From positions 1-49,226 of the IMG/VR virus record IMGVR_UViG_3300036790_000176: a stretch of 49,226 nucleotides of DNA, one strand, 5' to 3'. Source of the DNA: a virus. The position numbers and the translations under genes are program-made. This document shows, piece after piece, positions 1 through 49,226 of the stretch; position 1 is the stretch's first letter; each line of letters starts with the position of its first letter. Under the pieces are notes generated by a model. It ran no database searches. It worked only from the letters and a program-made list of their open reading frames with translations, and was not told the origin of the DNA.

Positions 1-75
1 TGAAAACAGCACAGGAGATAACATCTCTCGAGCACAAACTAGAACCACCGCGGTAACCCCGCACAGGAGAATCAC

Positions 76-375
76 ATGGACACCAACGATCAGGATATCC
101 TCGCCGCAGTCAATTCCGAAGTTGCAGATCTCTCGCCCGAGCAGCTCAAGGAAGAGCTTTTGAAGTTCCGCGTCCGCCAGAAGGTTCAGCAGAAGAAGCA
201 GAGCGGCAAGGGTTCGCAGAAGGCGTACCAGCAGAAGCAGCGCAAGAAGCAGAAGGCTCTCAAGGTCGCGGCGATCAAGCTCGGTTTGTGGGATCAGATC
301 GAGAAGGAAGCGGAGGAGGCTGCCGAGCAGAAGCTCGCAGAGGACGACGTCGACACCGAAACCGAAGCTGCATAG
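76..375 (+). CDS. Small charged early protein, copy A (99 aa)
   Basis: Function is not recognised. The protein is rich in Lys, Gln and Glu, with a basic Gln/Lys central segment (about residues 33-62) and an acidic C-terminus, and is probably largely helical. An AGGAGA ribosome site lies just before the ATG. The copy at 47914 differs at only a few residues, for example Asp/Gly in the LSPEQ region. The 45227 gene product has a loosely similar C-terminal pattern (YQxKxxxK, then LMQEI/LWDQI and an acidic tail) and may be a distant paralogue. It is the first gene of an early unit and is followed directly by a structured RNA. Confidence 0.8.
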   Translation: MDTNDQDILAAVNSEVADLSPEQLKEELLKFRVRQKVQQKKQSGKGSQKAYQQKQRKKQKALKVAAIKLGLWDQIEKEAEEAAEQKLAEDDVDTETEAA

Positions 376-541
376 TGGGACGGCTGGCCAGAAAGGCAGC
401 CGCCTGATCAAGCAGGTCGTATTAAAAGACCAACGCGAACTTGATCGGGCGGGGTGCCTTTCGTGTTTGACGGATAATTATACACGCACTGAAAGCGGTC
501 TGTTATCCAAACGCAAGGCACCCCCTAATCCCAACAGAAAG
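376..541 (+). ncRNA. Structured intergenic RNA element, copy A
   Basis: Three nested or adjacent helices can be drawn by eye. The first is GGCT-g-GCC / GGC-AGCC (382-401). The second is a 12-bp helix of 401-412 with 440-451 (one G-U), enclosing GGTC/GACC (415-418 with 428-431). The third is a long distal hairpin pairing 451-460 with 515-524 (10 bp), plus TTT/AAA (466-468 with 509-511) and GGATAA/TTATCC (472-477 with 503-508). There is no T-run after it, so it is not a normal intrinsic terminator. It lies between the 99 aa and 67 aa genes. The second copy (48214-48374) keeps the fold with a different distal sequence. Its role is unknown; a regulatory leader or a small RNA are possible. Confidence 0.6.
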
Positions 542-552
542 GTCATCCGCAC

Positions 553-756
553 ATGACCCTGTGTTCGTTCACCACAGAAGAACTCCGCCAGAAAGCGCGT
601 TTCCATCGCAAGATGGCGGAGTTCGATCCTACCTATCGTTCGGATCGCAACGCTGATGCGAAACGTATCCATTATCAAGCCACGCAAATGCGTTGGGCGG
701 ATTTGTTCGACGAATTGGCCGATCGCAGAGACGCGATGCGCAGTGCTGTGGAGTAA
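553..756 (+). CDS. Small early protein, copy A (67 aa)
   Basis: This conserved small protein of unknown function begins MTLCSFTTEEL and looks entirely helical, with many Arg, Glu and Asp residues. The ATG follows CAGAAAGGTCATCCGCAC, with AGAAAGG as a weak ribosome site. It sits directly after the structured RNA, so its expression may depend on that leader. The copy at 48386 differs at two residues (Ile/Thr and Met/Val), so the sequence is under constraint. Confidence 0.75.
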   Translation: MTLCSFTTEELRQKARFHRKMAEFDPTYRSDRNADAKRIHYQATQMRWADLFDELADRRDAMRSAVE

Positions 757-774
757 CCCAGCAGAAAGGCTTGC

Positions 775-1245
775 ATGCCTGAAGAACACGACACCCCAAT
801 AACTCAAGAAGACAAGCTCGCGGTGTATGCGTTGATACAAGAGACCGTGGGTCGCGGACAACCTGTTAGCGCTACGGCTGTCGCTCAATTAATGCCGTTG
901 TTAGTAAAGCTTACTCGTCTCACCGCCTCGCGCTTGGAAGAATTCAACTCCGTGTGTGCGGCTGAGAAGGCGTTGCGGGTGGTATGCGATGAAGCGATTG
1001 CCGAGGTGGAACGGCTGAAAGCTGGCTGGATCAGCGTAGAGAAGGAACTACCAGAACCTTCGCAGAACGTTTACTATCTTGCCCTGTTTAATTCAAGGTT
1101 CAAGCTTCAGCCTGGGTACTACTCGGAAAGACCAGGCGAGGTGGTGAGCGGACAATATCTGCGCTTCTTTACAAAAAACTATAGCCACTGGCGGCGGTTT
1201 CCATCCCCACCCGAGCCCGCGAAGAAGGAGGAAACTAAATCATGA
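775..1245 (+). CDS. Two-module early protein with C-terminal DUF551-like domain (156 aa)
   Basis: Residues 1-82 are shared with the copy at 48608. Residues 83-156 are unrelated to that copy and resemble DUF551 (WISVEKELPEP near residue 85, SHWRRFPSPPEP near the end), a small domain common in phage accessory genes and of unknown biochemical role. An AGAAAGG site precedes the ATG. The stop overlaps the next start (ATGA). The C-terminal swap begins at about base 1021 and ends at about 1227, just at the ribosome site of the next gene, as expected for modular exchange by recombination in conserved flanks. Confidence 0.75.
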   Translation: MPEEHDTPITQEDKLAVYALIQETVGRGQPVSATAVAQLMPLLVKLTRLTASRLEEFNSVCAAEKALRVVCDEAIAEVERLKAGWISVEKELPEPSQNVYYLALFNSRFKLQPGYYSERPGEVVSGQYLRFFTKNYSHWRRFPSPPEPAKKEETKS

Positions 1246-1433
1246 GAACTACGGATGGATTGCGAAGAAGCGCTAAAGAATCTAAAGGGAAAGGCTCTGA
1301 TTGGGGGATACCAGTCGCGCGGTGTCCTGATTGCAGGAAAAGGCTGAAACTCCCGCTCCCTAGTGAATGTCCTCAATGCCATCGAATTTTTGCTGCCCCC
1401 AGCGATCTAGCGATAACTGACAAACGCCTCTAG
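1242..1433 (+). CDS. Zinc-ribbon small protein, copy A (63 aa)
   Basis: The C-terminal half has CPDC and CPQC pairs separated by 11 residues, a typical zinc-ribbon arrangement; the N-terminus is basic. It may bind nucleic acid or a host protein, but no function is recognised. It is translationally coupled to the upstream gene by an ATGA overlap, with GGAGGAAA as ribosome site. The partial copy at 49043 runs off the window. Confidence 0.7.
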   Translation: MRTTDGLRRSAKESKGKGSDWGIPVARCPDCRKRLKLPLPSECPQCHRIFAAPSDLAITDKRL

Positions 1434-1457
1434 CTAGTCTTTTGAGTTATCTGAACG

Positions 1458-1487
1458 TTGATATGCAAAAGCTGTTCATGGTATAAT
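1458..1487 (+). promoter_or_regulatory. Sigma70-type promoter
   Basis: TTGATA (1458-1463), an 18-bp spacer and TATAAT (1482-1487) lie in the 94-base gap before the 103 aa gene. It belongs to the set of similar promoters at 43124, 44257, 45056, 47087 and 47811. Confidence 0.75.
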
Positions 1488-1527
1488 AAACCATAAGCAC
1501 ATAACGCTCCACCGCACGGAGAGTAGC

Positions 1528-1839
1528 ATGACGATAAACCCCGCCCAAGTGACGTCAGATATCATCTGTTTGACGTTGGAAAGTCTCAGACAAAGCACCG
1601 CTCCCGAGGATGTTAAAATCTCACGCGCCGTGGCTGCAGGACTCAAATCCCCAGAAAACGTGGCATTATGTGGCCAGTTGGTGGAACACATTTCACATAT
1701 ACAAGAATCGTGTTATGGAGATGGTGGATTCTGCTTCTGTCAGATAATGGTGTTGCTTTCTCTGGGCATAGTAGCCGGGTTGCGTATCGCCAAACGTGTG
1801 GATGAATCGGATGAATTGGAAAGGATCGCTTTGTTATGA
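1528..1839 (+). CDS. Hypothetical early protein (103 aa)
   Basis: Function is not recognised. The N-terminal part is helical. Residues about 62-90 include a Cys-rich stretch (CYGDGGFCFC) followed by a hydrophobic segment (IMVLLSLGIVAGLRI) that could be a single membrane helix. GGAGAG precedes the ATG. It is the first gene after the promoter at 1458-1487 and overlaps the nuclease gene by 4 bases (ATGA). Confidence 0.7.
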   Translation: MTINPAQVTSDIICLTLESLRQSTAPEDVKISRAVAAGLKSPENVALCGQLVEHISHIQESCYGDGGFCFCQIMVLLSLGIVAGLRIAKRVDESDELERIALL

Positions 1840-2828
1840 TCATAAACATCTCACGTGCCACCACGTTTCAAGAATGCCGCGTCAAGGCCATGTTCTGGTC
1901 CAAGAAGAGGTTGCAACCGTTTCGTGTGGCTGACCCGCTGATTTTGGGGGGTTCGTACCACAAAGGTCTAGCGCACTACTTCGCCACTGATGACATGACC
2001 GATGCTGTGTTCGTGGCCGAGGCGGATTATCGTCAGAGATACGAAGAGCAGAGCGCGTTTGTATTGCCCGAAGAGTTACCTATGATCGAACGGCATGTGC
2101 AGTGGATGATCAATTCGCTGGCCGAGTTCGCCAAGCACTACGAAAGGGGAGAAATTCGGGTTCTGCAGCCCGAGGTTGAGTTCACGGTGCCTTTGCCCGG
2201 CACGGAGCACCATGACCGTTTCTTCCATCAGATTCTGCATCCAGGTGAGCCGCATATCGATTGCACGGATCCTCGCTGCATTCATCCGCACTACTTCCGA
2301 GGGAAAACCGACGCGGTGGTAGCCTGGCAGGGCAGAACATGGTTGTTCGAACATAAAACGGAGGCCCGCACCGGTGACACTTACTTTACGAAGTTCTTAC
2401 TGGACTCTCAACCAACCGGGTACATTTACGGTATACGAGAGAGCACCGGTCTCCGTCCTGCTGGGTTTGTTCTCAACATTATCAAAAAGCCCAACGCTCA
2501 GTATAAAGGTGACCCGTTGGCCGTTATCGGTTTTGAGCGTGAAGTTTACATTCGCTCCGATGCTGATCTCGATCGGTTCGCAGTGGAGCTTGGTTCTCTT
2601 GCTGACGATTTCGAGCAAGCTTTTTTCGACGACAGCAAAGTGTATATGAACACCCGTTCATGCACTAACTGGAACCGAAAATGCGACTTTCACGACGTGT
2701 GCATGAACCACGGAGAGTATTCTCCCGACCAATTCCAAACACGCCCCGAATGGGATTATGTGGAGTTGGAGTATTATAAGATTTTGGGTCTGCCCGCGCC
2801 TGAGAAACCCCTGGTGCAGATCAAATAA
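1836..2828 (+). CDS. Cas4/RecB-like PD-(D/E)XK nuclease with probable Fe-S cluster
   Basis: The 330 aa protein carries the PD-(D/E)XK core: GKTD with Asp159 and FEHK with Glu172 and Lys174. Four cysteines (Cys14 near the N-terminus; Cys276, Cys283 and Cys289 near the C-terminus) match the bracket arrangement of the 4Fe-4S cluster in AddB, Cas4 and RecB-family exonucleases. The expected role is processing DNA ends to make single strands for recombination, which suits the nearby Sak4-like ATPase and SSB-like gene. The N-terminal IS-x-ATTFQECRxKAMF is typical of Cas4-like phage exonucleases. Its start overlaps the upstream stop. Confidence 0.85.
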   Translation: MIINISRATTFQECRVKAMFWSKKRLQPFRVADPLILGGSYHKGLAHYFATDDMTDAVFVAEADYRQRYEEQSAFVLPEELPMIERHVQWMINSLAEFAKHYERGEIRVLQPEVEFTVPLPGTEHHDRFFHQILHPGEPHIDCTDPRCIHPHYFRGKTDAVVAWQGRTWLFEHKTEARTGDTYFTKFLLDSQPTGYIYGIRESTGLRPAGFVLNIIKKPNAQYKGDPLAVIGFEREVYIRSDADLDRFAVELGSLADDFEQAFFDDSKVYMNTRSCTNWNRKCDFHDVCMNHGEYSPDQFQTRPEWDYVELEYYKILGLPAPEKPLVQIK

Positions 2829-2832
2829 GTTG

Positions 2833-2912
2833 GGGGAGTCTGGTATGGTACTGGGAGCCCGCTGATCACGGTGTTCTCTCGAAGCACGGTTCAAATCCGT
2901 CGCTCTCCACCA
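2833..2912 (+). tRNA. tRNA-like element with encoded CCA, anticodon not resolved
   Basis: A canonical T-arm box GGTTCAAATCC (2888-2898) is followed by an acceptor-strand candidate GCTCTCC (2902-2908), a discriminator A and an encoded CCA (2910-2912). GGGGAGT (2833-2839) can pair with the 3' acceptor strand (two G-U pairs). The middle does not fold as a standard cloverleaf. The best T33-containing loop (CTGATCA, 2862-2868) has only three stem pairs, and the strong stem GTGTT/AGCAC (2871-2887) clashes with the T-arm. It could be a degenerate tRNA, one with a long variable arm, or a tRNA mimic. Confidence 0.4.
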
Positions 2913-2946
2913 AGTGTAACACAAAACCGCACAGAAAGAGGATCAC

Positions 2947-3210
2947 ATGTCAGCACTTGAATCGGAAGACGTAGGCGTAGAAAGCCTAGACGAGCTCGCA
3001 ACAGAACCCACCCCCACCAGCGAGGGAGAGGAGGCAACCAATGGCAAAGGACCCGAAGAAGGACAAGAAGAAGCCGGCGAAGGGCAAGAAGGAGAATCCC
3101 TTCATGAAGAAGGACAAGAAGAAGTAAGCCTATTCGGCGACGACGAGGATGATACTATCCTCGAAGACGACGAAGAGGACGACGAAGAGGAGGACGAGGA
3201 CGATGAGTAA
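2947..3210 (+). CDS. Highly acidic protein (87 aa)
   Basis: The product is dominated by Glu and Asp with almost no hydrophobic residues and ends in a run of Asp/Glu; it is likely disordered and might act as a DNA mimic or charge partner. AGAAAGAGG lies upstream of the ATG. Its last codons also supply the GAGGAGG ribosome site for queC, whose start lies inside the gene. A second small reading frame encoding a very basic peptide is embedded at 3041-3127. No homologous family is recognised. Confidence 0.6.
   Translation: MSALESEDVGVESLDELATEPTPTSEGEEATNGKGPEEGQEEAGEGQEGESLHEEGQEEVSLFGDDEDDTILEDDEEDDEEEDEDDE
3041..3127 (+). CDS. Embedded Lys-rich peptide (28 aa), alternative frame
   Basis: A 28-codon frame lies wholly inside the acidic gene in another frame. 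It begins MAKDPKKDKKKPAKG and is about half lysine. An unusually good ribosome site (GAGAGGAGG, with ATG seven bases after it) precedes the start. The same GAAGAAGGACAAGAAG sequence reads as Glu-rich in one frame and Lys-rich in the other. Whether one or both frames are translated cannot be told from a single sequence. Confidence 0.4.
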   Translation: MAKDPKKDKKKPAKGKKENPFMKKDKKK

Positions 3211-3907
3211 AAAAGCGATCGTCCTTCTCTCCGGCGGTCTCGATTCCTGCGTCACGGCAGCTATTGCCGTGGCTGCAGGACACGAGGCACACTTCCTCAA
3301 CGTATACTACGGCCAACGGCATTCTCGTGAACGCCTGTCGGCTATCTCCATCGCCGCTCACTACAATTACCCCATCACCCAAGTCGACGTACTCGGGTTT
3401 GGAAACATGGTGAAGAAAGGCACCATACTGACGGGTGCAGGAGAAGTGCCCGGTAACCGCTCAGAAGAAGATATGTCCCATGGGAAGGCTCCTTCATATG
3501 TCCCCGGTCGCAACACAGTCATGCTGGCTTTGGCGCAGTCCCTCGCTGAAGCGGAAGGCGCTAGCGTTATCTATACAGGGGTCAACGCTGTGGATTACAG
3601 TGGCTACGTTGACTGTCGTCCGGCGTTTATCGCAGGATGGAACGAGCTCGCCGAGGTTAGTACGTTCGCGGGCGTGGGAGGTTCGCCAATTTGGGTAGAA
3701 GCTCCGTTGATCGAGTTATCCAAGGCGGATATTGTCAAAGTGGGTTTGCGCCACAGAGCTCCGATGGACCTATCCTGGTCGTGTTACGCGGGCGGTGATC
3801 GGCCCTGCATGATATGTGATTCGTGTATTATACGGAACGCGGCGTTCAACGCGAACGGTATGACCGATCCATGGATCGTACAGAATGTAGGTGTACATGG
3901 CGTGTAA
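3203..3907 (+). CDS. queC: QueC, 7-cyano-7-deazaguanine (preQ0) synthase
   Basis: The 234 aa protein converts 7-carboxy-7-deazaguanine to preQ0 using ATP and ammonia. The N-terminal PP-loop SGGLDS (residues 10-15) binds ATP. Cys194, Cys202, Cys205 and Cys208 form the C-terminal zinc site typical of QueC. The ATG at 3203 is preferred to the upstream start because GAGGAGG lies just before it, and the length then fits the family. No fused amidotransferase domain is present, unlike the Gat-QueC proteins linked to archaeosine-type DNA modification. The 3' end overlaps the Sak4-like gene by 11 bases. Confidence 0.95.
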   Translation: MSKKAIVLLSGGLDSCVTAAIAVAAGHEAHFLNVYYGQRHSRERLSAISIAAHYNYPITQVDVLGFGNMVKKGTILTGAGEVPGNRSEEDMSHGKAPSYVPGRNTVMLALAQSLAEAEGASVIYTGVNAVDYSGYVDCRPAFIAGWNELAEVSTFAGVGGSPIWVEAPLIELSKADIVKVGLRHRAPMDLSWSCYAGGDRPCMICDSCIIRNAAFNANGMTDPWIVQNVGVHGV

Positions 3908-4673
3908 ATACAAAACCGTCGTATTCGATTCCGCTGGCGAACTGGCGCGTTTGTACTTCTCTCGTGACATCGGCAAAACAGCTGAGGACATGGAAAAGAT
4001 CCGTGCTGTGAACAATTATGTAGGTACTACGGAACGCCTGAATATGCTTATACGGCGAACCAAAGACCTGCGGAAACAAGGGGTGAACGTTGTCTTCCTC
4101 GCGCACGAAGATATTCAGAAGGTATATGGTCGCGGAGGGGCTATCACTGCAAAGGGACAAACTCCACAGGAACCGGTTACTATTAAAGGTCAGTTGGACT
4201 TACCCGGAAACCGGACACCGGACGAGTTCTCGCGCGCTGCCGATAACATCTTCCACGTTCGATATGCTATGGGAAAACCTGTGTGGGTTGCGAGACGCGA
4301 GCCGTTATCTTCTGGGTCCGACTACTGGGAGGTGAAGGATCGATTCAACGCTCCTGCTATATCCGCTGGTATGTTCCCCGCGGATTGGGCGCAACTGGAG
4401 CGTTTAGCCAAAGCGAACCCTGCTTGCAACTGGGATCCACCGTACATAACCGTTTTGTACGGGCCCCCTGGTATTGGGAAGACCAGATCCCTTCTGACCT
4501 TCCCTACTCCCATGTACGTGTTCGATCTCGATCAGGGGGCCAAGTCTATAGCAAAAGAGACAACGGCCGCCAATGAGAAAGAACCGGGCACGTATACGAT
4601 CAACGATACAATCAACCCAGAGCATGGGCCGGATTATGACAAGTTCATAACCGCTTACGCTGATCTCTTTTAA
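3897..4673 (+). CDS. Sak4/AAA_24-like RecA-fold ATPase in circularly permuted order
   Basis: The 258 aa protein has all the expected parts of a phage Sak4-type recombination ATPase, in swapped order. Residues 7-12 (TVVFDS, Asp11) look like Walker B. Residues 64-71 (NVVFLAHE) look like the following strand, and 142-150 (DYWEVKDRF) like the family's C-terminal signature. Only then comes the P-loop GPPGIGKT (189-196) with the FPTPMYVFDLD strand that normally follows the Walker A helix. The C-terminal end (YDKFITAYADLF) would join smoothly to the N-terminal KYKTVVFD in a normal protein. The ribosome site is weak; GTG at 3891 is an alternative start. The SSB-like gene downstream supports a recombination role. 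Confidence 0.75.
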   Translation: MACKYKTVVFDSAGELARLYFSRDIGKTAEDMEKIRAVNNYVGTTERLNMLIRRTKDLRKQGVNVVFLAHEDIQKVYGRGGAITAKGQTPQEPVTIKGQLDLPGNRTPDEFSRAADNIFHVRYAMGKPVWVARREPLSSGSDYWEVKDRFNAPAISAGMFPADWAQLERLAKANPACNWDPPYITVLYGPPGIGKTRSLLTFPTPMYVFDLDQGAKSIAKETTAANEKEPGTYTINDTINPEHGPDYDKFITAYADLF

Positions 4674-4700
4674 CCCCAACCCCCCACGAAAGGAGGCGAT

Positions 4701-4904
4701 ATGATCCAGATCACTATCAGCGTAGACGACCGTCAATGGCCCAACCTGCAGATGGTTATGACCACTAAAGACGTAAACGGTGCTCCAACAGCGGATGTTA
4801 AGAGCGCCTTGTACGATACGGCGTATACACAATTCGAGGTTATGGTTCAGAACCGCCTCCGCGCTTTAGTACAGAGTTTATCGCAAAGACGTCTCGGGAA
4901 GTAA
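4701..4904 (+). CDS. Hypothetical protein (67 aa)
   Basis: Function is not recognised. It is a soluble small protein with a beta-like N-terminus and a helical, Arg-rich C-terminus. GAAAGGAGG precedes the ATG. It sits between the Sak4-like ATPase and the SSB-like gene, so a link to recombination or replication is possible but only by position. Confidence 0.7.
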   Translation: MIQITISVDDRQWPNLQMVMTTKDVNGAPTADVKSALYDTAYTQFEVMVQNRLRALVQSLSQRRLGK

Positions 4905-4938
4905 TTCTCACGACACAACCGCACATAAGGAGAAACAC

Positions 4939-5382
4939 ATGTTACGTACATTGGATATGTCACAAGTCCCCGACCAGGGTGAGGTAGTAGACGAAGGCCC
5001 GTATCTCGTCCGGATTTCTGAGGTCAAGGAAACCGACGACAACGGCGACCCACTCAAGTCCGATTCATCGGGGGGCGAAAAGGTGATCTTCGTTTTGAAG
5101 ATCCAGGACGAGGGTAAGTGGACGGGATCTCAACTGCAGATCCACGCGTCACTGCAACCCCACGCGTTGTTCAACCTCAAAGCGATCTATTCTGCATGCG
5201 GATACAAACCCGGCGTGGAAGGTCACGATCCGCAAGAAGTCCTGGACGGCGAAATGTATATCTACGTCAAGCACAAGCAGTACGACGATCCCAACACGGG
5301 CCAGAAGCGTACGGTGACGGACATCCCCACTTGGGGGATCAAAAGCACAACGGACGGCCCAGCCAAGCCACGTCAGAAATAA
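4939..5382 (+). CDS. DUF669/SSB-like single-strand DNA-binding protein
   Basis: The 147 aa protein resembles the SSB-like DUF669 group that commonly accompanies Sak4-type ATPases: a beta-rich body containing EGPYLVRISEV, a KVIFVLKI strand and an LNAIYSA-like helix (here LKAIYSACG), ending in a Pro/Lys tail. It would bind single-stranded DNA and cooperate with the recombinase. AAGGAGAAACAC precedes the ATG. The assignment rests on general pattern and neighbourhood; no invariant catalytic motif exists to check. Confidence 0.55.
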   Translation: MLRTLDMSQVPDQGEVVDEGPYLVRISEVKETDDNGDPLKSDSSGGEKVIFVLKIQDEGKWTGSQLQIHASLQPHALFNLKAIYSACGYKPGVEGHDPQEVLDGEMYIYVKHKQYDDPNTGQKRTVTDIPTWGIKSTTDGPAKPRQK

Positions 5383-5385
5383 CAC

Positions 5386-5496
5386 GTGGCTACCCGCATA
5401 ACAATAGTCATTGCCCTAAACCTCTCGTGGATCATGTTTGTCCTGATCTGCGAGAGGGTAAGGCTCGCCCGGTTCAAACAGAAGAAAGGTTTATGA
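5386..5496 (+). CDS. Putative 36 aa single-pass membrane peptide
   Basis: A GTG-initiated frame begins three bases after the SSB-like stop. It encodes a hydrophobic segment (ITIVIALNLSWIMFVLIC) followed by a basic tail rich in Arg and Lys. Its TGA overlaps the next ATG. No clear ribosome site exists, so it would rely on coupling. It fills an otherwise empty 110-base gap. Confidence 0.35.
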   Translation: MATRITIVIALNLSWIMFVLICERVRLARFKQKKGL

Positions 5497-5780
5497 TGGA
5501 TAATGTAACCGAATTCCCCGCAGGTGATGCTTCAGGTGGAAAACCCGCGCCAAAACCCATGACCGTCGATCAAGCCAAAGAGATGATCGACGCGGTGATT
5601 AAAACACTGGCGAAGGCCAACACACCGTTCATCCTGTTGATTCCTGTTCCAGGAGAACAGCAGATTCCTATATTCACCAATTTGGGTTTGGATTTCCTTC
5701 AACTCGCTCTCTTCCGCGCGCTAACGCAATCGGGCACGAATAAAATGGAGGAGGTGCCGGCGGATGATAATGCACATTAA
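5493..5780 (+). CDS. Hypothetical protein (95 aa)
   Basis: Function is not recognised. A short Pro/Gly-rich N-terminus is followed by a helix (VDQAKEMIDAVIKTL) and a hydrophobic C-terminal half. The start at 5493 fits AGAAAGG upstream and overlaps the preceding TGA; an ATG three bases later is equally possible. Its 3' end overlaps queD by 17 bases and carries queD's GGAGGAGG ribosome site. Confidence 0.65.
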   Translation: MMDNVTEFPAGDASGGKPAPKPMTVDQAKEMIDAVIKTLAKANTPFILLIPVPGEQQIPIFTNLGLDFLQLALFRALTQSGTNKMEEVPADDNAH

Positions 5781-6267
5781 GAAAGAGTTTCGATTCGAGG
5801 CATCGCACCAGTTGCCGAATCACGACGGGAAGTGTGCGCGGTTGCATGGACACTCGTGGGTCTTGAGTGTGTGGATTTCCGGGCATGTCAACGAAAATTC
5901 AGAACACCCAAAAGGTGGAATGGTGATGGATTTTACCGATGTCAAATCGATTATCCAACCTATTATCGACAAGCTAGATCACCATCATTTAGGTGAAGGT
6001 TATGTAACTTGTTTCAAAGGCCTTGATCCGGATAAGAGAGAGTTAGTTCTTTCTGATGTAGATGATATACCCCCAGGATTTATTCCCACATCAGAAAATT
6101 TATTGATCTGGATTGCCGGGCAACTCCCCGCGGACCTCAATTGGCAGTGTCTCGCACTGTCCGAGACATGTACATCGGAAGCCAGATTATACGCTAATGA
6201 CTGGGCGATCCAAAAGCATATTGATGCCGCCGCGAAGGAGCTTGCTAATGACAACTGCCCCTTCTAA
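5764..6267 (+). CDS. queD: QueD, 6-carboxytetrahydropterin synthase
   Basis: The 167 aa protein converts dihydroneopterin triphosphate, the product of FolE, to 6-carboxy-5,6,7,8-tetrahydropterin. The zinc ligands appear as His15, His28 and His30 (SHQLP and LHGHS), the catalytic Cys is Cys24, DHHHL provides the conserved His, and PTSEN and SETCTSEA match the substrate-binding region. It is longer than typical QueD (about 120 aa) because of an insert near residues 76-98. GGAGGAGG lies upstream. Its 3' end overlaps queE by 20 bases. Confidence 0.93.
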   Translation: MIMHIKKEFRFEASHQLPNHDGKCARLHGHSWVLSVWISGHVNENSEHPKGGMVMDFTDVKSIIQPIIDKLDHHHLGEGYVTCFKGLDPDKRELVLSDVDDIPPGFIPTSENLLIWIAGQLPADLNWQCLALSETCTSEARLYANDWAIQKHIDAAAKELANDNCPF

Positions 6268-6970
6268 CCTCATTGCAGAACCTGGTTCGCTCACGATACC
6301 CATAGCAGAGATATTCACGTCTATACACGGAGAAGGATACTGGGCAGGCACCCCGATGACGTTTATCAGGTTAGCCGGGTGCTCTGTGGGGAGAACTTAT
6401 GCCGGGAATAATGAATCACCCTTTCCTGTGCTTCAGTCTGGGATTAGGGCTTTCGAGTGCACTGCTTTTGACGGTCGAAAGTTTCCTTGCGATACGGACT
6501 ATCGTAAGACGGAGACGAAGACGCTGAACGAGATATACAATTCAATCCCTCCCCATATCAAGCATGTATGCATTACGGGGGGCGAACCTTTAATGCATCG
6601 TGAGATCGATGCGTTATGCGCGTATCTCACTAAATACATAATCCACATCGAAACCTCGGGGACTATATCCAAATACCTCCCTAATGTGGCTCATGTCACG
6701 TGCTCGCCCAAATTCGGATACAACCCTGATTATGTTGGGGATGCGGATGAAGTGCGTATCATGGTGGATGATAAACTCACCGATGAAGCTCTCGCTGAAT
6801 TGATGCTTTGTGTACATCCCCAATACCAACACGTGTATTTCTCCCCTTTGTGCGTGAATGATGTAAGCACACCAGACTCTCTGTCTCTCCAACGGTGTTT
6901 AGAACTAGTGCATCAATACCCAAACACCAAGATTTCGATCCAGATGCACAAGGTACTGGGGGTTCGATGA
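6248..6970 (+). CDS. queE: QueE, 7-carboxy-7-deazaguanine synthase (radical SAM)
   Basis: The 240 aa protein contracts the pterin ring to 7-carboxy-7-deazaguanine. SIHGEG near residue 25, GRTYAG after the first cluster Cys, GGEP (111-114, SAM binding) and CDTDY are QueE hallmarks. The candidate cluster cysteines are Cys45, Cys71 and Cys81, giving spacing CX25CX9C, far from the usual radical SAM CX3CX2C or the CX14CX2C known in some QueE. AAGGAGCTTGCTA precedes the ATG at 6248, so earlier in-frame starts are rejected. Confidence 0.92.
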   Translation: MTTAPSNLIAEPGSLTIPIAEIFTSIHGEGYWAGTPMTFIRLAGCSVGRTYAGNNESPFPVLQSGIRAFECTAFDGRKFPCDTDYRKTETKTLNEIYNSIPPHIKHVCITGGEPLMHREIDALCAYLTKYIIHIETSGTISKYLPNVAHVTCSPKFGYNPDYVGDADEVRIMVDDKLTDEALAELMLCVHPQYQHVYFSPLCVNDVSTPDSLSLQRCLELVHQYPNTKISIQMHKVLGVR

Positions 6971-7284
6971 AAGAACAAGCTCCCGCGTTAACATTCCGGA
7001 ACCCTAACGTCAATATGTTGGAACGCACGATTTCGACGTCAGGCAAATACATGCTATTCGTGGGGTTCCACTACGAAGCGGGCAGGTCATGCTGGGTTGT
7101 AGGGTGTTCCAACAAAGCTACGGGCGAGATCGTTATGCGTCACTACAACGACGGGATTAAAAATTGCATCGCCCCACACGCCCAGGCGTATACATACTGG
7201 GAAGAGTTCAAGAACAAAATGAAAGGACAAGCCCTTGAAGAAGAACCTTCGTATCTCGAAGACCTCCAAAAGTACCTCAACTGA
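6967..7284 (+). CDS. Hypothetical protein (105 aa)
   Basis: Function is not recognised. It is a compact alpha/beta protein with aromatic-rich strands (YMLFVGFHYEAG, SCWVVGC) and an acidic C-terminus. The ATG overlaps the queE stop (ATGA). Its end overlaps the next gene by about 50 bases because that gene starts at an internal TTG. Confidence 0.65.
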   Translation: MKEQAPALTFRNPNVNMLERTISTSGKYMLFVGFHYEAGRSCWVVGCSNKATGEIVMRHYNDGIKNCIAPHAQAYTYWEEFKNKMKGQALEEEPSYLEDLQKYLN

Positions 7285-7624
7285 TAAAAAAGTTCAGTTT
7301 GATTCGGGAGCTCAACGTTCAGCGACAACCGCTTCGGAAACGCCGGTTGATTACACACTTGTATGCCCAACAGCTTTGAATCGTCTCGCGGTTACAATGG
7401 CTGAAGGTGCTGGCAAGTACGGGAAACACAACTGGACCAAGGGAATCCCGAACAGCAATTCTTTGAATCATGCGCTGGATCATCTCAATCAGTATCTTAT
7501 GGGGGATAGGTCAGAAGACCATTTAGGTCATGCAATGGCCAATATCCAATTCATCATCCACTTCAACCATGGCTGCGACTGCGCTGAAGGATTCGCGCTA
7601 TTGGAGGCTACTAATGTCGGATGA
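7235..7624 (+). CDS. DUF5664-like protein, possible nucleotide diphosphohydrolase
   Basis: The 129 aa protein shows the DUF5664 pattern: FDSGAQRS near residue 23, then AGKYGKHNWTKGI, LNHALDHLNQYLMGDRSEDHLGHAMANI and a C-terminal helix. Some family members are annotated as dATP/dGTP diphosphohydrolases, so a role in shaping the nucleotide pool is plausible but unproven. The best start is TTG at 7235 with AAAGGA upstream; there is no suitable ATG. It lies between queE and folE. Confidence 0.65.
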   Translation: MKKNLRISKTSKSTSTDKKVQFDSGAQRSATTASETPVDYTLVCPTALNRLAVTMAEGAGKYGKHNWTKGIPNSNSLNHALDHLNQYLMGDRSEDHLGHAMANIQFIIHFNHGCDCAEGFALLEATNVG

Positions 7625-7853
7625 AATGTACGTCGAAAGACAGGTCAACCCCAAAGAGCAAGGGTTGAGGAATCTGTTAGAGGAAATCACCTCACACATG
7701 GCTTCGGGAGATTACACCGCCAGCGATGCCGCGATCCTGATCACACGAGACGAAGAGACAGGAACGGTTACTTTCGTATTTTGGGGAGGCATCGGAGATG
7801 TCAACGCGTTGTTCAAAAAAGCTATTGAGCTGAAAGAACAGAAGGTACAATGA
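7614..7853 (+). CDS. Hypothetical protein (79 aa)
   Basis: Function is not recognised. Residues 30-60 alternate helix and strand, with FVFWGG as a hydrophobic strand. The ATG at 7614 follows TTGGAGGCTACTA and overlaps the upstream gene by 11 bases; its stop overlaps folE by 4 bases. The tight coupling suggests co-expression with the deazaguanine genes. Confidence 0.7.
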   Translation: MSDEMYVERQVNPKEQGLRNLLEEITSHMASGDYTASDAAILITRDEETGTVTFVFWGGIGDVNALFKKAIELKEQKVQ

Positions 7854-8398
7854 AAAACGAACTGCTCGAACAAGGTGTTGCTTTAATACTCGCCGGCCTG
7901 GAGGTTGATCTCGATGACCACAATTTCACCGACACTCCCAAGAGATACGCAAAAGCCTTGGGTGAAATTTTCGCACAGCACAACGGACCCCCTACAGCAT
8001 TTGAGGAGTGCTATACCGACTTTATTCTCGTACGTGGGGTCAAAATCACGACCTTATGTCCTCATCACCTGCTTCCAGTGCGGATGCGCGTTGCGTTGGC
8101 CTATATCCCATCAGGACGCGTCTTGGGCCTCTCAAAACTTGTCCGAGTTATGCAACAGGCTAATACCGGACCCGTTATGCAAGAAAGGTTTACCTACGCG
8201 GTCCGTGAAAGATTGGAAACCGCGCTTGCGTCGACTATAAACGGGATCTGCATTATGGTAGAAGGCACGCATGATTGCATGGCTCTCCGCGGGGTGAAAT
8301 CGGACGCCACAACAATCACAATGGCCACCTCGGGGAGGTTTGATACCGAACCCGCGCTGTTGGACCGTTTTCTGTTACTCACACGCGGGGGGAGGTAA
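7850..8398 (+). CDS. folE: FolE, GTP cyclohydrolase I
   Basis: The 182 aa protein converts GTP to dihydroneopterin triphosphate, the first step to preQ0. Zinc ligands are Cys70 and His73 in CPHHLLP and Cys143 in GTHDCMALRG, the latter standing for the usual EAxHxCMxxRG. FTDTPKRYAKAL and the GLSKLVR strand match the family. Length is normal for phage FolE. It overlaps both neighbours by a few bases. Confidence 0.95.
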   Translation: MKNELLEQGVALILAGLEVDLDDHNFTDTPKRYAKALGEIFAQHNGPPTAFEECYTDFILVRGVKITTLCPHHLLPVRMRVALAYIPSGRVLGLSKLVRVMQQANTGPVMQERFTYAVRERLETALASTINGICIMVEGTHDCMALRGVKSDATTITMATSGRFDTEPALLDRFLLLTRGGR

Positions 8399-10878
8399 TG
8401 TCCGTTGCCAAACCGCAAAAGTGCGTCGGCTGTCCTCTATACGGGGCTCCAGGGCCTGTTTGGGGAGAGGGTATCAAGCCAAACCCTCTCGCAATTATCG
8501 GTCAGAATCCGGGACCGCAAGAAATCCAAGAGCACCGGCCCTTTGTTGGGGCTAGTGGCAGTATCCTTAATAGAACCCTGCAGAAGGTCGGAATTTCTCG
8601 TCAGGGCTCATACGTTACTAACGTCGTCAAGTGCTACGTTAAGCCAGGATCTTCGGTTCCTCCTGCGGCAGTACACCATTGCAAACGGGCCTTCCTCGAT
8701 GAGGAAATCAAAGAGCTAAAACCCCGCGTGGTACTTACCCTAGGTCAGGAGGCTTTTGATGCACTTTGTTCACCGAAACATCTCGCCCTTATCCATACAC
8801 GTCAATCCGCCAAAAACGATCCTTCTTATTGGTTGGCGGGTGCTCCTTATCCTCATCCTCTCGGTTTCACTGTGGTCGGTGCTGCTCATCCTGCTTTTGT
8901 TGCTCGAACGGGGTTTGCTTTACTGCCTAAGTTAGAGAAGCAGGTGTCCCAGGCCCTCAACATCATGATGAACGGGACACCCCAGAAAACTGAGGTGGAG
9001 TATAAATACGATCCCACGGATCAGGAAGTGCGGGAATACATCCCTTACATGCTTTCCCATCGAGCTGGGGGGTGCGATATCGAAACCACGTACCGTATCG
9101 TGGAAGAGGATGAAGAGGCGGAGAAATATGAAGAGAACAAGGTTCTTGAAATCGGTTTGGCTGCCAACGTCAATTCGTATCTTTCCGTTAAGCCGGACCA
9201 ATTCCACCTTCTTGGGTCCTTATTCCATCCCTATGATGGACGAACTCCTCTGCGTTTATGGTGTTACGGGGCGCAAACTGAGTTTCATTATCTCTCCAGG
9301 ATGTTCGAAGGAAACCCAGGCGTACAGTGGGCTGACGCTATGTTGGCGTTTCACTTATTATGGCCAGACGAAGTCTCTAAGGATCTTGGTACGGCGATGG
9401 CGCTGTACTCTCGTTGGGGATATCACAAAAACCTCGAACACCGAGATCCAATTTGGTATAACGTTCAGGACACTGTGGGGTGTTTAGAAATTGGGGAGGC
9501 GATGTACACCGAGCTTAGTGGGTTACCCATTCCCGCGACCGAGTTATTCTGGTCTTTGTGTGAGTGCGTTCCCGAGGTCTTAGCTTGGCAGCATGACGGA
9601 TGTCCGTATAATCAGGAAGCGTCGGACCTGGCTGAGTATAAACTGGCGAAGGCGCTTGAACGGTATGAGCTGTTCTGGAACACCAAATTCCCCTTAACTT
9701 CCTGGTCCTCGCCCAAACAGTTGATCGGGTTGTTCGATACTCTGGGGTTCAAAGCCCCGATGAAGAACCGGGTGAAGAAGGATAAGAAAACCGGGCAGAC
9801 CATACGTACTCGTACTCCTTCAATGGACGAGGAAGCGTTGGAGAAGATCGCAGCCAAGGGATCTGCGATAGCCAAGCTCATTATCCTAATGCGTCAGTTA
9901 CGCAAGTCTGGAGACTTCTGCAACCTAGCGGAGAGAGGTCGGTTACGTACTCGGGCTAAAATCCACGGACAGGCTGGGGGACGTATCCAAACGGTAGACA
10001 AGAACCTGCAACAGATCCCCGAAGAAATGATGGTCGATCCCAAGGTAGACGGTTCAGGGATCTTCCCTCGAGAACAGGTGGTACCGGAGCATGAAGACGA
10101 CATCATCGTGGCTGCCGACTTTTCGCAGATCGAGTTTTGGCTCTATGCATATTACTCTAGGTGCCAGAAGCTTATTGATATCAAAGACCGCGGTGAGTAT
10201 CTTTACGGGGACTTCTACGAAGGAATCTGGAATGAACCATTTTTTCTACCTGGTGTCCCGCGGACGAAAGGCAACAGGGACGATTCGATTACACCACCCT
10301 GGAAGCTTCTCGTGGCTAAAAGCTGGCCCCTTGGTTTTATATACGGACGTGGAGTCCCCGGAGTTGAGGGCCTACCTATCACTCCAGCTCGGGCAAAGCA
10401 GCTACGTGCAGACTTCTTTTCGTCCTATCCTGAAATTGGCACGTACCATAACAAGCTTATGTTTACGGCGTCAAAACAAGGGTTTCTTCAGACGCCTTTC
10501 GGTAGGCTTCGTCGTTTCGCCAACCCGGAAGCGCAACGCAATGCCCTACTGGCCTTCCCCGGTCAATCTACCGCGCCAGATATTCTTATCCAAAAAGTCA
10601 TACTTGAGGCTGGACGCAACGTGGCACGGTTGTTTGGTTCCAGGTCTAGGTTATATTTCACCGTCCACGATTCGGGGATCTTCAATATACACGGAGGACG
10701 AAAAGACAGGCAACTTGGTGTTGACGCATTGAACTACATCGCAACGACGATGTCCTCCCCGATTCCGGAACTGGACGGGTTTTCAATCCCCTGCGAAGCG
10801 AAAATCGGTCCTAACTGGGGTCGTTTATACTCGGCGGAGAAGTATCTGAATGGTAAAATCGCCACGGCATCAACTTGA
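8398..10878 (+). CDS. Uracil-DNA glycosylase / family A DNA polymerase fusion
   Basis: The 826 aa protein begins with a family 4-type uracil-DNA glycosylase (residues about 1-190): Fe-S cysteines Cys9, Cys12, Cys79 and Cys95, IIGQNPG motif near 33-39, RPFVG, and HP at 164-165. A 3'-5' exonuclease domain follows (Asp227 and Glu229 in GCDIET), then the polymerase. Motif A is DFSQIEF (574-580), motif B includes K641 and FIYG (647-650), and motif C is HDS (757-759), where HDE is usual. It is the replicative polymerase candidate. The fusion suggests coupling of uracil removal, or uracil sensing, to synthesis. Confidence 0.88.
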   Translation: MSVAKPQKCVGCPLYGAPGPVWGEGIKPNPLAIIGQNPGPQEIQEHRPFVGASGSILNRTLQKVGISRQGSYVTNVVKCYVKPGSSVPPAAVHHCKRAFLDEEIKELKPRVVLTLGQEAFDALCSPKHLALIHTRQSAKNDPSYWLAGAPYPHPLGFTVVGAAHPAFVARTGFALLPKLEKQVSQALNIMMNGTPQKTEVEYKYDPTDQEVREYIPYMLSHRAGGCDIETTYRIVEEDEEAEKYEENKVLEIGLAANVNSYLSVKPDQFHLLGSLFHPYDGRTPLRLWCYGAQTEFHYLSRMFEGNPGVQWADAMLAFHLLWPDEVSKDLGTAMALYSRWGYHKNLEHRDPIWYNVQDTVGCLEIGEAMYTELSGLPIPATELFWSLCECVPEVLAWQHDGCPYNQEASDLAEYKLAKALERYELFWNTKFPLTSWSSPKQLIGLFDTLGFKAPMKNRVKKDKKTGQTIRTRTPSMDEEALEKIAAKGSAIAKLIILMRQLRKSGDFCNLAERGRLRTRAKIHGQAGGRIQTVDKNLQQIPEEMMVDPKVDGSGIFPREQVVPEHEDDIIVAADFSQIEFWLYAYYSRCQKLIDIKDRGEYLYGDFYEGIWNEPFFLPGVPRTKGNRDDSITPPWKLLVAKSWPLGFIYGRGVPGVEGLPITPARAKQLRADFFSSYPEIGTYHNKLMFTASKQGFLQTPFGRLRRFANPEAQRNALLAFPGQSTAPDILIQKVILEAGRNVARLFGSRSRLYFTVHDSGIFNIHGGRKDRQLGVDALNYIATTMSSPIPELDGFSIPCEAKIGPNWGRLYSAEKYLNGKIATAST

Positions 10879-12298
10879 GATTTTTCGTGGACTCATCTCA
10901 GACCGGCGATTAGATCGTACATCACCTACGTTCGGCGCTGCTATAGGATGGATGAGATCGTATCCTGGGGAACTCTCCCCCATAGAACTGGTAGATTTTA
11001 GAAGTGCTGTGTGTAAGTGTTGGTCGATCACAGAAAAGGAGCTAGACGATGCGCTCGCACAAACAAACGGCGGAGAGATCATCGAGGGCAAAAGCCTTAG
11101 ATTCTCTGCAGTGGATATGGCCCGAGCCGTGGCAGATGAAAACGAACTTGATCTGCTATTGCCTAAGCATGGTTACTTTCGGGATTATGTTGAATATACC
11201 CGCGAAAGCGAATCACCGCTCGCTTATCATTTCTACGTTGCTGTTGTTGGCTTGGCTGCTATGGTCAATCGCCGCTGTGGATTTAATTTTGGTCCCATTG
11301 GTAAGATATATCCTCCCCTGGGTATTATGTTACTCGGACCGTCTGGAATCAAGAAAACCACCGCAGGAGATGTGATGTTGGGGATGTTAACCGATACCGC
11401 TATGATCCCGGTATACGCTGAGAAAGTGACACCAGAATCGCTAGTCGAGGGTATGAAGAAAGGGCAAGCAGTTGGACTTGTATACGCACCTGAAATGTCG
11501 GTCTTTCTCGGAAAGGCTAGCTATCAAGAGGGCCTGGTCCCCCTGCTCACTCGTCTTATGGATAGCCCTGATAAATGGACCACGACAACGATCTCGCGCG
11601 GCACAACGACCCTCGTCAACGTGGCCCTTACCACGCTCATGTGCTCAACATCCGATTGGTTTATCAATAACACCCCAGCGGATATGTTTGGTGGGGGGTT
11701 TATCGCCCGCAATTTGCTTATCCATCAAACAATCTCTCCACGCATCATTCCTATACCAAAAGCGCGCGACGACGGCAAAAGGCAGGAGATTATAAACACG
11801 ATGCTAGATATCCACGTACTCACGGGAGATATGAACTTCACCCCCGAAGCTGAACGTGAGTACATAGCATTCTATCACAAAAACAAAACGGAGAAACCCG
11901 AACATGAAATGCTTGAGTCGTACCACCAGAGAAAAGGCACCCACTCTATTCGACTCGCTATGTTGTTGCACCTGGCAACTTGTGGTGATATGTGTATCTG
12001 TGCTGAGTGTTATATACGTGCGCTTGATATTTTAACCTGGACCGAGAAGTTCTTGCCCTCTCTCCTAAAAGCCATGTTCCGTACAGAATCGGGAATGGAA
12101 ACGGAATCGGTATTACGGGTTATACGATCGTACAACGGGCCTATACCCCACAGTGTTTTAGTCCGGCGAATGCAGTATAAAATGAACGCCCGTCAGGTCA
12201 AGATGATCGCGGGAGCGTTGAAGGAATCGGGAGATTTATCCGAGCATAAAGACGGGTTCTCACACACATATCAAATAAAGGAGGTTGTAGATGAGTAA
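10850..12298 (+). CDS. DUF3987-like replicative helicase/primase-type ATPase
   Basis: The 482 aa protein has a RecA-like ATPase core with P-loop GPSGIKKTT near residue 163 (the usual G before K is replaced by K) and resembles DUF3987 phage proteins that serve as replicative helicases. A Walker B-like segment (AVGLVYAPEMS) is near residue 208. The C-terminal region (PIPHSVLVRRMQYKM and after) looks like a winged helix. The start lies 29 bases inside the polymerase gene with GGAGAAG upstream, implying joint expression. Confidence 0.7.
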   Translation: MVKSPRHQLEIFRGLISDRRLDRTSPTFGAAIGWMRSYPGELSPIELVDFRSAVCKCWSITEKELDDALAQTNGGEIIEGKSLRFSAVDMARAVADENELDLLLPKHGYFRDYVEYTRESESPLAYHFYVAVVGLAAMVNRRCGFNFGPIGKIYPPLGIMLLGPSGIKKTTAGDVMLGMLTDTAMIPVYAEKVTPESLVEGMKKGQAVGLVYAPEMSVFLGKASYQEGLVPLLTRLMDSPDKWTTTTISRGTTTLVNVALTTLMCSTSDWFINNTPADMFGGGFIARNLLIHQTISPRIIPIPKARDDGKRQEIINTMLDIHVLTGDMNFTPEAEREYIAFYHKNKTEKPEHEMLESYHQRKGTHSIRLAMLLHLATCGDMCICAECYIRALDILTWTEKFLPSLLKAMFRTESGMETESVLRVIRSYNGPIPHSVLVRRMQYKMNARQVKMIAGALKESGDLSEHKDGFSHTYQIKEVVDE

Positions 12299-12632
12299 CA
12301 CAGAATCCGCATCAACTCAATGGAAGGAGATAGCGGAGACGTTAGGATTCCCCGACGAGCCCACCATGTGGGTGCAGTTGTATCAGGTAGAGGGTAGACC
12401 TATCGCTGAGCTGTCAAAAACTCTAGGTTTCGGTACGGCCACGTTAGCTCGCCGCATTGCGTTATGTGGCGTTGAGAAACGCCCACGAGGTGGGGTGAAT
12501 AACCCATCGAAACTTGTAACCGCACTCAAGCACTTAGATCAGCGTTTCGTTCGCACCGCACAAGCGAGCGAGATAGCGAGTTTGGTGGGATGTTCCACGC
12601 ATAGTATATACAGAATTTTGAAGGAGATATAG
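12291..12632 (+). CDS. Helix-turn-helix DNA-binding protein (113 aa)
   Basis: Two helix-turn-helix-like segments are visible: PIAELSKTLGFGTATLARRI (residues about 37-56) and ASEIASLVGCSTHSIYRIL near the C-terminus. It is likely a phage regulator or an accessory replication factor. AAAGGAGG precedes the ATG, which overlaps the helicase gene by 8 bases; its TAG shares one base with the dpdA-like GTG start. Confidence 0.6.
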   Translation: MSNTESASTQWKEIAETLGFPDEPTMWVQLYQVEGRPIAELSKTLGFGTATLARRIALCGVEKRPRGGVNNPSKLVTALKHLDQRFVRTAQASEIASLVGCSTHSIYRILKEI

Positions 12633-13444
12633 TGAGATCACGAAGCAGATATCGCACACAGTTTTGTTTCATCGCACCTGCGGCGTTGTTGGATAGATAC
12701 GCGTCGCATTCACACACACATCTGGTTTTGCCGCAGATCGAGAATCCGGTGTACCGTGAGTTCTATCAACGCAAGCGCCGTGAGGGAGATTTAATCATCC
12801 TCGATAACGGTGCGTATGAAATGGGGGAAACAATTGATCTCGAAAAAATGGCTGCCGCTATACGTTTCTACAACCCTCACGTTGCTGCTTTGCCTGATTT
12901 TCTTCTGCAGGACGGAGAACGCACGTTCGAAGCTAGTCGGCAGTTCATGGCAGAAATTGCTCCCGAGTTCCCCAATGTTAAATGGATGTATATCCCTCAA
13001 TCCGTGCCTGGTGATTTGCAGGGATGGTGGCGTTGGTGCAATCGAGGGGTCAAAGCATTTAACCCTGATTGGATTGGTATTCCAAGAGCACTCGCAACAG
13101 ACGTGGCGATGGGTCCAAACGCCTGGCTCGCCCGAGTCGATGCAGTGGAGCAGCTTACAATGCGTGGTATCAAAACTCACGCCTTAGGGATGGCGAATGC
13201 GAACTTGAAAGAGCTCGAGTTTTTATTCTGGGAGGGATGTTGTTCGATCGATAACAGTTCCCCTATCTGGCGCGGGATTAAACAACATCGCTTAGATTTA
13301 CCTCAAGACATAGCGATGTGGGACGAACACGGTTGTGCTGTAGAGTTTAATTGGAACGGTACGGTGACCGCCGGGGTGGATCACAATATCAAACACAACA
13401 TGAACATCGTGAATAAAATCCTCAATCAACCGGAGATTGTATGA
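12632..13444 (+). CDS. dpdA: DpdA-like DNA deazaguanine transglycosylase (TGT fold)
   Basis: The 270 aa protein resembles phage DpdA, a relative of tRNA-guanine transglycosylase that exchanges guanine in DNA for preQ0 or a derivative. Visible marks are ILDNGAYE (Asp58), LPDF (Asp89, possible substrate Asp), IGIPRA (149-154), HALGMANA (183-190) and SIDNSSP with Asp207 as likely nucleophile. Its presence with FolE, QueD, QueE and QueC makes the preQ0-to-DNA route complete. GAAGGAGATAT precedes a GTG start. The assignment is by motif pattern and context. Confidence 0.8.
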   Translation: MRSRSRYRTQFCFIAPAALLDRYASHSHTHLVLPQIENPVYREFYQRKRREGDLIILDNGAYEMGETIDLEKMAAAIRFYNPHVAALPDFLLQDGERTFEASRQFMAEIAPEFPNVKWMYIPQSVPGDLQGWWRWCNRGVKAFNPDWIGIPRALATDVAMGPNAWLARVDAVEQLTMRGIKTHALGMANANLKELEFLFWEGCCSIDNSSPIWRGIKQHRLDLPQDIAMWDEHGCAVEFNWNGTVTAGVDHNIKHNMNIVNKILNQPEIV

Positions 13445-13710
13445 GTGCAACGCAGGAACAATCATTCACAATCGGCGAGCACGTGAAGTTGGAAGACCAG
13501 TGGTGGCTCCCGGTTCGCTTCGTAGAATCGGACACCTTGCACGAAGAACCTACCACCAACGCCGTGTTTATCGATCACGAGAAATTCGTTGAATTGCGTT
13601 CTGCGGGAGGAGAGGTTAAGTTCTTCGTTCTATCCTCCTCACGAACAATGGCTCAACGTTCATCGGGCCCGTGCAGAGGGATCAAACCGTATTTTTGGAA
13701 GGGGAATTGA
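13441..13710 (+). CDS. Hypothetical protein (89 aa)
   Basis: Function is not recognised. It is a probably beta-rich small protein with aromatic residues at both ends (QWWLPVRF, KPYFWKGN). Its ATG overlaps the dpdA-like stop and its TGA overlaps the GroES-like start, so all are translated as a block. Confidence 0.65.
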   Translation: MSATQEQSFTIGEHVKLEDQWWLPVRFVESDTLHEEPTTNAVFIDHEKFVELRSAGGEVKFFVLSSSRTMAQRSSGPCRGIKPYFWKGN

Positions 13711-14021
13711 TGGGTAAGGTAATGAAAATTGTAGGGGCTCGAGTGTTAGTAGAGGACATCATCACCGAACTCGACCTGGTAGAGCGGGGCAAACTCTCGA
13801 ATTTAACCGTAGTGACCTCCGAAGCGAGTCAGCCCAAGCCCACTACGGGCCTTGTGATAGCCGTGGGTGGGGATCCTATGATAGCCGAGTATGATATCTA
13901 CATAGGTTCGATAGTAGGCTTCCGTTGGACCTCGGGTATTTACCAATACGTGGAGGGCAAGCAATACCGCTCTCTGGAACTGCAGGAGATCATAACCGTA
14001 ACAAACGAGGAGAAGGTATGA
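13710..14021 (+). CDS. GroES-like co-chaperonin
   Basis: The 103 aa protein resembles a GroES subunit: RVLVED in the first strand, a mobile-loop-like stretch around residues 30-45, GLVIAVGGDP, then VGFRW, a Tyr-rich hairpin and LELQEIITV at the end, parallel to GroES G-x-V-x-A-x-G and the final D-I-L strand. Phage co-chaperonins such as T4 gp31 replace GroES to fold the capsid protein. ATG at 13710 overlaps the preceding TGA. Confidence 0.6.
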   Translation: MGKVMKIVGARVLVEDIITELDLVERGKLSNLTVVTSEASQPKPTTGLVIAVGGDPMIAEYDIYIGSIVGFRWTSGIYQYVEGKQYRSLELQEIITVTNEEKV

Positions 14022-14308
14022 AGATGAAGGTATTGGTTTTGGCGTTGACGTTGGTATTCACCACCATCCCTTCTATGGGGCAGCAATCTACTCAAATGAG
14101 TAAGGAGCAGATGTTGGAGCTCCAGTTGATATCCGCTCGACTCCAACTCACAGAGAATCAAGCGGATGCGTTGAAAACACAATTTGGCGCGTTAGTGGAG
14201 CAGATCAAGAAAGAGCATCCTGGGTACAGTATCAATTTCATGACGATGCAGTTGGTTAAAGATGCGCCCCCCGCTCCCGCTCCTGCAACAAAGCCGGCCA
14301 AGAAATAA
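14018..14308 (+). CDS. Exported small protein with signal peptide (96 aa)
   Basis: The N-terminus (MKMKVLVLALTLVFTTIPSMGQQ) is a textbook Sec signal peptide with likely cleavage after SMG or nearby. The mature part is helical, with Gln and Leu, and ends in a Pro/Ala/Lys-rich tail, which suits a periplasmic helical protein. GAGGAGAAGGT precedes the ATG; it overlaps the GroES-like stop. It is the last rightward gene before the convergent terminator. Confidence 0.7.
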   Translation: MKMKVLVLALTLVFTTIPSMGQQSTQMSKEQMLELQLISARLQLTENQADALKTQFGALVEQIKKEHPGYSINFMTMQLVKDAPPAPAPATKPAKK

Positions 14309-14315
14309 GCAAAGA

Positions 14316-14348
14316 AATACCCCCTTCCTGTTGTGGGTCGGGGGTATT
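14316..14348. terminator. Convergent bidirectional stem-loop terminator
   Basis: AATACCCCC (14316-14324) pairs with GGGGGTATT (14340-14348) around a 15-base loop. It lies between the last rightward early gene and the end of the leftward late operon. T-rich tails are short on both sides, so efficiency is uncertain. Confidence 0.7.
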
Positions 14349-14349
14349 C

Positions 14350-14937
14350 TTATGCCTTGTATCTAGCAATCGCTACAACCGAGGGATCGATAAAATCTTG
14401 CTCGGGGGTATTTGGATCAGGTAAATACTGCTTGAACGGAATCGTGTTGCGTGCAATGGTTTCTTGCAACCCCGAACAATACTCCTCGTTCTTGATTTCC
14501 ACTGGAGGGAGAAAGGGCAGCAGTTTACGAGCAGCAATGGATATTTCAGTTCTCCAGTTGTAGTTATCATCCAACAACATGAAACCTTGATTCAGTTCCG
14601 TTTGTATGTTGGCTTGAGTGAGGGCTGGCCGACGGCACAAGATCATGTAACCGGGGTATGAATCCATGTAATCCTGAAACAACCCGATATGCACTCCCGA
14701 CTTACTCTGTGTGTGTGAAGGGAATGTAGCTTCCAAAGTAAGCCAAGGAGCTCCAGGCCAAGGAGTCCAGACCATGAGTACGTGTGAGGGCCCGCCGGAG
14801 ATATTCTCTATGACCTTTGATATATGTTCCTGTCCCCAGCAAAAGATCAAATCTCCCCCCCGGATAAGGTTATAAAAATCATCCTTACCCAAGAGGGGGA
14901 GTTTCGATGTTGCGATATCTGCAACATGATCGGCCAT
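14350..14937 (-). CDS. Permuted NlpC/P60 (YiiX-like) hydrolase
   Basis: The 195 aa protein matches the circularly permuted papain-like group: GGDLIFCWG near residue 28, catalytic His52 in GPSHVLMV, TLEAT (Glu69), and catalytic Cys154 in EEYCSGL. Such enzymes cut peptide or amide bonds in peptidoglycan or lipids. As the last late gene, next to the holin-like gene, it is a candidate lysis or virion-associated hydrolase. No signal peptide is seen. There is no good ribosome site, so coupling to the upstream gene is likely. Confidence 0.65.
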   Translation of the reverse strand: MADHVADIATSKLPLLGKDDFYNLIRGGDLIFCWGQEHISKVIENISGGPSHVLMVWTPWPGAPWLTLEATFPSHTQSKSGVHIGLFQDYMDSYPGYMILCRRPALTQANIQTELNQGFMLLDDNYNWRTEISIAARKLLPFLPPVEIKNEEYCSGLQETIARNTIPFKQYLPDPNTPEQDFIDPSVVAIARYKA

Positions 14938-14941
14938 GAGA

Positions 14942-15409
14942 TCAAGCCACCGTTGCCGGCACAGGAGCTGCGGTAACTCCGGTAAGTTTCAACTGTGTGG
15001 CCAAAGTACCCACAGTTGCCAGAACCGAAGGAAGTTCCTGCGAAGTGATCGTCACGCCCATGTTAGCCAACAGGGCCAATAAACCGAGACCGCCAGCAGC
15101 CGTAGCCGCCGCAGCCCTAGCTCCCCACGCTTCAGTGGTGTTGGAGTTAATCGAGGTCAATTCAGCGTCTGTGGAAGCCAACTGAGCCGTGGCCGCTGTG
15201 AAGAACGTTGCCATACCCGTAGCAAACGGAGCCGGCAGAAGTTTCTCCAAGGAAGGAGCCACTTCATTCCCGATGTTCACAAACGCGTTGTTGAACTTGA
15301 TAATCCCATCCCCAATGTGATCGAACACCGTTTCGATCTTCTCCTGCACGGTCTCTTTCACGGAAACGGGGGTTGCTGCTACTACTACGGGGGTTGTTGC
15401 TGTCGACAT
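14942..15409 (-). CDS. Holin-like or membrane-associated late protein (155 aa)
   Basis: The start at 15409 is chosen because GAGGAGGCATCG precedes it; the long upstream extension overlaps other genes. The N-terminal third is Thr/Val-rich, the middle is charged helix, and residues about 108-125 (AAAATAAGGLGLLALLANMG) form a hydrophobic segment that could span a membrane, followed by a polar stretch. Position before the NlpC/P60-like gene suggests a holin, though only one clear segment exists, so this is uncertain. Confidence 0.5.
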   Translation of the reverse strand: MSTATTPVVVAATPVSVKETVQEKIETVFDHIGDGIIKFNNAFVNIGNEVAPSLEKLLPAPFATGMATFFTAATAQLASTDAELTSINSNTTEAWGARAAAATAAGGLGLLALLANMGVTITSQELPSVLATVGTLATQLKLTGVTAAPVPATVA

Positions 15410-15420
15410 CGATGCCTCCT

Positions 15421-15636
15421 CTAGGCTTTTGGGTTGAGGGGTACTCCCTGAGGGAATTCCCGTGGATTGTTCAAATGGAAGAAAGAGTGACTCCAGTCGT
15501 ACAGGAACGGGTACCACTGAAACTTGTCCCCCGGTGTAGGAAGACTTTTGATCGCCGATGTTACTAACAGGAACGTGGTTCCCATCACTGTCGCTTTGTG
15601 TAGCACTAGATAATTGAACACGCACCGGCACCACAT
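15421..15636 (-). CDS. Hypothetical late protein (71 aa)
   Basis: Function is not recognised. It begins one base inside the PurD-like stop (TAATG) with GGAGGCG upstream and ends 11 bases before the next start. A hydrophobic N-terminal stretch (CVFNYLVL, TTFLLVTSAI) precedes an aromatic-rich tail (FQWYPFLYDWSHSFFHL). Its exact fit between two genes argues that it is real. Confidence 0.55.
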   Translation of the reverse strand: MWCRCVFNYLVLHKATVMGTTFLLVTSAIKSLPTPGDKFQWYPFLYDWSHSFFHLNNPREFPQGVPLNPKA

Positions 15637-16955
15637 TATTTAACGCCTCCAACCTCCGGGTTGTCTCTCCTGCCGACATCGATAAAGCGCTGGAACCGCG
15701 CGTAGTCGTTGGAGAGGACTTCTGGGATATCGGTACGGTACTGCTTTTCGGGGATTCGGGCTTTACGGGCGAGGTCGTACGGACCCGTAAAGCTCTGTTC
15801 CAGATCGTCTCCATAACCTTGTATGGCTGCGACCGCCCCGAAGGCAGGTGAAGTAACGAACCGAGCTTTATCATCTAACATCACCTCGTAAAAGAACAGA
15901 TCGTTGCGGTCCGATTTCTCCCACCCGCGTATTGGAATACCTCCTGCGTGTTTGAACTCCTCAGAAGGGTAGGGAGGAACCGAGAGCCTGAGAGCTGAAC
16001 CGAAACCTCGTTGGAGAGACATTTCCTTTGGATGATCTCCTCGAGCCAGAGATTCAAGAAGAAGACCAAAGTCCCCCTGGTATAATTTGAGCAGAGCCGG
16101 GAGAGCGTCGTACCCGAATCGGGGAGTGAATTCGAGAGCCCAAACTCCTTCCTCATTAACAACCGTGTTGAGATCACAAGGGCCAGCATAATTGAACTCC
16201 TGTAATATAGGACCCATAAGCTTGATACCTTGTTCGATGATATGGTTGTAACCATAATGCCAAGCCCATACAGCAGCTCCGGAGCAACCACCCGAAGGCC
16301 CGAGATTCTTGTTCATGATTTGTTTGCGTTCAACGGTGTGATTAAACGGGGTCATCCATTCACGTCCGTTAAACCACCCCTCGGTGGAGATATCCACCCC
16401 CACGAGGAATTGCTGCAGGATGAATTCCACGGGCCCTGTGTGTACGGTGTTCCAGTAATCCATCATGTCACATAGGTCTTCTGTGTCGGAAGATACGTAC
16501 GATCCTACAGCGTCGTTATCTGCTAGCGCCCCTGAGGGTTTAAACACCCAGTGGATGTCTTTATGCCCTTTGGCGAATTTCTTACCCTCCTCCCATGAGT
16601 TAAACGGTACTGTTTTGGGGAATTTAATCCCGACTTGTTTCATGTACTCAAACGCCGCATCGCGATCTTGTTCCAACACATCGCCGAACTGGGACCCCAT
16701 GAACACGGCGTAGCCGAGCATGCGTAACTGATCCCCTAGTGTACCTCCCCCTGTCGAATCGAACACTATCGTGGTTTTTTTATCAATCCAAGTACGCCAT
16801 TGGGCTCCAGTGTCAAACTTCAACAACATGCGTTCAAAGTTTTTCCGAGAACGGTATTGGCGGATGTGTATACCTACCTCATGGCCCGCGTCTTTTAACT
16901 TAAACGCTAGACCTATACCGTCACCGTGATTCGACAGGAACAAGAACTTACTCAC
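15636..16955 (-). CDS. PurD-like ATP-grasp ligase
   Basis: The 439 aa protein resembles phosphoribosylamine-glycine ligase (GARS): a Rossmann-like N-terminus with NHGDGIGLAFKL, an ATP-grasp body with VFKPSG, a GPSGGCSGAAVW loop corresponding to GPNTGGMG in PurD, and EFTPRFGYD corresponding to EFNxRFGDPE. ATP-grasp enzymes join a carboxylate to an amine. GTG start follows GAGGTGAG. It sits inside the late operon between a muralytic gene and lysis-type genes, where a purine enzyme is unexpected, so the substrate may differ. Confidence 0.7.
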   Translation of the reverse strand: MSKFLFLSNHGDGIGLAFKLKDAGHEVGIHIRQYRSRKNFERMLLKFDTGAQWRTWIDKKTTIVFDSTGGGTLGDQLRMLGYAVFMGSQFGDVLEQDRDAAFEYMKQVGIKFPKTVPFNSWEEGKKFAKGHKDIHWVFKPSGALADNDAVGSYVSSDTEDLCDMMDYWNTVHTGPVEFILQQFLVGVDISTEGWFNGREWMTPFNHTVERKQIMNKNLGPSGGCSGAAVWAWHYGYNHIIEQGIKLMGPILQEFNYAGPCDLNTVVNEEGVWALEFTPRFGYDALPALLKLYQGDFGLLLESLARGDHPKEMSLQRGFGSALRLSVPPYPSEEFKHAGGIPIRGWEKSDRNDLFFYEVMLDDKARFVTSPAFGAVAAIQGYGDDLEQSFTGPYDLARKARIPEKQYRTDIPEVLSNDYARFQRFIDVGRRDNPEVGGVK

Positions 16956-16963
16956 CGCTCACC

Positions 16964-17305
16964 TCACACCAAAGTACTTATCGGAGTATCCGGTTGGCAA
17001 CCCACCCATGTGCAGATGTCATCTACGTAGGTTGTGTCATTGTTCTCGACAGGAGGTGCGTATCTAGCGATTGCCTCTGTCACGGTTAGGTTTTTGTATT
17101 CGTGGGTTTTGAGCAACGCGGTTAACGCTGCGTAACCCATTTCCATCGTGGGGAAGATAGCGAAACGCGGGTCTCCGTTCGTTGCTCCGTATATGCGAGC
17201 GAACTCCCCGAATTCAATATCCCCCGGATTATTATTGCGGTTAGGGCGGGAGCCCTCAAGGAGAACTCCCTCCATCCGCCCTATAGCCTCTACCAAGGTG
17301 ATCAT
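16964..17305 (-). CDS. Small lysozyme/transglycosylase-like muralytic protein
   Basis: The 113 aa protein carries the pattern of small phage muralytic enzymes: AIGRMEG (possible catalytic Glu near residue 12), RPNRNNNPGDIEFGEFA, FAIFPTMEMGYAAL, LTVTEAIARYAPP and N-D-T-T-Y. Such proteins digest peptidoglycan glycan strands, during entry or lysis. Its ATG overlaps the preceding TGA. No signal peptide is present. Confidence 0.6.
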   Translation of the reverse strand: MITLVEAIGRMEGVLLEGSRPNRNNNPGDIEFGEFARIYGATNGDPRFAIFPTMEMGYAALTALLKTHEYKNLTVTEAIARYAPPVENNDTTYVDDICTWVGCQPDTPISTLV

Positions 17306-17487
17306 GCTGAGGGCACCGGGCCTTTTGTCGAAGTACCTGCACCCGCGTTCTCCGGGTTTGGATCCCCAGTGCTCTTCATTGACGTCACAGCGTTCTGAAC
17401 CCCTGTGTAATGCGCCTGTTTGGTCGGCTCTGTTTCTGCGTTACCCACAGAGCCGAACGGTTCATGCATTGGCGGTTTCATTCCCAT
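17302..17487 (-). CDS. Hypothetical late protein (61 aa)
   Basis: Function is not recognised. It is a polar, Pro/Gly/Asn-rich, probably disordered small protein. AAGGAGAGG precedes the ATG, and the stop overlaps the muralytic gene start. It overlaps the end of the upstream gene by 26 bases. Confidence 0.6.
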   Translation of the reverse strand: MGMKPPMHEPFGSVGNAETEPTKQAHYTGVQNAVTSMKSTGDPNPENAGAGTSTKGPVPSA

Positions 17488-17947
17488 TGTTCACCTCTCC
17501 TTGATCTCCAACTGCTTTGTCGTAGATGTCCCAAGGGACACCTAAACGTGTAATGAGCTTACGTTCGATCGACGTAGCCTCAATGTGTTCTTTGTGATAC
17601 GGAGCCGAGGGGTGTTTGCCCGGCTCGTCGTAATCAGCCCCCGGACCCATGTCGAAAGCGTCCACCGCTTCGGGCGTGACACCGTTCTGTGTGCATAGAA
17701 CCGCTTCCACCAGTTCATGTACTGCAACAGCGATGGTGTATCGGATATCTGACATTTTAGATACCCGCACCACGAGCACGGTGCCATCGAAAAACCAATC
17801 GCCCACGGTATCGTACCGATGGTCTTTTTGGTCGATGAAATCGATCCTGATCCCGGTTATCTCACTTAACTGTATCGGTATCCTCGGGTCCGGTATTGAA
17901 TCCTGCTTCGTGTCTGATTCGTTGATCAACTGTCCAACTGTCTTCAC
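17462..17947 (-). CDS. Putative metallopeptidase-like late protein (161 aa)
   Basis: The central helix AVAVHELVEAVLC contains HExxE, with a later HKEHIEAT that could give further metal ligands; this resembles small phage metallopeptidase-type proteins but lacks the full HExxH. AAGGAGGTACAAC precedes a GTG start. The gene overlaps the 3' end of the giant virion gene by 86 bases in another frame, an unusually long overlap for this window. Confidence 0.5.
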   Translation of the reverse strand: MKTVGQLINESDTKQDSIPDPRIPIQLSEITGIRIDFIDQKDHRYDTVGDWFFDGTVLVVRVSKMSDIRYTIAVAVHELVEAVLCTQNGVTPEAVDAFDMGPGADYDEPGKHPSAPYHKEHIEATSIERKLITRLGVPWDIYDKAVGDQGEVNNGNETANA

Positions 17948-20900
17948 GTTGTACCTCCTTGTCGTCTACCGGGCGGAACCCGGATAGTTTGAGCCAACCT
18001 TTATCGGTCGGGGTGTTTGTGAACGGATCCCAGTAATCGGGATTGTTTATAGTCTCCAGGGTAGAACGCATTTGATTAGCCCCTGGAACGAAGTTCAGGG
18101 GGTATTGAGCAACGGTTTTGCGTGCTTCTAGGCCGTCTTTTGATTCTTCGGGGCTCTTCATCAAAGCTTGCAGGAATTCCATATTCGGGCCGCCTGCGTA
18201 CCCTGCTGGCGATAAGAACATCCATTTACCGGCATCCACGCCCATGCCCTTATCCAACGTATCGTACGCGGCTAGGGACACGCCTAGGAACGTTGCTGAA
18301 GCTGTGATCGCTGCCCGACTTACATGCCCTCCTTCTAACGACCGCGCCCCCAAGGTGCGTAGGAATTCTCCGTAGTTCAAAGGCCACATGCCATACTGCC
18401 CGAAGATGCGTCCTGCCCCCGTTCTGAGCATGCCTGGCTGCTCTCCTCTACGATACGCCCACAGGGTGCGATCTGTCATATCAAGTGCGATTCTGTTAGC
18501 TAACTCCTTTGGTTCTAACGTTTTATCAACGGCCATTGTCCCATAGCGTTCTCGTTCGGATTTGTCGAGAAACCATAGTCCGGTGTCTGTTTCGAATTTA
18601 GCTGGGGTGATCTTGCCTGCCCGCAGGTCTCGGATGGATTTATTCGCAGTTTCCAAAGTGCCGTGATAAACGATAGCACGACCCACGTTATGCCCCCAAC
18701 GAGATGGGGCAAGGAGTTTGTTGGAGAATTCAACAGCCTTGTCAAGTTTACCCGAGCCTCCAGGAGGAATCTCGCGATAGATATCTCCATATAACTCTCC
18801 TATGTTTGCGCGGTGCAGAAGAGCGCCCGCGTCTTGTGCTGCTTGCCAGCCTTCGGGGTTTAGACCTTTTAACGCCCCACGTGCGAAGTTACGGAACCCT
18901 ATAACGGGTAAAGCGTTTGTCACTACTTGCAGAGCGTCTCGTATTGGGACTGAGGCCCGCAGACCAAGACCCGATACATAGGATAAGGACATGAGTTTGT
19001 TGATCGCGGAGCCGGGGTATTCAAACTCCTCGGGTAACTGTAGTTTTGCGGGGAGATGTTTGTTAATCCGTTTGAACTGGTTTAATATACCATCTTGCAA
19101 CCCGCTTACGGCCGAGTTGATCATTTTCTGGGACACGTCAGGGCGGTTCGTCATATAGTTCACGTACCGTTCCATCGAACCCCGAATCGGTCCCAGGACA
19201 TAATTCCCATCGCGATCCTTGGTGTTTATAACCGAAGTGAGTTCGCTTACGGGACCTTCCAATGCCTTGTCTTGCGATGCCTTGAGAACGTAGTTGATAA
19301 ATCTGCCCGCATGAGTATCTTGGGGTTTGAATCTCCCTTCCAACATCCCGCGATAGAACGTGGATGCTTTTTTAGGGTCGGATAGTGTGGGATAAATCCC
19401 TTCCGTCTTCCACCCGTTACGGCGGAGGATTGGCAGTTCCTTGACGAAATAATTGTAGATGCCAAGATGGGATTCGGAATCAAGAGCACGGAGCTTTTTA
19501 TCCAACTCTCCGACATGAACCATATCGGCACTAGACATGTTGTACTTCGATTGCATGTGGGGCCAGAAACGTTGTTCTGTGGATAGGAAGTTGAATACGT
19601 CATAGAGCTTCTCCGATTTGAACGTTTTGAGATCCTTGGCGAACTCGTCTCGCTGGTTGTCGATTTTCAGAGAAGAATCTTGGAACGCTCCCGAGACCTT
19701 TTTATACGAGTCTAGTAGGGAGATTTTCTGTACCCCCGACCAACTCTGGTCCAACATCCTCTGCGCTTTGGCAACCCATGGGGCGATAGGGCGGAAGAGT
19801 TCTGTTGCGGCCATACGTCCCTCCCACCCTTTTGCATCAGCGGACGGTTCTAACGTAACGCCGGAACGTGAAGGGGAGAAGCGAGCCAGGATGGGTGAAT
19901 CGGTCAACACACCTATCTGTTCCAAAGACATTGTATATGACGGAGCTTCTGGACTATCGTCTATGTTCAGCAAGTACTTGAACGCTTCGTTTTTGTCCTT
20001 GAACCGGTGCTGAGATCCGTCTTTCACCATGTCCACGGTCCCTGCTTCTCCGGGGAAGAAATCGAACCCTAATTTATCCGCGGCTGTACGTAGGGTATAG
20101 GAGATATTCTGGGCAGCGTTGTTGCGTACTGTTTGGAAACGGTCCTTCACATAACGCAGTTCCTGCCAATCAGGGCGCTGTGCTAGTTTAGTCAAGGCTT
20201 TATGGGACATTTCATCCACCATACGGATTACTTGTTGGACGGAAGTATCAACCATCCCCATACCGTACAGGGCTTCTTTATCTCCTTTGACTACCGCGGT
20301 AGCTGCGTGTACGAACGCTTCTTCGTTCAAATCTCCGCGCTCGGCTCCGTTGTATGTAGATACCTTACCAAATGCATCCCCGATCTGCCCTATGGTTTTA
20401 GTAGACGCGTCCGACAAGCCGAAGTGTTCAGGGTGGAAACCTAACAACCCGGATACATGATCCATCGCGTGATGGAGTAACTCGTGAAACTCAGAAGACA
20501 CGGGATCTTCAGCGGGGAGAACAACCATACCCTTGCCCGGGGAAGCTAGTAAATTCCCGTTCATAGGATCGATCCAACGATCTTTGGCATCGAGGATATA
20601 GTTCATCACTTCGTCGGGGGTGTTTTTGAACCCTAACTTCTCCAGTTCCTCGGAGATACGTGAAGGCATGTAATACGCATCTGCTCCGTACATATCCGCG
20701 AGAACATGGCCCGGAACGTACACTTTTAACAAACCATCTTCAATTCGGGCGTTATCCCCAAACGTGAGTTTATCGGTTTCGGTAGCTGGGATGCGTGCAG
20801 TGTCTTCGAATGTTTTCTGGGCGAACTTTCCAGGCCTCGAGTCTTTAGACCATTGACCTGTACGCAAGAACTCTTCCATTACCCCTGGGGATTCAATACC

Positions 20901-23183
20901 GCGAGATTTGTCCGCGATCTCTTGTTGCATCACTTGATCGATCTCCGACGGTTCCAGATCCTCTAAATCAGGTATCTCGCGTGGAGTGGGTTCTTCATCA
21001 AACTTATTCGGCTCTACTTGATAGAACGGATCGGCACTGCGCTGTTGTTCTTTGGACATGTATTCAACATTGCCGTTTTCATGTTCTACACGCACGGATA
21101 GATCGGGGAATGATTTCCTATTCGCGGGGCCCGTGGGGGAATTATTGCTCTTGGGTTTAGGGGTTTCTAAAGACTCTTTCTTCTGCTCCAGAGCGGTTTT
21201 GGTTTCTGTATCCAACATCCGCTGACGAGCCGAATCCCATGCAGGGCGCTGGGTAGCGGGGAGTACTTGTCCGACCTCAGGGTATCCCAGAGAGTCTTTG
21301 TACAGCTTCTGGTATGTACGTAGGCGATCTGTATAATCCCCTTGCATGCGCCCTGTTTCGAATTTAGGTTCTCCCCCTTGAATCCCGCTCAGGATCTTGG
21401 ACATCGCGATGAGTTCATCGGGTGAACGACGCTGGGCTACTTTCTGTAGGGATTGATATTGCTTAGCGTGTGAGAAGTAATTGTTTTCAAACGTCGCCCC
21501 TTTAGGTACCTGCCCCTGTGCGATGTCGAACGTGTCTTGGAACTTCAGGGGAATTAAATCACGCATCTCGGACTTGTACGCTAGCCTAGTGATAGCCTCG
21601 TTCACGGTTTTATCGCCAGTAGATAACCCGCGATTATTCACTAGCGTTGTTAACCAGTAACGAAGATGTTTTCTTTCCTCGTTAGACGACCCCGATTTGT
21701 TCGCCGCCCAGGCTATCTGGTCACCCAACTGCGTTAACTGATTCTTTGCTTCACGGCGTGCTTTTACCAAATCGGGGTATAATGCGGAGGTCTTAGGGAG
21801 GTTTTTATGGGTGCGGATAACATCATCCGCGTTTTGTAATGCGGTATAGGTAGGGTTAGTTGCTTCTACCTTAGGCTTGGGTACGGCGAGCGTTTTGGTT
21901 TCACTAACAATGCTCTTGTTGACATTCTTCGATCCGTTCTCTAACGTATTCTGCATACGCAATAAACGGTTCAACGTATCTCCGTGCGAGGTAGAATAGT
22001 CGATACCTTCTATCCTTCCCCCGGCCATCGTGACTTGATTGATCTGATCCAAGGCACGCGCTTCTGCGTATGGGGCGACTTTGATCTCTGCGGGCGCGCC
22101 TTGACCGTCGGATACACGAACCGTGACTCCATGCAATGATTCGTCAATGTTAAGTGCCTGAGGTTTCATCTCACGAGAGGCTTTGGACGTTGACTGCATG
22201 ACCGAATCGGCGAGTTTACTATCAGCAACCGCGGGTAGGGGTTTCGTATCACCTGGAGTCAATGCCCGCCGCAACTCCGCTTCTTTGGGGTGTGTCCCGC
22301 TTATAACTCCAAATGCAACTCCTCCAACACCTCCGAGCAAGGCTCCTTCTCCACGTACGTCAGGAGAGCTTTGAGCAGCGCCGAGGCCAGCTCCAACCGC
22401 TGTGTGCTTGATAGTTCGCCATGCACGTGAATTTCCAGTGCCGGCCCATTCCCAGAGAGCGCCTTGGCCAAAGCCTGCGGCGTAAGACCCGTCGATGAAG
22501 GAATGTCCAAGTCCCCGCTCGTCGTGCAATCCTTCATAAAGTCCAAAGGTATTACCTCCCATTAGAACACGGTTCTGAAGAGCTATGCTCTTGGCTGTGA
22601 ACGTGCCTGCCTTGACCACTCCGAGGCCTTCTGCAAGAGCCCCTGCGGCGCCGGATACACCACCTAAAGCTTCTAGTTCTACACCCATTTCGGCTAGATC
22701 GCCCCCGGCTTTGCCCAAGCTTACCGAAGTTTGTGTACCTTCTCTAGCGGCCAGTTTCTGGAGATGATTCACATCATTCACATCGGTTTGTTTGGATTTG
22801 GTTAGCTCTTGATCCAACCACGCCTTAGTCTTACCCGCGAACGGATACTCTACAACAGGTTTGGCTATGTCAGTCGCCTTAGCGAAGAACTCATGCGCTG
22901 CGATAGCTGCAGGCATAGCGATCTTCTCCCCTGTGGTCAAAAGGGGTTTGCGTTCGGTTAGGGTGTTGAACTTCTGTTGCCCCGTTTGTCTATCCGCGTC
23001 GTTTTTATAATGGGGCGCAACGTAGGTATTGAAGTAAAAATCCCGCCGAGCTTCGTAGTCGACCTTGGGCATCATAGGATCCCATTGGCGAGCATAGTTG
23101 TTAAACGGTTGGATCCTTTTCTTAGGAGAAGCCGCCGTTTGCGGGGGAACGGGTTGTAATAAATCTTGATTTGTCGGAGGCAT
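17862..23183 (-). CDS. Giant internal virion (DNA ejection) protein, 1773 aa, with HExxH motif
   Basis: At 1773 residues it is the longest gene product and sits where podoviruses encode large internal virion proteins that form the DNA-ejection channel. The N-terminal 300 residues contain Gly/Ala-rich hydrophobic stretches, the middle is charged and helical, and a metallopeptidase motif HELLHH occurs at 900-905 (HExxH, His900, Glu901, His904). A hydrophobic Gly/Ala-rich region follows near the C-terminus (AAITASATFLGVSLAAY). It starts one base inside the preceding stop (TAATG). No peptidoglycan-lytic motif is obvious. Confidence 0.7.
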   Translation of the reverse strand: MPPTNQDLLQPVPPQTAASPKKRIQPFNNYARQWDPMMPKVDYEARRDFYFNTYVAPHYKNDADRQTGQQKFNTLTERKPLLTTGEKIAMPAAIAAHEFFAKATDIAKPVVEYPFAGKTKAWLDQELTKSKQTDVNDVNHLQKLAAREGTQTSVSLGKAGGDLAEMGVELEALGGVSGAAGALAEGLGVVKAGTFTAKSIALQNRVLMGGNTFGLYEGLHDERGLGHSFIDGSYAAGFGQGALWEWAGTGNSRAWRTIKHTAVGAGLGAAQSSPDVRGEGALLGGVGGVAFGVISGTHPKEAELRRALTPGDTKPLPAVADSKLADSVMQSTSKASREMKPQALNIDESLHGVTVRVSDGQGAPAEIKVAPYAEARALDQINQVTMAGGRIEGIDYSTSHGDTLNRLLRMQNTLENGSKNVNKSIVSETKTLAVPKPKVEATNPTYTALQNADDVIRTHKNLPKTSALYPDLVKARREAKNQLTQLGDQIAWAANKSGSSNEERKHLRYWLTTLVNNRGLSTGDKTVNEAITRLAYKSEMRDLIPLKFQDTFDIAQGQVPKGATFENNYFSHAKQYQSLQKVAQRRSPDELIAMSKILSGIQGGEPKFETGRMQGDYTDRLRTYQKLYKDSLGYPEVGQVLPATQRPAWDSARQRMLDTETKTALEQKKESLETPKPKSNNSPTGPANRKSFPDLSVRVEHENGNVEYMSKEQQRSADPFYQVEPNKFDEEPTPREIPDLEDLEPSEIDQVMQQEIADKSRGIESPGVMEEFLRTGQWSKDSRPGKFAQKTFEDTARIPATETDKLTFGDNARIEDGLLKVYVPGHVLADMYGADAYYMPSRISEELEKLGFKNTPDEVMNYILDAKDRWIDPMNGNLLASPGKGMVVLPAEDPVSSEFHELLHHAMDHVSGLLGFHPEHFGLSDASTKTIGQIGDAFGKVSTYNGAERGDLNEEAFVHAATAVVKGDKEALYGMGMVDTSVQQVIRMVDEMSHKALTKLAQRPDWQELRYVKDRFQTVRNNAAQNISYTLRTAADKLGFDFFPGEAGTVDMVKDGSQHRFKDKNEAFKYLLNIDDSPEAPSYTMSLEQIGVLTDSPILARFSPSRSGVTLEPSADAKGWEGRMAATELFRPIAPWVAKAQRMLDQSWSGVQKISLLDSYKKVSGAFQDSSLKIDNQRDEFAKDLKTFKSEKLYDVFNFLSTEQRFWPHMQSKYNMSSADMVHVGELDKKLRALDSESHLGIYNYFVKELPILRRNGWKTEGIYPTLSDPKKASTFYRGMLEGRFKPQDTHAGRFINYVLKASQDKALEGPVSELTSVINTKDRDGNYVLGPIRGSMERYVNYMTNRPDVSQKMINSAVSGLQDGILNQFKRINKHLPAKLQLPEEFEYPGSAINKLMSLSYVSGLGLRASVPIRDALQVVTNALPVIGFRNFARGALKGLNPEGWQAAQDAGALLHRANIGELYGDIYREIPPGGSGKLDKAVEFSNKLLAPSRWGHNVGRAIVYHGTLETANKSIRDLRAGKITPAKFETDTGLWFLDKSERERYGTMAVDKTLEPKELANRIALDMTDRTLWAYRRGEQPGMLRTGAGRIFGQYGMWPLNYGEFLRTLGARSLEGGHVSRAAITASATFLGVSLAAYDTLDKGMGVDAGKWMFLSPAGYAGGPNMEFLQALMKSPEESKDGLEARKTVAQYPLNFVPGANQMRSTLETINNPDYWDPFTNTPTDKGWLKLSGFRPVDDKEVQREDSWTVDQRIRHEAGFNTGPEDTDTVK

Positions 23184-24715
23184 TATTGGGGACTCCCAGC
23201 TGCTGCCGCTGCGGGATCGGTATTATCGTTTGTATCGGTACTTGTAGAAGAGCCCATACCAAACGTCTGCTGGGCGGCTTCAGGAGACATACCAACCTTC
23301 ATCACGGGGTGGGTGCCCGAAGATAAATACCCGAACGACACATAGTTCCAGAAATCTTTAGCTTGATCGACGGTGATCGAACCTCCAGATTTCTCCACAA
23401 GCTTTTTCTCCATCAAGGAGATAACATCCGGGTCAACTTGCCCCCCTGACCGTTTCAAATCCACCAGAGCCGTGTACTGGGCAACGAAGTCTCTATCCGC
23501 CTGTGTCTTGGTTAGGTTATTCAATCTACTCGCAACGTTCTGCGCCGCCGCCATTCTCGCCTGGGCTTCACTTGCCTGGTTTTCCAATTCTCCAGGGGTG
23601 TGTGTGATCTTACCATCGGGCCCCTTTTTGTCGATCCCAGTGACTTGCATACGGGAGGTCTGGGCGTTCGCCCCTTCAATACCCGTTTGTTGTTTTTGAA
23701 TACCCAACTCGGTATTTTTCTGCGCTAACTCCTGCTGCTGGATAGTGTGGAAACCTGTAGGGAAATAATTCCCAATCCCCGTCAAATTAGCTCCACGCAC
23801 GGTAGATGTGATCTGGTTTCCTGTTAACCCAATATCTGCGAGCTTACCTGCAATCCCTACTTCTGACACCAGGTCGTTCAACGAAGTGGGGCGCATCTTG
23901 CTTTGAAGTTCAGGAGACATTGAACCACCATCCGCCAACACCGTAGCTGCTTGGTACGCACTTTGGGGGTCGGTGAAAGAACCCGCATCAATCAAATGCG
24001 TGGCCGCGGCTTGTGTCCGTTGGTTTTTCTGTGCTTCGGTTTCTGCACCCCTCTGCATTTCCAGAAACTGCCCTTTTTGTTTCGGGTTATACGAGTTCCA
24101 GGTTTCCGTGGGGATGTCAATCTTCAACTCGCCCGCAGCGGATAACTGACCCAATGCGCGAGGATCTCCGTTGAGTGCCCGTGTCTTCAATTGCATCAGT
24201 TGGTGCGTGAGATTCAAGACACTTTGTTCGTCCTGTCCCCTCAAGTGAGCGTTGGTAACCGCCTGCCTAACCATCCCGTCTACTGCGTGGTTGGTCTCCA
24301 TCTTCTGGCGATCGTTGACGTTAGTGATCGCTTTGACATTGTACGGATCGTTCTTGCTCACCGGGCCTTGAAGTTGTTTCTGCTGGGGCTGACCCTGTTG
24401 TGACTGGCCCCCTTGCTGCGGCTGTTTCATCATCCCTTCCATGTCCTCATTGGACATTAGAGGTATACCCGCCTTCTTCGCCGATTTCTGGATCGCCTTG
24501 GGGTCGACTGGAAATCCCTTCTGGGCAGCTAGTAACTGCCGATCTAAATCCGCGCCGGCGGCGTTCTTGCGTGCAGCTCCGATATTCGCGAGCGATTGAA
24601 TCAGTCCAGTGAACGATCCCGAGGGTCTACCCATTTGTATCCCAGGCTGGGGGTTCTGTGCAAACGTTTGTGTATCGTTCCCTGTAGGGGGAGGAATCGT
24701 TGGTGTGTTGCCCAT
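23183..24715 (-). CDS. Internal virion-like protein (510 aa)
   Basis: Function is not recognised by motif. The protein is Gln-, Ala- and Asn-rich, with low-complexity Pro/Gln stretches near residues 95-115 and long helical segments (about 320-420). Its place before the giant protein and after a small Ser/Thr-rich protein parallels the internal virion gene cluster of podoviruses. GGGAGGTGTATA precedes the ATG and the start overlaps the previous stop (TAATG). Confidence 0.6.
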   Translation of the reverse strand: MGNTPTIPPPTGNDTQTFAQNPQPGIQMGRPSGSFTGLIQSLANIGAARKNAAGADLDRQLLAAQKGFPVDPKAIQKSAKKAGIPLMSNEDMEGMMKQPQQGGQSQQGQPQQKQLQGPVSKNDPYNVKAITNVNDRQKMETNHAVDGMVRQAVTNAHLRGQDEQSVLNLTHQLMQLKTRALNGDPRALGQLSAAGELKIDIPTETWNSYNPKQKGQFLEMQRGAETEAQKNQRTQAAATHLIDAGSFTDPQSAYQAATVLADGGSMSPELQSKMRPTSLNDLVSEVGIAGKLADIGLTGNQITSTVRGANLTGIGNYFPTGFHTIQQQELAQKNTELGIQKQQTGIEGANAQTSRMQVTGIDKKGPDGKITHTPGELENQASEAQARMAAAQNVASRLNNLTKTQADRDFVAQYTALVDLKRSGGQVDPDVISLMEKKLVEKSGGSITVDQAKDFWNYVSFGYLSSGTHPVMKVGMSPEAAQQTFGMGSSTSTDTNDNTDPAAAAAGSPQ

Positions 24716-25191
24716 TATACACCTCCTGGGAATAGCGAAGAGAAGATCTGTGTTGGATTGATAGAAGAACCCGTAGTTGAGCTATTGAAGTATTGAGACG
24801 CTGACGAGGAGAAGATCTGCGATAGATACGACGCTGCGGATAACTGCTGCCCTTGAGCTGTCTGGTCCGCCGAAGCTAGGGTGGATGTAAGATTCGATGC
24901 GTTGGTGGTAGCTGCAGTACCCAAGGTCTTCCCCAGAGTGCTCGACGACCCTTCACCTGTCGAACCAAACGCCGCTTTGATCTGCCCAATGCTCGACGCG
25001 AACGTGTTTGAATTGGACGCTGTGAGAGCGCTGTTTAACGAGGTGAGATTCGATCCGCTGGCTATGCTACTAAGAGAACCTATAGCCGTAGCTCCAGCAC
25101 CGGAACTTCCGCCGAATAGCGTTGTGAATAAGCTATTCAATGCAGGGTTTGTAGCAGACATAGTGCTTGTTGATGTAGTTCCGCTAGGCAT
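24715..25191 (-). CDS. Ser/Thr/Ala-rich virion-associated protein (158 aa)
   Basis: Nearly half the residues are Ser, Thr, Ala or Gly, with a central SxxxxxxAL periodicity that could form an elongated helix bundle. The start at 25191 is chosen because AAAGGAGAGG lies just before it and it shares one base with the previous stop (TAATG). It probably belongs to the internal virion set. No domain is recognised. Confidence 0.6.
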   Translation of the reverse strand: MPSGTTSTSTMSATNPALNSLFTTLFGGSSGAGATAIGSLSSIASGSNLTSLNSALTASNSNTFASSIGQIKAAFGSTGEGSSSTLGKTLGTAATTNASNLTSTLASADQTAQGQQLSAASYLSQIFSSSASQYFNSSTTGSSINPTQIFSSLFPGGV

Positions 25192-25724
25192 TAGCCTCTC
25201 CTTTGCCATTCGTGTTTGAGTAGCCCGTAGATGTGAATATCCCACCAATCGGTGTTATACAGAAAAGCTTTTCTCATTTGCCCCTCGAATTTCATCCTCA
25301 TCAGGGAAGCTAATCGAATCGTCTTTTGATTGAAAGACGGTATGAAAGCGGTGATGCGTTGTACACCGATTTGATCGAAAGCGAACCCGAATAATTCGGC
25401 CGCAGCGTCAAGCATGGGTGATGTAGGTCCGGTGTGCAGGGTGATGAAATGTACTACAGCATTGCGGTCCCTATCCGCGTTAACGATCTGACAGAACAGT
25501 TCGTCGGGGATCTCGAAGCTGTAAGTGCCTTCGGCTAATACCCCTCGGATAAACGCGACCAGGTCCTCCTTCGCGCTATCTTCAAACGCGTAATCGGCGA
25601 GTTTGATTCTCTCCCACATTTCGAGGAATAGCTCCTCGGGCATAGTTTCACGGTTGATGGGTAAGAGTCTTTTTAATCCCAGATTATTCGCTAGTTCCTT
25701 TTGTACCGCTCTGTAATCACTCAT
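25191..25724 (-). CDS. GNAT-like virion protein, T7 gp13-type
   Basis: The 177 aa protein has the outline of the GNAT-fold proteins found beside phage internal virion genes (T7 gp13/DUF2824 type): AVVHFITLHTGP near residue 88, RITAFIPSFNQKTIRLASLM near 125, and a C-terminal IHIYGLLKHEW. Whether it binds acetyl-CoA is unclear. TAGGAGATAAC precedes the ATG. Confidence 0.5.
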   Translation of the reverse strand: MSDYRAVQKELANNLGLKRLLPINRETMPEELFLEMWERIKLADYAFEDSAKEDLVAFIRGVLAEGTYSFEIPDELFCQIVNADRDRNAVVHFITLHTGPTSPMLDAAAELFGFAFDQIGVQRITAFIPSFNQKTIRLASLMRMKFEGQMRKAFLYNTDWWDIHIYGLLKHEWQRRG

Positions 25725-25732
25725 GTTATCTC

Positions 25733-26248
25733 CTATGTGCTCGACGCGGTTGTTTCAAACCACGTATCGGGTGTGCTTACGTCACCGGATATCGAAATGC
25801 TATAGAACCAACCATTCGGTACCGACATTGCGAAACCCACAGGGGCTCCTGATACGGTTGCTGTTGCTTCATTACCCCAGGTATTCGTAGGTGGGTTTAC
25901 CGAGCCGTTAGCATAGGTTACTGTTCCAACTGAACTACCTCCAGGGGATGACCAAGACCCTTGAATGAACATTAAATTCCCCGAAGTGTTTTGATACACA
26001 GTGCCCGCGGTTCTGCTAGCTGTTTGGTCAACTTGGGTCCATGTAACTTGCGTGGGAGCCGGAGAAGAGGGTGTAGTAGGCGCGGACATTAACGCAGTCA
26101 CTTGGGTTGTTAACGTGTTGACCTGGGCTACAATAGCGTTGATGCACTGAGCTAGGATAGACCATTGTTGATTGAACCAGGTGATGCTAAAAGTACCGCC
26201 AGTAGGCGAACCGCCTGTTGGAGTTGCGGGGAGGTTATTTAGACTCAT
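25733..26248 (-). CDS. Tail/virion protein with N-terminal coiled coil (171 aa)
   Basis: The start at 26248 follows AGAGGGAGTGTGT; an upstream in-frame ATG overlaps the neighbour. Residues about 20-55 form a coiled coil (INAIVAQVNTLTTQVTALM), followed by a Pro linker and a beta-rich C-terminus (Gly, Ser, Thr, Trp), typical of trimeric tail appendages or fibre adaptors. Confidence 0.55.
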   Translation of the reverse strand: MSLNNLPATPTGGSPTGGTFSITWFNQQWSILAQCINAIVAQVNTLTTQVTALMSAPTTPSSPAPTQVTWTQVDQTASRTAGTVYQNTSGNLMFIQGSWSSPGGSSVGTVTYANGSVNPPTNTWGNEATATVSGAPVGFAMSVPNGWFYSISISGDVSTPDTWFETTASST

Positions 26249-27443
26249 ACACACTCCCTCTTGTTTCATAACACGGGTTGTATTGAGACATGCAGAGGAT
26301 GCCTGCGTTCGCGGCTATGCTGAGGACTAATTTATGTATCTCCCCATTGGTCTCCACGTCAAACACCATAGTAGATGGGATCCCCGTATCGTCGTTTGAA
26401 GCATCGCGGGTTTTAGTATCAGTACGTGTTACAACAACGTCTGAGATAATCCCTGTGGATGTCAACGTTGCGGTTACCTCTCCATAACACTCTGTACGCA
26501 TGAACATACGGTTAGCATAGGTGTACGAAGAAGGGTTACCAAAATCATGCATTTTAGTCCACGATGCAGGCGCTTCACTTGCTAGAGAAGCTAGGGATTG
26601 TATTACGTAGTTGAAGGGCAAGGGCAGAGAAGACCCTGGTAGAACCCACGCTCCCGACAAACCGAACAATACACCTTGGGTTGCTCCGGTGAGCGTAAAT
26701 GCGGGAGTGATGGAGAACCCGGTATATATCAACGTAACAGATTGTGTTAACCCATGGTCCGAGGTTATGCTGATACCAGGGTTGTATGTGTTGATCCCTC
26801 GAAATGTCGAATTGCATGTAACCTGAAAGGTAAAATCATCTCCAACACCTATCGTAGCGGGGAGAGTGGGTAATCCTGTTAGGGTGAAGTCCGTAGGGAT
26901 TAAATCGATGGTGTCAATAACAACAGGTATCGAACCGGTATTAGTCACCGTGATTGTGGAAGGCGCGGATGACGTACCTATCTTCAAAGAGCCGAAGTCG
27001 ATTGATGAAGGAGCAACTGTCCAACTTTCCGTACCTTCCCCAATAACCGTAGCCACCAAAGTAGGCCCGCCGGGGAACGGGGTGTTGTTGGGGGTCCAAC
27101 CTCCTGAAACAGATATCCCTGCGGCCAGGCACGTTGCCGTTACGCTGCCTAAAGTAGCCGTAGCGATAAACGTTACGGTCATGGTGTATATCACGTCTGT
27201 GTTCAACGCGTATATAGGGAAATCCCCGGCCATGGCCAATGGACTCACTACCGTGCCGGCTTGAGTGATAACAAACGTGAATCTGGAATCTGAGGTGTTT
27301 ATCTGACAAGCACCCCAGCCACCACCACCAGTAAACTCCAAGGTCATGGCTTGGGTGGGAGCTGTAGTATCCTCCAACACAGTGCCGAAGTTCAACCCAA
27401 AGGGGGTAATTGTTAGCTCGTCTAGTGTTATCTGCGATCCCAT
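26235..27443 (-). CDS. Virion protein with Hydin/ASH-like Ig domains (402 aa)
   Basis: Residues about 1-130 and 140-250 form two Ig-like repeats. The second carries the ASH (Hydin/SPD-2) signature, with IDFGSLKIGTSS and ITVTNTGSIPVVI strands. The C-terminal part (about 255-400) is another beta-rich domain. Such domains are common on phage surfaces and in extracellular bacterial proteins and may bind the host surface. AAAGGGGATAGTT precedes the ATG. Confidence 0.6.
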   Translation of the reverse strand: MGSQITLDELTITPFGLNFGTVLEDTTAPTQAMTLEFTGGGGWGACQINTSDSRFTFVITQAGTVVSPLAMAGDFPIYALNTDVIYTMTVTFIATATLGSVTATCLAAGISVSGGWTPNNTPFPGGPTLVATVIGEGTESWTVAPSSIDFGSLKIGTSSAPSTITVTNTGSIPVVIDTIDLIPTDFTLTGLPTLPATIGVGDDFTFQVTCNSTFRGINTYNPGISITSDHGLTQSVTLIYTGFSITPAFTLTGATQGVLFGLSGAWVLPGSSLPLPFNYVIQSLASLASEAPASWTKMHDFGNPSSYTYANRMFMRTECYGEVTATLTSTGIISDVVVTRTDTKTRDASNDDTGIPSTMVFDVETNGEIHKLVLSIAANAGILCMSQYNPCYETRGSVYESK

Positions 27444-27456
27444 AACTATCCCCTTT

Positions 27457-29328
27457 CTAGGTCAAGTATACCTGTTCAACGAATTGTAAATCGTAAGCGC
27501 CTGAAGTTGCTGTGTCTGGAGGATTCCACGCAAAGCGTGTCCAGCATCCGTCGGCAATGTTCAACACCCAAGCAACGTTAGCGCCGGGAATGGTTATCAT
27601 ATATGCGATGAAAGGGAAGCCGTTGTCCAGCACGGGAGTTATAATCCCTCGAACCTGATTCACACCGGATGCGTTATTGAGGTCGTTGAAGAACTCGGCA
27701 TTGCACTTCCCGTCCATTATCGGGGTTAGATTATTCCCGTCAAACGAATACACGTCATAATTCCCGATGAACCTGTCGATGTTTTTATACGAGGCCAGGC
27801 TGTAAGGGTAAACACACCCTTCCCCCTTGGGGGCGGTTTGGATATTGTACAAAGCAAACGGTTCCGCCGACTGACCCGTAGGTACCGCAGTGGTTATACC
27901 ATTGGTGCGGTACACGTAAGAGTAATACCCGATGGTGGATAAACCCGTGATGTTATCCGGAACATCCGGTATCTCGGATTGAAACGCGTCCGAGGATAAA
28001 AGCGCAGGGTTCCATTCGTTGAAGTTATCTACATCCGATCCTCGCAATCTCTGCGGATATGTGATAGCTCCGGGTTGCGTGGGGTCCGGTTCAGTCCAAT
28101 ATGCTCCGAGCAGCTGTCCTGCGTTGGCGGTTAGGAATCGACAAGCGCCAGGTACATTGCCCGCGATTTTTAAAGACGACTCGCCATCGGAGTACATCAA
28201 GGGCACGGAGCCGTTGCAGAAATAAACGCAGTTCTGGGCTTTCAATACCGCATAAGGCAATCCCGTGGAGCCTGAACCACCTAAACTGGAAATTGTTGTA
28301 CCCACGATATCTACCGTTGCCCCAGTGCCCGTGCCCCCGGAAGTGGGGAGGTTATTAGCTGTTGTATAACCGGATCCAGGATCGTCTAGAACAGCGGATG
28401 TAATACCTCCGGTAGTGGGAGCCGAAACACCCGTGATGTTAAACAATGCGCCGGTACCAGTACCTCCCGTTACGGGGATACTAGTGGCTATGGAATACCC
28501 TGCCCCACCGTCCAATACGATGTATCCGGTTATAATCCCTCCAGCTACCGAGGTTACTTGTATAACCGATCCCCCGCCGGGCGCTTGAGTCAGGGTAAGA
28601 GTATCTCCTACAGCGTACCCCGCGCCCCCAAAGTTCAGGGTGGTATTGGTAATCACACCCCCTGAAGCTATGCTGAAAACAGCTCCAGTACCAGTACCAC
28701 CTGTGGCCCCAACGCCGGTAGCGGAAGTGTATAAACTACCCGAATTGACAATAGTCACGGTGCCGATAGGACCAGTAGCGCCTCCGCCTGTGATCGTGTT
28801 TACGACAACCTGCGCGGTGTTAGAACTCCCGCTTTGTATGAGGTTTAAAACATCGCCAGGGGTGTAACCCGTTCCCGCACTGGATATCAGGGTGACGGCA
28901 GTCACAGGACCTGAAGCTATTGCGGTAACGATCATTGTGCCGTTTACTGATCCATCCTGCAGTATATCCAGTTGATCGTTTACCGAATAACCCTGACCGC
29001 CGTTTACCAATTCTGCGGTTTGGATATACACAGGTAGTGATAATACATTGAACGTGGGGCCCGGTGTGATCATATACACATTGGCTCGGGTCCACAGCAT
29101 CGTGTGGAAGAAATTCTCACTATCTTCAAACGACGTCATGTTCAAAGGGCTGTTACCGTCGGGAGGTGAAAATTGCCCCGCTATATCCAAACCAGGGCGG
29201 GTCCGTAAACGCCCTTTCCAACTGATAAAATTCACCACATCCTCGAACCCTTGAGGGTCAACAGTTGGGGGGATATCGGTAGTGATGCCATGAAAAGGCC
29301 CGGCGATAGTTGTTCTGTTAACCGCCAT
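27457..29328 (-). CDS. Tail/neck protein with tandem GxGY beta repeats (623 aa)
   Basis: The N-terminus (PFHGITTDIPP, FEDVVNFISWKGRLRTRPGL) and C-terminus (DRFIGNYDVYSFDG, LNIADGCWTRF) look like the podovirus tail protein that closes the tube, with a beta-propeller-like body. Inserted at about residues 105-345 are tandem repeats of GGxGYxxGDxL and GGTGTGA, giving a Gly/Thr-rich beta structure. The repeats may be a surface decoration. The start shares one base with the previous stop after GGAGG. Confidence 0.65.
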   Translation of the reverse strand: MAVNRTTIAGPFHGITTDIPPTVDPQGFEDVVNFISWKGRLRTRPGLDIAGQFSPPDGNSPLNMTSFEDSENFFHTMLWTRANVYMITPGPTFNVLSLPVYIQTAELVNGGQGYSVNDQLDILQDGSVNGTMIVTAIASGPVTAVTLISSAGTGYTPGDVLNLIQSGSSNTAQVVVNTITGGGATGPIGTVTIVNSGSLYTSATGVGATGGTGTGAVFSIASGGVITNTTLNFGGAGYAVGDTLTLTQAPGGGSVIQVTSVAGGIITGYIVLDGGAGYSIATSIPVTGGTGTGALFNITGVSAPTTGGITSAVLDDPGSGYTTANNLPTSGGTGTGATVDIVGTTISSLGGSGSTGLPYAVLKAQNCVYFCNGSVPLMYSDGESSLKIAGNVPGACRFLTANAGQLLGAYWTEPDPTQPGAITYPQRLRGSDVDNFNEWNPALLSSDAFQSEIPDVPDNITGLSTIGYYSYVYRTNGITTAVPTGQSAEPFALYNIQTAPKGEGCVYPYSLASYKNIDRFIGNYDVYSFDGNNLTPIMDGKCNAEFFNDLNNASGVNQVRGIITPVLDNGFPFIAYMITIPGANVAWVLNIADGCWTRFAWNPPDTATSGAYDLQFVEQVYLT

Positions 29329-30287
29329 TATCGCCTCCTCGTATACGGCTGGGTCTGGCCTTTTGGTTGCATACCCCAGTCTTTAAACTGAGACGATGCT
29401 ACTAACCGGTTTTGCAGATTAGCGATCATACCCGGCGTGAACTTACCACTAGGATCCGTATAACCATAAAGCAGACTCTGAATAGCATGAGCTTTGTCTT
29501 CTTCCTGTAAGTTGGCGTGCCCTCGTACCGTAGCGGCGTATTCCATAGCCTCCACCCAATCGAGGGGTAGGAGATTCTCCGTGTCTTCAATGGGGTAATC
29601 AACAACGGGATTCATCCACGTATCCAAAACACAGGTATAAGGACCGTTACCATCGGGCACGGGACGGAAGATGATTGAATTACCAAACTCACACCAAATA
29701 GACGGAGCTGCTTGGTTCTGAGAGTTCATACGTCTGATGTATTTGATATCCTTGGTCTCAACTGTGATCACGGTGCCGTCGGCCCGGTACAGTGTAAGCG
29801 TTTGGATCGCACGTACGAAATTCGGATACGGATACTCATCCTGTCCTTGTACAGTGTTGAAAGCGTACGTACCTTCAGTCCCGGGGAATCGATTCTCCAT
29901 CATAAGATTGATATACGCTTTGCGGAGCCATAAGGCGATGCGCGAAGGCGAGGCTAACGTTGCCGCGGTGATAGATAACGTAGCCCCCGTGCCTAAACCT
30001 CCTGTTGTTGCTAGGCCGCTCGCGGTGGTGTATCCCGCACCTCCGGTTACAATAGCCACCCCTTCGATTTCTCCCGTCTCAGATGCAGCGATGACTTCTA
30101 CCGTACCTCCAGATCCCCCACCCTGCGTTGGGGCTAGTATATCCCCGATCATGTAATTCAATCCAGGGGCGACGATCGCGGCAACGGTCATAACTCCAAC
30201 AACAGAACTACCCAGCGGCTCCGTTAGATCGGTCCGGTTTCCTAAATTAAACGCGACTTCCTGTACGCTATCACCCAACGTAGCCAT
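29328..30287 (-). CDS. Head-tail adaptor/neck protein with one GxGY insert (319 aa)
   Basis: The protein fits the podovirus adaptor position between capsid and tail. A helical core (SRIALWLRKAYINLMM near residue 112, WVEAMEYAATVRGHANLQEEDK near 245) is interrupted after about residue 30 by a Gly-rich VTGGAGYTTASGLATTGG segment like the repeats in the downstream tail protein. It starts at TAATG coupled to the upstream gene. Confidence 0.6.
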   Translation of the reverse strand: MATLGDSVQEVAFNLGNRTDLTEPLGSSVVGVMTVAAIVAPGLNYMIGDILAPTQGGGSGGTVEVIAASETGEIEGVAIVTGGAGYTTASGLATTGGLGTGATLSITAATLASPSRIALWLRKAYINLMMENRFPGTEGTYAFNTVQGQDEYPYPNFVRAIQTLTLYRADGTVITVETKDIKYIRRMNSQNQAAPSIWCEFGNSIIFRPVPDGNGPYTCVLDTWMNPVVDYPIEDTENLLPLDWVEAMEYAATVRGHANLQEEDKAHAIQSLLYGYTDPSGKFTPGMIANLQNRLVASSQFKDWGMQPKGQTQPYTRRR

Positions 30288-30529
30288 TAGAATATCACCA
30301 ACTCTCCTGGGTCTTTGAAGAAATCAGAACGCTCATCAGAACCTTCTCCGGGGGTCGCTAATACATCAGCGATGATCTTGGGGCGGTATTGGTTGTCCAG
30401 GTTATCTAAACACGTAACCGTACACAGGATCAATCCCTGCTGTCTTGCGAGTTTATCGATTGGGTACATTAACCCACATCGCTCACAACACTGCCATTGG
30501 ATTTTGTATATCCCGTTTTGTAACGGCAT
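30287..30529 (-). CDS. Small zinc-ribbon protein (80 aa)
   Basis: CCERCGLMYP and CTVTCLDNL provide two cysteine pairs, suggesting a zinc ribbon; the rest is charged. GGGGGAG precedes the ATG. It sits between the tail fibre and neck genes in the late operon. Many podoviruses have a comparable small protein of unknown role here. Confidence 0.65.
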   Translation of the reverse strand: MPLQNGIYKIQWQCCERCGLMYPIDKLARQQGLILCTVTCLDNLDNQYRPKIIADVLATPGEGSDERSDFFKDPGELVIF

Positions 30530-30547
30530 GGTTAACTCCCCCGATAT

Positions 30548-33500
30548 TTAATACGGATCGCAGCCAAAGTTGATAGAATCTCCGGAAACAGTAGTGCCGG
30601 AAAGGGTGAAGGTAGTTGCAGTGGTTGCCGTCTGCCTGATCGCATCGGTTATAGTAGTGAGATCGTTACTAAAGCAAGCGTAGCCGTTGGGTGCTGTGAT
30701 CCCTGTTGTCACCACAACAGTACACGTTCCAGCGGTTCCGGAAGTGAACGATCCTGCAGTAGCACCTCCGATCAATGAGGTGATGGAACATCCGGATGCC
30801 GTGAATTTAGTTCCGCTATGGATATACCCCGCAGCTTTGAACTGACCTGCTGTACTACCTGCAGAGCCTGTACCCGCGGCCAATACCCCCGCCGAAGCGC
30901 GCGAGAGGTTGGTATCGGACGATACTGCAGTGTTTCCAGCCAACGCGGTTGATCCGAATTGATACGATTCACCACTACCTATTTGAATACCGGTCGATGA
31001 ATTGCAGACAACAACCTCGTTGGAACCGTAGGTATAGTAGCAGAATGGAGACAACCCCGTTCCATACCCTCCGCTCCCCGGTACGAAGAACTGCCATTCG
31101 GAGGTGTTGGAGGAGTTGAGTATGTTGAATTGCACGTTCTGGCTACCGTTACCTTCGATTAGTAAAGGTGCGGGAGAAGTAGCCGTACCCGCATTTAACG
31201 TGGTAGTACCTGTAAACGTCGGACTCGGTAGAGAGCAGTTCGTGTTGTTTTGAAGGCACGGAAGGACACCACCAAAAGTAGTTCCCGAAGCGAATTGACT
31301 GACTGCCCCTGTTGCTGTGACTGAGGTGGTTGTTATCGGGATGTTAAAATCGAACGTTCCATTGGTTACATCCGCAGTGATTTCTCCGAGGTAATAATCG
31401 TCAAAGATGGTATAATTTCCGCCCGAATTGTTCTGAAGACATATAATGCAGGTATTCGGGCGTGTCGTCATCGAGATTAGCGTGTTGTATTGTGCTTTGA
31501 GATTGAAAAGCGTATTAGTCGCTGTCGTCCCGTTTTCATCTTGAATTTCGAAATCAGAGCCAGGTCCTTGTGACCCATCGTGAATGATCGTTATTGTAGT
31601 GCTCGGTATTGAGAAGTCTACGGGAGTGTTTTGTCCTTGCACGATAAAGAGGGAACTATTACTGTACTCGGAAGTAGGAGCGCCGAAGATCGTATCTCCT
31701 ATTTGAGGAGCCAACTGGTTCGGGCCTAGTTGAACACTACCACTGATACCCCCGTTTGTTCCTGTTTCGAACGCCATGGGGAGGAAGGTCACCGCAACGC
31801 TACCTGGGAGGTTGCCTGCATGGCAGTTTCCTATAATACAGTTCGAAATGACGGTTTGTGTCGGACTGGTGGCACCAAGAACCTGCCATGCGACCGGCCA
31901 TGTGGATAGGTTAGCTGTAGGCACGATAGCTGTTCCACCGATGCCCCCCTGCATTACGGTCTCCCCTAAAGGCGACGTGTAACGTGAAGTGAATGTAAGT
32001 GTCTGCGTTCCACCCGAGGCAGCGGTTACGGATATCACCGGGGACTCTTCCTGCCAGGTGCCAGCGCCTCCGAGGTAGATGTTGGTGTTGATGCTCATCG
32101 CCACACTGGACTCGGTTGCCGTGGCTGCGGTTGTCAAAACCACAGTTCCACTACCTACGCTTACAATAGCGTCGTAAGGGGGAACTCCAGGACTGATAAA
32201 CATTTGCCCGGCGACCAATCCTGTAGTCGACGATACGTTGACTGTTGTACTCCCGCTAGTGGTTGATCCCGTGAAGGTGATTGGAGCGATGAACGATCCG
32301 CTCGATGGCGAAGTGCTCAGCGTGACGACGCAGGTAGTGTTCCCCGAGGACGGGGTTTGCGACTCGCCATTGCCGCTGGCCGAGCAAGAGGTGACAGTTC
32401 CAAACGCCGTAGATACCGGAACCGTCCCGGACGTCAAAGCGTAGGAGATAGCCCCAAGCACAACACTCTTCGTACCCAATGTAGCCGTTGTGATAACCTG
32501 CGAGCTGTCCAGTAGCATACCACCATCGTTGAACTGCACTGGCCCGATGTTGTAGTCAAAGTAGCCATGCGGGGTGATAGGCGAGGCGACAAGCGAAGTA
32601 GGCGCTTGGGTAGGCGCTGCTTGCGTGGCCTGGATAACAATCCCGCCGTAGTAACCACCCACATTGCAGGCAGCGTTCCCGGTGGAATAGGTATAAGCCC
32701 CTGATGTGGGAGTTCCGGAAGACGGCAAGCAGTATGGGTTGGTCGAGGTTCCACCTACCGTATTCGTCGACGCTAGGTAAAAGCCAAGCACTTCGCCTGC
32801 ATTCACGCTCGATGTTGTGAAGTCGGTTCCCGCGGTAAAGGTCTGCACTCCAGAACTAGCGGCAACGGAAACCGACCACACATTCGTGATCGTGATTTGC
32901 GTAGTAGCTGTGTTCAGGGTGCCTGCGAAGAAGTATCCAGTCTGAGCGGACGGAGCGCTGTAGAAGTTTACCGATAGCGTTTGAGCGTTGCCGGTTGTCT
33001 CGAACACCGCCGCGGGATTGAAAAATGCATTCCCCGCAACTAGTCCGCCGTACACGCTCACTCCGATGTTGCCTGCTGTAGGATTGGCTACCGGACCAGA
33101 GGGCCAGGGGGTCTGGTGATTCTGGATCGTCGAATCGTGACCGCATTCATCGCTTGGAGCAACACACCCCCCAAAATGCAAGCTAGAAGCGTAACGAACA
33201 CTATCATCACCAATCGCATAGTCATTGAACGTTTCCGATCGAAGGTGTTTGATACCTCGCATAGTATCCAACAACACATCGTTCTCCATAACGCACGAAG
33301 TCCAGGGGCTGCCGAGATTATAACCCTGAGCGCCGCACTTCTGATATTGATAGAACCCTGTTGGCGATTGGTAAGAGACCTCATTATCCTGCTGTAACGT
33401 TAATCCTATGACACTAGGCACACTAGTAATCGTTTGAGCGTTGCTTGGGTTAAGAGCGGCGAAAGCTCCTGTTGAAGGAGTATAGACCGGGATGTTTAAC

Positions 33501-35266
33501 GTATTTCCGATCTTCGTCGCCGGGCCACTTGATCCTATGGTCGTCAGGGTAATATCTGCAGCATCGGGACAGTTCGTTCCGTCCACCGTGCAGATGTATT
33601 GTCCATTGACCTTACTATTCAACGGCATGTACATAGGTAACGTAGCTGTGATATCCCCGGCGTTAGTAATCTCGTCTAAATGCCCATTGCCTATAGCAGT
33701 TGCTGCCGTTGCTATTGAATAGATCCCTGGTGTTAAATCCGAGATACCTCCCCCACCTACTGGTACCCCATTTATCTCAAAGTTGCCGCCCGCAGGAACG
33801 TTGACCACCCCCGCTACGCTCAGTGACATAGCAGGCGGGTTACCTACTACCGGAGCGACACCATTTGTCGCTCCCGGAGTGAAGAATAAGGTATTCGGAG
33901 GTAGGTTTTCGCTCCCTATAGAACAAGCTAAAGTTGTACCACCCACTACCCATGAGTAAGAAGTTGATGGGAGCGTTATTGCCAGAGAAGACGTTCCACA
34001 AGTGCCCGCACTGATACCTGCATTCTGCACAACCGCTTGTTGACTATATATCGTATTACCGCCATTAGCTTCAAATTCTATAGGATGAGCGCCGCCTGCG
34101 ATCAAACCCCCTAACAACGTATAGGGTAATGACGATTCGAAGGTGTTCGCCGTTACGTTATTCACGACGCCCTGTCCGTAGGCTTGGTTAGCGAGGGTAT
34201 AAGACGAGGGAAAGGTGCTGGAACTAGCCGCGTTCCATGAAGTTGCCTGAATAACAACGCTGCCGCTTGCCCAGGCCTCGGGTGTGGACCCCTGCCCCCC
34301 GCGAGTACATCCGGTCAGGTTCGGACTCGTGTAGGCCGTGCAGGCTACCCATTCGATATTGGAGTTGTTGGCTATCGCCACGTAAACGCCCGGGGCAAAG
34401 GTGAAGCCAGTCCCAGAAGCGATCGGAATCGTCGTTTGGCTGGTCGTCACCGATGCGGTGGTGACAGTTGTGGCGCTGCTTGTCGGATTCAGCTGCTGCA
34501 AAGGGCAGTTAGCTGTATTGCCGCCGCATGTAATGGGGGTGTTGACTGAGGACCCCAAATTGGCTGTTACACCGTTGATAATAACATAAGGTGTCGCCAA
34601 TGCGTTATTAGGTATCGCACTTGATGTTACGGATATCACCGGAGAAGTAGTGGGACTCGCAACGGAAGGAGTTAACCAGCTAGGCCACGTACCTACACCC
34701 ACCGAAACAACAGAACCCGAACCCACCAAAGGATTCCATGAACTCCCGTTCCATTGATACGTGATGGAGTTTAGGGTGTTATAGAATATCTGTCCCACTC
34801 CCGGCGCCGCATTTACCTGACCCGAATTATACGCCGTCTGTAAGGGCGTGGGATTAATCGATATGTTTTGAACATAAGGAGTGATCAGAGACGTGATGTT
34901 TTGTGTGGTTCCCGTGATCACTAAACCACCGGTATTAGAACACACAACAGAAGCTAGAGGGCACATGGATACTGTCCATGTAGTGCCGGCGGGCACGATG
35001 GTATTGACATCAGGTATATTCGCCGTGAACACGCCTGAATTATTCGCCGTGGCCAACACCGAAGGCAATGTCTGATACTGGTGTCCGTTCCAGGTGTACT
35101 TACCCCCAAATCCCGGAGCGCCTTTAAAAGCAACGGTTACAGAAGCTCCCGCCCAAACTTGTCCCGAGGGTTCGGTGATAGTTCCTGTAACCGCTGTGTA
35201 TTGAGCAGACGCCGTCCCCACAAGTAAACCTATGATGAATAGTAAAACGACGCCTAGTTTTTTCAT
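30548..35266 (-). CDS. Tail fibre/tailspike-like protein with Sec signal peptide (1572 aa)
   Basis: The 1572 aa protein is beta-rich, Ser/Thr/Gly/Asn-dominated and built from repeated strands, as in tail fibres. Unusually it begins with a canonical signal peptide: two Lys, a hydrophobic stretch and ASAQ at the cleavage point (residues 21-22). An Ig/carboxypeptidase-regulatory-like domain follows (VTGTITEPSGQVWAGASVTV). The C-terminal about 90 residues (ASGCSITSLIGGATAGSF, APNGYACFSNDLT, INFGCDPY) match a recurrent C-terminal module of environmental phage fibres. GGAGTAATGG precedes the ATG. It is probably the receptor-binding protein. Confidence 0.65.
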   Translation of the reverse strand: MKKLGVVLLFIIGLLVGTASAQYTAVTGTITEPSGQVWAGASVTVAFKGAPGFGGKYTWNGHQYQTLPSVLATANNSGVFTANIPDVNTIVPAGTTWTVSMCPLASVVCSNTGGLVITGTTQNITSLITPYVQNISINPTPLQTAYNSGQVNAAPGVGQIFYNTLNSITYQWNGSSWNPLVGSGSVVSVGVGTWPSWLTPSVASPTTSPVISVTSSAIPNNALATPYVIINGVTANLGSSVNTPITCGGNTANCPLQQLNPTSSATTVTTASVTTSQTTIPIASGTGFTFAPGVYVAIANNSNIEWVACTAYTSPNLTGCTRGGQGSTPEAWASGSVVIQATSWNAASSSTFPSSYTLANQAYGQGVVNNVTANTFESSLPYTLLGGLIAGGAHPIEFEANGGNTIYSQQAVVQNAGISAGTCGTSSLAITLPSTSYSWVVGGTTLACSIGSENLPPNTLFFTPGATNGVAPVVGNPPAMSLSVAGVVNVPAGGNFEINGVPVGGGGISDLTPGIYSIATAATAIGNGHLDEITNAGDITATLPMYMPLNSKVNGQYICTVDGTNCPDAADITLTTIGSSGPATKIGNTLNIPVYTPSTGAFAALNPSNAQTITSVPSVIGLTLQQDNEVSYQSPTGFYQYQKCGAQGYNLGSPWTSCVMENDVLLDTMRGIKHLRSETFNDYAIGDDSVRYASSLHFGGCVAPSDECGHDSTIQNHQTPWPSGPVANPTAGNIGVSVYGGLVAGNAFFNPAAVFETTGNAQTLSVNFYSAPSAQTGYFFAGTLNTATTQITITNVWSVSVAASSGVQTFTAGTDFTTSSVNAGEVLGFYLASTNTVGGTSTNPYCLPSSGTPTSGAYTYSTGNAACNVGGYYGGIVIQATQAAPTQAPTSLVASPITPHGYFDYNIGPVQFNDGGMLLDSSQVITTATLGTKSVVLGAISYALTSGTVPVSTAFGTVTSCSASGNGESQTPSSGNTTCVVTLSTSPSSGSFIAPITFTGSTTSGSTTVNVSSTTGLVAGQMFISPGVPPYDAIVSVGSGTVVLTTAATATESSVAMSINTNIYLGGAGTWQEESPVISVTAASGGTQTLTFTSRYTSPLGETVMQGGIGGTAIVPTANLSTWPVAWQVLGATSPTQTVISNCIIGNCHAGNLPGSVAVTFLPMAFETGTNGGISGSVQLGPNQLAPQIGDTIFGAPTSEYSNSSLFIVQGQNTPVDFSIPSTTITIIHDGSQGPGSDFEIQDENGTTATNTLFNLKAQYNTLISMTTRPNTCIICLQNNSGGNYTIFDDYYLGEITADVTNGTFDFNIPITTTSVTATGAVSQFASGTTFGGVLPCLQNNTNCSLPSPTFTGTTTLNAGTATSPAPLLIEGNGSQNVQFNILNSSNTSEWQFFVPGSGGYGTGLSPFCYYTYGSNEVVVCNSSTGIQIGSGESYQFGSTALAGNTAVSSDTNLSRASAGVLAAGTGSAGSTAGQFKAAGYIHSGTKFTASGCSITSLIGGATAGSFTSGTAGTCTVVVTTGITAPNGYACFSNDLTTITDAIRQTATTATTFTLSGTTVSGDSINFGCDPY

Positions 35267-35269
35267 CCA

Positions 35270-35548
35270 TTACTCCACGTATATCAAACACACACCTGAG
35301 GTGAGGGTAGGCACGATGATACCGTCTACCCAACCAACACTACCTGTACGTACTGCACCGTCCCCGCCGGCAGACGCCCCTAGCAACTCCGCGATAGTAA
35401 TACCGTTTGCGTTTTCAACGATACACTGATCGGTGTCCGCCCCAAAACCAACGAATTCAATATGACGGATTTTGTAGGCCGTTGTTACGATGGGGGTAGA
35501 GCTCGGCGTGTCGATATACATAGGGTTCTGTGCAAGTTTATTCGCCAT
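35270..35548 (-). CDS. Hypothetical virion-region protein (92 aa)
   Basis: Function is not recognised. It is a beta-rich small protein with ATELLGASAGGDGAVRTGSV-like Gly/Ala stretches, lying between the capsid cluster and the tail fibre. AAGGAGCTCGGC precedes the ATG and the stop abuts the fibre start. It may be a capsid or tail completion protein. Confidence 0.65.
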   Translation of the reverse strand: MANKLAQNPMYIDTPSSTPIVTTAYKIRHIEFVGFGADTDQCIVENANGITIAELLGASAGGDGAVRTGSVGWVDGIIVPTLTSGVCLIYVE

Positions 35549-35558
35549 GCCGAGCTCC

Positions 35559-36209
35559 TTAGTTGTAGTTGAAAGCGATGTGAGCGCCCAGGCCGTATAG
35601 AGCCAGGACGCCTGTAGAGGCCAACACCACTTCCAGTTCGATCTCGATTTGAGATAGGTCTGCGGTATTGAATACCTGATCGGCTATGGGGATAGGTACG
35701 ATGAACACCTGAGGCTCGGTACCCACGGCCAAGGACGAGAGAGTAGTGGCTGCTAAGATATCCGTTTGCACGGGAGCTGTAGCAGCCACTGTGGAGAACA
35801 CCGTCTGACCGAGACGTAGAGTAGCTGATGTGGCCGCTTCTACGGTCAATTGTAGAATAGCGAACATATCAATCACCCCAACGCCTTTAGAAGGGAAGGG
35901 TGTTTTTGTTTGTCCAATACCGGGACCGCCAAATGTCCCGTATTGAAACGCTTCTCCGATCCTGAGTATCTGGGCGAGGGTGGTTCGGTAGTATTGAGTG
36001 TCGGCACCTGTAGCTGTGCTTTCCAAAGCCCACAAACCCTTACCCGCACGCGTTAGAGTGGACGCGACAGTACCCGATGCACTGATATCACCAAGTCCCG
36101 CGATGTATAAACCGTCAGTGTGAGGTTTGAGAGACATGACACGGGATTGTTCGAACCCCGTGTCACCCACACCAACTGTAGGAGCGAATAGTGTTCCTAG
36201 AGCAGACAT
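35559..36209 (-). CDS. Hypothetical virion protein (216 aa)
   Basis: Function is not recognised. It is a beta-rich protein with Ala/Thr/Val content and repeated LxVGTxPQVFIVPIP-type strands, suitable for a decoration or tail-completion protein. AAGGAGGCAAC precedes the ATG. It directly follows the major capsid gene. Confidence 0.6.
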   Translation of the reverse strand: MSALGTLFAPTVGVGDTGFEQSRVMSLKPHTDGLYIAGLGDISASGTVASTLTRAGKGLWALESTATGADTQYYRTTLAQILRIGEAFQYGTFGGPGIGQTKTPFPSKGVGVIDMFAILQLTVEAATSATLRLGQTVFSTVAATAPVQTDILAATTLSSLAVGTEPQVFIVPIPIADQVFNTADLSQIEIELEVVLASTGVLALYGLGAHIAFNYN

Positions 36210-36218
36210 GTTGCCTCC

Positions 36219-37124
36219 TTACTGACCGGGCGAACCGGCAATTCCGTGCCAGTACGTGACACCTTGAGTTTGACGGAAGAAGCACGAAAAGTTCGCACCC
36301 TTGGACGAGTTATCATCCCAACGATCGAACTCCGGCTGAGTACGCCAGAAGAACTTCAGTGTGTGGTCACGCTTCGCCGCCAGCATGAACCAGGCATACT
36401 GGGAGGAGAAGTAGTGATTCACTTTGGGGATGACGCGACCCTGCACCGAGTTCACTTCATTGTTTCCGGTATAGGGCTTGTACGAGGAGTGTAGGATCTC
36501 CTGCATTTTGAACTGCAGGTACGGATGACCCCACACTTCAACAGGAGTTTGACGTTTGAGCAAGCCGCGCTCGTTCGGTGTCATTTCGAAGATCAGGATC
36601 AATTCCTGCAGTCCTGAAACCGAGAACGCGACGTTGGTCGCCGATTGATTGGAGTACGTACCGCCGCCCAATAGGGGGTGGGCCGTGTTGATGAGAGATA
36701 CGCCATCCACCGTAACCGATGGTGTCGTTGCCGTTGAAAATGCGTTATTCAGCACTCCGATGGCGTTGACCTCAATCGTTTGGCGAATTGATCCGGAGAA
36801 GTCTTCGGAGACCTTCTTCATGATCCCGTACTGATCGTCGTCCCACATTTCGCGTGTGACTTGGAAAGCCAGACCGAATGAAGCGACGGTGTATCGATAC
36901 GAACCGCCCTGAATCGGTTGATCCAAGTACAACTGTTGTCCTTCAGGCTTGGCAGGGATAGCACCTAATCCAGCCACGAGCTGATCTTCTTCATACGCCC
37001 TCGTAGTGGGGTATACGTTGAAGATCTGCGAATATTCCTCCGGGTGCATGGCGAGGTCCTCGTAAATAACGGACATCAAACCAGGCGCCAGGAGTTGAGC
37101 AAATTGACCACGAGTTGCTGGCAT
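36219..37124 (-). CDS. Major capsid protein (Mu gpT-like, HK97 fold)
   Basis: The 301 aa protein resembles Mu gpT-type capsid subunits: ALxPG-like N-terminus, FGLAFQVTREMWDDDQYG near residue 85, SLINTAHPLLGGG near 150 and a C-terminal hydrophobic HTLKFFWRTQPEFDRW. Several hundred copies would form the capsid, possibly with help from the GroES-like protein. AAGGAGAACTGAACC precedes the ATG. Confidence 0.8.
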   Translation of the reverse strand: MPATRGQFAQLLAPGLMSVIYEDLAMHPEEYSQIFNVYPTTRAYEEDQLVAGLGAIPAKPEGQQLYLDQPIQGGSYRYTVASFGLAFQVTREMWDDDQYGIMKKVSEDFSGSIRQTIEVNAIGVLNNAFSTATTPSVTVDGVSLINTAHPLLGGGTYSNQSATNVAFSVSGLQELILIFEMTPNERGLLKRQTPVEVWGHPYLQFKMQEILHSSYKPYTGNNEVNSVQGRVIPKVNHYFSSQYAWFMLAAKRDHTLKFFWRTQPEFDRWDDNSSKGANFSCFFRQTQGVTYWHGIAGSPGQ

Positions 37125-37137
37125 GGTTCAGTTCTCC

Positions 37138-37743
37138 TTAGTACAGTTGCTGCGCCGCGGCCGTTACCACGAAGCCGACTCTGCCGTTGAGGGTTCCCAC
37201 AGGAGACATGAGATCGGTGATTTGAACGCATGCGCCGGCGGCTGTAGTGGTGATGGCTTTATCGACATACCACTGATTGGTGCCCGTGTCTTTTGTCAGA
37301 CCGTACAGGATTCCGAGATCCGTTGCCGCGAGAGTTGACGATGCCGCCGTGGTTGAATTACCCAACAAACCGGCGAATACGTTCTGCGGAGACGCGACGA
37401 TGAATCCTGTGGTGCCGTCGTTGGGCCAAGCACCTACGGGGATGAAAACCGCGTTGGGTTGGTTCTGGGGATGACCCGTTTGGTTGAGGGTTTGTGGGAT
37501 ACCGGTAGTAGCTAAGTTCGCACCGTAATCGCAGGAGAATCCAACGATCACAGCCGTAGCTGTAGATACGATAGAGGGGCAGGCCTGTACTGAACCTGAC
37601 GCCGTATCGATTTGAACCGGTGTCCCAAGGAGATACGTTTGCCCTGCTTTCTCGATAACGCGCCGAATTGGTGCTTGCGCCCCTACCGAGCCGATAACAC
37701 GCAGGGAAGTGATGGGAATTGCTACTCCCGTAGTCGCTGCCAT
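37138..37743 (-). CDS. Capsid decoration-like protein (201 aa)
   Basis: A protein of repeated Thr/Val/Ala strands with IVGFSCDYGANLATTG near the middle, resembling head decoration or stabilising proteins that cover capsid surfaces. It precedes the major capsid gene in the transcript, as such genes often do. GGAGCCACAT precedes the ATG. Confidence 0.55.
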   Translation of the reverse strand: MAATTGVAIPITSLRVIGSVGAQAPIRRVIEKAGQTYLLGTPVQIDTASGSVQACPSIVSTATAVIVGFSCDYGANLATTGIPQTLNQTGHPQNQPNAVFIPVGAWPNDGTTGFIVASPQNVFAGLLGNSTTAASSTLAATDLGILYGLTKDTGTNQWYVDKAITTTAAGACVQITDLMSPVGTLNGRVGFVVTAAAQQLY

Positions 37744-37758
37744 ATGTGGCTCCTTTGG

Positions 37759-38241
37759 TTATTTGATATGATCGAACACTGGGACCGCAAGTTTTTCTGC
37801 TTCTGCCCGGAAGTCTCTTTGGGCTCCGGATGCCAATTCGTCGTGGCGTTCTGAGTTTGCCAACTCGATGAATTCGTATGTTTCACGATCGACCTGCATG
37901 AGAACGACGTCTCCTACGACGTAAGTACCGTCAGCTTGGAGACCATTGGCGGAGATCTTTGGAGTACCATTCCCTGCCAGGATTTCTGCGGCGTTGGGTT
38001 CACGCACTAGGGTGTACCCCAGTCCTTCTAACCGAGCCATTTCGTGGCGGTCTTCAAGGCCCGCCCAGAAATAGTGGATGTTGGGATCGCCGTCGACTTG
38101 CAGGCGGGACCGGCCCATTTTTCGCCGCAGTTGAGCGTATCGTATACGCTTCTCATCGGTGTTCAGCATGGAAAGGGGTTTGGCCGACGCGATCTGGATA
38201 CGTTCCTTCTCCTGCAACATCTCACCCACTGTGTTAGCCAT
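37759..38241 (-). CDS. Hypothetical virion-region protein (160 aa)
   Basis: Function is not recognised. A charged helical N-terminus (LQEKERIQIASAKPL) is followed by a mixed alpha/beta body with a predicted beta strand pair around GTYVVGDVVLMQVDRETYEF. GGAGGAGGGCATA precedes the ATG, with the ATG sharing one base with the previous stop. Its place between scaffold-like and decoration genes suggests a head assembly role. Confidence 0.6.
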   Translation of the reverse strand: MANTVGEMLQEKERIQIASAKPLSMLNTDEKRIRYAQLRRKMGRSRLQVDGDPNIHYFWAGLEDRHEMARLEGLGYTLVREPNAAEILAGNGTPKISANGLQADGTYVVGDVVLMQVDRETYEFIELANSERHDELASGAQRDFRAEAEKLAVPVFDHIK

Positions 38242-38876
38242 TATGCCCTCCTCCGGTTATCGGTTGTGAACGGTTGATAGTTCGACTCCAGTTTCTTCTC
38301 GGCGTCGGCGTACATCTCGGTCGTGATCCCCATGCCCTCTACTACATCGATCTCACCTGAGGTGAAGACGCGCGGGGGGGTGGGAGCGGTTGGAGGGGGA
38401 GATACGGGCTCTAGACCAAGTGCGCGATTATGAGCTTCGTTGACTAACGTATCGGTCATACGTCCACGCACGTTGAAATAGGTCTCGGACCATACCGCAG
38501 AGTCGATTTGCAGATCCGCGGACAACTGCTTCATGATCCTTTCCACTTCAGGTAGGAGACGAGACCAATCGGGTTTACCCTGAGATGCTGTGAGTTTGGC
38601 CATGTTGATCAGGCCTTCGCGGGCAGCGTTCGTTACCGCGGTGAACTCTTCTCGCGTGACGTTTTCCGACCCTGAGCGAGGCGTGGGGGGTACGGGAGGG
38701 GGATCTATTCCGGGCTGCCTGTTGCCTTCTTGCGCTTCGGTAACCATACGCCGAGCGTTCCCCAGAATTGTTTGTTCCCGGTCAGCATAATACGCTGCGA
38801 TTTCTGCAGGGGTTTTGCCTTGCAGCTCAGTGGGCAGTCCGTTATTGATAACGTCATTTTCGTCTACTGGTGGCAT
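38241..38876 (-). CDS. Scaffold-like head assembly protein (211 aa)
   Basis: An acidic, Pro/Glu-rich, helical protein with a Pro-rich linker (VPPTPRSGSENV and PVSPPPTAPTPP) and a charged C-terminus, the usual profile of a phage scaffolding protein, though no diagnostic motif exists. AAGGAGAAGAAC precedes the ATG. It lies between portal and capsid genes. Confidence 0.6.
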   Translation of the reverse strand: MPPVDENDVINNGLPTELQGKTPAEIAAYYADREQTILGNARRMVTEAQEGNRQPGIDPPPVPPTPRSGSENVTREEFTAVTNAAREGLINMAKLTASQGKPDWSRLLPEVERIMKQLSADLQIDSAVWSETYFNVRGRMTDTLVNEAHNRALGLEPVSPPPTAPTPPRVFTSGEIDVVEGMGITTEMYADAEKKLESNYQPFTTDNRRRA

Positions 38877-39060
38877 TGTTCTTCTCCTTTTCTATCTGTT
38901 CGATTTGTTGTTTGACCTCTTCGGGCCAGTGTCCGAGTGATTCTAAAATCTTCAACGATCCTTTTACCTCCACCGCCTTACTGGGGTCTGCTAGGAGGGA
39001 TCGCACCTCCCTGGCCTGAAGAGCCAGCAGCCCCTCCAAGTATAGCTTGTACACGGGCAT
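38854..39060 (-). CDS. Small portal-adjacent helical protein (68 aa)
   Basis: The C-terminal part of this frame (residues MPVYKLYLEGLLALQARE to the end) reads like a real, charged helical protein. The upstream part overlaps portal in another frame and looks like a shadow, so the start at 39060 (AGGGGAT about 8 bases before it) is chosen. It overlaps the portal 3' end by 83 bases and the scaffold-like gene by 23 bases. The role is unknown; it may bridge portal and scaffold. Confidence 0.45.
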   Translation of the reverse strand: MPVYKLYLEGLLALQAREVRSLLADPSKAVEVKGSLKILESLGHWPEEVKQQIEQIEKEKNNATSRRK

Positions 39061-40900
39061 CTGGAACATCCCCTGTAGCTGGTTGAGTTGGCCCGGGTTG
39101 AGTTGGGGGTTGTGGCGGTTCAGCGCTGCCCTGACCGAGAAGCTTTCGCACATCTGGCACAAGGGTTGCACGATCGGGGATGTCGAAGACGGTGAGGAGT
39201 CGCGAGAATAGGTCGCGGGCCCCGTCGAGCACAGCCAAAGCCACAGCTGAAGCAGGAGAGCCAGGAGGCATGCCACTGATCGCTTGACTAAGACCCAGGA
39301 TCTGTTGGTAATACGACGCAGCAGTGTTAGACAAGAGCATGTAGGTCTGACGATCGGTTTCTTTGTTAGCTCCGGCATCCGAGGCCGAGAAGTCGAAGAA
39401 CATGTTCCGGTACTCAACGGACTTGGTTGTGAAATCGAAGCATTCTTTGACGAGTTGTCCATTTTGTCCCCACTGTTGAAGTTCCTCAGGATCGCCGAAG
39501 TCTCGGTATGAGGTGAAGATTGTTTTACCTAAACGGTGCATTGGTTCACGTAGACGCTTGATGTAGATATCCAAACGCTTGTTACCCTCGGCCAGCAAAG
39601 CCATGGTACCGCCGGTATTGTACGTCCCTTTTTTGCCCATGGACCCGGTACCCATGCCTTGCATAGGTTGCGATACCCCGGTGTAACGTTCTGCTAGTTG
39701 GAGTAGCATGTTCTCTTCCTCCATCATAGCGTTATAGTTCCCTCCAATAGCCAGGACTTGGATATCGTTGGGGTCGTCTACCTCGAACGTCTTACCGGGG
39801 TACCATTCTGACGCAGGGGAGAAGTTGTTGAGGGAGTATCTTTTCTTCTTGAACGTAGGGACGTTAGCAATGGTGTTAGCGTCTCTACGTCCGTTGTGTA
39901 TTTGAGCTTGCTCTTCCTGGGCCTGTTCCAGGATCTCGGGGATTGATATGCCGTAGTATGAGTTGATGCGAGGGATGATCCGGAAGTCGATATACATGTT
40001 TAACTTCGGATCTTGGAAGTAGGTGTGGTACAGGCGCAGGAGTCCCTTGGGGGTTGTGTCTTGCGGGTTGAACACCGCTATGAGACGCATTTTTTTCCCG
40101 GGCTCGAGTTCGTACGAGAACGATGATTCCACCACGGTGAACGGGCGTGAGGTATCTGGCGTGAGTGAGATCCCGGTCTTCGACGCGGCTTCCGCTTCTT
40201 GTTGGTTTACTTTTTGTCCCCCCGCCAATAGGAGCTCGCCCGCTTCGCGTGAGTAGATGCCTTTGGATACGCGGTATTCCACTTCTTCCTTGGTCAGGCG
40301 TATGCGGCAATGACACACTAAAGTTTTCTCGATACACGGCGCGGTCAGGGGATAGGGATAAAAATCGTAAAACGGAGTTGGATCTAGTTCCAACCCTTCG
40401 ACTATGATAGGGGTTTGTCCGGTTCCAGATACGAACCATTCTTCTTCCTCCTGCCATCTCGCTTTCAGGGTCAGGGTACCCGTCTTCACTGTCTCCAGAA
40501 CGATCTCGTCTAGCTTGGGGAATAGACGGAGTTCTTGCTTACTCTTCATCTCCATGTACTCAGCTAGGGCCATCATGCGAGCTGATTTCCATTCGGAGTT
40601 GAAGGTATTCACACGCCAGAAAGGTCGTGTCCCCGCTATGATCCCGTATATGCGGGCGGATAGGATATCCGTGTGCATGCGGGTTAATTGGGGAACGAAG
40701 TTAGACGCCCCAACCCACGGTGTGCTCCGGACATCTTGGGCGGGCTTGGCGTTGTAGTTATCTAGCCATCTGCCATAATCCGAATCGATCTGCGTGTTCC
40801 GTGCAGTCACTGCGTCTCGAAAGGTCTTGACTAGATAGTTCTGGATCGCCGCTAGTTTATCGGGAGGCACTCCAGTTACGGGTACGATCTGCAGAGGCAT
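38978..40900 (-). CDS. Portal protein (640 aa)
   Basis: The protein has the pattern of podovirus portal proteins: an N-terminal helical region with SDYGRWLDNY and STPWVGASN, IPRINSYYG near the wing domain, ASEWYPGKTFEVDD, and a Pro/Gly-rich C-terminal tail. It forms the dodecameric DNA channel at one capsid vertex. The start at 40900 is used rather than the longer upstream frame because it shares the TAATG with the terminase stop. Confidence 0.8.
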   Translation of the reverse strand: MPLQIVPVTGVPPDKLAAIQNYLVKTFRDAVTARNTQIDSDYGRWLDNYNAKPAQDVRSTPWVGASNFVPQLTRMHTDILSARIYGIIAGTRPFWRVNTFNSEWKSARMMALAEYMEMKSKQELRLFPKLDEIVLETVKTGTLTLKARWQEEEEWFVSGTGQTPIIVEGLELDPTPFYDFYPYPLTAPCIEKTLVCHCRIRLTKEEVEYRVSKGIYSREAGELLLAGGQKVNQQEAEAASKTGISLTPDTSRPFTVVESSFSYELEPGKKMRLIAVFNPQDTTPKGLLRLYHTYFQDPKLNMYIDFRIIPRINSYYGISIPEILEQAQEEQAQIHNGRRDANTIANVPTFKKKRYSLNNFSPASEWYPGKTFEVDDPNDIQVLAIGGNYNAMMEEENMLLQLAERYTGVSQPMQGMGTGSMGKKGTYNTGGTMALLAEGNKRLDIYIKRLREPMHRLGKTIFTSYRDFGDPEELQQWGQNGQLVKECFDFTTKSVEYRNMFFDFSASDAGANKETDRQTYMLLSNTAASYYQQILGLSQAISGMPPGSPASAVALAVLDGARDLFSRLLTVFDIPDRATLVPDVRKLLGQGSAEPPQPPTQPGPTQPATGDVPDARVQAILGGAAGSSGQGGAIPPSRPQ

Positions 40901-42591
40901 TAGCGGTACCCCCCATAATTGTATTTGGTGTTGGAATACGAATGTCCTTGGACGGCGTGTGCGGTTTGCTCTGCCCTCTGATCCATTTCTTCTTCCATCC
41001 CCCGATAGGGTCGTGAGATTTTCACAGCGTACGCCCACGCGTCTAGGACGTCTACCAAGTCCCCGTTAGGGAACATGGTGGCTTGCCTGATAGCTTCGGC
41101 GTGCTCCTTCCTAACATACACACGACCGTCTTTTACCGCAGGTTCGAGATACATCTCGATACGCGAGTTCTTATCCAGGCCCGAAGGGGGGGTGTATCCA
41201 TCAGGGACCAAGGGCCGGTGTGTTCCTTTGCAGAACGGGCACTCACCCCGGTATATCGAACGCATGAGGACTACTTCGGCGATTTCTTTTTGTTGTCCCA
41301 CCTTTTCGTAGCAGTTACGCCAGCAGACGTAGCGATCGTTCATCACATGCCATTGCTCTATAGCGCCTGAGTATCCGGTGTTGGCGTTCCACGTGGATAG
41401 GAGGAGATGTCGATTCAATTCATCCGTACCCACTATGACTATGGCGTTCTCGCATTTAGCTCCCCGCCCGCCCGTGCTCGGGTCGAGGAATGATACACGG
41501 GCTAGTTGATTGATGTGTACATCGGGCGTACCGTCTTCAAAATGTGCGATGCGGGGTTGCCCATCACCGTCGTTCAGGATTGTGTAGAATTTGAGGTTCG
41601 CGAACTTGGAACCTTCGGGAGGCGTGGGCATATTTCGATAATTGCAGTTGAATAGATAATCACCCGCACGCTTCCGGATCTCCTCCATGATGGTGGTGTT
41701 GAACCGCTCTTTGAACCGGATCTCTGTGGTGGGTTCGTGGTAACACGATTCGGTCGAGAATTTGAATCCGGTAGCGGGTTCCTCACCTATACCAGGGGTG
41801 AACGGCATGTTCTTCATGAGCCATCCGTACACATCCCCTTCCCCATCTTTCCAGCGAGTGCCTGCGAATAGTTCTTCTCCGGTGATGTCGTCGTTCAAAA
41901 GACCCGGAGCTGCACGCAACCAATCGAGAGCGTCTTTCATGATGGTGTCCGAATGACTCGCAGCCTCTCCCACGATATCGTCGTAGATCAGGATATCGTA
42001 GTGGAACCCCGTGCGCTTGGCTCCCACACCCATGCAGGATATGGTGGACTCGTCCCAGGATTTGGAGCGGGGTAGCACGATCTCAGACTCAGTCCATTTA
42101 GTCTGCCCGAGATTCTGGGGGATCATTTCCGGGAACAGCCACCTGAAGATTTCAGAATGCAGGGTGCGGTCTTTGATGTCTTTCAGATCCTTCTCAGCCA
42201 CGTCCCCTGTCTCGCCCACGATCCCGATTCGAAGGTTGCGCGGGTCTTTGTCCGGATACGTGCTGTAGAATTGTAAGAGTTCTTCGGTGGACAACTCCAT
42301 CAGCTCGGGCATCTTATCCTGCAGGCCTCCGCCGCATAACCGCCAATGGGGATAGGATTTGGCGATGATGGTGGATTTAAAATGCTTGCGTGGGCGCAGA
42401 TACCCGCGTTTCCGAATAGAGATCGTGTCCTGGATATCAAGGCACAAAGGGAGGTGATAATGCTTCACCAGTTTGTCGTACCCACACAGGACCTTGGAGA
42501 AGTAGTACAAAGAGCTCAGGGCCCGACGTCGGAGACCATCCCGAAGCTCTTCTGCTTTCCCATCGGCGGCTAGTTGGAGAACATCGCTCAA
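40900..42591 (-). CDS. terL: Large terminase subunit (TerL, 563 aa)
   Basis: The ATPase half shows a Walker A-like RPRKHFKSTI (Lys72) and Walker B-like HYDILIYDDIVGEA; the nuclease half has ARVSFLDPSTGG and a later AIVIVGTDE strand with acidic residues. It packages DNA into the capsid and cuts concatemers. Its N-terminus overlaps the small-terminase stop by 4 bases. The motif style is nearest to T7/podovirus-like terminases. Confidence 0.85.
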   Translation of the reverse strand: MSDVLQLAADGKAEELRDGLRRRALSSLYYFSKVLCGYDKLVKHYHLPLCLDIQDTISIRKRGYLRPRKHFKSTIIAKSYPHWRLCGGGLQDKMPELMELSTEELLQFYSTYPDKDPRNLRIGIVGETGDVAEKDLKDIKDRTLHSEIFRWLFPEMIPQNLGQTKWTESEIVLPRSKSWDESTISCMGVGAKRTGFHYDILIYDDIVGEAASHSDTIMKDALDWLRAAPGLLNDDITGEELFAGTRWKDGEGDVYGWLMKNMPFTPGIGEEPATGFKFSTESCYHEPTTEIRFKERFNTTIMEEIRKRAGDYLFNCNYRNMPTPPEGSKFANLKFYTILNDGDGQPRIAHFEDGTPDVHINQLARVSFLDPSTGGRGAKCENAIVIVGTDELNRHLLLSTWNANTGYSGAIEQWHVMNDRYVCWRNCYEKVGQQKEIAEVVLMRSIYRGECPFCKGTHRPLVPDGYTPPSGLDKNSRIEMYLEPAVKDGRVYVRKEHAEAIRQATMFPNGDLVDVLDAWAYAVKISRPYRGMEEEMDQRAEQTAHAVQGHSYSNTKYNYGGYR

Positions 42592-43076
42592 TCGAGGTCC
42601 CCTTCCAGCACGGGGGCGAATGTTTTCTCATCCAATTCCTTGGCGGCCTGAGCAGCACGTGCCAGGAGGGCTGGGTTCATGAACGCATGCTCCACCTTGG
42701 CCACGTGTTTGCTGGTCTTGGATGTATCAGGGTTTCTGTCGAGGAAATCCATAGCTATGCGGGCTACGAGTCGGTCGTCCGTGCCTTCTGACTCCAGCAA
42801 CAATTCCAACTTATCCAAAGCCTTCGTGCTCATCTCCAACACGCGTTCGGTGATCATACCGGTCATGGCCCGTAGTTCCTGGTCCACGTCCTGGTACATA
42901 TCCCCATTGAGATTCTTCAACTGACCGAGGAACTCAGGCCGGCGGGCGCGTTTACAGATCGTATGGTACGTGACGTTGAAAAGAGCCGCACACTCTTTCA
43001 GAGTATAATGCGCCAACAACCGCCTCATCAATTCATCGTCGTCCAACAATCGCTGTGCGCTCGACACACCGGCCAT
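42588..43076 (-). CDS. terS: Small terminase subunit (162 aa)
   Basis: The N-terminal domain has a helix-turn-helix (YTLKECAALFNVTYHTICKRA near residues 26-46) for DNA recognition; the remainder is helical and would form the ring. It is the first gene of the late operon, directly downstream of the leftward promoter at 43124-43152 and with GAGAGGAGGAACGG before its ATG. Confidence 0.8.
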   Translation of the reverse strand: MAGVSSAQRLLDDDELMRRLLAHYTLKECAALFNVTYHTICKRARRPEFLGQLKNLNGDMYQDVDQELRAMTGMITERVLEMSTKALDKLELLLESEGTDDRLVARIAMDFLDRNPDTSKTSKHVAKVEHAFMNPALLARAAQAAKELDEKTFAPVLEGDLD

Positions 43077-43354
43077 CCGTTCCTCCTCTCACACCGCCGC
43101 CGCACGCGGGGTCTGATAGATTTATTATAAGCCCGGCACACGCCCAGAGCAACCCCCGAGTGCCGGCACTTGCCCAAGCGGCGCTTGCTTGCTAGGGTTT
43201 TGCTCGAATCAAAAACCCCATATACCAAAACCCCCCACGATTTTTTCTCCGTCTTAAGACCCCGGGTACGGGAACAAGAATTTGGGTCCACCCGGGGCCC
43301 CTGAATGCAGTACAGGCTAGGCTGTCCCCTAGACACAACAGAAGGAGTGATACA
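43077..43354. other. Divergent control region with inverted repeat
   Basis: This 278-base gap lies between the leftward late operon and rightward early genes. Besides the leftward promoter it holds an inverted repeat, CCCCGGGT (43260-43267) and ACCCGGGG (43290-43297), which could be an operator or hairpin. No convincing gene is seen. Confidence 0.55.
43124..43152 (-). promoter_or_regulatory. Leftward late promoter
   Basis: Read leftward, TTGCTC (43152-43147), a 17-bp spacer and TATAAT (43129-43124) form a good sigma70-type promoter just before the small terminase gene. It belongs to the same TTGC-type family as the rightward promoters and probably drives the late operon. Confidence 0.75.
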
Positions 43355-43513
43355 ATGCACATCAATTGGAATTGGGAACGTGGCACATTACTCGTCGTGG
43401 GATTGACACGACACAAGTCAGCTCACATGATCTTATGGAGAGATGATATCGATAACAGATGGGACGCGTATGCCAAGTTCGGCAAGCTCATCATAGCCCA
43501 GATATGGTTGTAG
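43355..43513 (+). CDS. Small early protein (52 aa)
   Basis: A compact frame starting MHINWNWERGTLLVVGL, with alternating aromatic and hydrophobic residues and a C-terminal hydrophobic helix (KFGKLIIAQIWL). AGAAGGAGTGATACA precedes the ATG. The size and composition suit a small beta-hairpin or peripheral membrane protein; the function is unknown. Confidence 0.6.
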   Translation: MHINWNWERGTLLVVGLTRHKSAHMILWRDDIDNRWDAYAKFGKLIIAQIWL

Positions 43514-43525
43514 GAGGCTAATACA

Positions 43526-43582
43526 ATGACACATCACATGAGGACGGATGATATGAACCAACCACGAGGACCACCTGATTAG
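43526..43582 (+). CDS. Possible 18 aa peptide
   Basis: A short frame (MTHHMRTDDMNQPRGPPD) with AGGAGGCTAATACA before the ATG follows the 52 aa gene by 12 bases. It has no recognisable feature and may be noise, though the ribosome site is good. Confidence 0.3.
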   Translation: MTHHMRTDDMNQPRGPPD

Positions 43583-43902
43583 ACACAATTCGATATAACG
43601 TGTGCAAACGACCTAGCCAATGCACACAGGCTGCTTCGCAGCTTTGGGGCGCTATGAGGGGCCGGAGGTCTCGCTGTTTATCACACGGAGCGCATTGCCC
43701 ACTGGCGGGTATCGAATATGAGATATGCGCCGGTGCGCCGGGAATAAAAGTTATGCGCGGCGTGCATTGTGCGTTGATTGCTGTATAATTGAATACAGAG
43801 AGGAGAGCACGCACGAAACACGGAAATACGGCGGTGATCGGCGTGATCACTGAAAGCGTAAGGCCATAATGGTCCCCACATGATGTACTATGGAGAGATA
43901 CG
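43583..43902. other. Intergenic region with two hairpins and a promoter-like element
   Basis: This roughly 320-base gap contains an inverted repeat GTGTGCA (43600-43606) / TGCACAC (43621-43627), a tight hairpin GCTGC-ttc-GCAGC (43630-43642) followed by TTT that may end upstream transcription, and a TATAAT at 43784-43789 whose -35 match is weak. No gene was found. Confidence 0.5.
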
Positions 43903-44157
43903 ATGACACAAGCGACAGTGATTGTGCAGGAGGAAACGATGAAGATGGTCAAGGGTTTGGCCGCGCTCAGGAACCGGACTGTGGACGAGGTTATAGCGCA
44001 GGCCCTGACAGACGGTGTCAAAGCCGCGTGTTATCGGCATAAGAGGAACGCGCAGCAGTGGGCCGAGAAGAAGGCGTTGAAGGCGAATTACGATCGGATC
44101 GTGGCGGCCGCGACCGATGCCGGGATCGACATAGCGGAGATCATTGGCCAGGAGTAG
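43903..44157 (+). CDS. Hypothetical early protein (84 aa)
   Basis: The protein is helical and charged: an N-terminal strand (TVIVQEE) is followed by helices containing VKGLAALRNRTVDEVIAQAL, resembling ribbon-helix-helix or short regulatory proteins. GAGAGATACG precedes the ATG. The nearest promoter candidate is the TATAAT at 43784-43789. Function unknown. Confidence 0.65.
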   Translation: MTQATVIVQEETMKMVKGLAALRNRTVDEVIAQALTDGVKAACYRHKRNAQQWAEKKALKANYDRIVAAATDAGIDIAEIIGQE

Positions 44158-44545
44158 TCAGGCACCTAGGCGAGTGTGGGGAGCTACGGCTCTCTGCACG
44201 CGTCCGAAGGTCTGGACAAGCAAAAGCCGTTCAGATCAAAGGCCGCTACTCGGCTGTTGCTTGGTCCCCACCTGTGATAGTATAATTCACATAGGGGAAG
44301 TCTGGTCGTCTATATGGAGTAGATTATATATATATATATATTACCCGATTCTTTCGACGAACACCTTGTTCGTTCGATAGAGAGTGTCGTTTTTCGAGCT
44401 TGTTCTCTTTACGCGCAATAATTCGGCATCTGCGGGACATGCTTGACAAAGCGTTTATTTCAGGGGGTTTACGCTGAGCGAGCAAAGACCAGATTGCCTA
44501 TATTGATTTGGCTGTTGAAAAGTCCGAACGTTGAAAGGAGCAATA
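44158..44545. other. Long leader region with promoter, AT repeat and hairpin
   Basis: This 388-base gap holds the promoter at 44257-44286, then a (TA)n dinucleotide run (about 44324-44341) and an inverted repeat ACGAAC/GTTCGT (44357-44362 with 44368-44373). The transcript would have a leader of some 250 bases before the endonuclease VII gene. The easily melted AT run could serve an origin or structural role. No gene was found. Confidence 0.5.
44257..44286 (+). promoter_or_regulatory. Sigma70-type promoter
   Basis: TTGCTT (44257-44262), an 18-bp spacer and TATAAT (44281-44286). It is the only clear promoter before the endonuclease VII gene, 260 bases downstream. Confidence 0.6.
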
Positions 44546-45043
44546 TTGAGTCACCGCCGTAGGAAAGATACACCACAACGGTTCCACCATATATTGAAGA
44601 AGTATGGCGTATCGCAGGGGGAGTTTGATGTGATGTATAAACATCACCAGGCTCGTTGTGCGATATGCCTCACACCCGAAGTGGAGTTACCGACGAGGTT
44701 GTACATCGACCACGATCATGTTACTGGCGTACCACGTGGGTTGCTATGCGCAGCGTGTAATACATTATTAGGTACTGCACAGGATTCTGTTACGCTCTTG
44801 CAACGTTGTATTGATTACCTCTCCAAGCCCTATTGGAATGATGTGTTGGCTAAACACGATCCTTTGTTGTTACGCGAAGCGCTCGAAAGACAGCATGCGT
44901 TGCATCAGGAGTTGTTAGAAGCGCCTCGCGCGGTGCTGCAACGTGCGTTGAATGTGTCTCCCGAGTCCGTCGAATCGCGAGAGAGTCTACGGCAACGTTT
45001 AATGATCGAACGGGCTAAATCGCTCGGCCTGATCCCGTTCTAA
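44546..45043 (+). CDS. Recombination endonuclease VII-like HNH nuclease
   Basis: The 165 aa protein matches T4 gp49-type endonuclease VII: zinc cysteines Cys38/Cys41 and Cys68/Cys71 flank the catalytic DHDH (55-58) with IDHDHVTGVPRGLLC. It resolves branched DNA made during recombination before packaging. The TTG at 44546 is chosen because GAAAGGAG precedes it by eight bases. The C-terminus is long and helical. Confidence 0.88.
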   Translation: MSHRRRKDTPQRFHHILKKYGVSQGEFDVMYKHHQARCAICLTPEVELPTRLYIDHDHVTGVPRGLLCAACNTLLGTAQDSVTLLQRCIDYLSKPYWNDVLAKHDPLLLREALERQHALHQELLEAPRAVLQRALNVSPESVESRESLRQRLMIERAKSLGLIPF

Positions 45044-45055
45044 AGTTTTGAGCCA

Positions 45056-45085
45056 TTGCGAATCGGGCCCCGAATAGAGTATAAT
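45056..45085 (+). promoter_or_regulatory. Sigma70-type promoter
   Basis: TTGCGA (45056-45061), an 18-bp spacer and TATAAT (45080-45085) lie 20 bases before the start of the 33 aa gene. Confidence 0.7.
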
Positions 45086-45104
45086 ATAAACATGGAGGTT
45101 GTAC

Positions 45105-45206
45105 ATGAGTTTACTCGTGGTTTTATCCGTACCATCGTTGCTAGGTGTTGTTGTTATCCTAGCTGTCCAGTGGATCTCGGAACATAGCACCAAGACTAAT
45201 CTATAA
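45105..45206 (+). CDS. Single-pass membrane peptide (33 aa)
   Basis: The frame is dominated by a hydrophobic helix (LLVVLSVPSLLGVVVILAV) followed by a short charged tail. ATGGAGGTTGTAC precedes the ATG and a strong promoter lies just upstream. Such peptides are common in phage early regions and often act on host membranes, but no specific role can be assigned. Confidence 0.6.
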   Translation: MSLLVVLSVPSLLGVVVILAVQWISEHSTKTNL

Positions 45207-45226
45207 CGCAATGCAGGAGGAACACG

Positions 45227-45526
45227 ATGTCCGCACCTCAATGTCCCAAAGCTGAGATGATCAAACGTCTCATCAACGAGCTTAGCGGGGGAGATGGTCA
45301 AGTTGTGACTATTTCTCTCGACGACGCAGCAGATGCGATCAACGCTCTTAAGTATTTAGACAACTCGCTCTCTAACAGGCGCGGGTATCAACGCAAGAAC
45401 CAGATCAAACGCAAGCTGATGTGGAAAATGGCCGAAGAACATGGTTTGATGCAAGAGATCGACGACGCAGCACGCGCTCAGTTAGGAGAGGATTTTGATG
45501 CGCTGGGAGAGGACGACATCGCATGA
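45227..45526 (+). CDS. Small charged early protein (99 aa)
   Basis: Function is not recognised. A C-terminal stretch resembles the 99 aa proteins at 76 and 47914: YQRKNQIKRKLMWK, GLMQEIDDAAR and an acidic tail. The shared pattern suggests a small family. AGGAGGAACACG precedes the ATG. The stop overlaps the next start (ATGA). Confidence 0.7.
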   Translation: MSAPQCPKAEMIKRLINELSGGDGQVVTISLDDAADAINALKYLDNSLSNRRGYQRKNQIKRKLMWKMAEEHGLMQEIDDAARAQLGEDFDALGEDDIA

Positions 45527-45771
45527 GGTATAGGGTGAGTTTATACAACCGCATCTGGTGCACAACGGAACGTAGATTCGTGTCGCTTAATGATTACAAA
45601 AAGCCGCCGAGATTACTCCACGCGAAGAGAGTGAGGGCGATTTTTGCTATCGTTGTAGGGTACTACAAACGCTGTTCGTACAATACCGTCATCTTCGCGT
45701 CCATGACTGGGAGATGGTTGATTAAGGAGTTCCACAATGCAATACGTACCTACACACGGCGAGGTGTTTAA
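45523..45771 (+). CDS. Hypothetical basic protein (82 aa)
   Basis: It is a basic protein (many Arg, Lys, Tyr) with a hydrophobic middle (AIFAIVVGYYK). The start overlaps the upstream stop. Function not recognised; it may bind nucleic acid or a host protein. Confidence 0.55.
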   Translation: MRYRVSLYNRIWCTTERRFVSLNDYKKPPRLLHAKRVRAIFAIVVGYYKRCSYNTVIFASMTGRWLIKEFHNAIRTYTRRGV

Positions 45772-46027
45772 AAACTCCCTGTGTGACAAAGATGCGAGGG
45801 TGTGGGTCAAGTATTTTGTATTCAACACATACCCTTTGGGAGTAACGATGGAGCAGACACGAGATCCTGACTGGCAAGCCACGCGGCGTTTGATGTTAAA
45901 AACCCCTCGACGATTCAAATGGAACACGTTACGGAGGTATTTATGCGATCACCGTTACTCACTACACGCCCAGTGCGTTGTGACTAATTACGTGCATGTG
46001 TTGAAGCGCGGAGGGATTATTATATGA
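45737..46027 (+). CDS. Hypothetical protein (96 aa)
   Basis: A mixed protein with KYFVFNTYPLGVTM near residue 25 and a basic C-terminus. AAGGAGTTCCACA precedes the ATG, and the first 35 bases overlap the upstream gene in another frame. The stop overlaps the next start. Function not recognised. Confidence 0.55.
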   Translation: MQYVPTHGEVFKNSLCDKDARVWVKYFVFNTYPLGVTMEQTRDPDWQATRRLMLKTPRRFKWNTLRRYLCDHRYSLHAQCVVTNYVHVLKRGGIII

Positions 46028-46203
46028 GCGTGTTCATACAATCATACGACACAGAACCTGAAGCACGCCGCGGTCTGGACGAGTTCTTGGACGGTTACCC
46101 CGAATACTTGCATCGTTTTACCGCGGATGTGGTACCTCCACACGCCAAGAAAAACTTGAGCGATCTATGGGTCGCTTACGCCGTAGTCTGGGAGGATCGA
46201 TGA
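46024..46203 (+). CDS. Hypothetical protein (59 aa)
   Basis: A small acidic protein with a helical middle and an aromatic C-terminus (LWVAYAVVWEDR). It starts at ATGA overlap and ends overlapping the next start, so it fits exactly in an operon of very small genes. Function not recognised. Confidence 0.6.
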   Translation: MSVFIQSYDTEPEARRGLDEFLDGYPEYLHRFTADVVPPHAKKNLSDLWVAYAVVWEDR

Positions 46204-46409
46204 AGATACCGTTTTTCAAACGCACCCCCGAAAGTGTTATCACAGGACCCTGCACCTGTCACGTATACGATTCTCACTATGGGTGCGAGCCGTGTCGACA
46301 AATGCTATCTATACATCACCTAGCCCATCAAATGTTCCGCGGCACTGTGTTGTTCTGCAGGTGCGGCGCGTGGAAGTTTTTCGTGAAAGGAGTTGAAGAT
46401 GCCTATTGA
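46200..46409 (+). CDS. Cys-rich small protein, probable zinc binder (69 aa)
   Basis: CTC, CEPC and CRCG cysteines (with nearby His) suggest one or two zinc sites. GGAGGATCG precedes the ATG. It overlaps both neighbours by a few bases. Function not recognised; small zinc proteins of phages often bind host factors. Confidence 0.6.
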   Translation: MKIPFFKRTPESVITGPCTCHVYDSHYGCEPCRQMLSIHHLAHQMFRGTVLFCRCGAWKFFVKGVEDAY

Positions 46410-46620
46410 AGGACAAGCACCAGAACTCAAGAAATTGTCGGACACTTTGCATAAAGAAGTGTACGGCCAAACTATTCAAGAAGCTAACGATGCCAAGACC
46501 TGCATCAATTGCAAACAACCTGCGTTATCAAAATGTCACACAGAGGCCGGAACACGCGAGTTCTATATCTCAGGCCTCTGTGAAGAGTGCTTCGACGCTA
46601 TGTTCGAAGAGGAGGAATAA
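46399..46620 (+). CDS. Zinc-ribbon small protein (73 aa)
   Basis: Two pairs, CINCKQP and CEECFD, with a third Cys between, make a treble-clef or ribbon-like site. The ATG at 46399 follows AAAGGAGTTGAAG. The stop shares one base with the next start (TAATG). Function not recognised. Confidence 0.6.
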   Translation: MPIEGQAPELKKLSDTLHKEVYGQTIQEANDAKTCINCKQPALSKCHTEAGTREFYISGLCEECFDAMFEEEE

Positions 46621-46817
46621 TGCCCAAAGATCCGCTTAGGAAACTCACAATGGTTGAGTTCCAGGATTTAATCTGCGACGAGGCCCGTCGGTTCGTCGTG
46701 TACCAGGTAAAGCAGAAGTTTCTAGGCAGACCACACCTCGACCCAACCCTAATGAGCTTGCAGGAGTGGCTCGAGCATTTTCGTGAATTCATTTTAGAGG
46801 AGCCGTTAGGATCATGA
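46620..46817 (+). CDS. Hypothetical protein (65 aa)
   Basis: A helical small protein (EFQDLICDEARRFVVYQVKQKF, EWLEHFREF). Start and stop are both overlapped by neighbouring genes. Function not recognised. Confidence 0.6.
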   Translation: MPKDPLRKLTMVEFQDLICDEARRFVVYQVKQKFLGRPHLDPTLMSLQEWLEHFREFILEEPLGS

Positions 46818-47074
46818 GTATAAACACGATTATCAATTGCGATACATGCGGGGCGGTTAAAGGCGAGACCAACCACTGGTTCCGCCTCGTAGCACATAGT
46901 TCAGTATTTCGTCTACAACCTTGGGGCATGGATAACGTACCAGATACTAATAGAGAAACCCACCACTGCTCGGATCAGTGTGTTGCTAAAGAACTTCAAC
47001 GCTGGCTCGATGCACAACACCCGCCTATTGTAACAGGCACACCCAACCCACATACAGGGGAATTCCGGCCCTGA
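46814..47074 (+). CDS. Zinc-ribbon-like small protein (86 aa)
   Basis: CDTCG near the N-terminus and HHCSDQC near residue 51 form a zinc-finger pattern spanned by a Trp-rich stretch. It overlaps the upstream gene by four bases. Function not recognised. Confidence 0.6.
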   Translation: MSINTIINCDTCGAVKGETNHWFRLVAHSSVFRLQPWGMDNVPDTNRETHHCSDQCVAKELQRWLDAQHPPIVTGTPNPHTGEFRP

Positions 47075-47086
47075 TTTTTGCACCAG

Positions 47087-47116
47087 TTGCAATCCAGGCC
47101 CTAAATGCTGTATAAT
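47087..47116 (+). promoter_or_regulatory. Sigma70-type promoter
   Basis: TTGCAA (47087-47092), an 18-bp spacer and TATAAT (47111-47116), 18 bases before the next ATG. Confidence 0.7.
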
Positions 47117-47133
47117 AAAAACATGGAGGATTT

Positions 47134-47373
47134 ATGCCAAGAGGTCCAAAAAACAGCGGTAACCGGCAACAGCATATGTTCGGAGAAGATGGTAAACCGG
47201 CGGTAAGGTTCATCCAGATCATCTCCGTATCGTACACGTACAAAGATGGCGAAGGAGAAGGTTCTTCGGTCGTGGCTTTGGGCGATGACGGTATCGTGTA
47301 TCAATATCGTCGTGGTGATATCCAAGCTTGGGTTCCGTTCAACACGGATATCTTAACACCCGCGCGGAGATAA
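47134..47373 (+). CDS. Hypothetical early protein (79 aa)
   Basis: A basic N-terminus (MPRGPKNSGNRQQ) precedes a beta-rich body (FIQIISVSYTYK, GIVYQYRRGD), similar in outline to small OB-like or host-binding proteins. ATGGAGGATTT precedes the ATG and a strong promoter lies upstream. Function not recognised. Confidence 0.65.
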   Translation: MPRGPKNSGNRQQHMFGEDGKPAVRFIQIISVSYTYKDGEGEGSSVVALGDDGIVYQYRRGDIQAWVPFNTDILTPARR

Positions 47374-47374
47374 C

Positions 47375-47788
47375 ATGGCCACAACACCCACAGCACCCGC
47401 TCAAATGAACTACATCTTCTCCATCGGGCACTCAGCGGCGTATTCACTATACCTCGTGCGGTGTCCTTTGGAAGACCTACCCAAACACATCCGCGCTGTG
47501 CATTTCATGCACCCCGATGCCACGGTGGATGTGTTCGCGTTGGCCGGAGAGAAACTAACAAACGTTCCAGGAGTGCATCTCCAGCTCTTAGAACGCAACC
47601 CACCCACTCGTTACGTGGACCATGCCGTGGGTTCGTTGAGATCCAAATGGATAGCAATGAACTACGACCAGATCACATCGGACATGGTTCTTATAAACGA
47701 GAAACTTCACGAACTCCGCGCGCGAGTAACATCGAAAACACCAGCGCGGGGGGAGGGCCAGGATTCGGACTTTTCAAAAGCCGAATGA
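47375..47788 (+). CDS. Hypothetical protein (137 aa)
   Basis: An alpha/beta protein without a known motif (YIFSIGHSAAYSLYLV, AVHFMHPDATVDVFAL). It starts one base after the previous stop, with GGAGATAAC upstream. The C-terminal tail is charged and Ser-rich. Function not recognised. Confidence 0.6.
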   Translation: MATTPTAPAQMNYIFSIGHSAAYSLYLVRCPLEDLPKHIRAVHFMHPDATVDVFALAGEKLTNVPGVHLQLLERNPPTRYVDHAVGSLRSKWIAMNYDQITSDMVLINEKLHELRARVTSKTPARGEGQDSDFSKAE

Positions 47789-47810
47789 AATGCGCATTTC
47801 AACATCCACG

Positions 47811-47839
47811 TTGCCTCGTTTTCCAAAACGCGGTATAAT
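47811..47839 (+). promoter_or_regulatory. Sigma70-type promoter of the duplicated block
   Basis: TTGCCT (47811-47816), a 17-bp spacer and TATAAT (47834-47839). The first base of the window corresponds to its last base, so the left copy lacks this promoter. Confidence 0.75.
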
Positions 47840-47913
47840 GAAAACAGCACAGGAGATAACATCTCTCGAGCACAAACTAGAACCACCGCGGTAACCCCGC
47901 ACAGGAGAATCAC

Positions 47914-48213
47914 ATGGACACCAACGATCAGGATATCCTCGCCGCAGTCAATTCCGAAGTTGCAGGTCTCTCGCCCGAGCAGCTCAAGGAAGAGCTTTTG
48001 AAGTTCCGCGTCCGCCAGAAGGTCCAGCAGAAGAAGCAGAGCGGCAAGGGTTCGCAGAAGGCGTACCAGCAGAAGCAGCGCGAGAAGCAGAAGGCCCTCA
48101 AGGCCGCGGCAATCAAGCTCGGTCTGTGGGATCAGATCGAGAAGGAAGCGGAGGATGCTGCCGAGCAGAAGCTCGCAGAGGACGACGTCGACACCGAAAC
48201 CGAAGCTGCATAG
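47914..48213 (+). CDS. Small charged early protein, copy B (99 aa)
   Basis: This is the second copy of the 76-375 gene, with a few substitutions (for example Gly for Asp in the LSPEQ region, Glu for Lys in the Gln/Lys run, Ala for Val at the KVAAI position). Its promoter lies at 47811-47839, about 75 bases upstream. Function unknown; strong conservation between variants argues that it is translated. Confidence 0.8.
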   Translation: MDTNDQDILAAVNSEVAGLSPEQLKEELLKFRVRQKVQQKKQSGKGSQKAYQQKQREKQKALKAAAIKLGLWDQIEKEAEDAAEQKLAEDDVDTETEAA

Positions 48214-48374
48214 TAGGACGGCTGGCCAGAAAGGCAGCCGCCTGATCAAGCAGGTCGTATTAAAAGACCAACGCGAACTTGATCGGGCGGGTGCCTTTCG
48301 TGTTTGAAAGACATTACGTGCTTTAGGACACTTTGAGCTTTCACCCAAAGGGCACCATATATCCCAACAGAAAG
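48214..48374 (+). ncRNA. Structured intergenic RNA element, copy B
   Basis: It keeps the proximal helices of copy A nearly unchanged. The distal hairpin pairs 48290-48298 with 48348-48356 (GGTGCCTTT with AAAGGGCACC, one G-U) and has an apical TGAAAG (48305-48310) with CTTTCA (48338-48343). The apical helix has no resemblance in sequence to the GGATAA/TTATCC of copy A, yet each pairs internally, which is the mark of selection for structure. Confidence 0.6.
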
Positions 48375-48385
48375 GTCATCCGCAC

Positions 48386-48589
48386 ATGACCCTGTGTTCG
48401 TTCACCACAGAAGAACTCCGCCAGAAAGCTCGTTTCCATCGCAAGATGGCGGAGTTCGACCCTACCTATCGTTCGGATCGCAACGCTGATGCGAAACGTA
48501 CCCATTACCAAGCCACGCAAGTGCGTTGGGCGGATTTGTTCGACGAATTGGCCGATCGCAGAGACGCGATGCGCAGTGCTGTGGAGTAA
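48386..48589 (+). CDS. Small early protein, copy B (67 aa)
   Basis: The second copy of the 553-756 gene, differing at two residues, with the same weak AGAAAGG site and the same position after the structured RNA. Function unknown. Confidence 0.75.
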   Translation: MTLCSFTTEELRQKARFHRKMAEFDPTYRSDRNADAKRTHYQATQVRWADLFDELADRRDAMRSAVE

Positions 48590-48607
48590 TCCAGCAGAAA
48601 GGCTCGT

Positions 48608-49039
48608 ATGCTTGAAGAACACGACACCCTAATAACCCAAGAAGACAAGCTCGCGGTGTATGCGTTGATACAAGAGACCGTGGGCCGTGGGCAACCTGTT
48701 AGCGGTATGGCTATCGCTCAGTTAATGCCGTTGTTAGTGAAGCTTACCCACCTTATCGCCCCGCGCTTGGAAGAATTCAACTCCGTATGTGCGGCTGAGA
48801 AGGCGCTGCGGGTGGTGTGCGATGAAGCGATTGCTAAGGTGGAGCGGTTGAAGTCACGCGTAGCTGAACTGGAGAAGAACCTCGCAGAAAAGAACAATTC
48901 GCTCGGTCTGCTCCGCGTTAAGTACACCCTCACAGATAGCTTCCTACCCGATGATTTCGAGCCTGAATTAGAACCTCTGGATAGACTCACGCAATACTTC
49001 ACTCAAAGCGATCCAGAGGCAACTGGAGGAGGAAACTAA
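48608..49039 (+). CDS. Two-module early protein with alternative C-terminus (143 aa)
   Basis: The N-terminal 82 residues match the 775-1245 product. From about residue 83 the sequence is different: a charged heptad-like stretch (VAELEKNLAEKN) followed by an acidic region, likely a coiled coil, replaces the DUF551-like domain. The reading frame at the 3' end differs too, ending in TAA before the next ATG instead of overlapping it. Confidence 0.7.
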   Translation: MLEEHDTLITQEDKLAVYALIQETVGRGQPVSGMAIAQLMPLLVKLTHLIAPRLEEFNSVCAAEKALRVVCDEAIAKVERLKSRVAELEKNLAEKNNSLGLLRVKYTLTDSFLPDDFEPELEPLDRLTQYFTQSDPEATGGGN

Positions 49040-49042
49040 ATC

Positions 49043-49226
49043 ATGAGAACTACGGATGGATTGCGAAGAAGCGCTAAAGAGTCTAAAGGGAAAGGCTCTG
49101 ATTGGGGGAGTCCAGTCGCGCGGTGTCCTGATTGCAGGAAAAGGCTGAAACTCCCGCTCCCTAGTGAATGTCCTCAATGCCATCGAATTTTTGCTGCCCC
49201 CAGCGATCTAGCGGTAACTGACAAAC
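49043..49226 (+). CDS. Zinc-ribbon small protein, copy B (partial)
   Basis: The same product as 1242-1433, cut by the window end after about 61 codons. The CPDC and CPQC pairs are retained. GGAGGAAA precedes the ATG. Confidence 0.7.
   Translation, partial: MRTTDGLRRSAKESKGKGSDWGSPVARCPDCRKRLKLPLPSECPQCHRIFAAPSDLAVTDK

Follow-up and report, generated by a model that had tools for sequence, protein, structure and literature searches.

The locus described here raises the question of whether a Sak4 recombination ATPase can occur naturally with the two parts of its RecA core in reversed order along the chain. The window is the whole stretch of DNA that was analysed, 49,226 nucleotides of a virus record. 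Within it, a frame on the + strand (3897–4673) runs uninterrupted from an ATG at 3897 to a TAA at 4671–4673 and encodes a Sak4-like RecA-core ATPase of 258 aa, here termed cpSak4; a GTG at 3891 is a possible alternative start. The original prediction, made from the sequence alone, had read this single open frame as a circularly permuted Sak4, with a Walker B-like TVVFDS at residues 7–12 and the Walker A sequence GPPGIGKT only at residues 189–196. The frame and both positions are as it gave them, and the later strands that it had noted are located at residues 65–71 (VVFLAHE) and 143–150 (YWEVKDRF). The Walker B segment (3915–3932) aligns with KYKSVGIDA of ordinary Sak4 and is a strand (E7–11) in the AlphaFold2 model described below. 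The P-loop (4461–4484) is recognized from its motif and by profile–profile alignment.

In Pfam cpSak4 matches AAA_24 (PF13479) with 59.6 bits, against a cut-off of 27 (E = 4.7e-16), the match being divided into two stretches. AAA_24 alone passes its cut-off, and there is no GTPase family among the matches. The protein is thus of core-only size, with no other Pfam domain and no extra domain of the RecA/Rad51 kind. It also matches the PHROG family phrog_124 (Sak4-like ssDNA annealing protein; E = 1.5e-20). Three scans of IMG/VR recovered 13 further distinct contigs carrying a continuous homologue in the same order, with identities of 47–80%. All 14 permuted members match both AAA_24 and phrog_124, each at E ≤ 0.001.

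The two stretches of each family match are in reversed order. Positions 64–150 of AAA_24 correspond to cpSak4 residues 4–92 (3906–4172, E = 2.0e-9), while positions 5–42 lie downstream in the P-loop part of the protein (4449–4565, E = 5.0e-8). Likewise, phrog_124 positions 108–236 match at 3906–4349 and are followed by positions 41–84 at 4434–4568; ordinary Sak4s of six further phages or contigs each give a single colinear match to this family. The protein may therefore be divided into an N-half (residues 4–177, 3906–4427), equivalent to the C-terminal two thirds of an ordinary Sak4 from the Walker B strand to the C-terminal helix, and a C-half (residues 178–258, 4428–4670) equivalent to the N-terminal third. 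HMMs made separately from the two halves were used to score their order at each locus. The N-half precedes the C-half in 14 of 14 permuted loci, and where both halves score the C-half comes first in PMBT14, Lebethron, MW202455, STP12, H103, Sa179lw, 98201, Polewnik and L024. The weaker of the matches in ordinary Sak4 loci are marginal, and the order is also visible by eye in the alignment. The canonical Sak4 arrangement, with Walker A near the N-terminus and Walker B downstream, is reversed in every one of the 14 members.

The position of the cut was defined by profile–profile alignment (hhalign) of the permuted proteins with ten ordinary Sak4 proteins. Each half aligns with ordinary Sak4 (P = 8e-12 and 8e-14), and chance is excluded by P values of about 1e-11 to 1e-13 for the two halves. 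Residues 185–257 of cpSak4 align with 33–91 of the PMBT14 Sak4, and residues 4–76 align with 97–169. On the ordinary protein the aligned blocks are five residues apart, so that the ends of cpSak4 lie on either side of a five-residue loop that connects a helix with the Walker B strand, and hardly anything has been lost. Judged from this alignment the permutation is exact and tight. The C-terminal AYADLF and the N-terminal KYKTVVFD, which had been taken as the two sides of the natural junction, are indeed those that flank the five-residue loop. From residue 77 to 140 the N-half has diverged too far to match the ordinary Sak4 set directly by profile, although phrog_124 aligns through residue 151. 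At the new join (residues 162–183, 4380–4445) the old C-terminal helix, LPADWAQLERLA-like and spanning residues 164–173 in the AlphaFold2 model, is followed by about ten residues and then by strand β1 carrying the P-loop (184–188). In order and in cut, these comparisons of sequence provide good support for cpSak4 as a circularly permuted Sak4. That reading, put forward in the original prediction, is upheld by the reversed AAA_24 and phrog_124 matches, the order of the half-HMMs and the hhalign alignments; the profile search with swapped halves that it had proposed, performed with the halves searched separately, found both matching Sak4 in reversed order.

The residues expected around bound ATP are retained. 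Invariant in the 14 members are G189, G192, G194, K195, T196 and R197 of Walker A, together with D212 and the pair K147/R149. In the cryo-EM structure of the filament formed by Sak4 of phage 52A (PDB 8RC5), ATP-γ-S is contacted by Lys41 and Thr42 of one subunit and by Lys229, Arg231 and His232 of the next (PMC11846896). When a tag of 20 residues is allowed for, these fall on the GKT and T-K-I-R-H sequences of the deposited chain, and T-K-I-R-H aligns with the K-x-R motif of ordinary Sak4. The phrog_124 alignment places K147-x-R149 of cpSak4 (4335–4343) at the same K-x-R, so that it would correspond to Lys229-x-Arg231, which contacts the ATP of the neighbour; this correspondence rests on profile alignment. 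The ATP site therefore appears to be kept in cpSak4 in both its cis and its trans parts.

Could the reversed order nevertheless be degenerate or artefactual, either left over from a tandem duplication or created by an assembly error that fused two gene ends? Permutations typically arise by tandem duplication in which the outer halves are then lost, and one relative (L017) has a frameshift near the start of the gene. That frameshift (L017:4900–5060) is probably a sequencing error, because the upstream frame still encodes SPKYNTIVIDSVHEWARLTFS. It is the only one among the 13 relatives, of which ten are full-length and two are truncated by contig ends, and four (L006, L007, L014 and L015) have a GGAGG resembling a ribosome binding site shortly 5′ to the permuted start. 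An assembly error was rejected, since the same order occurs in 13 other, independent contigs; these were also the relatives whose existence had been proposed as a check. The gene is under strong purifying selection. For the L002/L003 pair dN is 0.085 and dS 1.22 (dN/dS about 0.07), for the window and L001 dN is 0.17 with dS saturated, and dN is far below dS in the N-half and the C-half taken separately; a pseudogene was rejected on this basis. The active-site residues are invariant, and the flanks hold no remnant copies. A second Sak4 was sought as an AAA_24 or phrog_124 gene, and the 14 contigs, several of them fragmentary, contain none. This speaks against the concern raised with the original prediction that a separate normal Sak4 might exist beside a pseudogene, although another recombinase may be encoded beyond the fragmentary contigs. 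A degenerate or artefactual origin has almost no probability left, and cpSak4 is treated below as an intact permuted Sak4.

The lineage seems to be absent from isolated phages. INPHARED phages gave only weak half-matches to ordinary Sak4 and no close relative of cpSak4; in this collection the matches to cpSak4 and to the polymerase of the window are remote, and the nuclease has a single weak one. Plasmids searched for close relatives yielded nothing useful, and two scans of GTDB species genomes with restrictive peptide patterns found no relative of cpSak4. The 13 relatives all come from IMG/VR, and the window, too, is a virus record.

AlphaFold2 predicts that cpSak4 folds as a single compact domain. 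With 10 homologues the model has pLDDT 74.7 and pTM 0.77, and with the 14 permuted homologues these values are 81.8 and 0.82, the mean pLDDT of the five models being 75–82. The succession of strands and helices is that expected for a permuted RecA core. Residues 74–105 (4116–4211), which follow strand β4, are rich in Lys, Arg and Gly and mostly of low confidence, with pLDDT <50 at 74–84 and 90–105; K75, G80, G81 and K97 are conserved within this region. From their low confidence, their position after β4 and their composition, residues 74–84 and 90–105 may be read as a putative ssDNA-binding loop that would become ordered on DNA. A search of the PDB and BFVD with Foldseek found no RecA-like match at E ≤ 0.001. 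Foldseek aligns structures in chain order, and this result is therefore uninformative for a permutant. The structural comparison suggested with the original prediction has thus been answered in part: a single confident domain (pTM 0.82) is predicted, but the chain-order aligner returned no RecA match.

A different assembly of the two halves can be envisaged, in which each half completes the RecA core of a neighbouring subunit and the chain forms a covalently threaded, domain-swapped filament. RecA-family proteins, Sak4 included, do form filaments with ATP bound between subunits, and the join between helix 164–173 and strand 184–188 is short, at about 10 residues. The monomer model, by contrast, packs both halves into a single domain (pTM 0.82), with similar confidence across the five models, although monomer runs cannot exclude swapping. 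We regard such swapping as very unlikely, and favour the single-domain fold.

The permutation can be described as follows. An ancestral Sak4, running from β1 and the P-loop to a helix and then from the Walker B strand to the C-terminal helix, would have been reopened in the surface loop preceding the Walker B strand. Its old C-terminus would have been joined to its old N-terminus, giving the order Walker B, β4, K-x-R, C-terminal helix, P-loop, β2 and helix. What was once the N-terminus, next to the P-loop strand, is now an internal linker; the new free ends probably lie at the sheet's edge, away from the ATP site. When a tree is built from both halves, the permuted proteins fall into one group (89/91), with long branches, and one change of label suffices. 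Because they form one group, a single permutation event is the simplest reading, to which the tree lends moderate support. The route suggested in the original prediction, tandem duplication and then loss of the outer halves, is the usual one for permutations and is plausible for cpSak4; no remnants of lost outer halves are found in the flanks. A search for transitional phages through the nuclease and the polymerase recovered relatives of two kinds, permuted syntenic ones and remote ones, with no transitional form. Two remote nuclease loci (L024 and L025) have a Sak4 with the P-loop first, and two others (L031 and L032) gave no half-HMM match.

The genes around cpSak4 are those of a recombination module. 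On the + strand, a PD-(D/E)XK exonuclease (1836–2828; PF12705, E = 3.8e-10; phrog_1218 exonuclease) is syntenic in the relatives. The gene for QueC, 7-cyano-7-deazaguanine synthase (3203–3907, +; PF06508, E = 2.1e-53), overlaps the start of cpSak4, and its position is conserved. Downstream of cpSak4 lies orf67 (4701–4904, +), a small protein of 67 aa with no family match that is conserved in most relatives, and then a DUF669-like gene (4939–5382, +), again conserved in position. The original prediction had an SSB-like partner gene following cpSak4. A probable SSB partner is indicated by the weak match of this second gene to DUF669 (PF05037, E = 0.0057, below the Pfam cut-off); it is two genes downstream, with orf67 between. 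As far as the contigs reach, the 13 relatives carry the nuclease, QueC, cpSak4, orf67, the DUF669-like gene, QueD, QueE, FolE and UDG-PolA. Phages with ordinary Sak4 likewise have a module of nuclease, Sak4 and next gene, close to a polymerase of distant similarity; in MW202455 the stretch after Sak4 resembles the DUF669-like protein.

Other features of this region are worth recording. The UDG-PolA ORF of the window (8398–10878, 826 aa) combines a uracil-DNA-glycosylase-like domain (PF03167, residues 30–183) with a family A DNA polymerase (PF00476), and the polymerases of Lebethron and MW202455 share similarity with its N-terminal part. Between 3203 and 8398, genes for QueC, a QueD-like protein (PTPS), a radical SAM QueE-like protein and FolE (GTP cyclohydrolase I) make up a preQ0 pathway. 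Its interleaving with the recombination module suggests that the phage DNA may carry 7-deazaguanine modification. A highly acidic ORF of 87 aa with a terminal run of Asp and Glu (2947–3210) recalls acidic SSB tails or DNA mimics, and L001 has a similar acidic ORF at the equivalent position (5084–5305).

The HK620 Sak4 is an ssDNA-binding protein with ATP-dependent annealing activity, and a DUF669-type SSB from the neighbouring gene stimulates it (PMC5928155). The HK620 DUF669 protein is a proven SSB, and a gene of this type has been reported near up to 80% of sak4 genes (PMC5928155). By analogy, the role of cpSak4 is most likely that of an ssDNA-annealing recombinase. We consider it highly probable that this permuted Sak4 is the phage's ATP-dependent recombinase of this kind, acting with the DUF669-like SSB and the PD-(D/E)XK exonuclease. 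As in the Sak4 family, cpSak4 would bind ATP between neighbouring subunits, form filaments on the ssDNA that the adjacent exonuclease generates and the DUF669-like SSB covers, and anneal complementary strands in the recombination and replication of the phage. The AAA_24 sequence family is broader than the proven annealases, however, and a deep divergence separates the lineage from ordinary Sak4; given that the annealing role is drawn by analogy, the permuted ATPase core might instead have taken on another task, such as loading or regulating the adjacent nuclease or polymerase. This appears improbable for a gene that sits with a nuclease and a DUF669-like gene, in the slot after the nuclease that ordinary Sak4 fills in related modules, that keeps all the Sak4 motifs and whose 14 contigs yielded no other Sak4. 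The annealing recombinase remains the preferred reading. In RecA-family proteins an N-terminal element helps to join neighbouring subunits. Since in cpSak4 the old N-terminal element is now an internal linker, the permuted protein could polymerise differently, domain-swapped and covalently threaded filaments included, and perhaps evade host or satellite inhibitors of ordinary Sak4 filaments; we put this forward as an unlikely but possible consequence.

A literature search, with subscription literature and preprints outside its scope, found no description of a permuted Sak4 or of a permuted RecA/Rad51 core; papers using related terms apply 'permuted' to genome ends or methylases. The original prediction knew of no permuted Sak4, and the search agrees in that none of the papers it covered pairs Sak4 with circular permutation. 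Within the literature searched, cpSak4 is apparently the first natural permuted RecA/Rad51-type recombinase to be described. As the only Sak4 found in its lineage, it would mean that neither folding nor filament assembly dictates the order of the RecA core. It also shows which loop accepts new ends, and so offers a natural guide to permuted or tagged annealases in recombineering. Domain scans present such proteins as two half-matches, and comparable permutants may consequently be hidden in annotation.

cpSak4 is a Sak4 by sequence and sites that lacks the canonical motif order of the family. With Sak4 of the PHROG 124/AAA_24 type (HK620, phage 52A in PDB 8RC5, PMBT14 and Lebethron) it has in common the core-only RecA size, Walker A, Walker B, the K-x-R trans motif, a neighbouring nuclease gene and a weakly matching DUF669-like gene, and a sequence match above the family cut-off. 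Unlike these proteins, cpSak4 begins at the Walker B strand, with its P-loop at residues 189–196 and not near the N-terminus. RecA, Rad51 and RadB share the superfamily fold and the filament mode that would be expected for cpSak4 through Sak4, but Sak4 is without the extra domains of RecA and Rad51. Among GTPases, YlqF and YjeQ (RsgA), with the order G4-G5-G1-G2-G3, are likewise natural permutations of a P-loop NTPase that keep function; they have another cut point and serve ribosome assembly. The permuted Ras-like GTPase cpRAS has the motif order G3-G4-G5-G1-G2 (PMC2430557). Like cpSak4 it is a P-loop NTPase reopened before the Walker B (G3) strand, although it belongs to the eukaryotic Ras-family GTPases, a different family, and the parallel is convergent. 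Cut at the equivalent position, cpRAS is the closest parallel to cpSak4.
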